A DNA stretch of 64,000 nucleotides from the NCBI GenBank assembly GCA_015061845.1, contig SUVT01000001.1, forward strand, positions 22,741-86,740, given 5' to 3'. Source of the stretch: Lentisphaerota bacterium (lineage in GTDB: Bacteria > Verrucomicrobiota > Lentisphaeria > Victivallales > UBA1829). The first letter of the stretch is position 1, and the number at the start of each line of letters is the position of its first letter. The position numbers were made by a program, and so were the translations under genes. The notes under the pieces are model-generated. The model had not been told where the DNA came from, did no database searches, and saw only the letters and a program-made list of their open reading frames with translations. Positions 1-64,000 of the stretch are shown piece by piece.

Positions 1-153
1 AGGGATAAAACCATGATGCCGGACAGCCCCCAACATGGTTCCAAATGCTACCCAATGCTTCAATTGATGTTTTTCACAAACACTGGCAAAAGCCTGATAA
101 ATAGAAAGCAATTCTTCCTTGATGAGCGGATTTATTTCATGTATTTCTGCCAT
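1..153 (-). CDS. LicD family protein, N-terminal part (truncated by window edge)
   Basis: Not in the ORF track. Reverse complement reads MAEIHEINPLIKEELLSIYQAFASVCEKHQLKHWVAFGTMLGAVRHHGFIP; the W-x-A-x-G-T-x-L-G-A-V-R-H-x-G-F-I-P motif is typical of LicD proteins. Confidence 0.8.
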   Translation of the reverse strand, partial: MAEIHEINPLIKEELLSIYQAFASVCEKHQLKHWVAFGTMLGAVRHHGFIP

Positions 154-171
154 ATTCTTCTTCCCTGAAAA

Positions 172-1341
172 TTACTGCAAACGTTTTTTCAAATTATTTG
201 AGGAAACTGCATCGACTGCTTTACGGACTTTTTCCAAATTCATTTTCATCTGCAAATATTCTTCGTTTGTCATTGTCAAAGCTTGCATGATTGTACCGGA
301 TAAATCATGGTCATAAACGATCGTATTATCTGAAGAAAAACCGTAATGTTCTACAAACTCTTTCTGCATCAGCGAAATCATATTAAAACCAAGAATCAAC
401 TGACGGGAACCTGTTGTACAATACTTCAGATATGCACACTGCTTTTCCGGATCAAGCAATGGCAGAAAAAAATCTGCTTCTTCCAGATCCCGGTACATAT
501 CCTCAAAATTCAAGCGACCAAGAATTTTAAACTTTGAACGGAGTTTTTCAGGAACGCCATCCAAAGTTCCGCTTCCTATAACACGGATTTCATAATCCAT
601 GTTGTCCGGCAAATTCAACAGAGCTTCAAACAGTTGAGAATAGTTTCTTGTATTATCAGAAATCTTTCCAACCGTAATAAATATTCTTTTTCCCTCTGAA
701 AGAGTCTGTTTCGGCTTAATATCACCAAAATAATGGGGATTCAGCATTGGGATTTCCCTGCCTTTATAAGAAAAACCTGTCAAAACAAAGGTATGCTCAA
801 ACAATTCTTTCAGATATTTACTGTCTGCGGATTGTTTGTTCCAGAATTCGCCATAAGAATCGGCTCCAAATTCATGTTCGATCAATCCAACACCGCATTT
901 CCCTTCCGGTAGCATTTTCAGAAAGTCAGGATATCTCCAGTAATAACGATATTCATTCATATAAGATCTGGCAGATGTCAACAGGATATATTCATAATTT
1001 TTAACTTTTCTGGAACGCAAATATTTTCTCATTCCCCAAATCGTCAAACAATAACGGGTTGGCTTTTCCGCAAACCGACAGAATGGATCCTCTTTGTAAT
1101 TGACATAACGGCAAAGAATGACAATTTTATAGCCAAGTTCACGGAAATATTTCACATATCCCGGCAGACATTCACCGTGAAATGCATTCGGTTCCGCCAG
1201 AAGAACAGTTTTTTCCGGAACTTTTCCGAACAAAAGTTTCAGATAATGCCAACCACCAAGCAGGCATTCCTGAAAATTATTAACAATTCCACTGAGATAT
1301 AAATAAATTCTGGAATGTTTCAATCTTTCAAAAAATCTCAT
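172..1341 (-). CDS. Glycosyltransferase-like protein (GT4-like C-terminal half); paralog of 3686..4879
   Basis: ORF 172..1425. The likely start is the internal ATG at 1341 (MRFFERLKHSR), which overlaps the upstream stop as ATGA. Shares LPGYxKYFxxLGxxxxxLxRYxxYxxxPFCxF with 3686..4879. Confidence 0.65.
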   Translation of the reverse strand: MRFFERLKHSRIYLYLSGIVNNFQECLLGGWHYLKLLFGKVPEKTVLLAEPNAFHGECLPGYVKYFRELGYKIVILCRYVNYKEDPFCRFAEKPTRYCLTIWGMRKYLRSRKVKNYEYILLTSARSYMNEYRYYWRYPDFLKMLPEGKCGVGLIEHEFGADSYGEFWNKQSADSKYLKELFEHTFVLTGFSYKGREIPMLNPHYFGDIKPKQTLSEGKRIFITVGKISDNTRNYSQLFEALLNLPDNMDYEIRVIGSGTLDGVPEKLRSKFKILGRLNFEDMYRDLEEADFFLPLLDPEKQCAYLKYCTTGSRQLILGFNMISLMQKEFVEHYGFSSDNTIVYDHDLSGTIMQALTMTNEEYLQMKMNLEKVRKAVDAVSSNNLKKRLQ

Positions 1342-3689
1342 GACAATCCACTTCTTAAGGTATCCAGCAACCAACTTTTGCTGGAAGATCGCAACTCTGC
1401 CAAAGTCTTCTGAACGTGCGCCCAATCCACAGGTTCTCCCAGCAGGTCCAATATATCATCTTCCGAAAAATCAATTGTTCTCTCTTCCATTCCCAAGGTT
1501 TTCAGTAATTCTGTATGCCGGGCATTCTGGGAACTCTTATTAGAACCATTTTGATTAACAGAAACCCATTTTTTCTCAAACAAGATGGAAAAAACTGTTC
1601 CATGGAAACTGTTTGTAATAACATATTCCGCATCACGATATGCACGCAAAAAATCCTCCGGGGCCGGAGAAATACCATATTTTACCGGGACATAATTTTC
1701 ACTTCCTTGTGTACCAATGATTTTTAAATCCACACCAAGCTGCTTTGCAATGTGTTCCAATTCTTCTAAATGAAGAGTCTCCATATCGCAATGAAGCAAA
1801 TAACATAAAAGAGTAGGCTTGCGGAAAAACTTTTTCTTCGTCAAAATATTCAAATAATCCTGTTGCATTAACAACAAAGTCGGATCTAAAACCTGAACAA
1901 TGCTTTTTTGTGGTAGAAGTTCCTTTAAGATTTCCTGTCCAATTTTTTCTCTGACAGAAATTCCATGGAACTCGTTCAATAATTCGGCAGTACTCCCTCT
2001 CCAGACTTCACTATCTCTTGCAGTATACCAGTTCGAGCTTGCCGCATAAGAAATTTTTACGGATGACTCCGGGGCATGCTTCATGAATCGTCTGTATTGA
2101 CTATCCAGATCCCACCAGAAAAACACCTGATCACTTCCTGCAAGGTAAATATCAGGTTTTCGACCTGGATTTTCCCGCCATGGACCAATCAAATGCGTAA
2201 AACTCCGTCTGAATTTTATTGGACGTGTCATATACATACATGCAGCATAATGAGATATTTTTGGATACAAAGAAAGTTTTGTCAAAATAATCTTCAGAAT
2301 TTTTTTACAGGCAGATAAAGAACATAACTGATTTTTCCACCATTTGTAGCCTTCATCCATCCCTTTATATGCCTGTGGTTCCCATACATTCCGGCAGACC
2401 GCAAAACCAGCCTCTTTCACAACACGTCTCAACGCATAGTGCTGTAAAAAAGTCCCGTAGTTATCAAGCATATAGCTCTCATCTATTGTAGTAATCTCAA
2501 CCAGAGGCTTTGTCGAATTGCCTGGTTTGGAAAAATGAGAACATACTCCTCTAACGATAAAAGATTCTATCCGGGTGATAAAAGAAAAGATATCTTTGAG
2601 ATAATGCGTCTTTTTCTTTCCGGCAATTCTAATAGCCTGTAAAAAAGACTTTTCTTGTAAATTTGAGTAAAAATCTTCTTTTTCACGAGGTTGTAATGAC
2701 GGATGTTTTATATTATCTTTTCCATAACATCCTGTAATAACAGGATACGGGGTCAGATTCAAATCCCCCTTTGACAACTGCAGCAGCTCCTGACCTTGTT
2801 TTGTATTAGCAAAAATAACAGATAATAATTCCGGAGCATCAACGGGCAAAACAGCTTTATCTATTCCCCAAAAATCCCCGATAGTTATATCCGATATTCG
2901 CTCAGGAGTGGCAAATTGACAATTGTGGCAGTGTTTTCTATACATTATTCCAGAAAGATACGCTTTCATGTATTCATCGGAAAAACTTCCCTCGGACTTT
3001 TGTTTGAAGGCGACTCCACTTTTTAATGTTCCGGACAAAATCCCGCCCTCTCTGTTGCGGAAGGACAAAGTTTCTGGTTCATCTCCGAATACTTCTTGAA
3101 CATACTGCTTGATATATGCTGCAGGAGGAACCCCATGACATATCAAATCAATCAAGTACAAGTTGTCATATTTCTTTTCACCTAAATAACTCTTCAATCC
3201 GGCTATTTGACAGGGAGTTCCTATGTACAGTACTTTCTTATCGCTGTTTTCCAGAACTGTTTTTACTTCAGAATAGGTCTGACAAACATCACTCCATACA
3301 TATTTTGAACCGGATAATGTATCCAGAGAATCCGTAGAACTCACAGCAATATGCTGAGCCTTCCCTGCCAAATATGCAGAACCGAAAACAATTCCATTTT
3401 GTTTCAAAACCGCAAGGGAAAATGCTCTGGCTGCACCACCGGAAGAGGACTTCTCCAAATCTACAGAAGATTTCAGCCATGCGGCATAACACTCTTTCGG
3501 ATAATTTCCTTTTATTTTTTTATTCTGGGGACATACTGCAACACATTTGTTACAGTTGATACAAAGATTCTGATCAATGTATGGAATCTCTATCATGTGC
3601 TCAGATATCTTCCAGGAAATTGCCCCGACAGGACAAGTGTTGAGGCAAGCACCGCAAGCACTGCAAGTATTTGTATCTTTTAATTTCAT
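1338..3689 (-). CDS. Fusion: 2x[4Fe-4S] ferredoxin/F420-hydrogenase beta-subunit-like (FrhB) domain + polysaccharide pyruvyl transferase domain
   Basis: CSACGACLNTCP and CINCNKCVAVCP cluster motifs; FrhB-like middle (IGTPCQIAGLKSYL, ITIGDFWGI); C-terminal pyruvyl-transferase-like region (YLAGSDQVFFWW, VITNSFHGTVFSILF). Confidence 0.8.
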   Translation of the reverse strand: MKLKDTNTCSACGACLNTCPVGAISWKISEHMIEIPYIDQNLCINCNKCVAVCPQNKKIKGNYPKECYAAWLKSSVDLEKSSSGGAARAFSLAVLKQNGIVFGSAYLAGKAQHIAVSSTDSLDTLSGSKYVWSDVCQTYSEVKTVLENSDKKVLYIGTPCQIAGLKSYLGEKKYDNLYLIDLICHGVPPAAYIKQYVQEVFGDEPETLSFRNREGGILSGTLKSGVAFKQKSEGSFSDEYMKAYLSGIMYRKHCHNCQFATPERISDITIGDFWGIDKAVLPVDAPELLSVIFANTKQGQELLQLSKGDLNLTPYPVITGCYGKDNIKHPSLQPREKEDFYSNLQEKSFLQAIRIAGKKKTHYLKDIFSFITRIESFIVRGVCSHFSKPGNSTKPLVEITTIDESYMLDNYGTFLQHYALRRVVKEAGFAVCRNVWEPQAYKGMDEGYKWWKNQLCSLSACKKILKIILTKLSLYPKISHYAACMYMTRPIKFRRSFTHLIGPWRENPGRKPDIYLAGSDQVFFWWDLDSQYRRFMKHAPESSVKISYAASSNWYTARDSEVWRGSTAELLNEFHGISVREKIGQEILKELLPQKSIVQVLDPTLLLMQQDYLNILTKKKFFRKPTLLCYLLHCDMETLHLEELEHIAKQLGVDLKIIGTQGSENYVPVKYGISPAPEDFLRAYRDAEYVITNSFHGTVFSILFEKKWVSVNQNGSNKSSQNARHTELLKTLGMEERTIDFSEDDILDLLGEPVDWAHVQKTLAELRSSSKSWLLDTLRSGLS

Positions 3690-4879
3690 ATCTGTTCAGT
3701 TGTAATAAAATTCATCTGAGACTTCAAATTATTCATAGATTCATTATAAACCTGCTCAGCATTCTGTTTTAATGAATCGACCATTTTTTGGTACTCATCG
3801 TCTTTCATATCAATTGCACGCTGCATTGCAACTGACAATTCACCAGCATTATGCAACAGGGCATTTTCTTCGCTGAAATGATAATGCTCTCCAAACCATC
3901 TGTCTATAACAGGAATAACACAGAATCCTAAACACAGTTGACGGGATCCGGAGGTACTATCATTTTTGTACCTGAAATGTAATTCCTCATTCGGGTCAAG
4001 CAAAGGAAGGAAAAAGTCAGCTTGTGCCAATACCTTATACATTGATGAAAACGGAAGACGTCCCAGAATTTTTACTTTTGAGGGTAAGGAATTGAATAAT
4101 GAAGGTTCCTGAACAGTTCCAATAACCAACAATTCCCAATCGCCGGTCAACTTTTCACATATATTCAAAAACTCACTGAAGTTTCTTTTATTTTTCGCAA
4201 TAGTCCCGACCACGACGAACAAGGTTTGCTTATTTTTCCTGTGTCTTTTGACCTCTCCAAAGTAAAGCGGATTTAACATCGGCATTTGACGTTTGTTATT
4301 CAGCTGGAATGGAGTCAAAACAAAAGTCTTATCCAAAACCTGATCAAAATTCCAATCCCTGATGTTATCCGGCTGATATACATGCTGAGAATCATCCAAT
4401 CCGTGGGCAATAACACCGCAACCATATTTTCCCATTGGAGGACATCCAATGAAATCCCAAACTAATGTCCAGCTTACTTTACCATCAACCTGAAAATAAA
4501 TCCGTTCCGATGTCGTTAACGTATAAGCAATTTTTTTAAAATCAACAGATGAAAATAGTCGTTTCATTTGAGACAAGTTCATATAAAAACGTGCAGGAGG
4601 ATTTTCAAAAAGACAAAATGGATTGTCAACATATCCTTTATATCTGGTCAATACAAATACATTAAACCCCAAGTCCTGAAAATATTTGCAATACCCCGGC
4701 AGGACCTCTGTATGCCATTGATTAAACTCAACTAAAAAAACATTCTTTTTATTTTCAAATTGCTTTCTTATTGTAAAAAGACATAAAAGCCCACCACACC
4801 ATTCTCGCAACAAAAGAACTTGCGTTTTTAAATAAGCAAAATAATGGCTCGTAAAATTTTTCAATTTTTTAAATATCAT
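3686..4879 (-). CDS. Glycosyltransferase-like protein; paralog of 172..1341
   Basis: 397 aa ORF. Shares the ADFFLPLLDPxxxxxxxYKxxxTxGSRQLxLGF region and N-terminal motif with the 172 ORF. Confidence 0.6.
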   Translation of the reverse strand: MIFKKLKNFTSHYFAYLKTQVLLLREWCGGLLCLFTIRKQFENKKNVFLVEFNQWHTEVLPGYCKYFQDLGFNVFVLTRYKGYVDNPFCLFENPPARFYMNLSQMKRLFSSVDFKKIAYTLTTSERIYFQVDGKVSWTLVWDFIGCPPMGKYGCGVIAHGLDDSQHVYQPDNIRDWNFDQVLDKTFVLTPFQLNNKRQMPMLNPLYFGEVKRHRKNKQTLFVVVGTIAKNKRNFSEFLNICEKLTGDWELLVIGTVQEPSLFNSLPSKVKILGRLPFSSMYKVLAQADFFLPLLDPNEELHFRYKNDSTSGSRQLCLGFCVIPVIDRWFGEHYHFSEENALLHNAGELSVAMQRAIDMKDDEYQKMVDSLKQNAEQVYNESMNNLKSQMNFITTEQI

Positions 4880-5002
4880 ACAGTCAATCCATGAAAGAAT
4901 TTCAATATTCCGGTAATACTACAGTATACCACGAGTAATTTCAAAAAACTCCTCTTTCCTCATTCCTTTGTTTACGTCAGCAATCTATCATTGAAAAAAA
5001 GA

Positions 5003-6037
5003 TTATTCGTGAGTCATTTTGTATGCTTTGATCTTTTTATAGCAAACAGAAATAAAATAAAAGAGAAAACGTCTTATCAAGTCGGCACAAAAACACATGC
5101 TAAAAATCATTAATACTATCAACAAATGGCTTTGCCACTTGGAGAAATGCATGACAGTAGTCAATTCTGTTTTGGTTGCTCTTATAAAATCAAAACCAAG
5201 ACTGGTACAATGAATCAAATAAACCCCCAGCGAACTGGGGGCAATAAAAAACAGTATTCTGGAAATCCACGCAGGTAAACGAATACCTTTGAACAAAAAG
5301 AATCCGCAAGCAGCAACAGCAAACGCAAACGGCGAAGAGTAACGGCTGAAGAAAAAGCTCAATGACACTAATGGGATAAGAATTAACATTGCTGTAAATA
5401 ACAACCATTTTTTTGAAAATATTTTGTGATCCTGATATTTATTGCAAAATCTTGCACCGATGTAACACAAAATCAGCGTGACCGGTGAAAAAGCACCTAA
5501 CCCCAATGTTCTGCCGAAACCATAATCGTACTGTGGCAGAATCAATTCAAAAACCCGATGAAAACGCCAATCGATCGCCCATGACCAAAGCCCCAAAATC
5601 AATAGAGGAATCCACCATTTCCATTGCTTTATATCACAATGTTTTTCCAGAATTTCGTTTAATATCGGACTTACCAACAATAAAACCGCATAGCATCCGA
5701 CAAACCAATAATCGCCTCCATTGTAAGCTGCATATTTCAACGCAGAAAATAAATGAATATTTCCACCGGTTAATGGTGTAAATATCAAATAAGAAATCCC
5801 GGCAGAGATATATGCTGTTACAAACAACAAAAAAACTTTGGACAAACGGTACCGAACCCCATAAAAGCCTGAAATAAAAATAAAACCGCACACACTCCAT
5901 TCTAACATACGGTATGTCTGTGTAGTCCATGACGAATGAATAATAACGACTCCCAATGTCAGTAAAATACGATATAATTCGATTCCGGACTCTCTTGATT
6001 TTATCTGCAAAGAGCTGTTGTTTTTCTCTGTATCCAT
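5003..6037 (-). CDS. Membrane acyltransferase (acyltransferase 3 family-like)
   Basis: 344 aa multi-TM ORF, ESGIELYRILLTLGVVIIHSSW start, SSLGVYLIHC near the C-terminus. Confidence 0.75.
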   Translation of the reverse strand: MDTEKNNSSLQIKSRESGIELYRILLTLGVVIIHSSWTTQTYRMLEWSVCGFIFISGFYGVRYRLSKVFLLFVTAYISAGISYLIFTPLTGGNIHLFSALKYAAYNGGDYWFVGCYAVLLLVSPILNEILEKHCDIKQWKWWIPLLILGLWSWAIDWRFHRVFELILPQYDYGFGRTLGLGAFSPVTLILCYIGARFCNKYQDHKIFSKKWLLFTAMLILIPLVSLSFFFSRYSSPFAFAVAACGFFLFKGIRLPAWISRILFFIAPSSLGVYLIHCTSLGFDFIRATKTELTTVMHFSKWQSHLLIVLMIFSMCFCADLIRRFLFYFISVCYKKIKAYKMTHE

Positions 6038-7069
6038 TTACTTGCTCTCTATTATTTTTTTTATTCCATAGAATACATATTCCATAAAATTGATTGTCTT
6101 GTTGAAGTGTCCTCGAAAAACCTCTAAGCGAAGATACATAAAAAAGTTAAAAGGGTAATAACCTGTGGAATGCTTGATAGCACTGCAGGTCTTACGGAAT
6201 TTTTCCCGATATTCTTTATCCAGCAAATTGTAACATTCACTGGCAGCCCCCATGACGTAAATCATTATTCCGGAAAAATGACGCTGGTAACACATACGTC
6301 TTTCTTCCTGCGAAAATCCGAAATCTTCCAACAATAATAGATGTTGATATGTATTGTACAGATAGTCAACCTTTTCCCGGGGAGATATCGTTGTTGAATG
6401 ACTTCCAGGTCGATCTACTCTATAAGCATAATTCCCGCTCTCAACAACATTTATCGTAACGTTCTCCCGTAAAATCTGTAAATAATAAGTTGAATCTTCT
6501 GCATAGCTTAATGTTGAATCAAACCGGAGATGCTTTAATTTATCAGACCGATAAACCTTATTCACAGTTGCTCCTTTAACCCCCTTTTCTATTAACAGAA
6601 AATTCAAAGCCTCCCTGTGATCTGAAAAGAAGACTTGCGAAATGATTTTCTGCGGTTTGGAAAACACCTCTGACAAGTCTGACTTATCATGAAACCGATA
6701 TACTAATCCTGTTTCCAATAAAACATCACTTTCTCTCTTCTCCAAGGCTTTATGCCATTCTTCCAGACAATGCGGTAAAAGCATGTCATCACTGTCTACA
6801 TAAGTAAAATAAGTTCCGGTTATTTTCTCTAATCCATGATTGCGAGCGACAGATTGCCCCTGGTTTTCCTGATGAAAAACCTTGATACGTTCATCTTCTG
6901 CAGAATATCTCTGTAAAATTTCCAATGAATTATCTCTGCTTCCATCATCAATACAAATACATTCCCAGTCCTGAAACGTCTGTCCAATAATGGAACTTAA
7001 ACAGTCATCCAGATACAGTGCTGTGTTATAAACCGGTATTATGATAGAGAAAAAAGGAATCTTCGACAT
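6038..7069 (-). CDS. Glycosyltransferase family 2
   Basis: PFFSIIIPVYNTALYLDDCLSSIIGQTFQDWECICIDDGSRDNS and YVDSDD. Confidence 0.92.
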   Translation of the reverse strand: MSKIPFFSIIIPVYNTALYLDDCLSSIIGQTFQDWECICIDDGSRDNSLEILQRYSAEDERIKVFHQENQGQSVARNHGLEKITGTYFTYVDSDDMLLPHCLEEWHKALEKRESDVLLETGLVYRFHDKSDLSEVFSKPQKIISQVFFSDHREALNFLLIEKGVKGATVNKVYRSDKLKHLRFDSTLSYAEDSTYYLQILRENVTINVVESGNYAYRVDRPGSHSTTISPREKVDYLYNTYQHLLLLEDFGFSQEERRMCYQRHFSGIMIYVMGAASECYNLLDKEYREKFRKTCSAIKHSTGYYPFNFFMYLRLEVFRGHFNKTINFMEYVFYGIKKIIESK

Positions 7070-7087
7070 TTTGAACTCTCTTATTTT

Positions 7088-8305
7088 TTATGATTTCAGC
7101 AATTGTTCGGCAAGAGCATCCATACTTAAAGCATCCGGGAATTCTCTCCGTCGATTTACACGGATGAACTCAATATCCCGTACACACCTCTCAAAAATAT
7201 TCTTCCAACACTCCGGAGTATTTTGTTCAATGACCTGACCATACTTTTTCAAAAAATCTATTTGACCGATTTTGTCTGAACCAACAACATAACACCCACT
7301 ATAAACAGATTCTCGAAGTGTTAACGGCCCTGTTTCATAAATTGTACTCGGAATACAGAATACATCAAAATTACCCAACTTTTCCGGTACCATTTCAGGG
7401 GGTATACTTTCATACAGCTTTATCCGGGGATCATCTTGCGATATCTTTCGTAAATCCTCACAAAAAGGATTGGAAAATTTGCAGCCGTATATTTCCAGCT
7501 CAAAATCAATATCTCTTGACATTTTTATAACCGCTTCGACTAAAATCTTGACCCCCTTTGTCTCACAACATCGTCCAATATATCCAAATCGCGGTATTCC
7601 CGTTCTTTCGTTCTGTGACTGTTTCAGGCATTCACTCAATCTGCTCTTCGACAACTCTTGCGGAAGACAAAGTATCTTTTCCGCTTTTATTCTGTTCTTT
7701 ATTAACAGGTTTCTGTCTTGTGAGGTAAATACTATAACCTTTTCAGCATAGCAGATCATATTTTCTTTTTGTCTTGAAACAATCTTATTTTGGCACAATA
7801 AGGGATTTTTTCTGAGGCTCAACCGAAGCAAAATGTCTAAAATAATGACTTTCAGAAAACCAATAACTATATTTTCTTTAGGACGGCGACATATTGTACA
7901 CTTTAACGGTTGAAACAAATCTGTACAGCTATATTTATCAAGAAATCGAAAATTTCCCTGATTACACAACCCGCTGTGCGTATGAAAAAAGTAATAGTAA
8001 GGGATCTTATATTTTATGATCTCAGCTATTAAAAAGACATTTTCGTAAGATGAATGAATAAAGATCTTCTCAGGTTTTTCTTTTTGAAGAATTTCTGCAA
8101 TCAATATTCTATTATATTCTTCTGAATCCCGGGGATTGATATAATAAACGCCCGGCTCTTCCGGCGTGGCAGTTTCATTCCAGATTATCACTGAATTTTT
8201 AATATTCCGACTGCTCAACGCTGTACACAATGCATCTAGATAAACTTCTGTTCCTCCATAAGAAGTTGATATATGCCATTCTGTTATATGAAGTATTTTT
8301 TTCAC
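7088..8305 (-). CDS. Glycosyltransferase family 4 (group 1)
   Basis: ITEWHISTSYGGTEVYLDAL N-terminus; IPRFGYIGRCCETKGVKILVEA and ETGPLTLRESVYSGCYVVGSD C-terminal GT-B motifs. Confidence 0.85.
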   Translation of the reverse strand: MKKILHITEWHISTSYGGTEVYLDALCTALSSRNIKNSVIIWNETATPEEPGVYYINPRDSEEYNRILIAEILQKEKPEKIFIHSSYENVFLIAEIIKYKIPYYYFFHTHSGLCNQGNFRFLDKYSCTDLFQPLKCTICRRPKENIVIGFLKVIILDILLRLSLRKNPLLCQNKIVSRQKENMICYAEKVIVFTSQDRNLLIKNRIKAEKILCLPQELSKSRLSECLKQSQNERTGIPRFGYIGRCCETKGVKILVEAVIKMSRDIDFELEIYGCKFSNPFCEDLRKISQDDPRIKLYESIPPEMVPEKLGNFDVFCIPSTIYETGPLTLRESVYSGCYVVGSDKIGQIDFLKKYGQVIEQNTPECWKNIFERCVRDIEFIRVNRRREFPDALSMDALAEQLLKS

Positions 8306-9327
8306 AATATATTCCGTAAAAACCTGTAAGATTTTTGCAGCAAAACTGACCTGCTGTAAATGTTAAGAATCGTTCCTCTGATTTTTTTTCTTAACAAAAA
8401 ATATAATTCATATTCAGGATAAGCATTCCGGTATAAATCCCAATGAGTATTCATGGAAATTCCAGCATCCATTCCATATTCTTTAAGCATCTTACGATTT
8501 TTCTTTTTCCATATTTTTTTCCCATCCGGATAAAAACGATCAATCATTTTCAGATCATAGGCGAAATTGTAAAAATAGCGACAGCACGCAACTCTATATG
8601 CTCTTTCAAAATGATTTTTTTTGAAAAAATCCATTTGTTCTTCGATAGCCTGATATTTTACCAAACACGCAGGATTCCAATGCGAACGCATTATGCTCTC
8701 ATTGTTCTTATAGTAAAAATATAATGGCATATCAACAAATGAAATATTCTCATTCTGAAAAAGAATTTTGTATGTAGTAAATTCATCTTCATGAATTTTC
8801 CCGACCGGATAACGGAGAGTTTCAAAGAATTTTCTAACATACAACTTTCCCCATGCTGTAGTGGTTTCAACAGCTTTTTTAACAAAAAATTCTTCCGGAT
8901 CACAGAGTTGCGGTCTGTTGCCTTTTTGGGGAAAAGATATTGTTTCATCTGAAAATTCAATGTAACTTCCAATGCTGACATCACAACCGGTGCTTTCTGC
9001 GGCATTAAGCAGAACTTCCAGATAGCGGGGATGAACATAATCATCACTGTCAATGAATGAAAACCACTCGGAATCACTGTTCTGGAATACCCAGTCGATT
9101 CCGGCATTTCTGGCTGCAGAAAGTCCGCCGTTCTGCTGATGAATCACCCGGACTCTGGAATCTTTTTCCGCATATTCATCGCAGATTTGCGGACAGCTGT
9201 CCGGAGAACCATCATCTACAAGAATCAACTCAAAATCGGAATATGTCTGTCCCAATATGCTGTCAACACACCGTTTCAGGTAGTTTTCAACTTTATATAC
9301 CGGAACAATGACGCTGATCTTTGCCAT
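8302..9327 (-). CDS. Glycosyltransferase family 2
   Basis: KISVIVPVYKVENYLKRCVDSILGQTYSDFELILVDDGSPD, FIDSDDYV. Confidence 0.92.
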   Translation of the reverse strand: MAKISVIVPVYKVENYLKRCVDSILGQTYSDFELILVDDGSPDSCPQICDEYAEKDSRVRVIHQQNGGLSAARNAGIDWVFQNSDSEWFSFIDSDDYVHPRYLEVLLNAAESTGCDVSIGSYIEFSDETISFPQKGNRPQLCDPEEFFVKKAVETTTAWGKLYVRKFFETLRYPVGKIHEDEFTTYKILFQNENISFVDMPLYFYYKNNESIMRSHWNPACLVKYQAIEEQMDFFKKNHFERAYRVACCRYFYNFAYDLKMIDRFYPDGKKIWKKKNRKMLKEYGMDAGISMNTHWDLYRNAYPEYELYFLLRKKIRGTILNIYSRSVLLQKSYRFLRNIL

Positions 9328-11393
9328 TAACGGAGTCTTTCTGCAATGATATTCTTCAATTCTTCAAAATATGGACGCAATGGTGCATCATCATACTTGC
9401 ACTCTTTCATCGCCAGTAGTTCCGGAATCAAAGCAATCGCTTCGTCAACATTATTTACAAATCTTATGTAAGGCAAATGGCGAATCCACTCGTAAGTACT
9501 CTTGATCTTATGGTTATAATTGGAAAAAGCAATACATGGTGTTCCTGTAATTGCAGAACAAACCATGCCATGTAAACGATCTGTAATTACAAGATTCCCA
9601 CTGAAATACTGATTCAGTTTCTCCTGAATTTCCTTCATCCGTTCCCTTTTGAAAACATCATAAGGCAATTGCATATCCATTTTCTCTATTTCTTCTGAAT
9701 GGGATTTGCAAGCCTTGTACAATTTTGTTTGATCATCCTGAGATAAAATCTTTTCAACATCATCCCTCATGCACCAGAGAATTTTGTTCTCAATGCGCGC
9801 CACAGTCCGTTCCGGTCTCTTGCTGAAAACAATATCAGGAATCAGGAAACTTGCTGCATTAAAATTCTTCTGAGCGAAGTCATATGAGACTTTTTCTCTG
9901 GCACAAATGGAAATATTTTCCGCACCATCTATGATTTTTTTTGCTTCTGCAAGAAATCTCTTTCCATCATCACTGTCGGAATAGTCTATTGTCTGCGGGA
10001 ACATTATGATTGGGTTATTTCTCCAATTTTTGAGAATATCCATACGGGTATTTTCTGCAAATGGATATGCATCGCCCCAATTCCCACCTCCGGGCGTAAC
10101 GATAAGATCCTTTTCTGTAATATATTTTAGTAAGAATGGACGGTATATGCTATATTCCGGTGCAGAAATTTCCAATAAACTGTATTCAGGAAAATGCTTC
10201 TTAAAAAATTCTGTAACTGCTGAATTGATCAGATGATCCCCAACATTCCCGAATTCTTCTGTCCCAAGGTAAAAAATCCGTTTGGGATTTTTCAGGAAAT
10301 CTTTCAGTTTTTGCTCTGCATTTTTTTGATCTCTGCTGTAATTCTTAAACAAGCGTGGATGGAAAGTCAATTCCTGCAGAATTCTTGAAAAAATTTTGAA
10401 TCGTAAAAAATTACCCGTCAGAAGATATTTTATAAAGGCTTTGTTCTGTACAACAGTAAAATAAGGCATAAATCCTATTGAGGAGAATAGGCTGCATGCC
10501 TTTTTCAGATTTGATTCAAAAAAACAAAAATTTGGTATATTCCGACAAACATCATCGGGAAGATTCTCTATCCCTACAACCTTACACCGTCTTTCTATCT
10601 CAGGTCTTAATATAGCATAATGAATTAATGGATAATTCCGCAACAGGCACACACTGTCTGTCTGCTTGTAATGTTCATATAGAGCTTCTGACAACAGAGA
10701 AAAACGGGAAATATTATTTTTTTTCAGATCATTTCCCATTATAGAATCTTCTCTGATCACATAATAATATAAAACATCTTTTATGCAAACCAGTTGATCA
10801 ATATGAGCTAAATAACAAAGTGAAAAATACAAATCTTCTGCAAAAATTTTGCGGTTATCAACAAAACGGAGATGATGTTTATCAATGATCTTTTTTACGA
10901 AAATCCGACTCCATGCCTCCCAGGCAATTGTATATCTACAGAATTTTTCCACGATGAATTTCATACGATCTTCATCGTTCACGAATGCATGTTTATGAGT
11001 CTCGAGATTGCTTGGTTCCAGCTTTTCTCCCCGCACAAAATAATAGTTGAACGCAACCAGCTGATTCCCCCGTTCTAAATAAGGAACAACGGTTTCAAGT
11101 AAGTTTTCTTTGATGTAATCATCGCTGTCAAAGAAATATATATAATCGCCTGTTGCAACATCCAAACCTGCATTCCGGGCTGAAGAAAGACCTCCATTTT
11201 CTTTGTGAATCACATGGATGCGGGAGTCTTTTGTCAGCCATTCATCACACATCCGACCGGAATTATCCGTTGAACCGTCATCAACCAAAATAATCTCCGT
11301 ATTGCGATACGTTTGATTACATGCAGATAAAACAGCCCTGTCGAGATACGCTTCGACATTATAGACAGGAATAATAATACTGACTTTTTTCAT
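9327..11393 (-). CDS. Fusion: glycosyltransferase family 2 + polysaccharide pyruvyl transferase
   Basis: ORF to 11426, probable start MKKVSIIIPVYN at 11393. N-terminal GT2 motifs; C-terminal FYLGTEEFGNVGDHLINSA, IVTPGGGNWGD, VITDRLHGMVCSAITGTPCIAFSNYNHKIKSTYEW. Confidence 0.88.
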   Translation of the reverse strand: MKKVSIIIPVYNVEAYLDRAVLSACNQTYRNTEIILVDDGSTDNSGRMCDEWLTKDSRIHVIHKENGGLSSARNAGLDVATGDYIYFFDSDDYIKENLLETVVPYLERGNQLVAFNYYFVRGEKLEPSNLETHKHAFVNDEDRMKFIVEKFCRYTIAWEAWSRIFVKKIIDKHHLRFVDNRKIFAEDLYFSLCYLAHIDQLVCIKDVLYYYVIREDSIMGNDLKKNNISRFSLLSEALYEHYKQTDSVCLLRNYPLIHYAILRPEIERRCKVVGIENLPDDVCRNIPNFCFFESNLKKACSLFSSIGFMPYFTVVQNKAFIKYLLTGNFLRFKIFSRILQELTFHPRLFKNYSRDQKNAEQKLKDFLKNPKRIFYLGTEEFGNVGDHLINSAVTEFFKKHFPEYSLLEISAPEYSIYRPFLLKYITEKDLIVTPGGGNWGDAYPFAENTRMDILKNWRNNPIIMFPQTIDYSDSDDGKRFLAEAKKIIDGAENISICAREKVSYDFAQKNFNAASFLIPDIVFSKRPERTVARIENKILWCMRDDVEKILSQDDQTKLYKACKSHSEEIEKMDMQLPYDVFKRERMKEIQEKLNQYFSGNLVITDRLHGMVCSAITGTPCIAFSNYNHKIKSTYEWIRHLPYIRFVNNVDEAIALIPELLAMKECKYDDAPLRPYFEELKNIIAERLR

Positions 11394-11422
11394 ATTTAAT
11401 TTTTCAATGATCAATGCTTTCA

Positions 11423-12523
11423 TCAAGGGATCAATTTACGACGGATTTTTCCCGCTGTTGCTCTGAACTTGAAATAAATGCGCTTACTCTGATATTTAGT
11501 CTCAAACCAGAACTTTTCAATAGCATTGTATTCCCGGTTACTTTCACACAATCTCGAGGAAAAAAACTCTTTTACTTCAGGTGTTAACCATTCGGTATTA
11601 TCAGTACAAACTCGATTTCTGAGTTCTGCATAACACGGAGTTTTTAATTCAGGGATAGCCCCAAATGTAAGAAAAGCATGACTATTGTAACAATGGGGCA
11701 TTGCACAATGACAACCTACTGGTTTTTGAGGAAAGGGCTTATCTATATTATCAAAAATATTTCCTATTTTCCGTTCATAGTTACAACCGTATAAGTCGCC
11801 ATTAATCAAATCTATGACATACGACCAAACTCCAGCATAACAAAATTCTTTTCTTTTTACATAAAATGTTTCTGATTTAAATCTGAACAGCTCAGAATCA
11901 AATATACTCCAAGTCTTTTTATAATCTTCATAACAGAGGTCAGAAAGGACGTTGAACCCCGTTATTTCATTGCGAGCAACAGTTAAATGACACATTGCCC
12001 CAACGCGTTCAATACACATATTTTTCAGCTTATCAATGTAAGGTATCAATTCATCAGAAGGAGTAACTTCAACTGTAAATGAAACCTTATTTTCTTTCAT
12101 CAAATTTACGTTATAGAAAAATGTATCAAACATGTTCAGTCTTTCCATTTCAAGGTAGTGAAATGAAAATTTAATCATCAACCGTTTTCTTATTTCTATA
12201 GGCCATTTTGCTATTTCTTCAAACCGATTTTTCAATGTACCATTTGTAACGATCATTACATAATGGCCTTCTTCCAATAACGCTTTAGAAGCAAATAAGA
12301 TATCCTCTGTAAGCAAAGTCTCGCCACTTGCACAAACATTTATCACACAAGGACCCCCTAATCGTTTTTTTGAAAAGGCTTTACGGATAATTTCCGGAGG
12401 ATACTTGAGAGGTATCGGCTTTTGCAAAAAACGCCGATGCTGAGTTATATAACAATAATGACAGCGTAGGTTGCAAGCTTCACTTGAAATATAACAATCA
12501 ATAAAGAGTTTTATCTTTCCCAT
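11423..12523 (-). CDS. Radical SAM protein with C-terminal Cys-rich (SPASM-like) region
   Basis: CNLRCHYCY (CxxxCxxC) near the N-terminus, TNGTLK; later FCYAGVWSYVIDLINGDLYGCNYERKIGNIFD and CHCAMPHC. Confidence 0.85.
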   Translation of the reverse strand: MGKIKLFIDCYISSEACNLRCHYCYITQHRRFLQKPIPLKYPPEIIRKAFSKKRLGGPCVINVCASGETLLTEDILFASKALLEEGHYVMIVTNGTLKNRFEEIAKWPIEIRKRLMIKFSFHYLEMERLNMFDTFFYNVNLMKENKVSFTVEVTPSDELIPYIDKLKNMCIERVGAMCHLTVARNEITGFNVLSDLCYEDYKKTWSIFDSELFRFKSETFYVKRKEFCYAGVWSYVIDLINGDLYGCNYERKIGNIFDNIDKPFPQKPVGCHCAMPHCYNSHAFLTFGAIPELKTPCYAELRNRVCTDNTEWLTPEVKEFFSSRLCESNREYNAIEKFWFETKYQSKRIYFKFRATAGKIRRKLIP

Positions 12524-12530
12524 TTTAGAT

Positions 12531-13811
12531 TTATCCTTTCGTAATTTCCAGTTTATTATTATATACGTGTCCCCAATACTTACTTAACCATGGCATATTA
12601 TTATTAAAACCATCTTTGGGTTCCACATCGAAAATTACGATGTTATGCATTCCGTCCAAATAACAATCTGTGCCGAATTCATTTACCTGATATAAAATCA
12701 TATTCAGTGCATATCTTCCCGGGGCAAGCATACTGGTATCAAGGGTAAATTCTGTCGAATTTATTGTTTGAGCTTCTATAGCTATATTTTGCGAAGAAGT
12801 TCCCATCATAACAGGAATATCGTCTATACTTTTTATTATAATCCTCAAATGCGCATTTTGATAGTCATTTTTGCTTGTAAATTTTATCAAAGCTGAGATT
12901 TTTTCTCCAACTGTATATTTTGCGTATTCTCGATCAGTCAAACAGATAGACTGAAAAGATGCATTATGAGAAGAAAACTCCGGAGGACGTATTACATTTG
13001 AAAGATCTACAAAAGCAGGAGAACATTCATATTCGCCCAAATACATGGCTATCGCCTTTTCTGTCTCTCCATAAAACGCAACCCGCCCCTGCTTTAATAC
13101 CATACATTTACTGCATAACTGGCGGATCGTGTTCATGTTATGACTAACATAAAGAACTGTTCTTCCCTGACAGTTAGCGGCATCATCCATCTTTCCCAGA
13201 CATTTCTGCTGGAACTTCATATCTCCCACCGCCAAAACTTCGTCCATGATCATAATTTCACTGTCAAGGTGTGCTGCAACAGAGAAAGCCAGTTTCACAT
13301 ACATTCCGGAAGAATAACGTTTGACTGGTGTATCAATAAACTTGGCAATTTCTGCAAATTCTACGATCTCATCAAATTTTTTGCTGATTTCAGCCTTGCT
13401 CATTCCGAGAATCGCACCGTTCATATAGATATTTTCACGCCCCGTCAATTCTGGGTGGAATCCTGTCCCGACTTCCAGCATAGAGGCAATTCTGCCGTTA
13501 AACTGAATCAAACCTTTACTTGGTCCGGTCACCCGGGAAAGAATTTTCAGTAAGGTGGATTTTCCGGCTCCATTATGACCAATGATTCCAAGGGCTTCCC
13601 CTTTTTTCACTTCAAAAGAGACATCATCCAAGGCAAGAAAACGTTCCCCGATCTTGATATCTGTACGCTGTCCGATTTTAGCATTGGGATCCTCTTTATG
13701 GCGAATTTTCGCCCACAGCGTCTGCAGGTCTCCGCGCAATGTTCCCCCGCCGATTGCTCCTAAACGGTACTCCTTGGAAAGATGATCAACTTTGATTGCA
13801 ATATCACTCAT
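12531..13811 (-). CDS. wzt: Polysaccharide ABC exporter ATP-binding protein with Wzt-type C-terminal domain
   Basis: Walker A GHNGAGKSTLLKIL, YSSGMYVKLAFSVAAH signature, IMDEVLAVGD, extended C-terminal beta domain. Confidence 0.9.
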   Translation of the reverse strand: MSDIAIKVDHLSKEYRLGAIGGGTLRGDLQTLWAKIRHKEDPNAKIGQRTDIKIGERFLALDDVSFEVKKGEALGIIGHNGAGKSTLLKILSRVTGPSKGLIQFNGRIASMLEVGTGFHPELTGRENIYMNGAILGMSKAEISKKFDEIVEFAEIAKFIDTPVKRYSSGMYVKLAFSVAAHLDSEIMIMDEVLAVGDMKFQQKCLGKMDDAANCQGRTVLYVSHNMNTIRQLCSKCMVLKQGRVAFYGETEKAIAMYLGEYECSPAFVDLSNVIRPPEFSSHNASFQSICLTDREYAKYTVGEKISALIKFTSKNDYQNAHLRIIIKSIDDIPVMMGTSSQNIAIEAQTINSTEFTLDTSMLAPGRYALNMILYQVNEFGTDCYLDGMHNIVIFDVEPKDGFNNNMPWLSKYWGHVYNNKLEITKG

Positions 13812-13820
13812 CTTGTCACC

Positions 13821-14675
13821 TCAAATCGTATCCATAAATGTTTTTTCAACACGGCTGAACATCATCACACCCAGTGTAAAAATCACAACCGTCACCAACC
13901 AGCTGATACCGTAATAATGCCAATTCATTTCACCGATCCCAAGAAAAGCATGACGGAATCCGTTAATGATCGGTGTCATCGGGTTCAACATGTAAAGTCC
14001 CTTATATTTTGCCGGAACAATGTTGATATCATAAGCAACAGGAGTTCCATACATCCAGAGCTGTATTCCAAAACCAACCAGCATCGCAAGGTCACGATAT
14101 TTGATCGTCAAAGCTGAAATGATCACACCGCAACCAAGCCCCAACAAAGCCATGTGAACGATAAAAACAGGTGCCATCAACATATAAATATTAGGCGAAA
14201 CAGCACCTTTATACCAGTAATAACCAAGAAACGCTGAAAACATAATACCTTGAATCAAAAACGGTATCATATTCGTTAAAACTGTTGAAATCGGCATAAC
14301 CAGACGGGGAAAGTAAACTTTTCCGAGAATTCCGACATTTCCGATAAATGTATTTGCTGTTTGAGTCAAACATCCTGCAAAATAGCCCCATGCCACCGTT
14401 CCGCTCATGAAGAATACGAATGCCGGCGTTCCTTTTGCAGAGAGACCTGCCAGATTCCCGAAAATCACTGTAAAAACAACCGTTGTCAGCAACGGCTGGA
14501 TAATTGCCCAGGCAGGCCCTAAAATAGTCTGTTTATAGAGAGCAACAAAATTCCGTCTCACAAACAATAACATCAAATCCCGGTATTTCCATAATTCACG
14601 GAAGTTGATGTCTAACCAACCGTTCCGGGCTGTTATCGTTGTTTCAAATTGTTCTTCTGTTTGCATCTTATGCAC
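13821..14675 (-). CDS. wzm: Polysaccharide ABC exporter permease (Wzm/ABC-2 type)
   Basis: FRELWKYRDLMLLFVRRNFVALYKQTILGPAWAIIQPLLTTVVFTVIFG, YMLNPMTPIINGFRHAFLG. Confidence 0.92.
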   Translation of the reverse strand: MHKMQTEEQFETTITARNGWLDINFRELWKYRDLMLLFVRRNFVALYKQTILGPAWAIIQPLLTTVVFTVIFGNLAGLSAKGTPAFVFFMSGTVAWGYFAGCLTQTANTFIGNVGILGKVYFPRLVMPISTVLTNMIPFLIQGIMFSAFLGYYWYKGAVSPNIYMLMAPVFIVHMALLGLGCGVIISALTIKYRDLAMLVGFGIQLWMYGTPVAYDINIVPAKYKGLYMLNPMTPIINGFRHAFLGIGEMNWHYYGISWLVTVVIFTLGVMMFSRVEKTFMDTI

Positions 14676-14681
14676 CTTATG

Positions 14682-15608
14682 TTATTTTGAAAAATACCAA
14701 TCTTTGGTCAAAGCCAAGCCGTCACGGATATTGCATTTGACGGAATAACCAAGTTTTTCTTTTGCTTTGCTGATGTCAGCAAAGGAATGCGGAATATCCC
14801 CTTTCCGGGGGTCGCCGTGGATCGGTTCGATCCCGGTTCCTTCGCTCAAATATTCAAACAGCTGATTCAGACTCGTCCGTTCACCGCAGGCTATGTTGTA
14901 AACAGTGTTCACATGCGCCGTTTTCAATGCAAGCAGGTTCGCTTGAACCACATTGTCGATATAAGTAAAATCCCGGCTGAAACTGCCGTCGCCATTGATG
15001 ACTGGGCGTTCTCCACGCTGCAGCAGCATGATGAATTTCGGAATCACTGCAGCATACGCTCCGTTGGGGTCCTGACGTTTGCCAAACACGTTGAAATAAC
15101 GCAAGCCAATCGTTTCAAAACCATAAACCCGATTGTAATTTTCCGCAACCAATTCATTCATCTGTTTGCTTAAAGCGTACGGACTCAAGGCTTTACCGGT
15201 GAACTCCTCCACTTTCGGTAAATGCTCATCATCGCCATAAACAGAGGAACTGGAAGCATAAATAAACCGTTTCACGCCAGCCAGACGCGCAGCTTCAATC
15301 ATGTTGCAGAAGCCCTGCACATTCACCTCAAAACTGGCTTGCGGGTTCGCAACGGAACGGGGAACGCTCCCCAGTGCCGCTTCATGGAAAACATAATCAC
15401 AGCCCGCAACCGCTTTTTTGCAGGTCTCGAAATCACGGATATCGCCCTCGATCAGCGTAAAGTCCGGATTTCCGGCGCATTGGCTCAAATTTTCACGCTT
15501 TCCGGTGGAAAAGTTGTCAAGCACAACGACTTGATCGCCCTGCTCCAGCAAGGCATCCACAAGATTGGAACCGATGAAACCGGCTCCTCCTGTCACACAA
15601 ATTTTCAT
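14682..15608 (-). CDS. NAD-dependent epimerase/dehydratase (UDP-sugar C4-epimerase type, SDR)
   Basis: Probable start MKICVTGGAGFIGSNLVDALL at 15608 (ORF extends to 15698); SSSSVYGD, YALSKQMNE. Confidence 0.88.
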   Translation of the reverse strand: MKICVTGGAGFIGSNLVDALLEQGDQVVVLDNFSTGKRENLSQCAGNPDFTLIEGDIRDFETCKKAVAGCDYVFHEAALGSVPRSVANPQASFEVNVQGFCNMIEAARLAGVKRFIYASSSSVYGDDEHLPKVEEFTGKALSPYALSKQMNELVAENYNRVYGFETIGLRYFNVFGKRQDPNGAYAAVIPKFIMLLQRGERPVINGDGSFSRDFTYIDNVVQANLLALKTAHVNTVYNIACGERTSLNQLFEYLSEGTGIEPIHGDPRKGDIPHSFADISKAKEKLGYSVKCNIRDGLALTKDWYFSK

Positions 15609-15609
15609 C

Positions 15610-16896
15610 TTATAATCTGCCGTCAACTTGCTCTTTCGGCAGGATTCCTTTGATATCATAAACAACGGCATCGCCATCAGAGAACTGTGCAATATCAAGC
15701 GTTATAAACTCTTTATGAGCAACTGCTAACACAATTGCATCGTAGTTTTTCAATTGCAGTTTTGAAACGTCCTGAACGGACTCAACTCCATACTCTTTTT
15801 TCACTTCTGCGGGGTCGGCTTTCGGATCGAATACATCCACCTGACAGCCGAACTCCTGCAAGCCGTAAACCACGTCTATGGCATGACTGTTCCGGATATC
15901 CGGACAGTTCTCCTTGAACGTGATCCCAAGCTGTAACACCTTACCATCCTTGACTTTACGGTCTTTTTTGATCAGCAGTTTCACGATCTCTGCCGCAATA
16001 TATTTTCCCATGCCGTCATTGATCCGGCGTCCGGCTAAAATCACTTCGGGCAAATAGCCTAAAGACTGGGCTTTATGGGTTAAATAATAAGGATCAACGC
16101 CGATACAATGCCCACCGACCAAGCCCGGTTTGAACGGTAGAAAGTTCCATTTTGTACCGGCTGCTGCCAAAACTTCATGAGTGTCAATGCCGATCAGATG
16201 GAAGATTTTTGCGAGTTCGTTGACGAATGCGATATTCAAATCGCGCTGGCTGTTTTCAATCACTTTTGCCGCTTCCGCAACCTTGATGGAACTGGCTTTA
16301 TGGGTTCCGCTTTTCAGAATACTGTTGTAAAGCGCATCCACGATTTCCGCTGTTTCCGGCGTGGAACCGGAGGTGATTTTCAGGATTTTCGTAAGCGTAT
16401 GTTCCTTATCGCCGGGGTTGATCCGCTCCGGTGAATACCCGCAGAAAAAGTCCTGATTGAACTTCAATCCGCTGAATTTTTCCAGAACCGGCACACACTC
16501 TTCCTCGGTACAACCCGGGAAAACGGTGGATTCATAAACGACGATTGTGCCCGGTTTCATCACTTTTCCGACCGTTTCGCTGGCACGGTAAAGCGGTGTC
16601 AGATCCGGACGGTTGTACTTATCCACGGGTGTCGGAACAGTAACGATGAAGAAATCCCGGTCGCGCAGATCTTCCGGATCGGAGCTGTAACGCAATCTTA
16701 CCGCAGATTTCAGCTCTTCAGTGGAGGTTTCGCAGGTCACATCCTCAAAGTTCCGCAACGCATTCAAGCGGGATTCTTTGACATCGAACCCAACGACATC
16801 GAACTTTTTCCCGAACTCAACAGCCAACGGAAGACCGACATAACCAAGTCCGATCACGCCGATTTTCAATTCAAATTTTTGGATTTTCTCAAGCAT
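15610..16896 (-). CDS. Nucleotide-sugar dehydrogenase (UDP-HexNAc/UDP-glucose dehydrogenase superfamily)
   Basis: KIGVIGLGYVGLPLAVEFGKKFDVVGFD, VGGHCIGVDPYYLTHKAQSLGY, GITFKENCPDIRNS. Confidence 0.92.
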   Translation of the reverse strand: MLEKIQKFELKIGVIGLGYVGLPLAVEFGKKFDVVGFDVKESRLNALRNFEDVTCETSTEELKSAVRLRYSSDPEDLRDRDFFIVTVPTPVDKYNRPDLTPLYRASETVGKVMKPGTIVVYESTVFPGCTEEECVPVLEKFSGLKFNQDFFCGYSPERINPGDKEHTLTKILKITSGSTPETAEIVDALYNSILKSGTHKASSIKVAEAAKVIENSQRDLNIAFVNELAKIFHLIGIDTHEVLAAAGTKWNFLPFKPGLVGGHCIGVDPYYLTHKAQSLGYLPEVILAGRRINDGMGKYIAAEIVKLLIKKDRKVKDGKVLQLGITFKENCPDIRNSHAIDVVYGLQEFGCQVDVFDPKADPAEVKKEYGVESVQDVSKLQLKNYDAIVLAVAHKEFITLDIAQFSDGDAVVYDIKGILPKEQVDGRL

Positions 16897-17917
16897 TTTT
16901 TGAGATCAATTCTTTTACGCGCTGTTCTTCGGAAAGCGGACAAACCAACACAGCATCACCAGACTGGATAAAAGCGATATCGTGCATTCCAATTACACCC
17001 AACGTAATATCGCTGTCACCAATGATGACATTGTCATGAGAATCCAGAGAGATAACATTGCCTTTGGTCACATTACCATTTTCATCCAACGGGAACAAGG
17101 AACGCAAACTGCTCCAGGAACCAATATCGTTCCAGCGGAAATCGGCTTTTCCTACTTTCACGTTCACTGCGTTTTCCATGATGGCATAGTCAATGGAAAT
17201 ACTCTTACAATCAGCAAAATCTTTATGGAAGTCAGCACCATTCCCCCACGCAGAAATCTTCTCTGCCAAATCCGGACAATGTTGCTGAAACGCTTTTTCG
17301 ATCACATCTGTTCGCCAGATAAAAATCCCGCTGTTCCAGAAATAATTACCGTCACGCAAAAACTCTTCAGCGGTTTTCCGGTCTGGTTTTTCTTTGAACT
17401 CCAAGACATCGGCAAAACCATTCTCAAAATCTCCGGCGTGAATGTAGCCATAACCGGTTGACGGCATATAGGGAATGACACCCAACGTCACCAAAGAACC
17501 GGACTGAGCAATTTTCGCAGCTTCTAAAACTGTCGATTGGAATTTTTTTGCCGGGGAAATCACATGATCTGCCGGAAGCAGGACCATTGTTGACTCCGGA
17601 TCACGCTGTTTCAACAGAGCTGTTGCCAATGCAACGCAGGGTGCAGTATTCCGTCCAACGGGTTCGCCAATTACATTTTCAGCAGGAATCGGCAATAATT
17701 CCCGGGTCTGTTCCACAAAATCCTGATTTGTGATCACCAGAATCCGTTCCGGGGGCAGTAACGGAAACAGCCGCTGAACGGTTTCCTCAATCAAAGATTT
17801 TTCACTTACCAACGGCAAAAACTGCTTTGGACGGTTCCAGCGTCCGACGGGCCAGAAACGTTCTCCGCGCCCGCCAGCCATAATGACCGCATACAAATGT
17901 GAAATGTCAAAATTCAT
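16889..17917 (-). CDS. manC: Mannose-1-phosphate guanylyltransferase
   Basis: VIMAGGRGERFWPVGRWNRPKQFLPL, LPADHVI, EFKEKPDRKTAEEFL, YFWNSGIFIWR. Confidence 0.9.
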   Translation of the reverse strand: MNFDISHLYAVIMAGGRGERFWPVGRWNRPKQFLPLVSEKSLIEETVQRLFPLLPPERILVITNQDFVEQTRELLPIPAENVIGEPVGRNTAPCVALATALLKQRDPESTMVLLPADHVISPAKKFQSTVLEAAKIAQSGSLVTLGVIPYMPSTGYGYIHAGDFENGFADVLEFKEKPDRKTAEEFLRDGNYFWNSGIFIWRTDVIEKAFQQHCPDLAEKISAWGNGADFHKDFADCKSISIDYAIMENAVNVKVGKADFRWNDIGSWSSLRSLFPLDENGNVTKGNVISLDSHDNVIIGDSDITLGVIGMHDIAFIQSGDAVLVCPLSEEQRVKELISKNA

Positions 17918-17929
17918 ACTTCGACAAAA

Positions 17930-19072
17930 TCAATTATTTCCATAACAGGGAACGACTTTTATGGCATTTGGGATCTTCTGATCGGAAATTAAGATCCAAT
18001 AACCGCCACCGCCGCAACCGCTGACCTTCCAGCCGTAAGCCTTGTCTTTGTACTCTTCAATAGCGGCACGCATTTCATTGGTGATCATTGCCGGATACAT
18101 CTCAATTTGTGCGGCAAAACAATCTTTTGTTGCTTCGCCCCAAGCCTTTACATCACGATTCTGAATCGCTTTCCAAGCCCGTTCAGTGGCATCTGCCAAC
18201 TTCTTTGCGCTGACAGCATTGATGTTGGTATTGCCAAGAACGTCATAATCTTTTTTCCGCTGCGGCAATGAAACCAGCCAGAGATTCTTTGTCACAAAAT
18301 CCAAGGTTTCATGATCGGTTTTTGATTCAATGGAAACGGGCCAGTAACCGTTATCGTAATTCAATTTGTTCAAGCCGGGGAGCAGCATTCCAAGCTGATC
18401 CTGAGATCCGCTGATTGCTTTTGTTCCCGGAGGATTTTCCACACAGAAAAGCAAATGCGCCAACTCTTCACGGTTTCCAACAGGAATCTGAGTCTGCCAC
18501 ATCTGAACAGCTTTTTTACGGGAGCTTGTCGCCATACCGGCTTTGTCATTGAACTCAATAGTCGGCTCAATGGACAATGTGATCACCGGTCCGGGACAAA
18601 GAGAATTGACAGACGGCTGATCCAGCCAGCCGCCGCAGAGTTCCACACGGTAAGGGATCCGGCATTCCTGTCGGAGAGATGTGGTTGACCGGGCAGGCAA
18701 TCCGGCTTCCGGAATCCGTTCACTGACAACAAGTTCGATTCCAAGCTCATCACAAAATTCTTTCTTTGCCGGAGTATAGCCATCGGTATTCACAAAGAAA
18801 TAATCCGGCTTGAGTTCCCGAACTTCGTTGACAAAATCCATGATCCCGGAACCGGAACTGATCCAGGCATCTTTTACGCAGCGTAATGCTTTTACCATGT
18901 AAAGGCGTTCTGCGTTGTTATTGATCGTACGGCGTCCTTTTAGTTCCCAGATCGTTTCATCAGAGCCGAGTCCGACATACAAATCACCAAGTTTTGCGGC
19001 TTCTTCAAAGAATGCAACATGACCGCTGTGAAGCATGTCGTAACATCCTGATACAAACACTTTTTTAGGCAT
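17930..19072 (-). CDS. Fusion: cytidylyltransferase-like domain + GHMP-type sugar kinase domain
   Basis: N-terminus VFVSGCYDMLHSGHVAFFEEAAKLG (HSGH nucleotidyltransferase motif); C-terminal PYRVELCGGWLDQPS, GMATSSRKKA, SGSQDQLGMLLPGLN, KVSGCGGGGY. Confidence 0.82.
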   Translation of the reverse strand: MPKKVFVSGCYDMLHSGHVAFFEEAAKLGDLYVGLGSDETIWELKGRRTINNNAERLYMVKALRCVKDAWISSGSGIMDFVNEVRELKPDYFFVNTDGYTPAKKEFCDELGIELVVSERIPEAGLPARSTTSLRQECRIPYRVELCGGWLDQPSVNSLCPGPVITLSIEPTIEFNDKAGMATSSRKKAVQMWQTQIPVGNREELAHLLFCVENPPGTKAISGSQDQLGMLLPGLNKLNYDNGYWPVSIESKTDHETLDFVTKNLWLVSLPQRKKDYDVLGNTNINAVSAKKLADATERAWKAIQNRDVKAWGEATKDCFAAQIEMYPAMITNEMRAAIEEYKDKAYGWKVSGCGGGGYWILISDQKIPNAIKVVPCYGNN

Positions 19073-19304
19073 TATCTCTTCCCGGTTCAGTTTGAAGCTA
19101 TGTTTTGAATTTATATCGCGACAGAAATTTTACAATCTTCTTAAATACAAGCGGTAATGCCCCCCAAAAAACGAATATTCGGCAGAATTTTTTCGGATAA
19201 AAGGAACAGAACCGACGGTGGAAACAGAGTTTACTTTACAGAAAAAATCATTTTATGAAAACTACTCCAGATGAGCTTGCAGCTCTTCTCTCCAGTGTGT
19301 CCAT

Positions 19305-19877
19305 TTAATCGATTTTTCTCATTTTGTAATTACATGGATCAATTTCAACGTTCACAAACTGACCTAACAATTCAATTTTTATCACCCATAGGAATCTTTT
19401 TTGTTTTTGCACTAAATAGCCATATATCCCTTCAAATTCCCTGGGAGACTCAATTACAAAACGATCATTGACCTGGATCTCTTTTTTATACTCCAGTTTA
19501 GAAGATCTTGCAAGAACTTCCATCATTTGCAAGCCCCTCAACTCTTCAATAAATACCGGCTGATACTCTTCAGACACCTCAAAGATCTTGAGGATTGATT
19601 TTGAATTCCAGATATTTCTTTTTTGAACAGGATTGAGTTGGGCGAAAAGATAGGATTTCAACATGGGACGCAAGACCTCTTTTCTATAAGAATATGGTCT
19701 TCCATTCCTGACAATGTTATGAATTTTGAAATCGGGAATCACCGGCAAATAAACAGGAATCTCACGCTCCCTTAAGTAATTATACAACCTGAATTCATGC
19801 AAAGCATGGGTATAAATAGGAAACCACATATGGTTTTCTCTAGGGGATATCTCTAATGTCTGAGGTTGAAAATCCAT
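19305..19877 (-). CDS. NusG/RfaH/UpxY-like transcription antiterminator at the head of the polysaccharide operon
   Basis: ORF 19305..19922, likely start MDFQPQ at 19877. MWFPIYTHALHEFRLYNYLREREIPVYLPVIP (NGN-like), RPMLKSYLFAQL, C-terminal VNDRFVIESPREFEGIYGYLVQK (KOW-like). Confidence 0.8.
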   Translation of the reverse strand: MDFQPQTLEISPRENHMWFPIYTHALHEFRLYNYLREREIPVYLPVIPDFKIHNIVRNGRPYSYRKEVLRPMLKSYLFAQLNPVQKRNIWNSKSILKIFEVSEEYQPVFIEELRGLQMMEVLARSSKLEYKKEIQVNDRFVIESPREFEGIYGYLVQKQKRFLWVIKIELLGQFVNVEIDPCNYKMRKID

Positions 19878-20328
19878 ATTTTTTCCACGCGCCGCCCCTC
19901 CTCGAGAAAACTGAAACCTCAAAGAGTGGCCTGGATCTATTAGCCGGTCTATGCAGTGCAGAACGTCGTGTCAAGACAACCGCAACGACCCCATCATTAC
20001 TTCTTTTTGATATTTTCCCGAAGTTTTCAGCAAAGAGAAAATACGTTTAAAACCAAAAAAGATACCCCATGAAAACAGCCTATCGAGGTCGCATGAGTTA
20101 TCTTTCCGAAATACGAGGCATGAAATCTCTTCTGTGCAAAGAAATTTTTCCTTTGTGCTTGCACTCTCTCCGTTCGCACAAGCCGCACTACGACATAAAT
20201 AAAAATCCATGGATACATTCGGATAAAAACTGCTAAAAATACTAACTGTATTCGGCAGTGAATTCAAAATGCGCCTCATCGTGATCTCCATTCTGTCGTG
20301 TTAAATATCTCCGCGCCTAATTTAGCAC

Positions 20329-20357
20329 ATTATCTAAAAAAATCAAGTTTTTTTCAA
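20329..20357 (-). promoter_or_regulatory. Candidate sigma70-type promoter for the polysaccharide operon
   Basis: Minus strand TTGAAA (20357-20352), 17-nt spacer, GATAAT (20334-20329), about 450 nt upstream of the antiterminator start. Confidence 0.5.
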
Positions 20358-20473
20358 AAAAATATATACTACATCGCACAAGTTTTCATGAAACAGTCAC
20401 CTAAAATTGTCTCAAAAATAATTATCAGCAATTGTAAGTATTTTGTAATTTTTCAGAAAATTGAAATTTCTCT

Positions 20474-21490
20474 TTACCTACTCGAAATTTCCGGAATTGA
20501 TTCCTGCCGGACGACTTCCGTTTCAATCAGTTTCTGTATCTTCAATTCGGGATTCCGGATTTTTCTTACCAGTTGTTTATACGCTTCGATCCCCGTAAGA
20601 AATGGATGCTGCTCAACGGTAGCTATTGGATAAAAATCGCTGATCCCACGCAGATTACCGAACCCGCCCAGGGCAATTTTTCCCTGCCAATCTATGGATC
20701 GCTGATTCAAACATTTGATCAAACGGAACGTATCATCATCAGAACAGGTTAATGCGGCAGTAAAGTCCGGATATTTTTTCAGGATCCGGGACAGGTTGAT
20801 ATTTGCTTCTCCGACAGAATCTTCATTCAGGATAAATGACCGTTCTTTCCAATCCCGGATCCCAAACTCTTTCATGGCATCAAACATTCCGTCCAGACGT
20901 TTCAGATTGTTCGCAGAATGATAGATCATCACAATATCCCGGTGTCCTTTTTCAAGAACAGCTTTCATGAGCTGGTATCCTCCGGAATAAGAATCACAAG
21001 CAACATATTCGGGAAAAACAGTACTTCCCGCCATATCTTCCAGATAAAGCACCGGCAGCCCCACATCAGGAAGCACCCCGTAATTGGCAGTAAGAATCCC
21101 ATCTACGGGGATCGACCGCAATTCCTGAAGTACGGCATTCATCTGATCCATACCGGGAGAACAGATAGTGACAATGGAGTGATCCTGAATTGCGGCATGC
21201 TGGATTCCATAAGCAATCCGGGAATAGTAGGGAGAATGGATCGCTCCGAAAAAGACAAAGTGATATTTTGGATATTTTCCTGTCCGGAGTACAGTTGTGC
21301 CGCCTCTGCCGATTCCCCGTTTCACCAGATTTTCTGCTGCAAGCAGGCTTACCGCTTTATTCGCCGTCTTTTTATTGACATTGAACCGTTCCGCCAGTTC
21401 ATATTCAGAAGGGAATCTGGTTCCGACCGGATATTTTCCATCACACAACTCTTTTTTCAATGTTGCAACAATACGATCTATCTTTTCCAT
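20474..21490 (-). CDS. Transcriptional regulator, GntR-type HTH + LacI-like sugar-sensor domain
   Basis: LKKELCDGKYPVGTRFPSEYELAERFNVNKKTANKAVSLLAAENLVKRGIGRGGTTV, then a LacI-like periplasmic-binding fold (VDGILTANYG, ALGGFGNLRGISDFYPIATVEQ). Confidence 0.9.
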   Translation of the reverse strand: MEKIDRIVATLKKELCDGKYPVGTRFPSEYELAERFNVNKKTANKAVSLLAAENLVKRGIGRGGTTVLRTGKYPKYHFVFFGAIHSPYYSRIAYGIQHAAIQDHSIVTICSPGMDQMNAVLQELRSIPVDGILTANYGVLPDVGLPVLYLEDMAGSTVFPEYVACDSYSGGYQLMKAVLEKGHRDIVMIYHSANNLKRLDGMFDAMKEFGIRDWKERSFILNEDSVGEANINLSRILKKYPDFTAALTCSDDDTFRLIKCLNQRSIDWQGKIALGGFGNLRGISDFYPIATVEQHPFLTGIEAYKQLVRKIRNPELKIQKLIETEVVRQESIPEISSR

Positions 21491-21531
21491 TATACGCTCC
21501 AGTTCTCATTTCTCATAAATATAGCACACAT

Positions 21532-21638
21532 AATCGGATGGGTCAATAAAGTTTTGAAAAAAAATTAAAAATATATTGACAATATGAAATTTTCGATGTA
21601 TAATAGCAGCGAGGGATCTTTTAATTGGATGGGTCATT
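21532..21638. repeat. Pair of 16-bp near-identical direct repeats flanking the promoter (candidate operators)
   Basis: AATCGGATGGGTCAAT (21532-21547) and AATTGGATGGGTCATT (21623-21638), 14/16 identical, 91 bp apart. Confidence 0.6.
21576..21604 (+). promoter_or_regulatory. Consensus sigma70-type promoter
   Basis: TTGACA (21576-21581), 17-nt spacer, TATAAT (21599-21604), ahead of the plus-strand cassette. Confidence 0.65.
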
Positions 21639-21819
21639 TCAAGTTAAAAAAACGAGACCGGATAAATGAGACAATATGAGAAGTTCTCTTGGTTTATCAT
21701 ATTTTCTCTTTTTATTCTCAAAATAAATACTTGATTTTGCATCCGGAAGCTAATATATTTAGAAAGTATTTGATTTTTGGACAATAAGATGATGAAGCAG
21801 AGAAAGGATGGAACGACGA

Positions 21820-22118
21820 TGAAAAAAACGCTGGAACATGTGACAAAAGACCAGACCCGCCTGAGTGTAAGAATGTTTACCCTGATTGAACTTCTTGTAA
21901 ATGCTGCTTGTAAAGTTAGGGTTTCGCCGTTGTTTCAACTCAAAAAATTTGATAAAAACTGCACATCCTTACGCCCGACAGGGCGCACTTCACGTTTGAC
22001 GCAGTCAAACTCTTCACACCTTCACATCTTCACTCAATCAGCGTTCACGCTGATTGAACTTCTGGTTGTGATTGCGATCATCGTAATCTCTACCAATAAT
22101 TGTATCATCGCAAATTAA
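21820..22118 (+). pseudogene. Interrupted/chimeric prepilin-like gene with two FTLIELLV motifs and no mature pseudopilin body
   Basis: ORF 21777..22118. [27 protein letters not shown] is followed by 48 residues of unrelated sequence before a second [13 protein letters not shown], then a stop at 22118. AAAGGATGG upstream of the 21820 ATG. Confidence 0.6.
21882..22063 (+). repeat. 168-bp-period segment bounded by CTGATTGAACTTCT direct repeats and containing several perfect hairpins
   Basis: Direct repeats 21882-21895 and 22050-22063; hairpins CGCCC-gaca-GGGCG (21972-21985), GTTTGAC-gca-GTCAAAC (21994-22010), TCAATCAGCG-ttca-CGCTGATTGA (22034-22057). Confidence 0.7.
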
Positions 22119-22149
22119 AGTATTTTCACCAACAACGAGAGGTAAAAAA

Positions 22150-22893
22150 ATGAAAAACTGCCAATCAAAAAGAATAGGTTTTACGCTTATCGAATTATTG
22201 GTTGTAATTGCGATTATCGCAATTCTTGCCGGGATGCTGCTTCCGGCATTGAACAGTGCAAGGGAGAAAGGACGTTCCAGTAACTGTACCAACAATCATA
22301 AACAGATCGGCGGGATGTATTTCATGTATGCCGGAGATAATGATGATATGCTTCCCGGATATTACTACAGCTATTTCAGCAACGGCAATGCCAACAGCTA
22401 CTGGCATTACAAACTGTCGGAAAAATATGGTGGAAAATTCAATTCCAGACAGTTTGTCTGTCCTACGCTTTACGAAAGGATCTACGGTTCCAAAAAAGGG
22501 GCTGCCTGGGTACAATGCACCTACGGAGCATCCGTTGCAAATCAGAAATTTGCCTATGGATATCTTTCCCTGCCCGCAAGAAAATTATCAAAATTTGCCT
22601 ATGCTGCACGGGGCGGAATGATCATAGAAAATTATGGGCATACCATGTGGGAACCGACTACAAGCGGTTTCGATATTGCGACACTTAACGGAACGGGAAC
22701 ATACCGGACAGCCTTTGTGCATAATGATCGCGCAAATGTCACTTTCGTTGATGGTCATACAGAAGCCAGACAGAAACGGGAAATTCCTGATGATCAATCT
22801 TATCCGGATCTTGCCAAAACGGTTTGGATCAACACGATCTTTTTCCGTTCAGAGAAGCCGCTTGCCGGCTGGGCAACCATCGAAGGACTGTAA
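22150..22893 (+). CDS. Prepilin-type N-terminal cleavage/methylation domain protein (H-X9-DG type)
   Basis: [34 protein letters not shown]-terminal [16 protein letters not shown]. Confidence 0.92.
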
Positions 22894-22999
22894 GAAAATA
22901 ATCATTCTCTGCCGAAAACTGCAGTTTCGCAGAGAATATTAGAAATATCCCGGAACGAATTGTTCCATACAACAAAAAACAATCAGAAAGGAAAATGCA

Positions 23000-24031
23000 G
23001 TGAAAAAACTTTTACTCTTTGCAGGTGTTTTTTTGCTCCATGCTGCACTTTCCGCACAAATGAAGGAGCTATCCTTTTATGAAGTGCGTCCCAGAACAGG
23101 GGAAATCGTTATCGATGGAAAGATCGGCGTGAAAGAGTGGCAAAATGTCCCTGTCCACAGCAACTATTACGAATATTACAAAGACAATCCCAAGCCCGGT
23201 GAGCTGAAAACCACATTCCGCATGGTCTATGACGACAAAGGGATCTACATGGCAGTCGTCAATTTTGATGATAACATTCCCGGTTTGAAACGGAATATCA
23301 CAGAATATGACAATATGGATATCTGGCTGGATGACTGCGGAGAATTTCATTTTGACCCCTTTGCGAACGGGATCAGTTATACAAAGTTCACCATCAATGC
23401 AAACGGTGCGTTCCATGATATGCGCCGTCAGGATACCGCAGTTTATCTGCATGACTGGAGCGGTTATGGAACTGTAACTGCTGCGACAATCGGAAAAGAT
23501 GCCTGGTATGTAGAGGCCTTCTTCCCCTGGGATAATCTCAACGGTGTCGCAAAGAACGGGTCTCTCTGGCAGTTCTGTCATACCCGTTACTCCTGGACAA
23601 AGAAATTCCGCGGGATGGTCTCTTCTCCCGGCGGGAACTACAATGCGACAGACAAGTTCGGATATCTCTATTTCTCCGATGGGAAAACAAAACTTGCGCC
23701 GGAAAAAATCGGTTCTCTTCTTCAAACGAAAGCAGCTGTTCCGTGGTGTATTCCCTATGGAAATACACTGGTCAGTTGTACAGGCAGCGGTCTGAAAATG
23801 GATGATCTTTCCGGGCTTCTGAAAGTTGAACGCGAAAAGTACCGGCTCAGCCTCATGGAGATCTCCGCTCTGAACGACAAATCCGTAGAAAAAGAACTTA
23901 CCAAAATCAAAAAATCTGTAAGCGATCTTGAATCTTACGGAGGAATGGCGTTCTACAATGCATGTCTCAAAGCAAATGAAGAACTCTTCAATCTGAAATG
24001 GAAGATCCTCTTCAAGAAAAATTTCCAATAA
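23000..24031 (+). CDS. Secreted CBM9/DOMON-like carbohydrate-binding protein
   Basis: Signal peptide MKKLLLFAGVFLLHAALSAQ; IVIDGKIGVKEWQNVPV, DDKGIYMAVVNFDD, DNMDIWLDDCGEFHFDPFANG, WYVEAFFPWDNL. Confidence 0.75.
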   Translation: MKKLLLFAGVFLLHAALSAQMKELSFYEVRPRTGEIVIDGKIGVKEWQNVPVHSNYYEYYKDNPKPGELKTTFRMVYDDKGIYMAVVNFDDNIPGLKRNITEYDNMDIWLDDCGEFHFDPFANGISYTKFTINANGAFHDMRRQDTAVYLHDWSGYGTVTAATIGKDAWYVEAFFPWDNLNGVAKNGSLWQFCHTRYSWTKKFRGMVSSPGGNYNATDKFGYLYFSDGKTKLAPEKIGSLLQTKAAVPWCIPYGNTLVSCTGSGLKMDDLSGLLKVEREKYRLSLMEISALNDKSVEKELTKIKKSVSDLESYGGMAFYNACLKANEELFNLKWKILFKKNFQ

Positions 24032-24049
24032 CAGTATAAAAGGTGAAGT

Positions 24050-27000
24050 ATGAAAAAACTGTTTTTTACAGCTTGTCTCCTCGCTGCGTCGCTGACTTAT
24101 GCGAAGCATGACGGTTGGTATGTCAATAAATTGACAGAAAATTACAAAACGCCCCATTTGACCTGGGATAAAACCACTCCGCCGCTGAAAGTATTGTTTT
24201 TCATTCAGCCCACGGGAGCCCGTGATGTTGTTGAACTTGCTCAGAGAATGAATATCAAATACACTCCGTTTATCACAAATACTTATTATTCATACACTTC
24301 CAACAGTGTTTACCGGGCAGCTCTTTCAGGGACCTCCGAGTTTGAAAAAAATGAAGAGATCCGCCAGAAAGCAGCTCAGGATCTGGATGTGATCTTTATC
24401 GGAAACGCCCCTTTCACCAAGGTACCGTCCGATATTCAATACCAGATCATGCTGAAAGTTCACAGCGGAACCGGTCTGGTCGTTCACGTTACCAAACTGC
24501 CGTTCAAGAAATTGACAGCCAATCCGATTCCCCTGCCCGATTTTCTGAAAGAAGTCATTCCGCCTCTGGATCAGAAATATCTGAAAGCATACCAGTTCGG
24601 CAAGGGAAGAGTTCTCATGATCAATAATCCGAAATACATGTACACTCCGGCACTTGCCAGTTCCTATTATGCAACAGACAACCGTGCAAAAGCCATTCAG
24701 GAAAATGATTTTGTCTTCCTGACCCGTGCAATGCAATGGGCTGCCGGGAAAGATATCTCCACCGGGATCGTGACCGATAAAGGCACCTGGCTTTCCGCTC
24801 CCGACGGTGCAAACTACAGGATCCGTGATGAATTCAACAACATCCTTGCAACAGGAACTGTAAAAAACGGAAGGATCGACTTCAGCAATCATACCGACGG
24901 AAAATATTTCTGCGATATCATTGTCAAAGGAAAAGCCTGCAGTGTGTTCCCGTTTGAACGGAAATCTGTTCTCGGGAAAGCAAAATTATCCGTCTCAGCA
25001 GAATATCTCCGGGGAAAAGCTCCGTTCAAAGGAACATTTGCGCTGGAAAAAGCCTCAGAAAAGCCTTTGACTCTTACTCTGACATTGACAGATTCTCCTC
25101 ATGCACGGATCTGGGAAAAGAAAACGATCCAGCTCCCTGCCGGAGAAAAAACAGTCTCCTTTGAATTCAAAAACTACCGTATGCCTACAGAAGCAGGTTT
25201 TCTCTATGCAACAGTTACCGATAAAGACGGAACTGTGATCGCCAGAGCTGATAAGGATATGTATTTCCCCTCTGCGGTTCTTCCTGAATATTTTCAGACG
25301 ACATTCGGGACTGCCTCCAGCATCAACATGGCAAATCAGCTTGTAGACAATCTCGGATTCGGATTGGCTCTTGGGTGTCCGGATATCAAAGGAAGCAAAC
25401 AGTTTGCCCAGAAAAACCTGCAGATGGTCTGCTATCTCGTCCGCATTGCCATGGGAAAAGGACCTGAAGGAAATGTCAAACTGCAGTTCCTCACTTCCCA
25501 GGAAGCAAAAGAAGCTGCAAAACTCAAAGATCACAGTGTTTATAATCCGGTTCTCAGAGAACTCTGGAAAAAACAGGTCATGAGAAAATTGGATGGGGTA
25601 ATCAGAGTTTCACCTATTCTTTACAGTCTCGGTGACGAAAACGTGTTGAGCGTTTCCGGCGGTTACGGAGCCTCCGACCTCCCGGCTTTCCGTGCATTCC
25701 TGAAGAAAAAATACGGTACCATTGCAAAACTCAATGAAAACTGGAACCGTTCTTATCAGAGCTTTGATGAAGTCCCCAACCGGGATCTCACCGTTTCTCT
25801 GAAAGAAAAGAATTATCCGGAATGGAACGATCACATCGAATATATGGAACGGCAATTTGCTGATCTTCACCATTATACAGCTGATTTGATCAAATCCAAA
25901 GATCCCCACGCCAAAGTCGGACTGGAAGGAACGTTCGGAAATCATAACATTGAAATGATGATGGAAAAACTGGATTGGTGGGGACCCTACACCAATGAAC
26001 TGGAAGACCAGGTTCTGCGGAGTCTCTTCCCCAACGTTCCCCGGTTCGTCTGGTCCGGTTATCACGGTGAACGCGGAATGAAATCACCGCTGATGAGCCG
26101 CTACATCCTGCTGGGATCTGTCAACGGAAACGGCTGGTATGCAACAGCTACCGACTTCAACCACGACATTCTCTCAGTGGATCAGTCACCCTCTTTCAAC
26201 AAAACTTTCATGGCGGAACTTCAGAGACTTCGGATGGGACTCGGACGCACCCTTGTTGCCAATCCTATGTTCGATTCCAAGATCGGGATCTACTGGAATC
26301 ACATCTCCCGCAGATCTCCGAAAGTTGATGAACGCTGCATCTCTCCGGAAACCGGGATCACTCCGCTGATCCGGTTCAGCAATAAAACCGGTGCTGGCTT
26401 TGAATTCGTCACCGCCAAAAACGGGAAAGAACGTCTGCCGAAAATCAAAGTCCTCTTCCTTTTCGGAATCCATGCAATGAGCGATAAAGAAGCGGAAATG
26501 ATACTGGATTTTGTGAAAAAAGGCGGAACCGTGATTGCAGACTTCGCACCTGCCAGACTGAATGAAAATCTTGCAGTCAGAGACCATAATCCGCTGGCAG
26601 AGTTGTTCGGAAACCAGACTTTGCAGGAAAAGAACAAGTACGTTGTCAAGGCGATTTCCATTCCCGGATTCAAGGCTTCCAAGGCTCTCGTAGATCCTTC
26701 CCGGCCTCTCATGCAGGTCAGAACCTACGGAAAAGGAAAAGCGATCCTGACAAATTTCAACTTCGGGATCGTGGAAACTTCTGCGGATAAATCTACCCCG
26801 TTCACCGGATTTGTGAAAGATCTGCTGGTCAAACACGGCGCTGTCATCCCCTTCAGCCAGACAAACCAGAACAGCCTCTTCCGGGTCAGAACCGGAAAAG
26901 ATTTCACCTTGTTCGGTGTTTATGAAAACAGGGATAACAGCAACACAACGATCAAACTGCCTGAATCAAAATATATCTATGAATCAGGCGTTGGCTTCGT

Positions 27001-27352
27001 CGGAAAACAGTCTGAAATCACAGCGGAATTTTCTCAGGCTGTTCCGTTAAGGGTCTATGCAGCATTTGAGAAAGAACAGGAAGCTCCGATCCTGAAAGCA
27101 CCCCGTACCGTCAAAGCCGGGGAAAATGTTCTTCTCTCTTACAAAAACCTTCCTGCCGGACGCACGATCGTGATCCGCGTAACCGCACCCGATGGCAAGG
27201 AAATGATGGGAAGAACCGTGATCACAAGTACAGATCAAAGCAAAGAATACAGCTTCGGGATTCCCTATAATGCTGCAAAAGGCACTTACAAATTCACCGT
27301 CATGGATCATATCACAGGTCTTGCATCTGTAAAGAGTGTAACCATTAAATAA
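24050..27352 (+). CDS. Secreted GH42-like (beta-galactosidase-like) large glycosidase; paralog of 50964..54443
   Basis: Signal peptide; LYSLGDENVLS, PAFRAFLKKKYGTIAKLNENWNRSYQSFDEV; trimerisation-like region (VLFLFGIHAMSDKEAEMILDFVKKGGTVIADFAP). Confidence 0.75.
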   Translation: MKKLFFTACLLAASLTYAKHDGWYVNKLTENYKTPHLTWDKTTPPLKVLFFIQPTGARDVVELAQRMNIKYTPFITNTYYSYTSNSVYRAALSGTSEFEKNEEIRQKAAQDLDVIFIGNAPFTKVPSDIQYQIMLKVHSGTGLVVHVTKLPFKKLTANPIPLPDFLKEVIPPLDQKYLKAYQFGKGRVLMINNPKYMYTPALASSYYATDNRAKAIQENDFVFLTRAMQWAAGKDISTGIVTDKGTWLSAPDGANYRIRDEFNNILATGTVKNGRIDFSNHTDGKYFCDIIVKGKACSVFPFERKSVLGKAKLSVSAEYLRGKAPFKGTFALEKASEKPLTLTLTLTDSPHARIWEKKTIQLPAGEKTVSFEFKNYRMPTEAGFLYATVTDKDGTVIARADKDMYFPSAVLPEYFQTTFGTASSINMANQLVDNLGFGLALGCPDIKGSKQFAQKNLQMVCYLVRIAMGKGPEGNVKLQFLTSQEAKEAAKLKDHSVYNPVLRELWKKQVMRKLDGVIRVSPILYSLGDENVLSVSGGYGASDLPAFRAFLKKKYGTIAKLNENWNRSYQSFDEVPNRDLTVSLKEKNYPEWNDHIEYMERQFADLHHYTADLIKSKDPHAKVGLEGTFGNHNIEMMMEKLDWWGPYTNELEDQVLRSLFPNVPRFVWSGYHGERGMKSPLMSRYILLGSVNGNGWYATATDFNHDILSVDQSPSFNKTFMAELQRLRMGLGRTLVANPMFDSKIGIYWNHISRRSPKVDERCISPETGITPLIRFSNKTGAGFEFVTAKNGKERLPKIKVLFLFGIHAMSDKEAEMILDFVKKGGTVIADFAPARLNENLAVRDHNPLAELFGNQTLQEKNKYVVKAISIPGFKASKALVDPSRPLMQVRTYGKGKAILTNFNFGIVETSADKSTPFTGFVKDLLVKHGAVIPFSQTNQNSLFRVRTGKDFTLFGVYENRDNSNTTIKLPESKYIYESGVGFVGKQSEITAEFSQAVPLRVYAAFEKEQEAPILKAPRTVKAGENVLLSYKNLPAGRTIVIRVTAPDGKEMMGRTVITSTDQSKEYSFGIPYNAAKGTYKFTVMDHITGLASVKSVTIK

Positions 27353-27364
27353 AGGAACAGAAAC

Positions 27365-28447
27365 ATGAAAAAACTTCTCATTTTTGCCGCAGCTGCTGCA
27401 ATGATCGGGCTTTCCGCAGGAGAACCCGCAATAAAACTTACGGAAAAACAGATCAACAGAAAAGGGGTCAAGTTGACCAGAAAATCATGGAAAGTGAATT
27501 TTCATCATTCCACTTTGACCTTCAGCAATACGCTCTCTCCGGAAGGAAAACTCATCACAAGTGCATGGGATGATCTTTTTCTCGGTATCGGTCATGGAAG
27601 TATCAACAATGGCTCCTGGGATGGATGGAACTTCCTCTCTGCCCAGGGGATCAAGTCAAAGCCTTTGCCGGGTGCAGCACCCGCTTCCAAGGTGGATCTC
27701 GTTCGTTATAACGACAGTTCTTCTGTAAATATCAACTGGCAGAATGGACAGTTCCGGATTCTTCAACAGGCAAATACACCTGCATGGCTTTATGTAAAAG
27801 TTACCATTCCCGAAGGAATCAAAGAGGTGACTCTTCGTGTTCGTCCCGGCGGTTCTCATTACAACATCAAAGGCAGGGAACGCTGGATCCGCTACAATGG
27901 AGCAGATTTTGAAAGTAAAGGCTGGAGTGCCAAAGCCTTTATGCCTGCTGCCGGCGTTGACGGCATGACATTTTTCAGCAGAAATTATAATGAAAAATAT
28001 GGAAATCTTCTTGTTTTTGAATCTGCAAAAGTGGAAAAAATCACATATCGCTGTGAAAATCCGATCTACATCTCTTTCTATGCAAAGCCGGGTGTAAAGG
28101 AAATGAATTTTGCGCTCAGTTACTTCAAGAACGAAGATGCTGAAAATGCGATGAAACGCTTCCTTGTGGAACAGCTTCCCACAGCAAAAAAAGCGATGGA
28201 TTCCATTCAGTGGGATAAAGCTCCGGATTTTACCGAGTTCTCCCGTAATGCAGCTCAAGTCAAGACTCTCATCAGTGGAATTCAAGGTTCAAAGAAAGCC
28301 GCGTTTGAAAAGGAATTTGCAGAAATCAATGCAGCTTACGAAACGGCAAAAGCCAAAAATGATGTTCCCGGCTATACAAATGCGCTGGAACGTCTGCGTA
28401 AACTTCAGAAAAATGTCGGATCTGCCGCAATGGATCTCCTGAACTGA
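27365..28447 (+). CDS. Secreted protein of unknown function
   Basis: Signal peptide MKKLLIFAAAAAMIGLSAG; same strand, 12 nt after the GH42-like gene. Confidence 0.65.
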   Translation: MKKLLIFAAAAAMIGLSAGEPAIKLTEKQINRKGVKLTRKSWKVNFHHSTLTFSNTLSPEGKLITSAWDDLFLGIGHGSINNGSWDGWNFLSAQGIKSKPLPGAAPASKVDLVRYNDSSSVNINWQNGQFRILQQANTPAWLYVKVTIPEGIKEVTLRVRPGGSHYNIKGRERWIRYNGADFESKGWSAKAFMPAAGVDGMTFFSRNYNEKYGNLLVFESAKVEKITYRCENPIYISFYAKPGVKEMNFALSYFKNEDAENAMKRFLVEQLPTAKKAMDSIQWDKAPDFTEFSRNAAQVKTLISGIQGSKKAAFEKEFAEINAAYETAKAKNDVPGYTNALERLRKLQKNVGSAAMDLLN

Positions 28448-28475
28448 TCCGTTCCAAATATCGGAACTCAGAATG

Positions 28476-28510
28476 AAAAGCCGGATGACAACACGCCATC
28501 CGGCTTTTTT
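28476..28510 (+). terminator. Rho-independent terminator
   Basis: AAAAGCCGGATG-acaacacgc-CATCCGGCTTTTTT. Confidence 0.85.
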
Positions 28511-28610
28511 ATTGACATTACAGGAAAAATTCATTATGTTCCAACAATCGGATATTCAACTTCTTATGCAAAGATATAAAAAAAATAAGAAAAAAAAATA
28601 TAAAAGGGGA

Positions 28611-28667
28611 TTGACATTTCACCGCTTTATGGTATAATATGTATAATCAGAATAATGTGTATAATCA
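28611..28667 (+). promoter_or_regulatory. Promoter plus tandem operator-like repeats upstream of the regulator
   Basis: TTGACA (28611-28616), 16-nt spacer, TATAAT (28633-28638); TGTATAATCA at 28640-28649 and 28658-28667. Confidence 0.6.
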
Positions 28668-28673
28668 CAGGAA

Positions 28674-29810
28674 GTGGATAAAATGTTGAATTTTCGGATT
28701 GAAAAAAATTCAGACAAGGCGATTTATGCCCAGTTGAAAGATGCCATCAAGACAGCTGTTGCCGATGGAAAGCTGCACCCGATGTCAAAACTCCCGCCTG
28801 TGTCTCAAATAGCAAAAGAAGCCGGTGTCAGTCTGCGGACAGCAGACATGGCACTTCAGGAATTGATCAATGAAGGAGTCTGCTTCCGGAGACCGAAGAA
28901 GGGAACCTTTATTGCCGGGATAGACACTTCACGGAAACAGAAAATTTGCGGGATTCTCGGAACGCTCAATCCTGTTTCCTATCCGTTGCAAACGATTCTG
29001 TATTGCGGGATCATGGAAGCAGCGGCAAGGAACAATTCTCCGGCATTTATGATTCCGCTTCCGGAAGCCGGAAAAGGAGAAACACCGGAAAGTGTGATCC
29101 GCCGCTGTGATCGGGGATTGGAATTTGAGTTGAAAGGAATTTTTGTCATTGATTTACAGCATCATAAAGCAGCTTTAGAACTGGCAAAAAAATTCCCGTC
29201 AAAGCGTTTTATCCTTCTGAACTATCAGGGCGAATTTCTTAAAAATCTTCCGGAAAATGTTGCAGCAGTCATCAATGACGACTTTTTCGGGGCACATCAT
29301 CTTGCAGAATATGTTTTTTCTGAATACAAAGTCAAAACAGCCGTTGTACTTTCCATTGATCTTGATATCAACGATAATACTTATAAAGAGCGTGAAAAAG
29401 GGATCAAAGCCGCTGCCCGCAAGAATGGGGTTCATATGATGAAAACCATACAGCTCCCGCGCATATCCGGCTTTCTGGATAAGCAGGTGACAGCTGCAAA
29501 AGAAGCTGTTCAGGAGCTGCTGAACAAGAAAAACAGACCGGATTTTATTTTTGCCGTAAACGATGCTCTGGCTCATGGAGCAAGTGAAGTGATCAAAGAA
29601 ACCGGTTTGCAAGATGAGATCAATGTCAGCGGATACGACGATCTGCACCCGCTCCGGGACAGTGATATTCCATCAGCGAAAGTTCTTTATACAGAGATGG
29701 GAAAAGTCGGACTTCAAAAGATACTGGATCCCGGAAGTAAGATGCAATGTGTTGTAAAGCTGCTGCCGGAAATCATCAAGCCAGTCAGAAATATCAATTT
29801 AGAGAACTGA
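28674..29810 (+). CDS. Transcriptional regulator, GntR-type HTH + LacI-like sensor
   Basis: KLHPMSKLPPVSQIAKEAGVSLRTADMALQELINEGVCFRRPKKGTFIAG followed by a LacI-like domain (FAVNDALAHGASEVIKETGL, VSGYDDL). Confidence 0.9.
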   Translation: MDKMLNFRIEKNSDKAIYAQLKDAIKTAVADGKLHPMSKLPPVSQIAKEAGVSLRTADMALQELINEGVCFRRPKKGTFIAGIDTSRKQKICGILGTLNPVSYPLQTILYCGIMEAAARNNSPAFMIPLPEAGKGETPESVIRRCDRGLEFELKGIFVIDLQHHKAALELAKKFPSKRFILLNYQGEFLKNLPENVAAVINDDFFGAHHLAEYVFSEYKVKTAVVLSIDLDINDNTYKEREKGIKAAARKNGVHMMKTIQLPRISGFLDKQVTAAKEAVQELLNKKNRPDFIFAVNDALAHGASEVIKETGLQDEINVSGYDDLHPLRDSDIPSAKVLYTEMGKVGLQKILDPGSKMQCVVKLLPEIIKPVRNINLEN

Positions 29811-30010
29811 TTTCCAAAGTCTCTGCAAATATCAGAAAAATCTTGTAGTGTGCTGCAAATGAAGCGGTTCAGGGGATTACTCTTTGAACAGACGCTCCCG
29901 CACTGTCATTTTCAGCCCATCAGCAATCTTTTTCTGCCGATTTTTTCTGGACTTTTTTGGAATTGCTCAAAAGAAATTTCTTATACAAAACATCATAGAA
30001 AGGGAAAAAA

Positions 30011-31075
30011 ATGAGCTTAAAAGTACAACGTTTCAGCGGAAATCCGATTTTGGGTCCGCGTCCGGGGGTCCAGTGGCGCGGAACAGCCAGAAATCCCGGC
30101 GTCGTTTATGACGGAACAAAATTCCACATGGTCTTTACTGCGGACTCCAACCCGGCAGATGGGATCATCCGTCTCGGTTATGCCCACAGTACGGATGGGT
30201 TTCATTTTACAGAACGGGAAGGTGTCTGGATGGATCACTCTTTTGAACCGAAAGATTTTGACCATGCCGGTTGTGAAGATGCCAGAGTGACATTTCTGGA
30301 TGGACGGTATTACATTGCTTATGCGGGGCGTTCGCTGAACGGACGCGATTACGCCAGCGGAACCAGACGCCGCGGACCGAACGGGAACATGAATCCGACA
30401 TGGACAGACAATTTCCGCCGGGTCGGACTGGCTGTCACAGATGATTTTGTCACTTACGAAAAGCTCGGTCCCATCACCAGTGAGCATATCAGTGATGCCA
30501 ATGTGGCACTCTTTCCGGAAAAAATCAATGGAAAATATGCCATGCTTCACCGTCCGACGGCATTTATTCCGTGGATGCTCCCCCTGCACTATCACCCCGG
30601 CTGCATCTGGCTTGCGTTTTCAGATGATCTGACCCACTGGAGCAGCAACAAGCGGGAGATGCCCTGGGATATGATCGACGGGGAAGATGTTATGGATGAA
30701 GTACTTCTGATGGCGCCGGAAAAAGATTGGGAAGTCCTGAAAATCGGTGCTTCCGGAGTTCCGATCCCAACAGATGACGGCTGGCTGATGACCTACCATG
30801 CTGTAGACCGCCAAAGTGTCTACCGGATCGGGCTTGTGCTGTTGGATCGTGAAGATCCCCGGAAAGTGATTGCCCGTACACCGGAACCGATTTTTGAACC
30901 GGCAGACGAATGGGATTTCTCGAAATGGGGTCTCAGCTGTGTGTTCCCCTGTTCCAATGTCGTTGTCGGGGATGAAGTTTTCATGTATTACGGCTGCGGT
31001 GATAACTATGTCAGCCTTGCAACATTCTCACTGAAAGAAGCATTGGCTCACGTCAAGCAGTTCAGAAGATATTGA
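30011..31075 (+). CDS. GH130-like glycosidase/phosphorylase
   Basis: GNPILGPRPGVQWRGTARNPGVVYDGTKFHMVF, HAGCEDARVTFLDGRYYIAYAG, LMTYHAVD. Confidence 0.85.
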   Translation: MSLKVQRFSGNPILGPRPGVQWRGTARNPGVVYDGTKFHMVFTADSNPADGIIRLGYAHSTDGFHFTEREGVWMDHSFEPKDFDHAGCEDARVTFLDGRYYIAYAGRSLNGRDYASGTRRRGPNGNMNPTWTDNFRRVGLAVTDDFVTYEKLGPITSEHISDANVALFPEKINGKYAMLHRPTAFIPWMLPLHYHPGCIWLAFSDDLTHWSSNKREMPWDMIDGEDVMDEVLLMAPEKDWEVLKIGASGVPIPTDDGWLMTYHAVDRQSVYRIGLVLLDREDPRKVIARTPEPIFEPADEWDFSKWGLSCVFPCSNVVVGDEVFMYYGCGDNYVSLATFSLKEALAHVKQFRRY

Positions 31076-31174
31076 AAAACATTGACTGATTTCCGGGCGG
31101 ACGATCTCAAACTGGCACGATGAAGCGGGATCATCCGAACGGCTGTCAGTTCAAATCCAGAACTTATAAACAAA

Positions 31175-31888
31175 ATGAAAACGAAGGAAGAAAGACTTAT
31201 GAATCAATCCAGTTTAACATTCAGGAATGTCAGTAAATCCAGAAATTTCACACTGATCGAATTGCTTGTTGTGATTGCAATTATCGCGATTCTCGCAGGA
31301 ATGTTGTTGCCTGCCCTGAACCAATCCAGAGAAAAGGGACGGGCCGCAAGCTGTACATCCAATCTGAAACAACTCGGTCTGACCAACGCAAGCTATTCTG
31401 CGGATAACAACGATTACATGCCGAACGGACAGGCTCACGGAACCGGTCAGGCGTGGCAGAAACAGATTTATCCTTATCTCAGAACCAAAGGAAGTCCTTA
31501 TAACTTCATGACGGATCCGGTTGTACCGGTCTTTCTCTGTCCCACTGATAAAGCTCCGTGCGGTGGAAGATTCAGTTATTTTTATAATAAATATCTGATG
31601 TATCAAGTTGATAGTGCGTTGAATACCCGCAACACAAAAGTCGGCAGACTCAAGTCTGATGGAATTGCTGCAGCAGATTCCAGGGGTGTGGGAAATTCGC
31701 TGAATGCGGCAGACAATGTTTCCGGATCGATTTATGAAGATGAGCCGGGTAACGGATATCCGTTCCGTCTGGTAAAACGCCACTCCGGTCAGGTAAACAT
31801 TCTTGCCATCGGTGGACATGTTTTCCAGAACAGCGGCACAGAACATAAGTCCGGAACAGTCGATAAAGACTTCTGGAACAGTCATTGA
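31175..31888 (+). CDS. Prepilin-type N-terminal cleavage/methylation domain protein
   Basis: [46 protein letters not shown]-terminal [14 protein letters not shown]. Confidence 0.92.
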
Positions 31889-31916
31889 TTTCAAGTTAAA
31901 GAGAAGGATGATTTGA

Positions 31917-32486
31917 ATGATGAAAAAACTTTTTATATCATTGGCACTCACAGCAGCGGCTGCTCTTTCAGCTCAGAATGTTTTGCTGAATCCGGATTTT
32001 GAGGAGATCGTTCCTGCAAAATTTACTGCAAAACTGAAAAAGTATATTGATGCTGATGAGGTCCCCAAAGGATGGAGCTTCAATCCACCGTCCAATCCCT
32101 CCAAATTCACTATGGTAACCGATGCAGAAACCTCTCAGAATGGCTCCTGTTATCTCCGTGTTGAACAGAAAGACCCGAAAAAGAACAGTTCCTGTTCCCA
32201 GTGGTGGCGTCCGGTCAAGGGTGGACAGACCTATCGTTTTACCGTTTGGGCAAAGGGAAACGGGAACCTTCTTCTGCAGGTTATTGCTTACGACAGAAAA
32301 ATTAATGTACTCGGTTCGTTTGTGAACAACCGGAAAATGGAAAAGGTTTCCTCCGCTGAAGAGTGGAAGAAATACGAATATACATTCAAGATGCCGGAAA
32401 AGACTTCAAAGGTCGTTGTTCACATAAAAATGAATGGTGTGATTGATCTCGACAATGCATATCTCGGTCCGGCAGAAGCAAAATAA
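31917..32486 (+). CDS. Secreted CBM4/9-like carbohydrate-binding protein
   Basis: Signal peptide; NVLLNPDFEEI, GGQTYRFTVWAKGNGNLLLQVIAYD; similar in type to 50327..50947. Confidence 0.65.
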   Translation: MMKKLFISLALTAAAALSAQNVLLNPDFEEIVPAKFTAKLKKYIDADEVPKGWSFNPPSNPSKFTMVTDAETSQNGSCYLRVEQKDPKKNSSCSQWWRPVKGGQTYRFTVWAKGNGNLLLQVIAYDRKINVLGSFVNNRKMEKVSSAEEWKKYEYTFKMPEKTSKVVVHIKMNGVIDLDNAYLGPAEAK

Positions 32487-32507
32487 AAAGGAAGGGAAGA
32501 AAAGAAA

Positions 32508-35500
32508 ATGAAAAAATTGCTCAGTTGTCTTCTGGTAGTATTTTTCGGGGTGTTGTGCGCAGCGGCTCCGAGAATCACGATCGGGAAAACAGATAAAAAG
32601 CCTGTGATCGACGGTTCGATCAAGGCTGAAGAGTGGAAGAATGCTGTGGAAATTTCGGGATTATCCTATTTCCTTGGAGGAAAATATCTTCCGTCGGATT
32701 TTGTATTCTATGCAATGTATGATGATCAGAATATCTACCTTGCGGCACGCAGTAGCTGCAAGGGCGGTCAGCCATTTAAAAAACCGGCTGAAAAAGATTT
32801 CTGGAGTAATGATTCTCTTGATATCCGTTTCAGACCTGATTTGAAAGACAGAGGGGAATCTGTTTTTCTGGTAGCAACAGAAGCGATGGGAAGTGTATTT
32901 TACCGGAAAACAAACAAGCTGAAAGATTGGCAACCGTCCGGCATTACTGTAAAAGGAATTTTGCGTGATTCCGGCGAAATCGTGGGCGGGGTGAAAACCT
33001 TTGCCAAAGGGATCTGGGAAGTGGAAATTGCAATTCCGTTCCGTGAACTCGGAATGCAGAAACCGGAAGATGGAAAAGAGATTGGTATTTCCCTGATGAG
33101 AAACTACTCGACCAATTCCAGAATGAAAGATATGCGCTGGTGTTCCTGGAACCGTCACTCTCCGGGTAAAAGATTCGGGGGGCTCGAGGATTACGGACGT
33201 TTGGTTTTCGGCGGAAAAATCCCGGTGTATAAACTTGCTCCGCTTATGGATGATCTGACAGGCGGAGATGTTGCACTGCGCGGAGAAATCCGGAACCCAT
33301 CAGGAAAAAACGTAAAAGTTTCTTCCGGAATGATCGTAACGATCCCTTCCCGGAAAAACAAAGTTGCCCTGAATAAATTTGTCGACAACACGCTGAAAAA
33401 CGGACAGAATATCAAGATCGACAACAAGGGAAAGGTTTATTTGCGCCGTGCGCTGGACCTGCACCTGACCAACCGCATCGTTGCTGATGGAAAAGTTCTG
33501 TATGAAAACACCATTCTGTTTACGACGCTTCCGGCATTTCACTGTGAAATCATTCCGCTTTTCCTGCAGAATAAAATGATTTTGAGTTCCAATGTGAAGA
33601 AACTGGGCGGTCTCTCAAAAGATTTCAAGGTAACAGCATCCATCAAAGCAAAAGCTGACGGAAAAGAGATCAAAGGACTTACACTTTTACCGTATAAAGA
33701 ACCGAAAGTTCTGCGGTGCATGACATCTCTTGCCATGTTCAAGCCCGGACTTCATATCGCAACCATCATGCTTCATGACAAAGGAAAACTGGTTGCTGTT
33801 CAAACCCATGAGTTCAACATTCCTGAAAAACCGGAATGGCTCGGCAATAAACTGGGGATCAGTGATAAAGTCCCGCCGCCGTTCACTCCGGTTACCAGTA
33901 CAAAAGACTCTGTTTCCATGTGGGGAAGAACCTATAAATTCGGAAAGAGCCTCTTCCCGGAACAGATCATCAGTCAGGATGGAGCAGTCATCAGCGGGCC
34001 TATGGAACTGTGTGCTGTGACGGATAAGGGCAAAGTCGTCTGGAAGAATCCGAAACTGACCCGCCGTTATACAAAAGATACGGAAGCCGTGTTCGATTTT
34101 ACGGCAACACATCCGCAGCTGAATCTGAAGGGAACTGTAAAAGTCGAGTATGACGGATTTTCACGGATCGACTTCACCCTGGATCCCAAAAGCAAGGTGA
34201 CACTCAAGCATCTCTCTTTGAAATTCAATACAACTGACAAGAATGCGTACTATGCAAGAGCATTGAGTACCGTGGATTCCATGGGGCTGGCTGCGTATCT
34301 GAAAAAAGATGGAACCGGCGGAGTCCTGAAGCAGAACATCTGGCGATTCTCCGGAAACGGCTGGAAATGGGAAGATGTCTTTATCTACTATCTCTGGGTT
34401 GGCGGCGATGACTCCGGCGTGACACTCATGGTTGAATCTGATGAAGGATTCAATACGGATAAGTATGTTCAGATCACACCGAACGGAGAAACCTGCGATG
34501 TCGTCTGGAACTTCATCAACAAAGATACAAAAATCACTTCTGCCAGGACTTATTCCATGGTACTTCAGGCGACCCCTGTAAAGGCTATGCCGAAACCGGA
34601 AGCATATCGCTTCGGATATTATTTCCCCCTGCCGGAAAAGAACCAGTCTGCTATGAAAGGTACTTATGCAGCAGCGTGTTACTCAAAACTGGCAGCCGGC
34701 TGTGCTTATCCCGGTTTGACTCAATACGGGAAAAAACTAAGCTCCAAGATGTACAATCAGTATAACTTCCGTGTTTTTGCAGACGGTGCTTACAGCTGGG
34801 TGGCAACCGATCTTCCGATCCATCAGGTTTATGGAAAAGAGCTGCAGAATTCCTCCAACTTCAGCATGAATTACGGCGGGAAAAATACTGTTTCCTATTG
34901 CAGAAAAGGTGCATTCACTGATTATCTGTGCTGGATCTACAAAAAACGGTTTGAAGATGGTGCAAGAGGAATGTACCATGACGGAGTGAACCTATCTTTC
35001 TGTAATTCAGAATTCCATGGTTGCGGATATTTGAAAGAAGACGGTACAAGAGGCAAAACAAATAATGTCTTTGCTGTTCATGAAACATTCAAACGGCTTT
35101 ATACCATGCACAAAGAGCTGGCTCCGGACTTCTTCACATTCGTTCATAATTCACCCATTACGCCTATCGGGGGATTTGCTGACGGATGCTGTGAAGGGGA
35201 ATCCTGGACAGAAGATTACAGAAACATGACCACTCATCAGTTCCGAGCCGGTTTTGCGGTTTATAACAGAATGAGTGCGCCGTTCAATCTTTATCCCTTC
35301 GTTTCTTACAGCTGGAGATATAAAAATCTGAAGGCGGTAACAAAAACCTGGGAACTGATTCCGATCTGCTTGAGTTACAACATGTATCCGGCAAGCTCCG
35401 GAATCGGCGGCGGAGAAGATTGTATCGGTTTTGCGAATCTTTATCCGGTCTGGGAAATCATGGATGAATGGTTTACCACCTCCAAACTGTACCGGTTCTG

Positions 35501-35837
35501 GGATAAGGATAATCCGGTCAAAGTGTCCACACCTGACCTGAAAGCAACTGTCTATCTGAAAAAGGATCAGAACAGAGCTTTGGTTCTGATTACCAATATT
35601 GACCGGAAAAAAGTCAATGGAACATTCACCATTGATACCGCAAAATTTTTCGGAAAGAAAGATGGTTATGAAATCCGTGAAATCTTCCCGACAGAATACG
35701 AATACACTACCAAAAAGGGCTTGGTTCTTCTGAAAAAGAAGAGTTCAGCTGTATTAAAGGAAAAACCGGGAACTCCGGTCAAGGCTTCATTTGATAAACG
35801 TGGAGTCCGTTATTTTGAGGTTGTTAAAAAAAAATGA
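32508..35837 (+). CDS. Large secreted CBM9-like + glycoside-hydrolase-like protein
   Basis: Signal peptide; KPVIDGSIKAEEWKNAVEI, YDDQNIYLAARSS; later GARGMYHDGVNLSFCNSEFHGCGYL, GGFADGCCEGESWTEDYRNM (GH-like barrel, family not certain). Confidence 0.65.
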   Translation: MKKLLSCLLVVFFGVLCAAAPRITIGKTDKKPVIDGSIKAEEWKNAVEISGLSYFLGGKYLPSDFVFYAMYDDQNIYLAARSSCKGGQPFKKPAEKDFWSNDSLDIRFRPDLKDRGESVFLVATEAMGSVFYRKTNKLKDWQPSGITVKGILRDSGEIVGGVKTFAKGIWEVEIAIPFRELGMQKPEDGKEIGISLMRNYSTNSRMKDMRWCSWNRHSPGKRFGGLEDYGRLVFGGKIPVYKLAPLMDDLTGGDVALRGEIRNPSGKNVKVSSGMIVTIPSRKNKVALNKFVDNTLKNGQNIKIDNKGKVYLRRALDLHLTNRIVADGKVLYENTILFTTLPAFHCEIIPLFLQNKMILSSNVKKLGGLSKDFKVTASIKAKADGKEIKGLTLLPYKEPKVLRCMTSLAMFKPGLHIATIMLHDKGKLVAVQTHEFNIPEKPEWLGNKLGISDKVPPPFTPVTSTKDSVSMWGRTYKFGKSLFPEQIISQDGAVISGPMELCAVTDKGKVVWKNPKLTRRYTKDTEAVFDFTATHPQLNLKGTVKVEYDGFSRIDFTLDPKSKVTLKHLSLKFNTTDKNAYYARALSTVDSMGLAAYLKKDGTGGVLKQNIWRFSGNGWKWEDVFIYYLWVGGDDSGVTLMVESDEGFNTDKYVQITPNGETCDVVWNFINKDTKITSARTYSMVLQATPVKAMPKPEAYRFGYYFPLPEKNQSAMKGTYAAACYSKLAAGCAYPGLTQYGKKLSSKMYNQYNFRVFADGAYSWVATDLPIHQVYGKELQNSSNFSMNYGGKNTVSYCRKGAFTDYLCWIYKKRFEDGARGMYHDGVNLSFCNSEFHGCGYLKEDGTRGKTNNVFAVHETFKRLYTMHKELAPDFFTFVHNSPITPIGGFADGCCEGESWTEDYRNMTTHQFRAGFAVYNRMSAPFNLYPFVSYSWRYKNLKAVTKTWELIPICLSYNMYPASSGIGGGEDCIGFANLYPVWEIMDEWFTTSKLYRFWDKDNPVKVSTPDLKATVYLKKDQNRALVLITNIDRKKVNGTFTIDTAKFFGKKDGYEIREIFPTEYEYTTKKGLVLLKKKSSAVLKEKPGTPVKASFDKRGVRYFEVVKKK

Positions 35838-38800
35838 AAAACTTTGACTTGTGTGTTTATGGCGGAAATGCTGCGGGGATCTCCGCAGCATACACCGCAG
35901 CTGACCTCGGATTGAATGTCGTTGTCGTGGAATACACGAACCATCCCGGCGGTATGAGTGCCGCCGGATTGGGACATACTGACCAGGGGGATTTTGACCA
36001 GCTGGGCGGAGTCTCTGAGATGTTCTATCAGCAGATCAGAAAACACTATCAGAACTCGGAATATGCCAGCCGCTATCAGGGTCCGAAAGGACACCGGCAC
36101 GAACCCCATGTGGCAGAAAAAATCTTCTGGGATATGATCCGGGAAAAGAATATCACGTTCATCACAGGACATCGCCTGAACCGGGTGGAAATGGATGGCA
36201 AAAAGATCAAAACTGCGATTTTTGATTATGCCCCGCCGGGTGTAGATGGCGTTCCCCCCGCAAAACCGGAAAAAGCGGAAGCATTGAAAATCTCTGCCCG
36301 TTATTTTATGGATGCTTCTTACGAAGGAGATTTGCTTGCAAGCGCAGGTGTCTCTTATACTGTCGGAAGAGAATCCCGGGAAACATACGGAGAAAGTTAT
36401 GCCGGTTACCGGGTCAATGGAGCTTTGGATATCGACGCATACAAGATCCCCGGGAAACCGGAAAGCGGAATTCTTCCGCTGCTTCAACCGTGGCAGGGGA
36501 AACAGAATGGGGAAGCGGATGAGACAACACAGGCTTACAACTTCCGCATGTGTCTGACTGACAGAGAAAATCAGGTAAAAATCACGCCCCCGCAAAATTA
36601 TGATCCTGCCACATACGAAGTGTTCGGCAGATGGATCGCACTCTGGGAAAAGCAGAAGAAACCCATGCTGCCGGAACATTATCATGAACAGTTCAATCCC
36701 TATTTTCATCCGAGACTGCTCAAATTTTCTCCGATTCCAAACGGAAAAGTTGATTTGAACAATGCCGAGGGCGGAACAACGGACATGGTCGGTTTCAGCC
36801 GGGATTGGCCCGAAGGGAACTGGGAAGTCCGTTCCAAACTCTGGCAGCAGCATGTGGATTACACCAAAGGTTTGCTTTATTTTCTGCAGACAGATCCCCG
36901 GATCCGTCCGGAAACCAGAGCCGAACTTACACGCTGGGGCTTGCCCAAAGATGAGTTTAAAGATACCAATCACTGGCCCTTCCAGCTTTATGTCCGTGAA
37001 GCACGCCGGATGAAAGGGATGTATATCATGACTCAGAAGGATTGTCAGCAGGATCTTGCCGAAGATTCGATCGGGCTCGGTTCCTATCCGCTGGATTCCC
37101 ATAACTGCAACCGTCTGGCTAAAGATGGAAAAATGTGTTTTGAGGGTTCTTTCTGGGATCATTCTGTCCGGGAATTTTACCGGATCTCCATGAGAGCCCT
37201 TCTGCCGGTTCAGAAAGAGTGCGAAAACCTGACGGTTCCCGTTTGCGTTTCTGCAAGTCATGTCTCTTATGCTTCCATGCGGATGGAACCTGTGATGATG
37301 GTCATGGGAGAAGCTGCTGGAGTTATCACTGCTCTCGCTGCGGAAAAAGATATTCCGGTTCAGAAAGTTGCTTACAAATCTGTTCAAAAGATCCTGAAAA
37401 ACCGGAAAGGTTGTCTTGATCAGGAGGATCTGGAAAAGAAAAAGACGATTCCGTTCAAGCATATTTCGATTCAGCCTTACCGCTGGACAGAGGACGAAAT
37501 CAAGGCGCAATGGAAGAAATGTGCCGACTTGGAAAAATGCGGGGTCACGCACTTTGCTTTCTGTTCCTCTCTTGAACCAAGCAATGCGGAAAAACCGTAT
37601 ATGCACGCAGAGGCGTTGGCTGCACAATTCCAGAAGATCCGTGCCGGACTCAAAGGAGATGCCAAAGCAGGATTCCTGATCCAGAGCACCCTTTCCCACG
37701 GATGGCGTTCGGAAGCGTTGCCGGGATTTTCTGAAATCATCACTCTGGACGGCAGAAACAATCACCGGTTCTGTCCCCTTGACAGAAATTTCCGGGAGTA
37801 CATGAAAAATGTTGCGGTCATCCTCTGCAAAGCAAAACCGGATTTCCTTATTGTCGATGACGATTTCCGTATGGTTCTTGCCGGGATGGGGTGTTACTGT
37901 GATGCTCATTTGCAACGTTTTGCAAAACTTTCCGGGAAAAAGTATTCCAGAGAGGAACTTCAGAAGATTTTTGATCAGACGGATCCGGAATCACGGAAAC
38001 TGGGGGATCTTTATGTAAAGATGACGATGGACTCTCTGATGGAAGTTGCAGCCGCAATCCGCGAGGGAATCGACTCCGTCAACCCCGATCTTGAGTGCGG
38101 ATACTGTACCTCCAGTGAAGGCGGGGAATTTGCCTATTCTGCAGATATGGCAAAAATCCTTGCAGGGAAAAATACGCCCTTTGTCCGTCTGAACAACGGT
38201 TTTTACATGGAAGACGGCGCATTGAGTTTCCCGTACCGGCAGATGAATACAGCAATAGAAACTTACTATATCAAAGATAAGGTCGATCAGGTAATTTCTG
38301 AATGTGACTCCTACCCGCAAAACCGGTACAGCCTTTCCCTGACCGGACTGGATATGCACATCACCTCTTCTTTGATGACCGGATGCACCGGAGTGAAAAT
38401 GTGGATTGAAAACCACAGGTTCCATGATGAAAAGATCAATCGTCTTTACCTGAACTCCGTCAAAAAGAATTGGAAAAAATGGCGGGAGATCTATCACTCC
38501 GCACGCCGTTACCGCTGGCTGGGTGCTGTCACCCCGCTTCCGGCAAAAGCTCCCACCTTCCTGAATCCCGCAAAAACAGGAAAACAGATCCGTACCGGAG
38601 ATTTCATGGCAGACTGTTTCGGCGTTCTCGGAATCGCCGGAAGCTATGGTGATGACGGAAGTTCCATCGTTGCGCTGACAGGGGATCAGCTGAAGTTCTT
38701 CTCTGATAATGAGTTGAAAGAGCTGTTAAAACGGAAGATGGTCACAGACATCAACGGAGCCAGAGAGCTGCTGTCCCGTGGAATGGGGAAAGAGATCGGT

Positions 38801-39427
38801 GTTGAAAAAGTGGTTGAACTTCCCCAGAGTGTAATGGAAGAAATCACAGATCCCGAACTCAAGAAAAAGAAAATCCCTTCCATCCTCTCATTCCAGAGAA
38901 CCGGGGGCGGACAGCTCGTCCCGATGAAAGGAGCAAGAGTCTTGACAACATTGGTCAGACCGCCTTTCCCCAATGGACCGACGCACTTGACCACGCCTGT
39001 CTCTCCCGGTGCCGTCATGTTCAAAAATGAGAGAGGCGGAACCATTATCACGCTTCCCATCCTCATGACAAGAGAAGTCTGGACGCGGAACATCAATCTT
39101 CACCATGCGGACCGGAAACCTTATTTCCAGGCTCTGCTGGAACTGCTGGATGAAAAAAGAGCTCCGGTTTATGTCGATACTGACCTCAGCTGTTATCTGA
39201 TGTATAAATTCCGCGGGGAAGACAACACTTTCCTTGCCGCAGTTTATAATCTCTCGCTTGATTCCATGGAAGAGATCGCGCTGCATCTCAGAAAAGAAGT
39301 CAAAGAGATCAGATTGCTGCTGGATAACGGAAAGTGGAAATCCGTTCCGTTCAAACAGAAAAATGGAACTGTAAGATTCCAATGTCCGGAAGGACAACGA
39401 ACCGTAGTCATTACCGGTTCTTATTAA
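35834..39427 (+). CDS. Fusion: FAD-dependent oxidoreductase (FAD_oxidored-like) + glycosidase-like C-terminal region
   Basis: DLCVYGGNAAGISAAYTAADLGLNVVVVEYTNHPGGMSAAGLGHTD (Rossmann); from about residue 545 a second module (CGVTHFAFCSSLEPSN, DFLIVDDDFRM, LECGYCTSSEGGEFAYS). Confidence 0.75.
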   Translation: MKNFDLCVYGGNAAGISAAYTAADLGLNVVVVEYTNHPGGMSAAGLGHTDQGDFDQLGGVSEMFYQQIRKHYQNSEYASRYQGPKGHRHEPHVAEKIFWDMIREKNITFITGHRLNRVEMDGKKIKTAIFDYAPPGVDGVPPAKPEKAEALKISARYFMDASYEGDLLASAGVSYTVGRESRETYGESYAGYRVNGALDIDAYKIPGKPESGILPLLQPWQGKQNGEADETTQAYNFRMCLTDRENQVKITPPQNYDPATYEVFGRWIALWEKQKKPMLPEHYHEQFNPYFHPRLLKFSPIPNGKVDLNNAEGGTTDMVGFSRDWPEGNWEVRSKLWQQHVDYTKGLLYFLQTDPRIRPETRAELTRWGLPKDEFKDTNHWPFQLYVREARRMKGMYIMTQKDCQQDLAEDSIGLGSYPLDSHNCNRLAKDGKMCFEGSFWDHSVREFYRISMRALLPVQKECENLTVPVCVSASHVSYASMRMEPVMMVMGEAAGVITALAAEKDIPVQKVAYKSVQKILKNRKGCLDQEDLEKKKTIPFKHISIQPYRWTEDEIKAQWKKCADLEKCGVTHFAFCSSLEPSNAEKPYMHAEALAAQFQKIRAGLKGDAKAGFLIQSTLSHGWRSEALPGFSEIITLDGRNNHRFCPLDRNFREYMKNVAVILCKAKPDFLIVDDDFRMVLAGMGCYCDAHLQRFAKLSGKKYSREELQKIFDQTDPESRKLGDLYVKMTMDSLMEVAAAIREGIDSVNPDLECGYCTSSEGGEFAYSADMAKILAGKNTPFVRLNNGFYMEDGALSFPYRQMNTAIETYYIKDKVDQVISECDSYPQNRYSLSLTGLDMHITSSLMTGCTGVKMWIENHRFHDEKINRLYLNSVKKNWKKWREIYHSARRYRWLGAVTPLPAKAPTFLNPAKTGKQIRTGDFMADCFGVLGIAGSYGDDGSSIVALTGDQLKFFSDNELKELLKRKMVTDINGARELLSRGMGKEIGVEKVVELPQSVMEEITDPELKKKKIPSILSFQRTGGGQLVPMKGARVLTTLVRPPFPNGPTHLTTPVSPGAVMFKNERGGTIITLPILMTREVWTRNINLHHADRKPYFQALLELLDEKRAPVYVDTDLSCYLMYKFRGEDNTFLAAVYNLSLDSMEEIALHLRKEVKEIRLLLDNGKWKSVPFKQKNGTVRFQCPEGQRTVVITGSY

Positions 39428-39438
39428 GGTTGAAACCA

Positions 39439-39468
39439 CCTGACCGGAGAAATAAGTATCCGGTCAGG
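39439..39468 (+). other. Perfect 10-bp intergenic hairpin without a T tract
   Basis: CCTGACCGGA-gaaataagta-TCCGGTCAGG between the FAD fusion and the GH4 gene. Confidence 0.7.
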
Positions 39469-39487
39469 GAAAAATTGGAGAATAGAA

Positions 39488-40849
39488 ATGAAAATAGCAT
39501 TTATCGGAGGCGGATCGCTCCGGCTTTTGCCGATTTTACGGGGGGCAATGTCTGATTCTCCGAAAATCTTCAATAATGGAGAACTCCGTTTTATTGATCT
39601 GAAACAGGATCGTGCGGAGGCTGTTGCCGCAATGGTGAAAGCCACACCGGAATTTTCCAGTGTTGTGAATTGCAAAATATCCTGTCCTTCAACAGAAGAA
39701 GGGTTGAAGGATATTGATATTCTTTACCTGACAATGGCAGCACGCAGGGAACCGCAAAATTCCCAATCATTGATTCTGGCACATGAATACGGTTTCTATT
39801 CCAACGATCAACTGACAATCAGCGGAGCATTTCTTTCCATCCGTTTGGGGAGGATCATTCTGGATCTGGCAAAGAAACTGGAACGTCTTTCGCCAAAGGC
39901 ACTTATGCTGATTTTCCCGAACCCGGTCGCCGTTTACAGTGCTCTTGTCAACAATTATACAAAAATCAAAGCGATCGGGATTTGCGGCGGATTCAACAAT
40001 CACCGCTGGGATCTGACTCGCGCCCTGCTGAACCGGAATGAATATGATCCGGAATGGGACGTTGTCGCAGCCGGGATCAATCACATGTCCTTTATTTTGC
40101 GGGGAAATTACAAAGGGGAAGATCTGTACTCTTCTTTGTGTCCCCGGGTATTTACCGATGACTGGAAACCGCTCCCCGGATCAGAATTGGTGACCAATGT
40201 TCTGCATCAATGTTACAAAAAGTACGGGACAATGATCTTTTCCACTGAATTTGATGGACTTGCAAAGATTTTTCCTGATTTGATTTCTGATTGGACAGAG
40301 AAACAGCTGCAGGCTTCACAGCCGTTCGATCCGGTATTGTGTGAAGAAAGATGGAAAAATAAATACGAAACAAAGTTCCGTTCATTCATAAAAACAGCAG
40401 AAAATCCGGCGGATTTGGATTGGGATGCACCCGAAAATCAGGAGTTGTACGGTAAAAATCTCAGAGACATCTCTCTGCCGATTTTTAAGGCTGTTGCAGG
40501 GAAAAAGACGATGCGGATCGTTGCATCTGCGCCCAGCCGGGGAGCCATTGCGGATTTTCCGTCCCATTGGGCAGCAGAATATACAATGGATATCTGCGGA
40601 AAAGAGTTGATCCCGGTGAAGGATCAATATATCCCGGAACCTTTCTACGGTTTGACGGCCTCACTTTCCGAACATCAGACACTGCTTGCCCGGGCGATCG
40701 CGGAACGTTCTCCGGAAGTGTTTGCTCTTGCATTGGAAGCATATCCGATCCATCGTTTTACCGGGAAACGGAATGAATTTTACCGCAGAATGTTTGACCT
40801 TTACCAGGATCTTGATCCGGAAATCATGAAAGCAAAAAAATTCTTTTGA
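39488..40849 (+). CDS. GH4 family glycosidase (NAD-dependent, alpha-glucosidase/galactosidase/glucuronidase type)
   Basis: KIAFIGGGSLRLLPILRG, ILYLTMAARREPQNSQSLI, LIFPNPVAVYSALVN, GICGGFNNHRWDL, GINHMSFILRG. Confidence 0.88.
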   Translation: MKIAFIGGGSLRLLPILRGAMSDSPKIFNNGELRFIDLKQDRAEAVAAMVKATPEFSSVVNCKISCPSTEEGLKDIDILYLTMAARREPQNSQSLILAHEYGFYSNDQLTISGAFLSIRLGRIILDLAKKLERLSPKALMLIFPNPVAVYSALVNNYTKIKAIGICGGFNNHRWDLTRALLNRNEYDPEWDVVAAGINHMSFILRGNYKGEDLYSSLCPRVFTDDWKPLPGSELVTNVLHQCYKKYGTMIFSTEFDGLAKIFPDLISDWTEKQLQASQPFDPVLCEERWKNKYETKFRSFIKTAENPADLDWDAPENQELYGKNLRDISLPIFKAVAGKKTMRIVASAPSRGAIADFPSHWAAEYTMDICGKELIPVKDQYIPEPFYGLTASLSEHQTLLARAIAERSPEVFALALEAYPIHRFTGKRNEFYRRMFDLYQDLDPEIMKAKKFF

Positions 40850-40939
40850 ACAATACAATGGCGGACGGTGCAATATTTGAGGGATATTCTTTATAACACA
40901 CTTGGTATCAAGGAACAACCTTTTGACAGATCATAACTG

Positions 40940-41245
40940 ATCTTTGAAGAAACATTATCTTACATGGATTTTCCATCAGAACATTGGCGTAAGATCCGGA
41001 CAAATAACGGGTTGGAGCGTATTATGAAAGAGATTCGACGGCGAACAAGAGTTGTTGGCAGTTTTCCTGATGGATATTCTGCAATGATGTTAGTCGGAGC
41101 AAGATTACGGCATATTTCTACGACAAAATGGGAAGATCGTCAATATCTCGTTTGTAAAATGGAATTTTGGTAATATAGTAAACAAAACGTACATGGTTTT
41201 GATAATCGGTCAAAATAAAATGTGCGCAAAATTTAGGACACTATC
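40940..41245 (+). mobile_element. Remnant of an IS256-family (Mutator) insertion sequence: transposase C-terminus + candidate right terminal repeat
   Basis: Translation EETLSYMDFPSEHWRKIRTNNGLERIMKEIRRRTRVVGSFPDGYSAMMLVGARLRHISTTKW (to 41173), then TGTGCGCAAAATTTAGGACACTATC (41221-41245). Confidence 0.8.
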
Positions 41246-41264
41246 ACTCAGGAGAGAAATCACC

Positions 41265-42596
41265 ATGAAAAAAATTATACCTAATATGGTATCAGCAACT
41301 GCTCTAGCTCTCTGTATGGGATGTTCAACAACTGACATGGAACAGCCGGACGGCAAAGTTTGGAGAAAGGGTGCTTTGCATTGTCATACACTCTGGTCAG
41401 ATGGCAGATCGCTTCCGGAAACAGCCGTTCAGACATATAAAAATCTGGGATATGATTTTATGTGTATTTCAGATCATAATGTTTACCCTGAAGGGGATTT
41501 ATGGCTTCCAGTTCAACGGGAAACCGGTCCATGGCCCTGTAATCTCGGTTCTGTTGAATATGAACATGCAAAAAAACTGATGAAGGGAAATGTAATTTCC
41601 AAAAAAATCAGTTTCCGCACATATGTCAAGCTCCGAACGATGAAAGAGCTGCAAGAACTGTTCAATGAAGAAGATAAATTCTTGCTTGTCCCCGGGGAAG
41701 AAATTACAGTAATGGGTCTGAAATTTAATGACAGACCCGGTACTTATCAGAATCATTTTAATGTTTTCAATATAGCAAAAACGTTTCCGCCGCTTTCCGG
41801 AAAAACCGGAACAGAAACTGTAAAAAAGAACTTTGAACAATATAAAAAAGCGGTAAACTCCAATCCTGCTCATTCTTTCTTCATGGTCAACCATCCGTAC
41901 TCCTGGGCATGGGATGTTGACCCTGTTACCGTTCTTGACAATCCGGAGATCACCCACTTTGAAATTTGCAATAATGGAAGTTCTATTCCTGTTGATCATA
42001 TTTTTTCCGCAGAAAAATTCTGGGATTTTATTTTGGCACTCCGCCTTGATCGCGGACAGAATATTATCTATGGAACAGCCACAGATGATTCTCATTTCTA
42101 TATTGATGCTGTTGGAAAATATTCGGGCAACAATCTTGGATGGGTCATGGTGAATTGTCCGGGAAAAATGACAGGAAATTCTCTTGCAGAAGCCTTGAAC
42201 CGAGGGGACTTCTATGCAACAAATGGTGTGATTTTGGAAGATGTCACTCTTGACAGCAATGCTAAAACCTTAACGGTCAAAGTGAAAGCTGAAAAAAATG
42301 TAAACTATCAAATCCGGTTCATCGTTACCAACAAAAACTTCGATCGTTCGATTGAGTACAGGGAATTTCCCGCCAAAGAACCGAAATACACAAGAAAATT
42401 ACCGATAATTCCTGAAAATATCGGTACAACTGCTCTGACTGTAAAGGGATCAGAAGGTTCTTATAAGCTCAAAGATGATGATCTTTATGTCCGTGCTATT
42501 GTTATTTCTGACAAAAAATCCCGTTTCCAAGCACCGCTTTATCCTGAAACCGAATGTGCCTGGACCCAACCCCTTGTTAATAAACATCTGAAATAA
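41265..42596 (+). CDS. PHP-domain (metal-dependent phosphoesterase-like) lipoprotein
   Basis: Probable start MKKIIPNMVSATALALCMGC (ORF listed from 41193); ALHCHTLWSDGRSLPETAVQTYKNLGYDFMCISDHN. Confidence 0.8.
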   Translation: MKKIIPNMVSATALALCMGCSTTDMEQPDGKVWRKGALHCHTLWSDGRSLPETAVQTYKNLGYDFMCISDHNVYPEGDLWLPVQRETGPWPCNLGSVEYEHAKKLMKGNVISKKISFRTYVKLRTMKELQELFNEEDKFLLVPGEEITVMGLKFNDRPGTYQNHFNVFNIAKTFPPLSGKTGTETVKKNFEQYKKAVNSNPAHSFFMVNHPYSWAWDVDPVTVLDNPEITHFEICNNGSSIPVDHIFSAEKFWDFILALRLDRGQNIIYGTATDDSHFYIDAVGKYSGNNLGWVMVNCPGKMTGNSLAEALNRGDFYATNGVILEDVTLDSNAKTLTVKVKAEKNVNYQIRFIVTNKNFDRSIEYREFPAKEPKYTRKLPIIPENIGTTALTVKGSEGSYKLKDDDLYVRAIVISDKKSRFQAPLYPETECAWTQPLVNKHLK

Positions 42597-42674
42597 TGGA
42601 ATCTGACAAGGAAAGGATTGAAATATGTCATGAATCCAGAGATAATTTCATGACAACTGAATCTTTATACAACA

Positions 42675-42729
42675 TGACCTTTACCGGGATCTTGATCCGG
42701 AAATCCTGAAAGCAAAAGAGTTTTTTTAA
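42675..42729 (+). pseudogene. Relict duplicate of a GH4 gene 3' end
   Basis: 55 nt, 49/55 identical to the last 55 nt of the GH4 gene (40795-40849); DLYRDLDPEILKAKEFF* vs DLYQDLDPEIMKAKKFF*. Confidence 0.8.
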
Positions 42730-42750
42730 AACTGACAAAGGAGACTTAAA

Positions 42751-43098
42751 ATGCAAATAAAGAATTATGCAAAAGTTGATTTTTCCGATATTCTCCCCGT
42801 CCCGTGTCCCTGCGGAATGAGCAAACGGGCTTTTATTCAGGAATCAGATGGGGAAGTCTCTTTCCATGTAGTTGAAATCAGTATTGATGCAAAACTGCAT
42901 TATCATAAAAAACACAGAGAGATCTACTATATTTTGGAGGGAAACGGTTTTCTGGAGCTGGACGGCGAAAAACTGGCTGTCGAACCCGGCAGTTCCATCA
43001 TGATCAACCCTGGTTGCCGTCATCGTGCATTGGGGAACTTGAAAGTGGTAAACGTTTCTCTTCCCGCCTTTGATCCTGAAGATGAATTTTTTGATTGA
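42751..43098 (+). CDS. Small cupin-domain protein
   Basis: LHYHKKHREIYYILEGNGFLELDGEKLAVEPGSSIMINPGCRHRALG. Confidence 0.9.
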   Translation: MQIKNYAKVDFSDILPVPCPCGMSKRAFIQESDGEVSFHVVEISIDAKLHYHKKHREIYYILEGNGFLELDGEKLAVEPGSSIMINPGCRHRALGNLKVVNVSLPAFDPEDEFFD

Positions 43099-43125
43099 CA
43101 GTTTGCCTGAATTACGTAAAAAAAA

Positions 43126-43149
43126 GCGGCACCTTTTTATTGGTGCCGC
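43126..43149. terminator. Bidirectional terminator between convergent genes
   Basis: GCGGCACC-tttttatt-GGTGCCGC preceded by an A run, between 43098 and 43174. Confidence 0.75.
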
Positions 43150-43173
43150 CGCAAAGGAATTGTTTTCCCGGGA

Positions 43174-45090
43174 TCATTTCTCCTCAAAGGTGATTTTATA
43201 ATCATTTCCGGTACTTTTCAATTCAACGGCTGTCAGTTTTTCCCAGTAACGCCCCAAATCTCTGGGAGAAAGTTTCTGCAGCTTGATCCCGTGCAGAACT
43301 ATTTTCACATCGCCAAGCAAAATCGTATTGTCAGAAAGCACCTGAACGCTGCAGGGGGTCAGGAACGTCACGGTTGCAGGAAGAGAAGCTGAAGTTGCAA
43401 ACTGATCAGAAAGAGACACTTTATTTTCTGAGAAATCAACACTCCGTTTGAAACTCTTTACCCCGGCTTTTTCCGGATATGCGTTTCCAAGATCCACTGT
43501 GATATTCTTCCGGTCAACCCGGAGGAACTTTGCGGTATATTGACGTCCAACCACCTGTTCACGGGAACCGAAAACAGGGGCATTGTGTCCGGAACCTCTT
43601 GTGTACCATAAGGTATAACGCTTATTGGAAAAATTAGTCCTTGTATAAACTCCAGAACCGGCATCAATGATGATCGGTTGATTTTTGAAATAAAGAGTGA
43701 CATGCCCGAGGTCATTATGACCGTGAAGCTCCTGATTATGTCCGGCTTTAACGGCAACGGAAAACCCTTTGGAACGGAGAATCGCAAGGCGGTCCTTGAA
43801 CAGGGAAAACGGTTGAATCTCACAATTGTTATTCTGTAATTCCGGAAGTTCAAAGAGAAGTTTCATACAGTTGCTGAGGTGATTTGCACTTTCCCCGAGA
43901 GTGAATTCTGAATCTTTATTATTCAATCCTTTCAGAGGAGCGGATTTCAGGATTTCTCCGCAAATCGGAACATTGACCTCTATGGTGGGATATGGACCGT
44001 TATCACCATAATTCACCACATGGTTATCCCCGATCCCCACATGGGAAATATATTCAAAAATTGCCCGGACACGGGGCATGGAGAATACTTTATCCATGCT
44101 GCCCGGACGGATTTTGTGGAAAAGATACAGGGAAGAAAACACCTTCAACCCGGCTTTCGTGAAATAAACAGGCCCCTCTTCACAATAGCCGTCATCGGTA
44201 TAATGGTATGTAAAATTAGCATTGATATTCAAAAATTCCCGGAGAAAAGCTGCTGTTCTTGCAGGATCTTTTTCCAAAAATACAGCGACGATGCTGTTAT
44301 TGTAAGAACACCAGACACTCCAGTTGGACTTTTGGGATAATCTCCACCAGGTCATTTCTTTCGTCAGAGGGTGGTACATGATGGAATAAAGAGTCCGTTC
44401 CAAAGTTACAGTCCGGATTCGTTCTGAAAGATTTTCAATGTATTTATCGAATTCTGCTCCGAGGATATGGTGAAGGATCGCCATTTGCGCCCCGGTTTCC
44501 GAGGCAAAAAGATCCGCACGGGGACGGTCAAACAAGAATTTTTTCTTGAAATCCCATTGGGCATGGGCGGGAACACACCAGTAAGATTCTTCCAGGATCG
44601 CCAGCACATGATCCAGCAGCCGGGGCATATATTTTTCTTTATCGCCAGTCAGACAAAGAGCAAGAGAAAGATAAGCCATCTGTTTCCGACGCTGGTAATA
44701 GGGTGTTTGATAATCGACTCTGTTGCCATCCGTGACAAAACGGCGGTAGTTGCTGAAAAGAAGCTGCGGGACCTGATGTTCCGGGACCGCATCAGCCAGC
44801 TTGATGATCTGATCCGCATATTTGCTCTGCCGTGCTTTTTCCCATGCTTTGCGGTCCGAAAAGACCGGATAGAAATTACGGGTGAACTCGCCCTTTGCAA
44901 TTTTTTCAAAGAGGTCTGTTGGAAGAGATGCATCAAAGTATGCAGCTCCATCCAATTTCGGTGAATAAACAGCATTTTTCCTGATATTTTCCTGCCATTG
45001 CTCCTGTATTGTCTGAGCATCGTTGACTGAGCCGTGAAGAATGCTTGCAAAACATCCCGCAATTCCGGCAAGCAGAATAGAATATTTCAT
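43174..45090 (-). CDS. Secreted heparinase II/III-like polysaccharide lyase
   Basis: Signal peptide; ELHGHNDLGHVTLYFKNQPIIIDAGSGVYTR; TRGSGHNAPVFGSREQV. Confidence 0.85.
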   Translation of the reverse strand: MKYSILLAGIAGCFASILHGSVNDAQTIQEQWQENIRKNAVYSPKLDGAAYFDASLPTDLFEKIAKGEFTRNFYPVFSDRKAWEKARQSKYADQIIKLADAVPEHQVPQLLFSNYRRFVTDGNRVDYQTPYYQRRKQMAYLSLALCLTGDKEKYMPRLLDHVLAILEESYWCVPAHAQWDFKKKFLFDRPRADLFASETGAQMAILHHILGAEFDKYIENLSERIRTVTLERTLYSIMYHPLTKEMTWWRLSQKSNWSVWCSYNNSIVAVFLEKDPARTAAFLREFLNINANFTYHYTDDGYCEEGPVYFTKAGLKVFSSLYLFHKIRPGSMDKVFSMPRVRAIFEYISHVGIGDNHVVNYGDNGPYPTIEVNVPICGEILKSAPLKGLNNKDSEFTLGESANHLSNCMKLLFELPELQNNNCEIQPFSLFKDRLAILRSKGFSVAVKAGHNQELHGHNDLGHVTLYFKNQPIIIDAGSGVYTRTNFSNKRYTLWYTRGSGHNAPVFGSREQVVGRQYTAKFLRVDRKNITVDLGNAYPEKAGVKSFKRSVDFSENKVSLSDQFATSASLPATVTFLTPCSVQVLSDNTILLGDVKIVLHGIKLQKLSPRDLGRYWEKLTAVELKSTGNDYKITFEEK

Positions 45091-45236
45091 ATTTTACTCT
45101 CCTTTGTTTCTATCATTTTCTGTTTTGGAATTATGTAAGTTCATAAGCATTACGCTTACAGTTTACTATAGGTTTTCCACAGGTATTTATCAAGCAGGAA
45201 ACAGCAAAAAACTGAATAAAAAACGATATAAAAATT

Positions 45237-45453
45237 AAACAGTTTGAGCAGTATAGCAGAAGGATTTTTTTTACAAAAACATGTGATAATAAAACATTTC
45301 TGACAGATGTAAAAAACTGATGTTTTTTATCGCGGCTGATTTGCAGGCTCAACTGTTCAAAAAAAATTTCTTTTGATTAAACAGTATTTGAAAACATCTG
45401 TCAAACAGTTTATCTTTATGCAGAGTTTGAAACAATATGGGGAGATAAACAGT
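45237..45453. promoter_or_regulatory. Cluster of AAACAGT repeats in a divergent intergenic region (candidate operators)
   Basis: AAACAGT at 45237-45243, 45379-45385, 45403-45409, 45447-45453 between the lyase and the regulator. Confidence 0.5.
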
Positions 45454-45454
45454 C

Positions 45455-46498
45455 ATGGATAAAACCGAATCAAACCAGAAAAGGATCTACAGGTCTCTGC
45501 TGGCAAATATCCGGAACAAAGTTTATCCGGAGGGAGAATTCCTGCCGTCACTCCGCAAACTTGCAAAAATCTATTTCAGCACACCGGGGACAGTACGGCA
45601 AGCGTTGATGAAGCTTCAGGATGACGGACTGATCACGGCTCATCAGGGGCTTGGTTACTGTGTGAATGTTCCCAAGCCTCAATCAAAAAAGATTTTGATT
45701 CTGGAACAAACCAAAAGTGCGCATCTGTATGGTAATTTTCTGAGTGAACTTTGTGCCTGTATTCAGGAATATCCGGAATATGCTGTTCTGCTGGAAGATA
45801 CCATCCGCTACAAAAACGAGCCGGAAAAACTCTATGAACGGCTTCTTTTATTTGCAGATCAATATGAAGCGATCTTTTTCGACGGGTATGATGTAAGACT
45901 TCCGGCAGAGGCGTTTTCTGAACTCAAAAAAAGAACAAAGCTGTTCTATTATTTTGATGCAAACGCCAACGCAGTAACAGTCGGGATCCCGGGGGTTTCC
46001 ACGGATTGGAACCATGGAATGTATATCGGAGTCCGTCACCTGATCGACTGCGGCTGCCGCCGGATCCTTGTGCATACAGGATGGAATGTATCAAGCGATG
46101 GCGCATTCGCGGCTGTCAAGGACTCCTGCAAGGATGTGGAGCTGATCCTTTCGGAAGACAGACTGGTGGATTTTTACAAGATCGTTGAGAGTGAAACCTT
46201 TGACGGAGTTTACAGTTCACAGGACATTGTGGCAGTAAGAGCGATTGCGATTCTCAGGAAACGCGGATTCAAAATTCCCGGAGATATTGCCGTTATAGGC
46301 TATTACAACACCCCATGGTGTGAACATCCATTCTGCCCACTGACTTCTATCAGTATCAACGAAAAAGAGATGATCCGGAAAACATTTGATATGTTTCTTC
46401 AAAACAAAAGTTCAGGGCAAATCTTTGTCTTGCCCTCTCTGGCGATCCGAAATTCAACAACTGATTTTATAAAAAACAAAAAGAGAAAGGAAATATGA
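45455..46498 (+). CDS. Transcriptional regulator, GntR-type HTH + LacI-like sensor
   Basis: [75 protein letters not shown]. Confidence 0.9.
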
Positions 46499-47271
46499 TG
46501 ATGACAAACAAAATGACAAAATCTGTTCAGCACCTCTTCCGCAAGCAGACAAAGCAATCGTACTTTACCTTGATTGAACTGCTTGTTGTGATTGCCATTA
46601 TTGCAATTCTCGCAGGAATGCTGCTGCCGGCGTTGAATAATGCCAGAGCCAAGGGCTGGAGTGCTTCCTGTACATCCAACCTGAAACAGGCTGGTGTGAT
46701 ATTCGGAAATTATGCATCTGACAACAATGATTTCATGCCGTACAGATATTTTAAGAAATCAAATGAGAAAATTTCCCCATTCTATACTCTTTTTGCTGCC
46801 GGGTATACGGATATAAAAAAGAATGGCGTTTCTATCAAAATCTTTGATTGTCCCGGAGATCGGTCAAGGGAATTTGGTAAAGTCGCAAATGGTACAATGA
46901 ACTATGATTGGCAGAAAGAAAATAAAAAATCCGTAAACCGCAGTTACGGCGTTCAACAATTGCTCGGCTATTTTGTGAATCCTCCGAAGTATTATTCTCC
47001 GTTTAAATTCGGAAAGGGAAATGTAGCAATGACAAGAATCATTCTCATGGCTGATACTCATGATTATACCGCCGAATCAAATCAAACTGTATATGGTCTT
47101 CAGGATTTCAGTTCAAAGAGAAGTACAATGATGCCGGATTCCCACCATCAGGGGTCCGATAATGTCCTTGCTGTTGCAGGGAATGTCAGATCCTTCAGGG
47201 GAGAATATTTCTGGAAGAACAAAGTGTTTTTTGAAGAACCGAAATATACACAATTCACCTATGAGCCGTAA
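46495..47271 (+). CDS. Prepilin-type N-terminal cleavage/methylation domain protein
   Basis: [45 protein letters not shown]; overlaps the regulator stop (ATGA). Confidence 0.92.
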
Positions 47272-47339
47272 TAAAAGAAATATTGCAGGCTGTATTTCAG
47301 ATAACAGATTCAATATTCAACTGAGAAGGAGTAAAAACA

Positions 47340-50198
47340 GTGAAACGACTATTCATTTCAGCAGCAATTCTGGCAATTTCTGCATTGAACGCAGCAGAAT
47401 TTTATCTTGTGCGTGATTCCAAACCGACAGCACAAATTCAAATCGGGAACGATCTTGACAAGGCAAGTCTGGAACAGATCGATCTTTTCAATACATATTT
47501 GAAAAAAATTACCGGTTCCGCCCTGCCCAAAAACGGGAAAGCCCTGCCCTATACCATTCAGATCGTCATTGATAAGAATGTAAAACTGGGAAAACATCAT
47601 GACTGGAAAATCGAATTTCCGTCTGAGAAAGTAATGAAGATCACAGCTTCTCAGCACTCCATTTTCCAGGCTTTGAACATGCTGTTGGAAAAAGGAGCTG
47701 ACACCCGTTTCCTCGGTGCAGAAAAATGTATGTTCCAGTATGAACCCAGAAAGCATGTCTCGGTTGAAACGAAGATGATGAAGTCTGCGGAAGGCTACTC
47801 TCTGCATCGCAGTATCTGGTATCAGGCAAATCATAACATCGAACTTGGGATTTATGACAAAGCCGGATTCCAGCACGGTCACGGGCTCCCGGTTTACGCT
47901 TTCCCGGCGCACAAATACAAAAAAGGCTGGCCCGAAGCGATCATGCCTGTTTTGCGCGGAAAGAAACTTGTCAAACCGGCAAGTCTCTACAACAGATGGC
48001 AGCCTTGCTATTCCAATCCGAAAACAGCAAAGGAAGCTGCAAAAAACATTCTTGAGATCCTGAAAAACAATCCGCAGCCGTCCATCACTCTCGGCTGCAA
48101 TGACAATGGAGGATTCTGCCAATGCAAAGACTGCCTTGAGATGGATAAAGGGCTCCGCCGCAGCATTTTTATCAATGACAAATCCAACCACTCTCACAGC
48201 TATTATACATTCGTTAACAGAGTCGCTGAGATCGTCTGCAAAGAATATCCTGATTTGAAGATCGGACTTCTTGCCTACACCGGAACCATTATGCCGCCGG
48301 CGTTCCCGGTTCATAAAAATGTTGTACCGGTCATGACACTTGACTCTGTTCTCAGTGCCTTTGATCCTGCCGTCAAAAAAAGACATTACGGTGTGATCAA
48401 AGAGTGGGGTGAAAAGGTTCCCAATACAGGTATCTGGGATTACTCCTGGGGCAGAAATTATATCATTCCCCGGGTCAACTTCAAGAATCATGCCGCTTTG
48501 CTGAAATATCTTTATGCCAACGGCGGACGCTCCTACTTTGCGGAAAACCGTATGATGGATATGCTCGACGGACCGAAATTCTATCTCGTCAGCCGTCTGT
48601 TGAAAGATATCAATGCTGATCCCGATCAGATCCTGGAAGAGTGGTACATCCGTTTTGCCGGAAAAGATGCCGCACCTCATCTGAAAAAGATTTATCAGCT
48701 GTCTGAAAATTACTGGCTCTCTGCAGAAATGAAAAAAACTCCGATTTACCGCGCACGGAATTATATTTATGCCTATGCCAACGAAAACCACATGTTCGCA
48801 CTGAAACCGGGTTTTACCAAACAGCTGGTCGATCTTGCGATCAAGGTGAATGAACTTGCCAAAACACCCGGTGAAAAAGCCCGCGCCGCTCTGCTGCTCC
48901 GCCACATGGAAAATGTCGACTGTGAAGCATCTTTCAAAGGAATGGCATACCGTGCATCCGACAACGGCGAATTCCGTACTGTCAAAGATACTATTGCATA
49001 CTTCAATTTCCTGAAGAGTGATATGCCCCGTCTTCTTGCTCAGCACAAACGGGCAACTGCATACTTCACCAATCCGGATTTCGGTAAAGAGTTGCAGAAT
49101 GTTTATATCAAACGCAGAATGTATGAAACCGATGAAAGCGTTCTGATCACCGCCGGTCTGTTGAAATCCATACGCTATCTTGAGTCCAAAGAAGTGCTGA
49201 AAAGCCTGAAAACTTTGGAGAGCATCCCCGGACTTCCGAAAAATGTGAAAGATATGATCGGTCTCATCACACTGGGAGACAAGGCGAAAAACCATTTCTG
49301 CAACCCCGGTTTGACTAAGCCGGTGTCAACGATGAGGATCAAAACTTCTGTTCCTTATGAGATCACCGATAAAGTTCTCTGCAACGGACAGAAGACACTC
49401 AAACTCATGCCTGCACAGCCCAAAGGGGTGCCGAATCCCGATGATAACATGCTCAGCCATGTTGTCTCCTTTACGATCACAGAAGATCTCAAGCCGGGGA
49501 TCTGGGCTGTTTCCATGAAGGTGAAAACTCCGTCAAAACAGGCGATCATGGATCTTTCTCTCTGGCCCTGTGTCGATGGCAGAAACAAAAATTGGGAAGA
49601 TTTGCGTCAGATCAAGATCCCTGCAAACCAGTGGCAGGTCTTTACGCAAGTCGTAACGGTCAGAGTCGTCCACACCGGAGCCAATATCATTATCCGTCCT
49701 TCCAATTTCAAGAAAGATGAACCGCTTTACATCGGTGACATTCGTTTGATCCGCATCGGCGATGCCGCTGTCAGCAAAGAAGAGGCAAAACGGAATTACA
49801 CTGCAACTAAAATAAAAAGAAGAGGTGGCTCCGTCATGGGCGAACTTTTTGGCAAAAAAGCTGTGATCAATAAAAGTCCGAAAGGACAGGTGCAGTTTGC
49901 CCATGTTCAGTTCCGCTGGTATGGCACCTCCCTGAACGTGACAGTGAGTGCCGCGCGTCCGGCAGACAGCAAATCCGGACAGATCGGCATAGGGATCTGT
50001 GAATTGCAGGACGGTAAATGGGTCCCGAAATCCACTCCTTTGTGGAACAGAAAACTTTCCAATAAGGGCTTTGAACAGATCAAGGTCAAAGTCAGTGGAA
50101 AAGGTATGAAAATCGGTGCCAAATATCTGATGATCTTCTACAAGATGAACGGAACAGAAGCCGCCGCGATTTCCGATGTGACCATTGAATACAAGTAA
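47340..50198 (+). CDS. Secreted DUF4838-like / alpha-glucuronidase-like large protein with C-terminal binding-like region
   Basis: GTG start; SIFQALNMLLEKGADTRFLG, ITLGCNDNGGFCQCKDCLEMDKG, HSYYTFVNRVAEIVCKEYPDLKIGLLAYTGTIMPP. Confidence 0.78.
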   Translation: MKRLFISAAILAISALNAAEFYLVRDSKPTAQIQIGNDLDKASLEQIDLFNTYLKKITGSALPKNGKALPYTIQIVIDKNVKLGKHHDWKIEFPSEKVMKITASQHSIFQALNMLLEKGADTRFLGAEKCMFQYEPRKHVSVETKMMKSAEGYSLHRSIWYQANHNIELGIYDKAGFQHGHGLPVYAFPAHKYKKGWPEAIMPVLRGKKLVKPASLYNRWQPCYSNPKTAKEAAKNILEILKNNPQPSITLGCNDNGGFCQCKDCLEMDKGLRRSIFINDKSNHSHSYYTFVNRVAEIVCKEYPDLKIGLLAYTGTIMPPAFPVHKNVVPVMTLDSVLSAFDPAVKKRHYGVIKEWGEKVPNTGIWDYSWGRNYIIPRVNFKNHAALLKYLYANGGRSYFAENRMMDMLDGPKFYLVSRLLKDINADPDQILEEWYIRFAGKDAAPHLKKIYQLSENYWLSAEMKKTPIYRARNYIYAYANENHMFALKPGFTKQLVDLAIKVNELAKTPGEKARAALLLRHMENVDCEASFKGMAYRASDNGEFRTVKDTIAYFNFLKSDMPRLLAQHKRATAYFTNPDFGKELQNVYIKRRMYETDESVLITAGLLKSIRYLESKEVLKSLKTLESIPGLPKNVKDMIGLITLGDKAKNHFCNPGLTKPVSTMRIKTSVPYEITDKVLCNGQKTLKLMPAQPKGVPNPDDNMLSHVVSFTITEDLKPGIWAVSMKVKTPSKQAIMDLSLWPCVDGRNKNWEDLRQIKIPANQWQVFTQVVTVRVVHTGANIIIRPSNFKKDEPLYIGDIRLIRIGDAAVSKEEAKRNYTATKIKRRGGSVMGELFGKKAVINKSPKGQVQFAHVQFRWYGTSLNVTVSAARPADSKSGQIGIGICELQDGKWVPKSTPLWNRKLSNKGFEQIKVKVSGKGMKIGAKYLMIFYKMNGTEAAAISDVTIEYK

Positions 50199-50230
50199 GC
50201 GAAAACATTTTGTTTTTCAAGCTGAAAGAA

Positions 50231-50274
50231 AAGCAGATCTCCCGTACGAAAAACCATCGTCGGGAGATCTGCTT
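50231..50274. terminator. Terminator between convergent genes
   Basis: Perfect 14-bp stem AAGCAGATCTCCCG ... CGGGAGATCTGCTT, followed by T run. Confidence 0.9.
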
Positions 50275-50326
50275 TTTTATTGACCGGAACGGAATTGCAG
50301 ATCCGCTCCGGCGTTATTGATCCGGC

Positions 50327-50947
50327 TTATTCTTTGACCTCTTTCAGGACGATATCATCGATATAATAGCCGCCCTTGGAGCCGTAGTGAGCAAGTGCCC
50401 CTTGCTTTACATCAGCGATGCCTTTGCCGATTTCAACGACCTTCTTGTACTGTTTCCACTGGTCAGGGCTGTTTGCAGTGATGAAACAAACCACTCTGGA
50501 GGTGATATGTCTGCCGATTTTCCCTGTGGTGGGATTAATCCCGTACAGGTAGGTGACAAATCCGAATTTTCCAGTGCCTTTGTACCAGAAGGAGATTTCA
50601 TATTTTCCGGGTTTGACATTGCAGCTGCTTGCAAAGTGTCCGTTCATCTCTTCAAAATAAAGAGCATTTTTTCCGCCGTGGACATTTTCTTTATTTTCGC
50701 CTTTTTCGCCGACAGTGATGACACGGAGTTTGCCTTTTCCGCCGTTCAGAAGCCAATTTTTCGGAAGAGTTACAACAGGCCCTGCCCCGAGATCCCAACC
50801 GTTCCGGATCTGACCGATCAGATACTTACTGGTCGCTTTTGCACTCTTTTCAATAGATTCAAAATCTCCATTCGGAACCAGATTTTCCTGTGCAAAAAGT
50901 CCGAACATCATAGCTGCTGCCGCAAATCCTGCAATAAGTTTTTTCAT
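50327..50947 (-). CDS. Secreted CBM4/9-like carbohydrate-binding protein
   Basis: MKKLIAGFAAAAMMFGLFAQENLVPNGDFESIEKSA; VKPGKYEISFWYKGTGKFGFVTYLY. Confidence 0.65.
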   Translation of the reverse strand: MKKLIAGFAAAAMMFGLFAQENLVPNGDFESIEKSAKATSKYLIGQIRNGWDLGAGPVVTLPKNWLLNGGKGKLRVITVGEKGENKENVHGGKNALYFEEMNGHFASSCNVKPGKYEISFWYKGTGKFGFVTYLYGINPTTGKIGRHITSRVVCFITANSPDQWKQYKKVVEIGKGIADVKQGALAHYGSKGGYYIDDIVLKEVKE

Positions 50948-50963
50948 TTTTCTTTCTCCTTGA

Positions 50964-53900
50964 TTATTTTACAGTAAAGGCAGTTTCAGAGGAAAGTCCG
51001 CTGACAACGTCACGGACAGATACTTTCCATGTTCCTGTTTTATCGTTGTATGCAGGAACGAAACGGGCGCTGTTTGTTGTGACACGCTGAACATCAGCAA
51101 CTTTTCCATCAGGATCGGTAATGGTCACGATCGCAGTGTTATCCACATTGGAAAGACGGAATTCAACTGCTTCGCCGCGGGTCACACGGCTGAACATCCC
51201 TTTCACAGAAACGCCGGGAACCCTGGCAAGTTCTTCTTTGCAGGCAAAGACTCTGCCGACTGCTGGCTCAAGTTCCACGGTGAACTCTTTGATTTTGCCA
51301 AGATATTTCTTGTTCATAATGTCATAGACATGCATAGGTTTGAGCAGAGTGACCTTTCTGGTGAAAGAACCGCCGACAGCAGTATTTGCACTTGCTCCGC
51401 CTTCAGCACCAACGGCACTGACCCGCTTTTCCCCCTCAACAGAACGCTGCGCCAGCATACAAACATAGGTGGTGTTCTTGAAGTCAAAGAGGGCAACTTC
51501 ACGGATCTTGTCATCGCTGTCGATCACGCTTGCAAAGGGCTTGACACCGGCTTTGCTCAAGATCCGGAGGATTCCATTCTGGATTCCGGATGCCTGATTT
51601 TTCATGATTCTGGCATTGACACCGCTGAGGTAGTCATCAAGATAGACAGCATACCCTTTTCCGTAACGGTTGATATTCATCTTTTTGAACTTGCCGAAGA
51701 CATCTGCAAGCTGGCTCTTGTCAAGCCATCTGCCGTGCTGATTGGCAAATGCAGGATTGTGGTCAGCAATCAACATTCCGCCGCGTTTGACGAACTGACG
51801 GAGATTTTCCACTTCTTTCGGACTCATTGCCTGAGAGTAAGGCAGGAAGATGACCCTGGTCTTTGCAGGGACACCTTTTTCCAGTTCCGGCGGGGAGATG
51901 TAACGATATCCCAGTCCGAGGCTTCCCAGCAACCCCTGCAAGTCAGTGTGGGAGATCTCCCATGTACTCTTGTCAGGATAAAGAGTGGAAGCATGCAAAC
52001 TGTTATTGGAATAATGCACAAGGATTTGATCATCACGCAGTTGTGAATTTATCAGCAGTTTACCGACACCGCTTTCTTTGATGAGAGTGACTTCTTCGGC
52101 AGCTTTTGTGAACTGACGGAGCATCCGCAGGTCGGGACCGTTGATTCCGCTGGTGGTAAATCCGCCGACACCGGTGGGAGCACCACTGAACCAGTAGAAA
52201 GCACCGCCCAGACCGCCAAAGAGGTATCTCCAGGGAGGCTGCTGAACGAACTGATCTTTCATTTCCCCTTCATACGCACCGAACCATGCACTGCGGACAA
52301 CGCCGCGCTTTGAATTGGCAGGCATGTACTGCAGAATCGCTTTTGCATCGCGCACACAGTAATAAGGGGCACAAAATTCAAAGTAAGGCATCATCTTGTA
52401 AAGGTTGAATCCGGTGAAGGAGGAGAAGGGATAGACCATACCTTCCAGACCGACACGGGCTTCGGGGTCGACAGAGCGGATCTTGGCTTTCAGATAACGA
52501 TGCCAGTCGATGAACTGTTCTTCCATAAACATGTGGAAATCAAGCCATTCACAATACTGTCCGGCTTCCACTGATTTCGGGAAGGGTTTGGCTGTGATCT
52601 CTTCAAAAGATTTATATTTGCTTCCGTAGTTCTTGTTCAGATTTTCAATGGTTCCATGTTCCCGTTTCAGATAGGCACGGAATCTGCGCTGACAATCCTT
52701 GCAGAAACAGTTTTCATCCTTTTCACGAAGAGAGAGACAGTTTTCGTCGCCCAGATTGTAGAACAGAACACCGATATCCTTTGCGGCTTCCACGATTTTG
52801 ATGTCACTTGTGACTCCACGGTCAAGTGTTTTTCCGTTTTTATCATAGATCGAACCGTTTTTCTGATATGTTTCCCAGAAACCGTAACCGCAATATTTCC
52901 AGTATTTGATCCAGTGATCACCCACAACACGGTGGAGATAATAGGCGCAGTTCATCCCTGCCCGTTTGAGTTTGCGGGGAGCTTCTTTCGCTTTATAGAC
53001 CGGAGCGAACATCATATGACAATCCATCACATTATCAACGCCCCATTTGTTCATCTCTTTCAGCCAGAGGTATTCGACACGGCTGTAAGATGTTGCGTAT
53101 GACCACATTCCGAACGCAAAATCACTGACATCATCGGTCGTATTGAAGTAGATGTTTTCGCAGGCTTCATCCAGGAGTTTTCCGTTGGCGATCAGCTTGG
53201 CAGAAAGAACAGCATAGGCGCTCTTCTGGTGAAGGATCTTTGCTGTAAAACCGGCACTTTTTCCGTTGATGGCAATGTTTTCCTGATAGATGATCTTGCC
53301 GCGGTTGTCTTTTGCGGAAAGTTGGATCTTTCCTTTGACCGGAACGGTAAGTTCCACTTTTCCGGAGATGATTTCATCCGGCTTGAATCCATCTTTGGGC
53401 AGAGCGATAGCTTTGATGGAAGAGACTGTTTTGATGCTGATGGGGGTTACAGCAAAATCAATGGTCTTTCCGGCTTTGTCAAGCACCTTCACATCCAGCA
53501 TCCGTGCGGAGGCAGGAAGATCTTTGAGGCTGACAGATACATTTTTCTGAGCTTTGAGTTTTCCGCCGGCGATCTCTTTTCCGTAAACATCTGCGACAAC
53601 ATAGGAGATGCTGCTGCCTGCGGGAACTCTGGACAACAGGATTTTTCCATCTGCAGAAACTTTGGAAATGACTTTCCGTGCAGGATCTTTCAAGTACCAC
53701 ATACATTTACCGAGGAATGCATGGTAGTAATCATAATACAGAGGATCATCACATTCGTAGGGAGTCAGAGATTCCATCAGATACCCATCTCTGAGTTGAT
53801 GATTTTTCTTGTAATTGATGACCATGATCTTTCCCTTACCGTGAGCGGCGACCTTCACTTTTACACCCGCAAGAGCAGGCAACTTTTCGGTCGGGAAATC

Positions 53901-54443
53901 AATGGAGACAGGTTTGAAAGAGAATCCTTTGATATTCTGATCTTCCCCGTCAAAGGTGATGATGATCATTCCGGCACCCTGTTTGACATGATCCAGCATT
54001 TTGTTGCGGATATCTGTCGGGACAGCATCAAAAGGATGTTTTCCGAGAATGATCAGATCAGATTTTCTCATTGCGGCAAGGAGTTTTTTCAATTCGTCCT
54101 TGTAGTCCTCTTCGCTCATCAGCAGAGCATAAGGTCTTTTGTTCACCTTACTGCCGTCGTGTCCGACCGTAAAGGGAGAGAAGATCTTTCTGCTTAAAAG
54201 CGGCCAGAGTTCATAATCATACTCGAACCGCTGTTTCAGTTCCACGATTTCGCGGGCACCGATCCCGTTTGCAAGGATGATTGCAGAGAGTTTCTTTCCG
54301 GAAACAGGATTTGCAAAGGTTCTGTGAGGGGTCACAAGAGAATCATCGATTCTCCGCCAGGGCAATTCCCCGTCTTTTGACCATCCCGAACAGAGGATAG
54401 CAGTTCCTGCCAGCAGAAGTGACAGATACTTTTTTACATTCAT
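50964..54443 (-). CDS. Secreted GH42-like large glycosidase; paralog of 24050..27352
   Basis: FYNLGDENCLSLREKDENCFCKDCQRRFRAYLKREHGTIENLNKNYGSKYKSFEEI; VIFLPYSQAMSPKEVENLRQFVKRGGMLIADHNP. Confidence 0.75.
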   Translation of the reverse strand: MNVKKYLSLLLAGTAILCSGWSKDGELPWRRIDDSLVTPHRTFANPVSGKKLSAIILANGIGAREIVELKQRFEYDYELWPLLSRKIFSPFTVGHDGSKVNKRPYALLMSEEDYKDELKKLLAAMRKSDLIILGKHPFDAVPTDIRNKMLDHVKQGAGMIIITFDGEDQNIKGFSFKPVSIDFPTEKLPALAGVKVKVAAHGKGKIMVINYKKNHQLRDGYLMESLTPYECDDPLYYDYYHAFLGKCMWYLKDPARKVISKVSADGKILLSRVPAGSSISYVVADVYGKEIAGGKLKAQKNVSVSLKDLPASARMLDVKVLDKAGKTIDFAVTPISIKTVSSIKAIALPKDGFKPDEIISGKVELTVPVKGKIQLSAKDNRGKIIYQENIAINGKSAGFTAKILHQKSAYAVLSAKLIANGKLLDEACENIYFNTTDDVSDFAFGMWSYATSYSRVEYLWLKEMNKWGVDNVMDCHMMFAPVYKAKEAPRKLKRAGMNCAYYLHRVVGDHWIKYWKYCGYGFWETYQKNGSIYDKNGKTLDRGVTSDIKIVEAAKDIGVLFYNLGDENCLSLREKDENCFCKDCQRRFRAYLKREHGTIENLNKNYGSKYKSFEEITAKPFPKSVEAGQYCEWLDFHMFMEEQFIDWHRYLKAKIRSVDPEARVGLEGMVYPFSSFTGFNLYKMMPYFEFCAPYYCVRDAKAILQYMPANSKRGVVRSAWFGAYEGEMKDQFVQQPPWRYLFGGLGGAFYWFSGAPTGVGGFTTSGINGPDLRMLRQFTKAAEEVTLIKESGVGKLLINSQLRDDQILVHYSNNSLHASTLYPDKSTWEISHTDLQGLLGSLGLGYRYISPPELEKGVPAKTRVIFLPYSQAMSPKEVENLRQFVKRGGMLIADHNPAFANQHGRWLDKSQLADVFGKFKKMNINRYGKGYAVYLDDYLSGVNARIMKNQASGIQNGILRILSKAGVKPFASVIDSDDKIREVALFDFKNTTYVCMLAQRSVEGEKRVSAVGAEGGASANTAVGGSFTRKVTLLKPMHVYDIMNKKYLGKIKEFTVELEPAVGRVFACKEELARVPGVSVKGMFSRVTRGEAVEFRLSNVDNTAIVTITDPDGKVADVQRVTTNSARFVPAYNDKTGTWKVSVRDVVSGLSSETAFTVK

Positions 54444-55249
54444 TTTTTCAGTCCTTTCATATTTTCAATGACAAGCATTTCATCGCGGATATCACGGATA
54501 TCCATTTCCGTGCAGCTCTTTTTCATTTTTTTCAGTTGCGCAGAAAACTCCTGCTCGATCCCTTTCTGTTTCAGTTCAGCGATCAATTCAGAAAGAGCCT
54601 TTGCAACTTTCTGCCGCAAAGCCTTTTCCGCTTCTTCAGGGGAACCGAACACCAGCATACCAAACCGTTCAGGACGGTTGAAAACAGTGCCGACATGCGC
54701 CCAGGTGGAGAAGAAATCCCCGGTTTTCGGGTTTTTTACATTACGGCAGACATTGAATCCCCAGATATCCCCGGTTTTCGGCTTGACCATGCCGGGATCG
54801 GAGAAGGGAAGACGGACTTCCACGCTCCAGCTGTCATCGTTGATCTTCAGAGAGTATGTCCAGGATGTTTTGAGTTTTTTGTCCCAGCGTCTGTCCCACT
54901 TGGAGTAATTGGCAAAAACTGCCACCTGCTGGTAATTGGCACAGGTACGGCCGGGATCAAGAAAGATCTCAATGGAATCGCAGCGGCTCCATTGACCGTC
55001 TTTTCCTTTCGGAAGGGAACGGATATCTTTCGCATTGGGATCCTTCATTTCTATTTTGACGATCAGGGCTTCATCATCAGCCGTTACATTGAACCGGGTT
55101 TTGACCGAATCAGCGATCGGTTGATTGTTGTCTGTGGCAAGCACGATATTGTCATACCATTTTCCGGGCATGACATGCGCCGTTTGAGCTTGGCTTGCAG
55201 AAATCATTGCAGATATCGCAAGCACCAGTAAAACTTTGTGTTTCAGCAT
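54440..55249 (-). CDS. Secreted CBM9/DOMON-like carbohydrate-binding protein
   Basis: Probable start MLKHKVLLVLAISAMISASQAQ at 55249 (ORF to 55300); DSIEIFLDPGRTCANYQQVAVF, WSVEVRLPFSDPGM. Confidence 0.75.
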   Translation of the reverse strand: MLKHKVLLVLAISAMISASQAQTAHVMPGKWYDNIVLATDNNQPIADSVKTRFNVTADDEALIVKIEMKDPNAKDIRSLPKGKDGQWSRCDSIEIFLDPGRTCANYQQVAVFANYSKWDRRWDKKLKTSWTYSLKINDDSWSVEVRLPFSDPGMVKPKTGDIWGFNVCRNVKNPKTGDFFSTWAHVGTVFNRPERFGMLVFGSPEEAEKALRQKVAKALSELIAELKQKGIEQEFSAQLKKMKKSCTEMDIRDIRDEMLVIENMKGLKK

Positions 55250-55265
55250 AAAAAAACTTCCTTTG

Positions 55266-55979
55266 TTATTTCCTGTTAAACCAGGTGTAGTTCGCTCCAT
55301 AGGGTGCCGGATCGCTTGTCGTGATATAGCTTGTTGTGAACTTCAAACCATCCAGGTTTTCAACATGACCATCCATAAACGCATGGTTGTCTGTCTGACC
55401 ATGATGAGGATTATCTTCTTTTTCAGTACCATAACTCCAAATCGTACCTGACCAGGGATGAATATTTCCAGAGCAGCAGTTTTCCGCTCCGTTCTTCTTT
55501 CTGTCAGTTTCAAACCAAAGGATATTTTTGGAATGGAACTTGAAATTTGAGGATCTTCTTCCCATCCAGTTCTGGTTGTTGGAATCGCCTTTTGCAGGAG
55601 AGTTGACAGCTGCGTTGTAACAGTAACTGATATTTTTTTCTCCGCGGTAAGGCCAATAATCAACTTGAGAAACTCTTGTCCTGTCAGATGGACAATCCAT
55701 CATAGCGATTTTGATATATCCCAGGTCATTGTTTCCTCCGTCTAAAAGGAAAATAATTCCATCAGCACTGGCAGCTTTTGGTTTGTTAAAGGGGAAATAA
55801 TCATCGTAATCGCCCTGATACTGCATTGTCCCCAAGCCGATTTCTTTCATATTATTCGTGCAAGAGGCTTTTCTGCCGTTTTCCCTTGCAGTGTTCAAAG
55901 CAGGCAAAAGCATTCCGGCAAGAATCGCGATTATCGCAATAACAACCAAAAGTTCAATCAATGTAAACAGACGTTTCAT
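55266..55979 (-). CDS. Prepilin-type N-terminal cleavage/methylation domain protein
   Basis: Probable start [36 protein letters not shown] at 55979 (ORF to 56063); [18 protein letters not shown]. Confidence 0.92.
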
Positions 55980-56210
55980 TTCTTCCTTCTCCTTCCTGTT
56001 AAAAATAAATTTCTGTTTTTTTGTACACTCCTGATTTTCCTTTTTTATCAGTGTCTCTTTCACATTTCTCCTTTCTTTTAAGTTGGGGTAATTTCAAAAG
56101 TCTTCAAAATGCCGGAAAAATCCTGTTGAGCTCCTTTTCCTTTTCATCAACAATCATTTTCTGTCAAAATTTCCGAACTTCTGAAATCACCCCATTATTA
56201 TATTGATTTA

Positions 56211-57362
56211 TTATAAAACCCCTGACAGGTTCATACCATCTTCAGGAATAAATTTCCGCCAATACTCCACGGAATCTCTGATTTTGTATTCGATATCCAC
56301 AGGCAAATCAGCAGTCCCGCCGAAAACTTCCAATGTCAGATAAATCTCCTCACAGCGATCCGGCATACCATCTTCCAGCGGTTTTTCATACGATTCCGCA
56401 ATAGCTGCCAGAACTTTTTCCCCCGTAATGATACCGTTTTCGTTGTTTGCGGCATTGAACGGGAGATGTGCGGAGCGTCTTCCATCCGTTTGCTGCAGAT
56501 GGATCACCGGCGAATAGGGAGCAAGTTCCCGGAGCCAGGAATAAACATCCGAATCTTCTTCTCCCGCAAAGAGATAAGGGAATTCATCCAAAGCCCGGTC
56601 AACAGCTGAAGCACTTTCCCCGTTCCGGATCATTGTATAAATCTTTTCCGGTCCGATCCAAACGCCATCAAACCGTCCGGTTGCCCGGTAACGGGAAATG
56701 ATCTGTTCCAGCGTTGAAAGATCCGGCCGCAAAAATTTATTCTGTCCGCATTGATGCCCGGTGTCGATCGTCAGATAGAAGTTTTTTCCGGAACGCCGTT
56801 TGATCTCACGAAGCAGCGTTTTTGCGCCGGAAAATCCCCATGGAACCTGATGGGGAGTATACATCTGTTCCACGCCGACAGAGGGCACATTCAATTCATC
56901 GGCGCGTCCGGCAAGAACGGCAAGACGATCTGTCAGTTCATTCATGGCTTCGCTGTAACGCTTCGGGTCCTGCAAAGTTGATTGATCAAAAGCGTGACAA
57001 AAAAATCCCAGTCCGCAATCCAGTTTTGAAGCGATCTCAAGCATTTTACAAAGCCAGCCGTAAAGCATTTTTTCAGCATTGCGCGGGTCCGTATGCGCCA
57101 ATCCGAGGGTAGAATAAGTGCCATGACCGGAATAGAGATTTGCGATTTTCACCTGATATTCTGCAGAATATTTCCGGACATCCCGAACCCAATCTTCCAG
57201 ATAGGCATCATCCATATAAAGCGGATCACATTCATTATCGGCACTTGCTTCCACATAATGAACGCCGCAATCAGAGATCAGGCGCATCCAATCCTGTGGA
57301 CGGGTCCACCGTTTCGATGCAACACAATTATCAACTGACAGATATATCTTCGGATATTTCAT
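56211..57362 (-). CDS. Sugar phosphate isomerase/epimerase-like TIM barrel protein
   Basis: YVEASADNECDPLYM, GVEQMYTPHQVPWGF, FYLTIDTGHQCGQNKF. Confidence 0.75.
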   Translation of the reverse strand: MKYPKIYLSVDNCVASKRWTRPQDWMRLISDCGVHYVEASADNECDPLYMDDAYLEDWVRDVRKYSAEYQVKIANLYSGHGTYSTLGLAHTDPRNAEKMLYGWLCKMLEIASKLDCGLGFFCHAFDQSTLQDPKRYSEAMNELTDRLAVLAGRADELNVPSVGVEQMYTPHQVPWGFSGAKTLLREIKRRSGKNFYLTIDTGHQCGQNKFLRPDLSTLEQIISRYRATGRFDGVWIGPEKIYTMIRNGESASAVDRALDEFPYLFAGEEDSDVYSWLRELAPYSPVIHLQQTDGRRSAHLPFNAANNENGIITGEKVLAAIAESYEKPLEDGMPDRCEEIYLTLEVFGGTADLPVDIEYKIRDSVEYWRKFIPEDGMNLSGVL

Positions 57363-58084
57363 GAGTAGTAAAGAGATTTCAGGGTTGCTTTTCTGCGGGG
57401 ATCACCGGGACACGGCAAACCGCGCCCTTCCAACACCCGGCTGAGGTTTTCCACTTCATGTTCAGGGATTTCATGAACACCTCCGGTCATCTGTGCAGTC
57501 AGAACAGAAATCGCCATTGCTTCTGCCATCTGGAGCAGTCCAAGTGTCCGGGCAACGCCTTGATCGGAACCGATGGTGATCCCGTGATTCTTCATGAGCC
57601 ATGCGTTGGAACGGGGCAGAACTTCTGCAAAACAGTTTGCAAGAGCCTCTGAAACCGGTTCGGCATAAGGTACAGCAAGGATCGGTCCCAGTTCAATACA
57701 CGGCTCTGGCAGGATCGGACGGGCAAGGATCTCACCGCCGGAAATGGAAAATCCGGTCAAATACGGCGGATGAGCATGGACAAGGCTCCTCAAATCGGGA
57801 CGTCTCTTATAAATAAAAGTATGCATGGGCGTTTCTCCGGTTGGTTTTCTTCCCGGAGCCGCATACAAAACCGTTCCATCCGGATCAATGAGAACGATAT
57901 CCTCAAAACGGATCTCCTCTTTTGTAACTTTTGTCGGAGTGATCAGGATCACGCCGTCGCCAGTATTCAAAGAGAGATTTCCGCCATGGGATGCAACAAA
58001 TCCAAGTTTTCCGCACTTTGCTGAACTGTCGGCAAGTTCCTGAATCTGAACTGAATATTTTTCCTGAAGTTCGTGCATGATCAA
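57359..58084 (-). CDS. Class II aldolase/adducin family protein
   Basis: GFVASHGGNLSLNTGDGVILITPT, PTGETPMHTFIYKRRPDLRSLVHAHPPYLTGFS, WLMKNHGITIGSD. Confidence 0.9.
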   Translation of the reverse strand: MIMHELQEKYSVQIQELADSSAKCGKLGFVASHGGNLSLNTGDGVILITPTKVTKEEIRFEDIVLIDPDGTVLYAAPGRKPTGETPMHTFIYKRRPDLRSLVHAHPPYLTGFSISGGEILARPILPEPCIELGPILAVPYAEPVSEALANCFAEVLPRSNAWLMKNHGITIGSDQGVARTLGLLQMAEAMAISVLTAQMTGGVHEIPEHEVENLSRVLEGRGLPCPGDPRRKATLKSLYYS

Positions 58085-59070
58085 TTTCCTTTCAACAATT
58101 TCCGCATCAATTTTGATCCTGCAACCGCATCCTTCTTTTTCAGAACTTCTGCAATTTCCTCCATATCAGCACGATCCACAAGAGTTTCGAGATAATCCAG
58201 CCACTCAGCACTTTCAGCAACCGCATCTCTTCCGTCTTCACGGTACGGGAACTGATCGATCACAAACCAGCCCTGATAACCGGTTCTGCGGAGCCAGTAG
58301 AAAAATTCAAGATATTCCAGTGTGTGAACGGTTCCGACGATCATGTCATCATCCCACAAACGGTAGTTGTCATTGATATGGATGTGGCAAAGCCGGTCAC
58401 CGAACTGTTTGAGCAAGGCGACAGATTCCGCAGGATTTTCATAACCGAGCAGCGCATGTCCATAATCAATAATGACTTTGCAGTTATCACACCCGGTCGC
58501 CTGACAGATCAGGATCGTTGTTCCGACAGTGCTGACATAAGAGTGAGTTCTGGGTTCTTTGATCTTGTATTCCAGTGCAACTGTCATTTCCGGATGCGCT
58601 TTGCAAATCGTTGTCAGAGAGTCAATAAGGAATTTATGTTCAGCCATGTAATCTGCCTGAAACAGAGCATCATACCCATCCTGCCCGAGCCAGAAAGTCA
58701 GAAGATCACAATCGACTTCTTTGCAGAGAGCGATGACCTCTTCCGCATGTTCCAATGCCTGTTTCCGGACTTCGGGATCGGAACAGGAAAGAGAACCCTG
58801 CTTCCACTTCGCCTGTGTAAAGGTATCGGCGGCAATGGAAACAACCTTTAATCCATGCTCCTTCACTTTTGATTTGACTGTTTCGCATTCCGCAAGGATT
58901 CCCGGGGATGCCACAAGATCCACTCCCCGGATCAGCGGAATCGTTGCAACACGGTCAAAGAGTTCTGCAACTGAATACTCTCTGCCGTAAGCCGGACAAT
59001 ACCGGTCAAGACAGGAACCTACATTTCCAAGAAAGACGGAATAATTGCGTTTCATTTTTTCTCTCTCCAT
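58081..59070 (-). CDS. Sugar phosphate isomerase/epimerase-like TIM barrel protein
   Basis: TVALEYKIKEPRTHSYV, KVIIDYGHALLGYENPAESVALLKQFGDRLCHIHINDNYRLWDDDMIVG. Confidence 0.82.
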   Translation of the reverse strand: MEREKMKRNYSVFLGNVGSCLDRYCPAYGREYSVAELFDRVATIPLIRGVDLVASPGILAECETVKSKVKEHGLKVVSIAADTFTQAKWKQGSLSCSDPEVRKQALEHAEEVIALCKEVDCDLLTFWLGQDGYDALFQADYMAEHKFLIDSLTTICKAHPEMTVALEYKIKEPRTHSYVSTVGTTILICQATGCDNCKVIIDYGHALLGYENPAESVALLKQFGDRLCHIHINDNYRLWDDDMIVGTVHTLEYLEFFYWLRRTGYQGWFVIDQFPYREDGRDAVAESAEWLDYLETLVDRADMEEIAEVLKKKDAVAGSKLMRKLLKGN

Positions 59071-59079
59071 TATGTTGAT

Positions 59080-61017
59080 TTATGAAATTTTATGATAGTG
59101 ATAAAGAACTGCATCAGACTTCTGATCCAAAGTGACCGCTATCTCTTTTCCGCCTGAGAACCGGAATGTTTTTCCTGTTGCAATATCTTCCGCTTCATAT
59201 TCTCCGCCATCTGTGAACTTCAGAGTAACCGGAATGCTGTCCGTTGGTGAATCGCAGCGGAAAACGGCAAAAATTCCTTCATCAGTTTCCGGATCATGGA
59301 ACTGCCAACCATCGGGTTCCGACAATGTGGCTGGCACAAAAAGACGGTGATAATCTTTCAGCAGTAAGTGACGGATCTCTTTATATTTCCGGACAAGTTT
59401 CTTCATTTCCTCTTTTGCAGATTCAGAGAAGTTTCTTGAGCGTTCGGAAAAACCGAGAGACCCGGCAAATCTTGAATAAAGATGATCCAGCGGAACTGTT
59501 TCAAAAGGAACCCACGGACGGAACAGAGAATTGCTGTATCCGGGGACAAACACATTGAGATTCCGCTGATAACTTCTGGCTGTATGAATCCAGACATTAT
59601 CGCTCATCCAGGCGGAATCGGCTCTGCGGAACAAGCCCGGATCCATCCGGTTCCCGCCACCTGCACAAGTTTCAATATGAACCTGCGGACATGCTTTCCG
59701 GAACTCATCCAGAAAGGCATAAAGCCCGCAGATATAAAGATAATGAACTTTTCCGACATCTTCCGGAGTTTCGTTGGACTCCCAAAAACCGGAAAGAGCT
59801 TCATTGCAATCCCAGCGGATCCATTCGATTCCATACTGCTTTACAGTTTTCACCATAAAATCCAGCCACGCTTTTCTTGCCGCCGGATCATGAAAGCGGT
59901 ACAATTTTGTCTGGTGGGGTTGACAGGTGATCTGATTGACTCTGCCCGGTGCATCCATATAATATTGCGGATATTTTTGCACCCAGGAAGAATCCTTCAT
60001 GGCAAATTCCGGTTCAAACCAGAGTCCGAATTTCATGCCGCGGGAACGGACATAATCGGCAAAATGTTCCAATCCGGAAGGAAAGATCTCCGGATCCGGA
60101 ATATCCCAATTCCCGATCCCTGCACGGAACCCTTTCAGATACCAGCCACCGTCAACGACAAAATATTCGCAGCCGAGTTCTGCGTAAAAATCAGCTTCCC
60201 GCTTCAGGTCATTTTCATCAAATTTTTCAGCAAAGGCATAATAATGATTGTAAAATACAGGCAGAATATGATCACGGCGGACATGTTTTTCAAAATACCG
60301 GCGCATGGCATTTCCGCCGTCATCAAGATTCCCGTCGAAGAAGCAGAGAACAGCTCGCGGAAGTTCGATCTCTTCACCCGGCTGCAAACGGAAATTTGTT
60401 ACCGCCGGATGCGCCCAGACTCCTAACACAGACTCCCTGGATCTTGACGCTTCAAGGATCCATTTTCCGCTCCATTCCAGAAACAGATAAAAACCGCAAG
60501 TCTGCTCGGCATCAGTCATCATCAGACAGGGGATTTCCTGTTCCGTGGAATGGCCGTAACATTTTCCGCCGTGCATACTGACTGTACCAATGACATCACT
60601 GATCCGGTACGCAACCGGGGGAACATTGCTGGCAACGTTGCCTCCGCCCATTATGGTACGGGATCTGAGTTTGGTCAAATCTTCAAAGAGTTTGTTTTCC
60701 GGATCTTTAAAACTCAGGTATGCCGCAAAAGGGCCCTTGAGATGAGAAGAAACCTCTGTTCCGGTGTTCCGTACTTTCCCGGAAAACTCAACCGTGCAGG
60801 AATCTTCCCAAGCCAGACAGGAAAAATCGACCTCAACACCGGCATCGCAGACAAGGTGAAAGATTGTTTCGACTGCGCCGGGATGAGAGACTTTCTTTGT
60901 TTCAGTGCATTGGTAATCCTTCCCCGGAATCAAAAAAGGGATCTGCGTCACAAGTGACTTCAAAAATTTATTATCGCTCTTTTTCAGCAGTTCTTTCAGC
61001 ATTATTTCATGATCCAT
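59080..61017 (-). CDS. GH36 alpha-galactosidase-like
   Basis: Probable start MDHEIMLKELLKK at 61017 (ORF to 61128); FVVDGGWYLKG, GMKFGLWFEPEF, WIRWDCNEALSGF, HIETCAGGGNRMDPGLFRRADSAWMSDN. Confidence 0.85.
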   Translation of the reverse strand: MDHEIMLKELLKKSDNKFLKSLVTQIPFLIPGKDYQCTETKKVSHPGAVETIFHLVCDAGVEVDFSCLAWEDSCTVEFSGKVRNTGTEVSSHLKGPFAAYLSFKDPENKLFEDLTKLRSRTIMGGGNVASNVPPVAYRISDVIGTVSMHGGKCYGHSTEQEIPCLMMTDAEQTCGFYLFLEWSGKWILEASRSRESVLGVWAHPAVTNFRLQPGEEIELPRAVLCFFDGNLDDGGNAMRRYFEKHVRRDHILPVFYNHYYAFAEKFDENDLKREADFYAELGCEYFVVDGGWYLKGFRAGIGNWDIPDPEIFPSGLEHFADYVRSRGMKFGLWFEPEFAMKDSSWVQKYPQYYMDAPGRVNQITCQPHQTKLYRFHDPAARKAWLDFMVKTVKQYGIEWIRWDCNEALSGFWESNETPEDVGKVHYLYICGLYAFLDEFRKACPQVHIETCAGGGNRMDPGLFRRADSAWMSDNVWIHTARSYQRNLNVFVPGYSNSLFRPWVPFETVPLDHLYSRFAGSLGFSERSRNFSESAKEEMKKLVRKYKEIRHLLLKDYHRLFVPATLSEPDGWQFHDPETDEGIFAVFRCDSPTDSIPVTLKFTDGGEYEAEDIATGKTFRFSGGKEIAVTLDQKSDAVLYHYHKIS

Positions 61018-61246
61018 GATATTACCTCTTTCTTTGCTCTGATATTTTCTGAATATCCGTTTTCCCCTTCCGGAAAAATCAAAATACCCGGTCCCTGTTA
61101 TTATACAATATTTTCTGCATATTGTCAATCTTTTACAGCATGTAATATTTAATGAAAAATATGGAAGAAACGATGATTTTTATAAAATTGACCGTTCCTT
61201 GCCTTTTCTTCTCTGCCAAAGTATCTGATTTTCTTGTTTCAAAAAA

Positions 61247-61317
61247 CTGTTTTTCAAACAAAAACGATTTTTTTTCATATCAAAACCAGTTAAAAGCAAT
61301 CTATTTTTGAAAAACAG
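61247..61317. promoter_or_regulatory. 12-bp perfect inverted repeat in the divergent GH36/AraC intergenic region
   Basis: CTGTTTTTCAAA (61247-61258) and TTTGAAAAACAG (61306-61317). Confidence 0.5.
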
Positions 61318-61433
61318 AAAAAAAAGAAGAAAAAAATTTGAAATCGTTAAAAACTGTGTTATATTGCTTTTATAACCCTCAAGAACAGCAATTTTTCCTG
61401 CATAAATGAGTTTTCTGAAACATAGAGGAAACG

Positions 61434-62291
61434 ATGACGAAGTCTAAGGTCTCCTACTTTGATGTACACCATGAATGGAATGATAAATCACAGGAAATTC
61501 TGATTTATGGTTTTGAGCTGGAAGAAACCGTTTCACCTATGATCGTCCGGCACGGTGACAAAGCAGCATATCCCTGGCCCTGGCTTTTCGTTTACTTCCA
61601 TGATGAAGCCTTTTTGAATCCCGGAACAGACAACGCGGAAGATTGCACCGGAAAACTGATGATCTGGCGTCCGGGAGACATCCATTGCTACGGCAACGAA
61701 CTGAAACAATGGAAACACTCCTGGCTGATCGTCAATTTCCACGAAATGGAACAGCTTCTGGATAACTGGAAGATTCCCACCGGGCAACTGCTGCAAATCG
61801 ATGCATCCAGAATATTTGCAAAATATTTGCCAATGTTTCAGGATGAGCTGGCGATTCAAAAAGATGACAGTTTTTATTTGAGCAGTCTTATGCGATTGTT
61901 CCTTTATGAGATCCACAGACTCTATAAGAATAAAACTGCCCCGATCCCCGCCAGAGTTCAAAAAATGGCTCAATTTCTGGAAACGCAGATCCGGAATGAA
62001 GTTTCCATGGATCACATTGCAAAAAATTTCGGGCTCTCGGTCCCCCACTTTACGGCACTGTTCCGGCAGTATTATCAGACCCCGCCGATGAGTTATCTGC
62101 ATCATTTGAGAATGGTTCATGCCTCCAGACTTCTGACGTTTTATGCTTACAGCTGCAAAGAAGTTGCAGAGTTATGCGGGTTCAGTGATCCGCTGTATTT
62201 TTCCAAACGGTTCCGTCAATTCTGGGGTGTCTCGCCCCGGGAATTCCGGAAAAAGCAGGATAGTTTTCCGAAAGAACGGAATGAGACTTGA
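61434..62291 (+). CDS. AraC-family transcriptional regulator
   Basis: C-terminal MDHIAKNFGLSVPHFTALFRQYYQTPPMSYLHHLRMVHASRLL ... EVAELCGFSDPLYFSKRFRQFWGVSPREFR. Confidence 0.92.
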   Translation: MTKSKVSYFDVHHEWNDKSQEILIYGFELEETVSPMIVRHGDKAAYPWPWLFVYFHDEAFLNPGTDNAEDCTGKLMIWRPGDIHCYGNELKQWKHSWLIVNFHEMEQLLDNWKIPTGQLLQIDASRIFAKYLPMFQDELAIQKDDSFYLSSLMRLFLYEIHRLYKNKTAPIPARVQKMAQFLETQIRNEVSMDHIAKNFGLSVPHFTALFRQYYQTPPMSYLHHLRMVHASRLLTFYAYSCKEVAELCGFSDPLYFSKRFRQFWGVSPREFRKKQDSFPKERNET

Positions 62292-62302
62292 CCGGATTCG
62301 GG

Positions 62303-63250
62303 TTAAAATGAGTTCGGGATTTTATTCACAGAGACTGAATGGGAAGAACGTTTCTGTTCCCGGTAATCAGCTGGGGTCAATCCGTAATGTTTTCTGAAAA
62401 CGGCACAGAAATAAGCCGGATCCGGAATGTTGACCTGCTGAGCGATTTCATTGATCCGGTAGTGGGATTCTATCAATTGACGGGCAGCTTCCTGAAGACG
62501 CAGCTGCAATAGCTGTTTTGCCGGAGTCTCCTTGAAAAACTTGCTCCATTTCCGGAAAAAAGATGTTCTGGACATTCCATGCTGCAGGGCTAGTTTATCC
62601 ATATTGATATCTTCCGTATAATGGATCCGCAAGTAAGAATCGATTTGTAAAATCTGCTCCATTTCCGGATCAGGATTCAGAGTTTGACTGTGTTTCTGAA
62701 TAAGGAATTCACTGAGCAGCTGAAAACAGATCAGGTCGATCCTGTCTGTAACGCCGAAATTACGGCTTTTTTCCAGATATTCATGGAGCTGCCCCAACAG
62801 CCGGTTCACATCCGGAGTCAGCTCAATGTTCCAAGCCAAGGCATCATCAAACAATCCCAGCGGCTTCAGCAGCGGATAAAGTTCTTTGGAATATGTGAAA
62901 AAGAAAACATCCCTGCCGTCCAGATATTCATACTCGTAGCTTGAATTCGGCATTTTGATCAGAACATGGGGATAATTCACTTCATACTTTTTATTTTCCA
63001 AAGTCATCCGTGCTGTACTTCCTGTTTCACCATAGGAAAGAGTACGGATACAGAATTCTATTTTATCCGGAAATGTAAATTTCATATTACTCAACCGGGG
63101 ATTGTCAAATACATATCCGACAGATTGTACCCGGTAAGGAAAATTTGTTCTCCGCGGGTTCCTGGCAATAAGCAAATGTTTACTTTTTATCATAAAAACA
63201 GCTCCCGGTATGTTTTTCGTATAATATACATCACTTTGGGACAATTTCAA
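62303..63250 (-). CDS. AraC-family transcriptional regulator
   Basis: MDKLALQHGMSRTSFFRKWSKFFKETPAKQLLQLRLQEAARQL ... EIAQQVNIPDPAYFCAVFRKHYGLTPADYR. Confidence 0.92.
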   Translation of the reverse strand: MKLSQSDVYYTKNIPGAVFMIKSKHLLIARNPRRTNFPYRVQSVGYVFDNPRLSNMKFTFPDKIEFCIRTLSYGETGSTARMTLENKKYEVNYPHVLIKMPNSSYEYEYLDGRDVFFFTYSKELYPLLKPLGLFDDALAWNIELTPDVNRLLGQLHEYLEKSRNFGVTDRIDLICFQLLSEFLIQKHSQTLNPDPEMEQILQIDSYLRIHYTEDINMDKLALQHGMSRTSFFRKWSKFFKETPAKQLLQLRLQEAARQLIESHYRINEIAQQVNIPDPAYFCAVFRKHYGLTPADYREQKRSSHSVSVNKIPNSF

Positions 63251-63271
63251 TATAAAACGGGATAATTATTA

Positions 63272-63300
63272 TTGACACAGATAAATTCTTGTGATATTTT
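63272..63300 (+). promoter_or_regulatory. Candidate sigma70-type promoter
   Basis: TTGACA (63272-63277), 17-nt spacer, TATTTT (63295-63300), 50 bp upstream of the 63351 CDS. Confidence 0.45.
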
Positions 63301-63350
63301 AGCCGGTAGAGAAAGAATATTTTTATATGAAAACATGGAAAGGGAACGGC

Positions 63351-64000
63351 ATGAAACATTTATTTTTCTGTATCTTACTGATAACAGCTGTATTTTGTCA
63401 GGCGGAAATGATATTGGTTGAGTCAGGGAAAAGCAATTCTGTTATTGTTTCAGGAACGAAGCCCACAAAGAGCGCACAGCTGGGAGCATTGGAACTGCAG
63501 CATCATATCATGCGTATGACAGGTGTTAAAATCCCGATTTCCGCAAGGGCAGAAAAAGATAAAATCAATATTTATGTCGGTGGTGATAACTCCGGACTGA
63601 AAGATGAAACCGCAAGGATAAAATTCGGTCCGAAGTCGATCCGGCTGACAGGAAATGATTCCCCTGAGTTCGGGAAAGTCGATTATGACGATTATAAGAC
63701 ATTCCCATCGTACCGTTATCAATTCAACGGTTCTCTCTGGGCGGTATATGAATTTCTGGAAAAATATTGCGGGATCCGCTTCTACGGAATCGGGGATGAT
63801 TTTGTCACATACCGACCGCAGAAGACGCTGCGGGTTGCGGAAAAGGATTGGCAGCACACCCCGAAAATGGATCTGTTCCGTGATATTTTTCTGCATACTG
63901 ACAGTCATTCAAAACGCGATGTTGCCCTCTGGCGGCTGCGGTGGCGGCTTGCTGAGTTTACTCCGCCAGCCAACCACAACATGTACAGCATGTATTTCCG
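63351..64000 (+). CDS. Secreted DUF4838/alpha-glucuronidase N-terminal-like protein (truncated by window edge)
   Basis: Not in the ORF track. MKHLFFCILLITAVFCQAEMILVESGKSNSVIVSGTKPTKSAQLGALELQHHIMRMTGVKIPI ... NGSLWAVYEFLEKYCGIRFYG. Confidence 0.75.
   Translation, partial: MKHLFFCILLITAVFCQAEMILVESGKSNSVIVSGTKPTKSAQLGALELQHHIMRMTGVKIPISARAEKDKINIYVGGDNSGLKDETARIKFGPKSIRLTGNDSPEFGKVDYDDYKTFPSYRYQFNGSLWAVYEFLEKYCGIRFYGIGDDFVTYRPQKTLRVAEKDWQHTPKMDLFRDIFLHTDSHSKRDVALWRLRWRLAEFTPPANHNMYSMYF

Follow-up and report, generated by a model that had tools for sequence, protein, structure and literature searches.

An ancient fusion of an FAD_oxidored-type flavin half with a GH42-like module in a conserved glycan operon of Lentisphaeria

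Introduction

Enzymes of glycoside hydrolase clan GH-A carry their acid/base residue after strand 4 of the barrel and their nucleophile after strand 7. The members of this clan that come closest to the protein considered here are the GH42 beta-galactosidases (PF02449; e.g. Bca-beta-gal, 3tts, and Thermus A4, 1kwg), whose anatomy has been described, including a cysteine zinc site that is not universal within the family (PMC8573354). A different, oxidative route to glycoside cleavage is represented by the GMC enzyme FAD-GO, in which FAD-dependent 3-oxidation of the glycoside is followed by deglycosylation (PMC4650693), and by AtOGE, a TIM-barrel beta-eliminase that acts on 3-keto-glycosides (PMC10628242).

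A first-pass annotation of the window (the whole 64,000-nucleotide stretch of DNA analysed here, from a gut bacterium of the Lentisphaeria whose genome comprises 3.2 Mb in 169 contigs) had proposed that one gene joins an FAD_oxidored-like half to a sugar-active TIM barrel and forms, with a following GH4 gene, a cassette for redox-assisted glycoside cleavage. The FAD_oxidored family (PF12831) is functionally broad; to our knowledge no member has been shown to oxidise a sugar, and we know of no substrate for the PF12831 proteins of Lentisphaeria genomes. Literature searches on PF12831, on golvesin with FAD and on FAD with 3-keto glycosides returned nothing on this family, the match for the accession PF12831 reportedly being a survey of the Brucella flavoproteome.

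Results

The fusion gene (35834..39427, + strand) is an uninterrupted open reading frame with an ATG start that encodes 1197 amino acids. Residues 5-521 (35846..37396, +) align with PF12831 over the full model (positions 1-416 of 416; E 1.9e-96; 324 bits against a curated cut-off of 27), in agreement with the earlier reading of this half, and its use of FAD is predicted. Residues 541-1197 (37454..39424, +), here called the C-module, appear GH42-like by profile comparison, alignment and structure models, with a barrel at residues ~541-900 followed by regions corresponding in the alignment to the trimerisation and C-terminal domains of GH42. The change of module that had been placed at ~545 was borne out, since stand-alone relatives of the C-module begin at the same point (~540-545). 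The fusion protein was also correctly described as having no signal peptide, its first Rossmann strand beginning within four residues of residue 1, and its upstream partner as secreted, the 1109-aa product of that gene having an apparent signal peptide (MKKLLSCLLVVFFGVLCAAAP).

An assembly error, named by the first-pass annotation as one way in which its proposal could fail, is ruled out as the source of the fusion by its occurrence in three MAGs from two families with a conserved gene overlap. Besides the window genome (G000), the full-length protein is present in G001 (locus L009, JAFTJI010000001.1, a roe deer cecum MAG; 95% identity) and in G127 (62% identity), which shares the order and not the family, and no further fusion was seen among 198 genomes of the class, all genomes compared being MAGs from which genes may be missing. 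In all three genomes the fusion gene shares an ATGA overlap with the gene upstream (32508..35837 in the window). The three fused C-modules form a single, fully supported clade with a long stem in a tree of 108 C-modules, of which one old fusion event would be the simplest reading. Both halves are under purifying selection (dN/dS between G000 and G001: FAD half 0.063, C half 0.10), and the joint between them is real and ancient. The C-module of G127 (L043; G127:C198) still opens with a Met, preceded by purine-rich sequence (AAAGAAAAAAATGAAATG); this may be the vestige of a separate start or act as an internal one. No relatives were found on the viral contigs searched.

The fusion is the sixth of six genes whose order is kept in G001 and G127, that is, in three genomes and two families (all on the + strand; identities to G001 and G127, respectively, in brackets). 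They begin with a regulator combining a GntR-type HTH with a LacI-type sugar-binding domain (28674..29810; 95%, 58%) and continue with a protein of the beta-mannoside phosphorylase family GH130 (30011..31075; 98%, 76%), a pseudopilin-like protein (N_methyl, SBP_bac_10/DUF1559; 31175..31888; 96%, 47%), a CBM4_9 carbohydrate-binding protein (31917..32486; 88%, 61%) and the secreted GH123_N-type protein that overlaps the fusion (32508..35837; 94%, 65%). The presence of GH130 suggests that a beta-mannoside-containing glycan may be the target. A consensus scan predicted a sigma-70 promoter (28611..28638, +; 12/12 consensus positions, TG before the -10) some 36 bases upstream of the regulator gene. 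The pseudopilin-like and CBM4_9 genes have been retained inside this glycan operon across two families.

The next gene downstream encodes, as had been stated, a GH4 protein (39488..40849, +; PF02056, E 1.7e-18; PF11975, E 4.5e-14). Its supposed role as the constant redox partner of the fusion did not survive the comparison: GH4 follows the fusion in the window and in G001 and is absent from the G127 operon. The G001 counterpart (L009 11657-13051) is only 62% identical to that of the window, compared with 88-98% for the neighbouring operon genes, a difference that points to replacement of the gene or to its rapid divergence. Additional GH4 paralogues are present in G000 and G001.

Residues ~540-1197 had no significant Pfam or NCBIfam match, PF02449 included; a PDB sequence search with a 27-member C-module profile returned nothing beyond chance, and Pfam searches over the 27 relatives gave three families at chance level. 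Of the 149 genomes searched, 70 carry members of the C-module family, mostly stand-alone proteins of ~660 aa, and frequently more than one each. When the C-module profile was compared with a profile of 20 GH42 proteins from related genomes, hhalign aligned 527 columns with a probability of 96.5 and an E-value of 8.2e-10; the controls (the reversed GH42 profile, eight column shuffles and an unrelated FAD profile) gave 0.18-0.74. The C-module is, judged from these profiles, remotely homologous to GH42 across the three-domain length, and we class its family as GH42-like and not as GH42. Set apart by Pfam and NCBIfam only, the family may already hold a GH number in CAZy, and we know of no measured activity for any of its members. 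GHL6 (PF14871) was rejected as the closest family, its match being weaker and local (E 4e-6 over 131 columns vs 8e-10 over 527 for GH42). These Lentisphaeria genomes hold strongly expanded sets of GHL6 and of GH42 proteins, with GH42 matches reaching 35 or more in a single genome.

Across 108 aligned C-modules seven residues are invariant (C647, D676, D677, C687, C689, R785 and E823). In the profile alignment the GH42 nucleophile Glu falls on E823 (38300..38302, +), where barrel strand 7 ends, and the acid/base Glu of the GH42 'NE' falls on D677 of the invariant D676-D677 pair (37859..37864, +), NEY being matched by the DDF of the C-module. A fold of carbohydrate-active type and a conserved acidic pair, the features on which the proposal of a sugar-active barrel depended, are supported. 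The check for the acid/base Glu itself was negative, as all 108 C-modules have DD where all 20 local GH42 proteins have Glu, and standard GH42 hydrolysis is not assured because this position is Asp throughout. By alignment, C647, C687, C689 and H692 (37772..37909, +) correspond to the cysteine zinc site of GH42: the CxCxxH motif and the preceding Cys fall on the GH42 cysteine cluster, the spacing (CxCxxH/C) is like that of GH42, and the third clustered Cys is replaced by a His, which is found in 105 of the 108 sequences (Cys in the other three). These residues form a putative C/C/C/H zinc site.

AlphaFold models were built from three sequences (the window, L009 and L010). Over its first 362 residues the C-module was modelled as a beta/alpha barrel (pLDDT 63, pTM 0.69), in line with the TIM barrel first proposed, while the model of the whole module (pLDDT 43) is too poor to rely on. 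In the barrel model D675-D677 lie right behind strand 4 and E823 right behind strand 7, an arrangement typical of clan GH-A. Foldseek searches with the weak full-module model returned GH42 enzymes as the first, second and fifth hits; with the barrel alone, GH42 was mixed with GH14, GH31, GH35 and ene-reductase flavin barrels at TM <0.5, a result that therefore supports a barrel and no particular family. For a GH42 relationship we rely chiefly on the profile comparison, to which these model-based structure searches would add weak support.

Within the flavin half, the Rossmann motif of the fusion reads YGGNAAG, its third Gly being replaced across the aligned subfamily, and the fused FAD halves retain the residues common to that subfamily. 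Relatives occur in 118 of the 149 genomes; the closest (40-43% identity) are secreted single proteins, proteins that match Golvesin_C weakly and, in genus g32 (L048, L050, L051), ~1030-aa proteins in which FAD_oxidored is combined with both Golvesin_C and an MGH1-like GH domain (PF22422). The match to this last domain is marginal, at 27.4 bits for a cut-off of 27. These matches point to a second, independent FAD-GH fusion, which ties the flavin subfamily to glycans. Most relatives are secreted single proteins, and inspection by eye of the neighbourhoods of unfused ones revealed no constant glycosidase partner. The PDB relatives recovered by profile (fumarate reductases, 3-ketosteroid dehydrogenases and others) match over the FAD-binding region only.

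Discussion

Our data suggest, with a probability that we put at roughly 0.5, that the fusion is a cytoplasmic enzyme of two activities, retaining hydrolysis by the barrel and dehydrogenation by the flavin half, both directed at a shared oligosaccharide or at the sugar released from it. The secreted GH123-like protein would act first, outside the cell, and the oligosaccharide would then be imported and cleaved by the GH42-like half through ordinary retaining hydrolysis, with E823 as the probable nucleophile, D677 as the probable acid/base and the C/C/C/H zinc site steadying the barrel. The flavin half would dehydrogenate a hydroxyl group, either on this oligosaccharide or on the released sugar, so that the fusion would hold two steps together while translational coupling would link it to the secreted GH123-like protein. 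The domain architecture, the reality and age of the fusion, the homology to GH42, the conservation of the operon and the invariance of the catalytic-type residues are observed; we infer from them the hydrolysis by the barrel, the roles of the individual residues, the binding of zinc, the action of the flavin on a sugar and the substrate shared by the two active sites.

The halves might instead be independent and fused for co-expression, a glycosidase being joined to an unrelated flavin redox activity such as the reduction of an enone or C=C bond in a degradation product. The breadth of PF12831, the confinement of the PDB relatives to the FAD-binding region and the many secreted single relatives lacking a constant glycosidase neighbour are all compatible with this explanation; we nevertheless consider it unlikely, as the fusion persists in two families of the order within a conserved glycan operon and the flavin subfamily has been fused to carbohydrate-type domains again elsewhere.

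Next in order comes redox-assisted cleavage within one chain, in which the flavin half would oxidise the sugar at one carbon (probably C3), leaving the barrel to expel the aglycone by beta-elimination. This chemistry has precedent in unrelated proteins (FAD-GO, AtOGE, GH4), the halves are physically fused, with a second FAD-GH fusion arisen independently, and the change from NE to DD takes away the standard acid/base Glu. It is made doubtful by the nucleophile-type Glu invariant in 108 of 108 C-modules, which an eliminase would not need, by an FAD half that belongs to PF12831 and not to the GMC family, and by the absence of GH4 in the operon of G127. The stand-alone barrels, moreover, have the same active-site residues, and only one of the 20 examined has an FAD_oxidored gene nearby, as counted in fetched stretches of 9-18 kb, some of them cut at contig ends. 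The barrel therefore works elsewhere without an adjacent redox partner, and the general chemistry of the family is not elimination from an oxidised sugar. Of the redox-assisted cassette first proposed, the flavin/TIM-barrel fusion in a glycan operon stands, whereas a constant partnership with GH4 and elimination as the characteristic chemistry of the barrel, which keeps a retaining-hydrolase-type pair, are not supported; redox-assisted cleavage is possible for the fused clade. That the barrel has no catalytic role and serves the flavin enzyme as a module for sugar binding or oligomerisation, as the Asp in place of the acid/base Glu and the retained trimerisation-type region might suggest, is very improbable given that the acidic residues are invariant in 108 proteins and stand-alone paralogues are frequent, both of which point to catalysis.

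The locus has a wider interest in that it exposes a large GH42-like family of Lentisphaeria that has no Pfam model and an invariant DD at the NE acid/base site, one member of which was anciently fused to a flavin enzyme. The fusion also offers a concrete protein with which to ask whether the numerous PF12831 proteins oxidise sugars. A single-chain flavin-dependent glycosidase, in which oxidation of a sugar carbon by the PF12831 half would activate the glycoside for cleavage by the GH42-related, Asp-type barrel, seems to us distinctly doubtful; if true, it would be a redox-assisted route built from families not known for such chemistry.

Compared with the GH42 beta-galactosidases, the C-module shares profile homology over the barrel, the trimerisation-type and the C-terminal regions, the position of the nucleophile Glu, the cysteine zinc site and a length of ~650-680 aa, but differs in having no PF02449 match, in an identity of only ~12%, and in the replacement of NE(Y) by DD(F), of the M before the nucleophile by S and of the third clustered Cys by His. 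The proteins of L046 and L048, in which FAD_oxidored is joined to Golvesin_C and to the MGH1-like GH, belong to the same flavin subfamily (40-43%) and also carry carbohydrate-type modules, but, unlike the window protein, they are secreted and the catalytic-type domain joined is a different one. The GH4 glycosidases, encoded next to the fusion in two of its three genomes, use NAD and not FAD and have an unrelated fold. FAD-GO and AtOGE/CGE follow an analogous scheme, a flavin oxidation step and a separate barrel cleavage step; FAD-GO, however, is a GMC enzyme with a catalytic His493, unlike the flavin half described here, and AtOGE/CGE are Mn-dependent eliminase barrels, proteins separate from the flavin enzyme.
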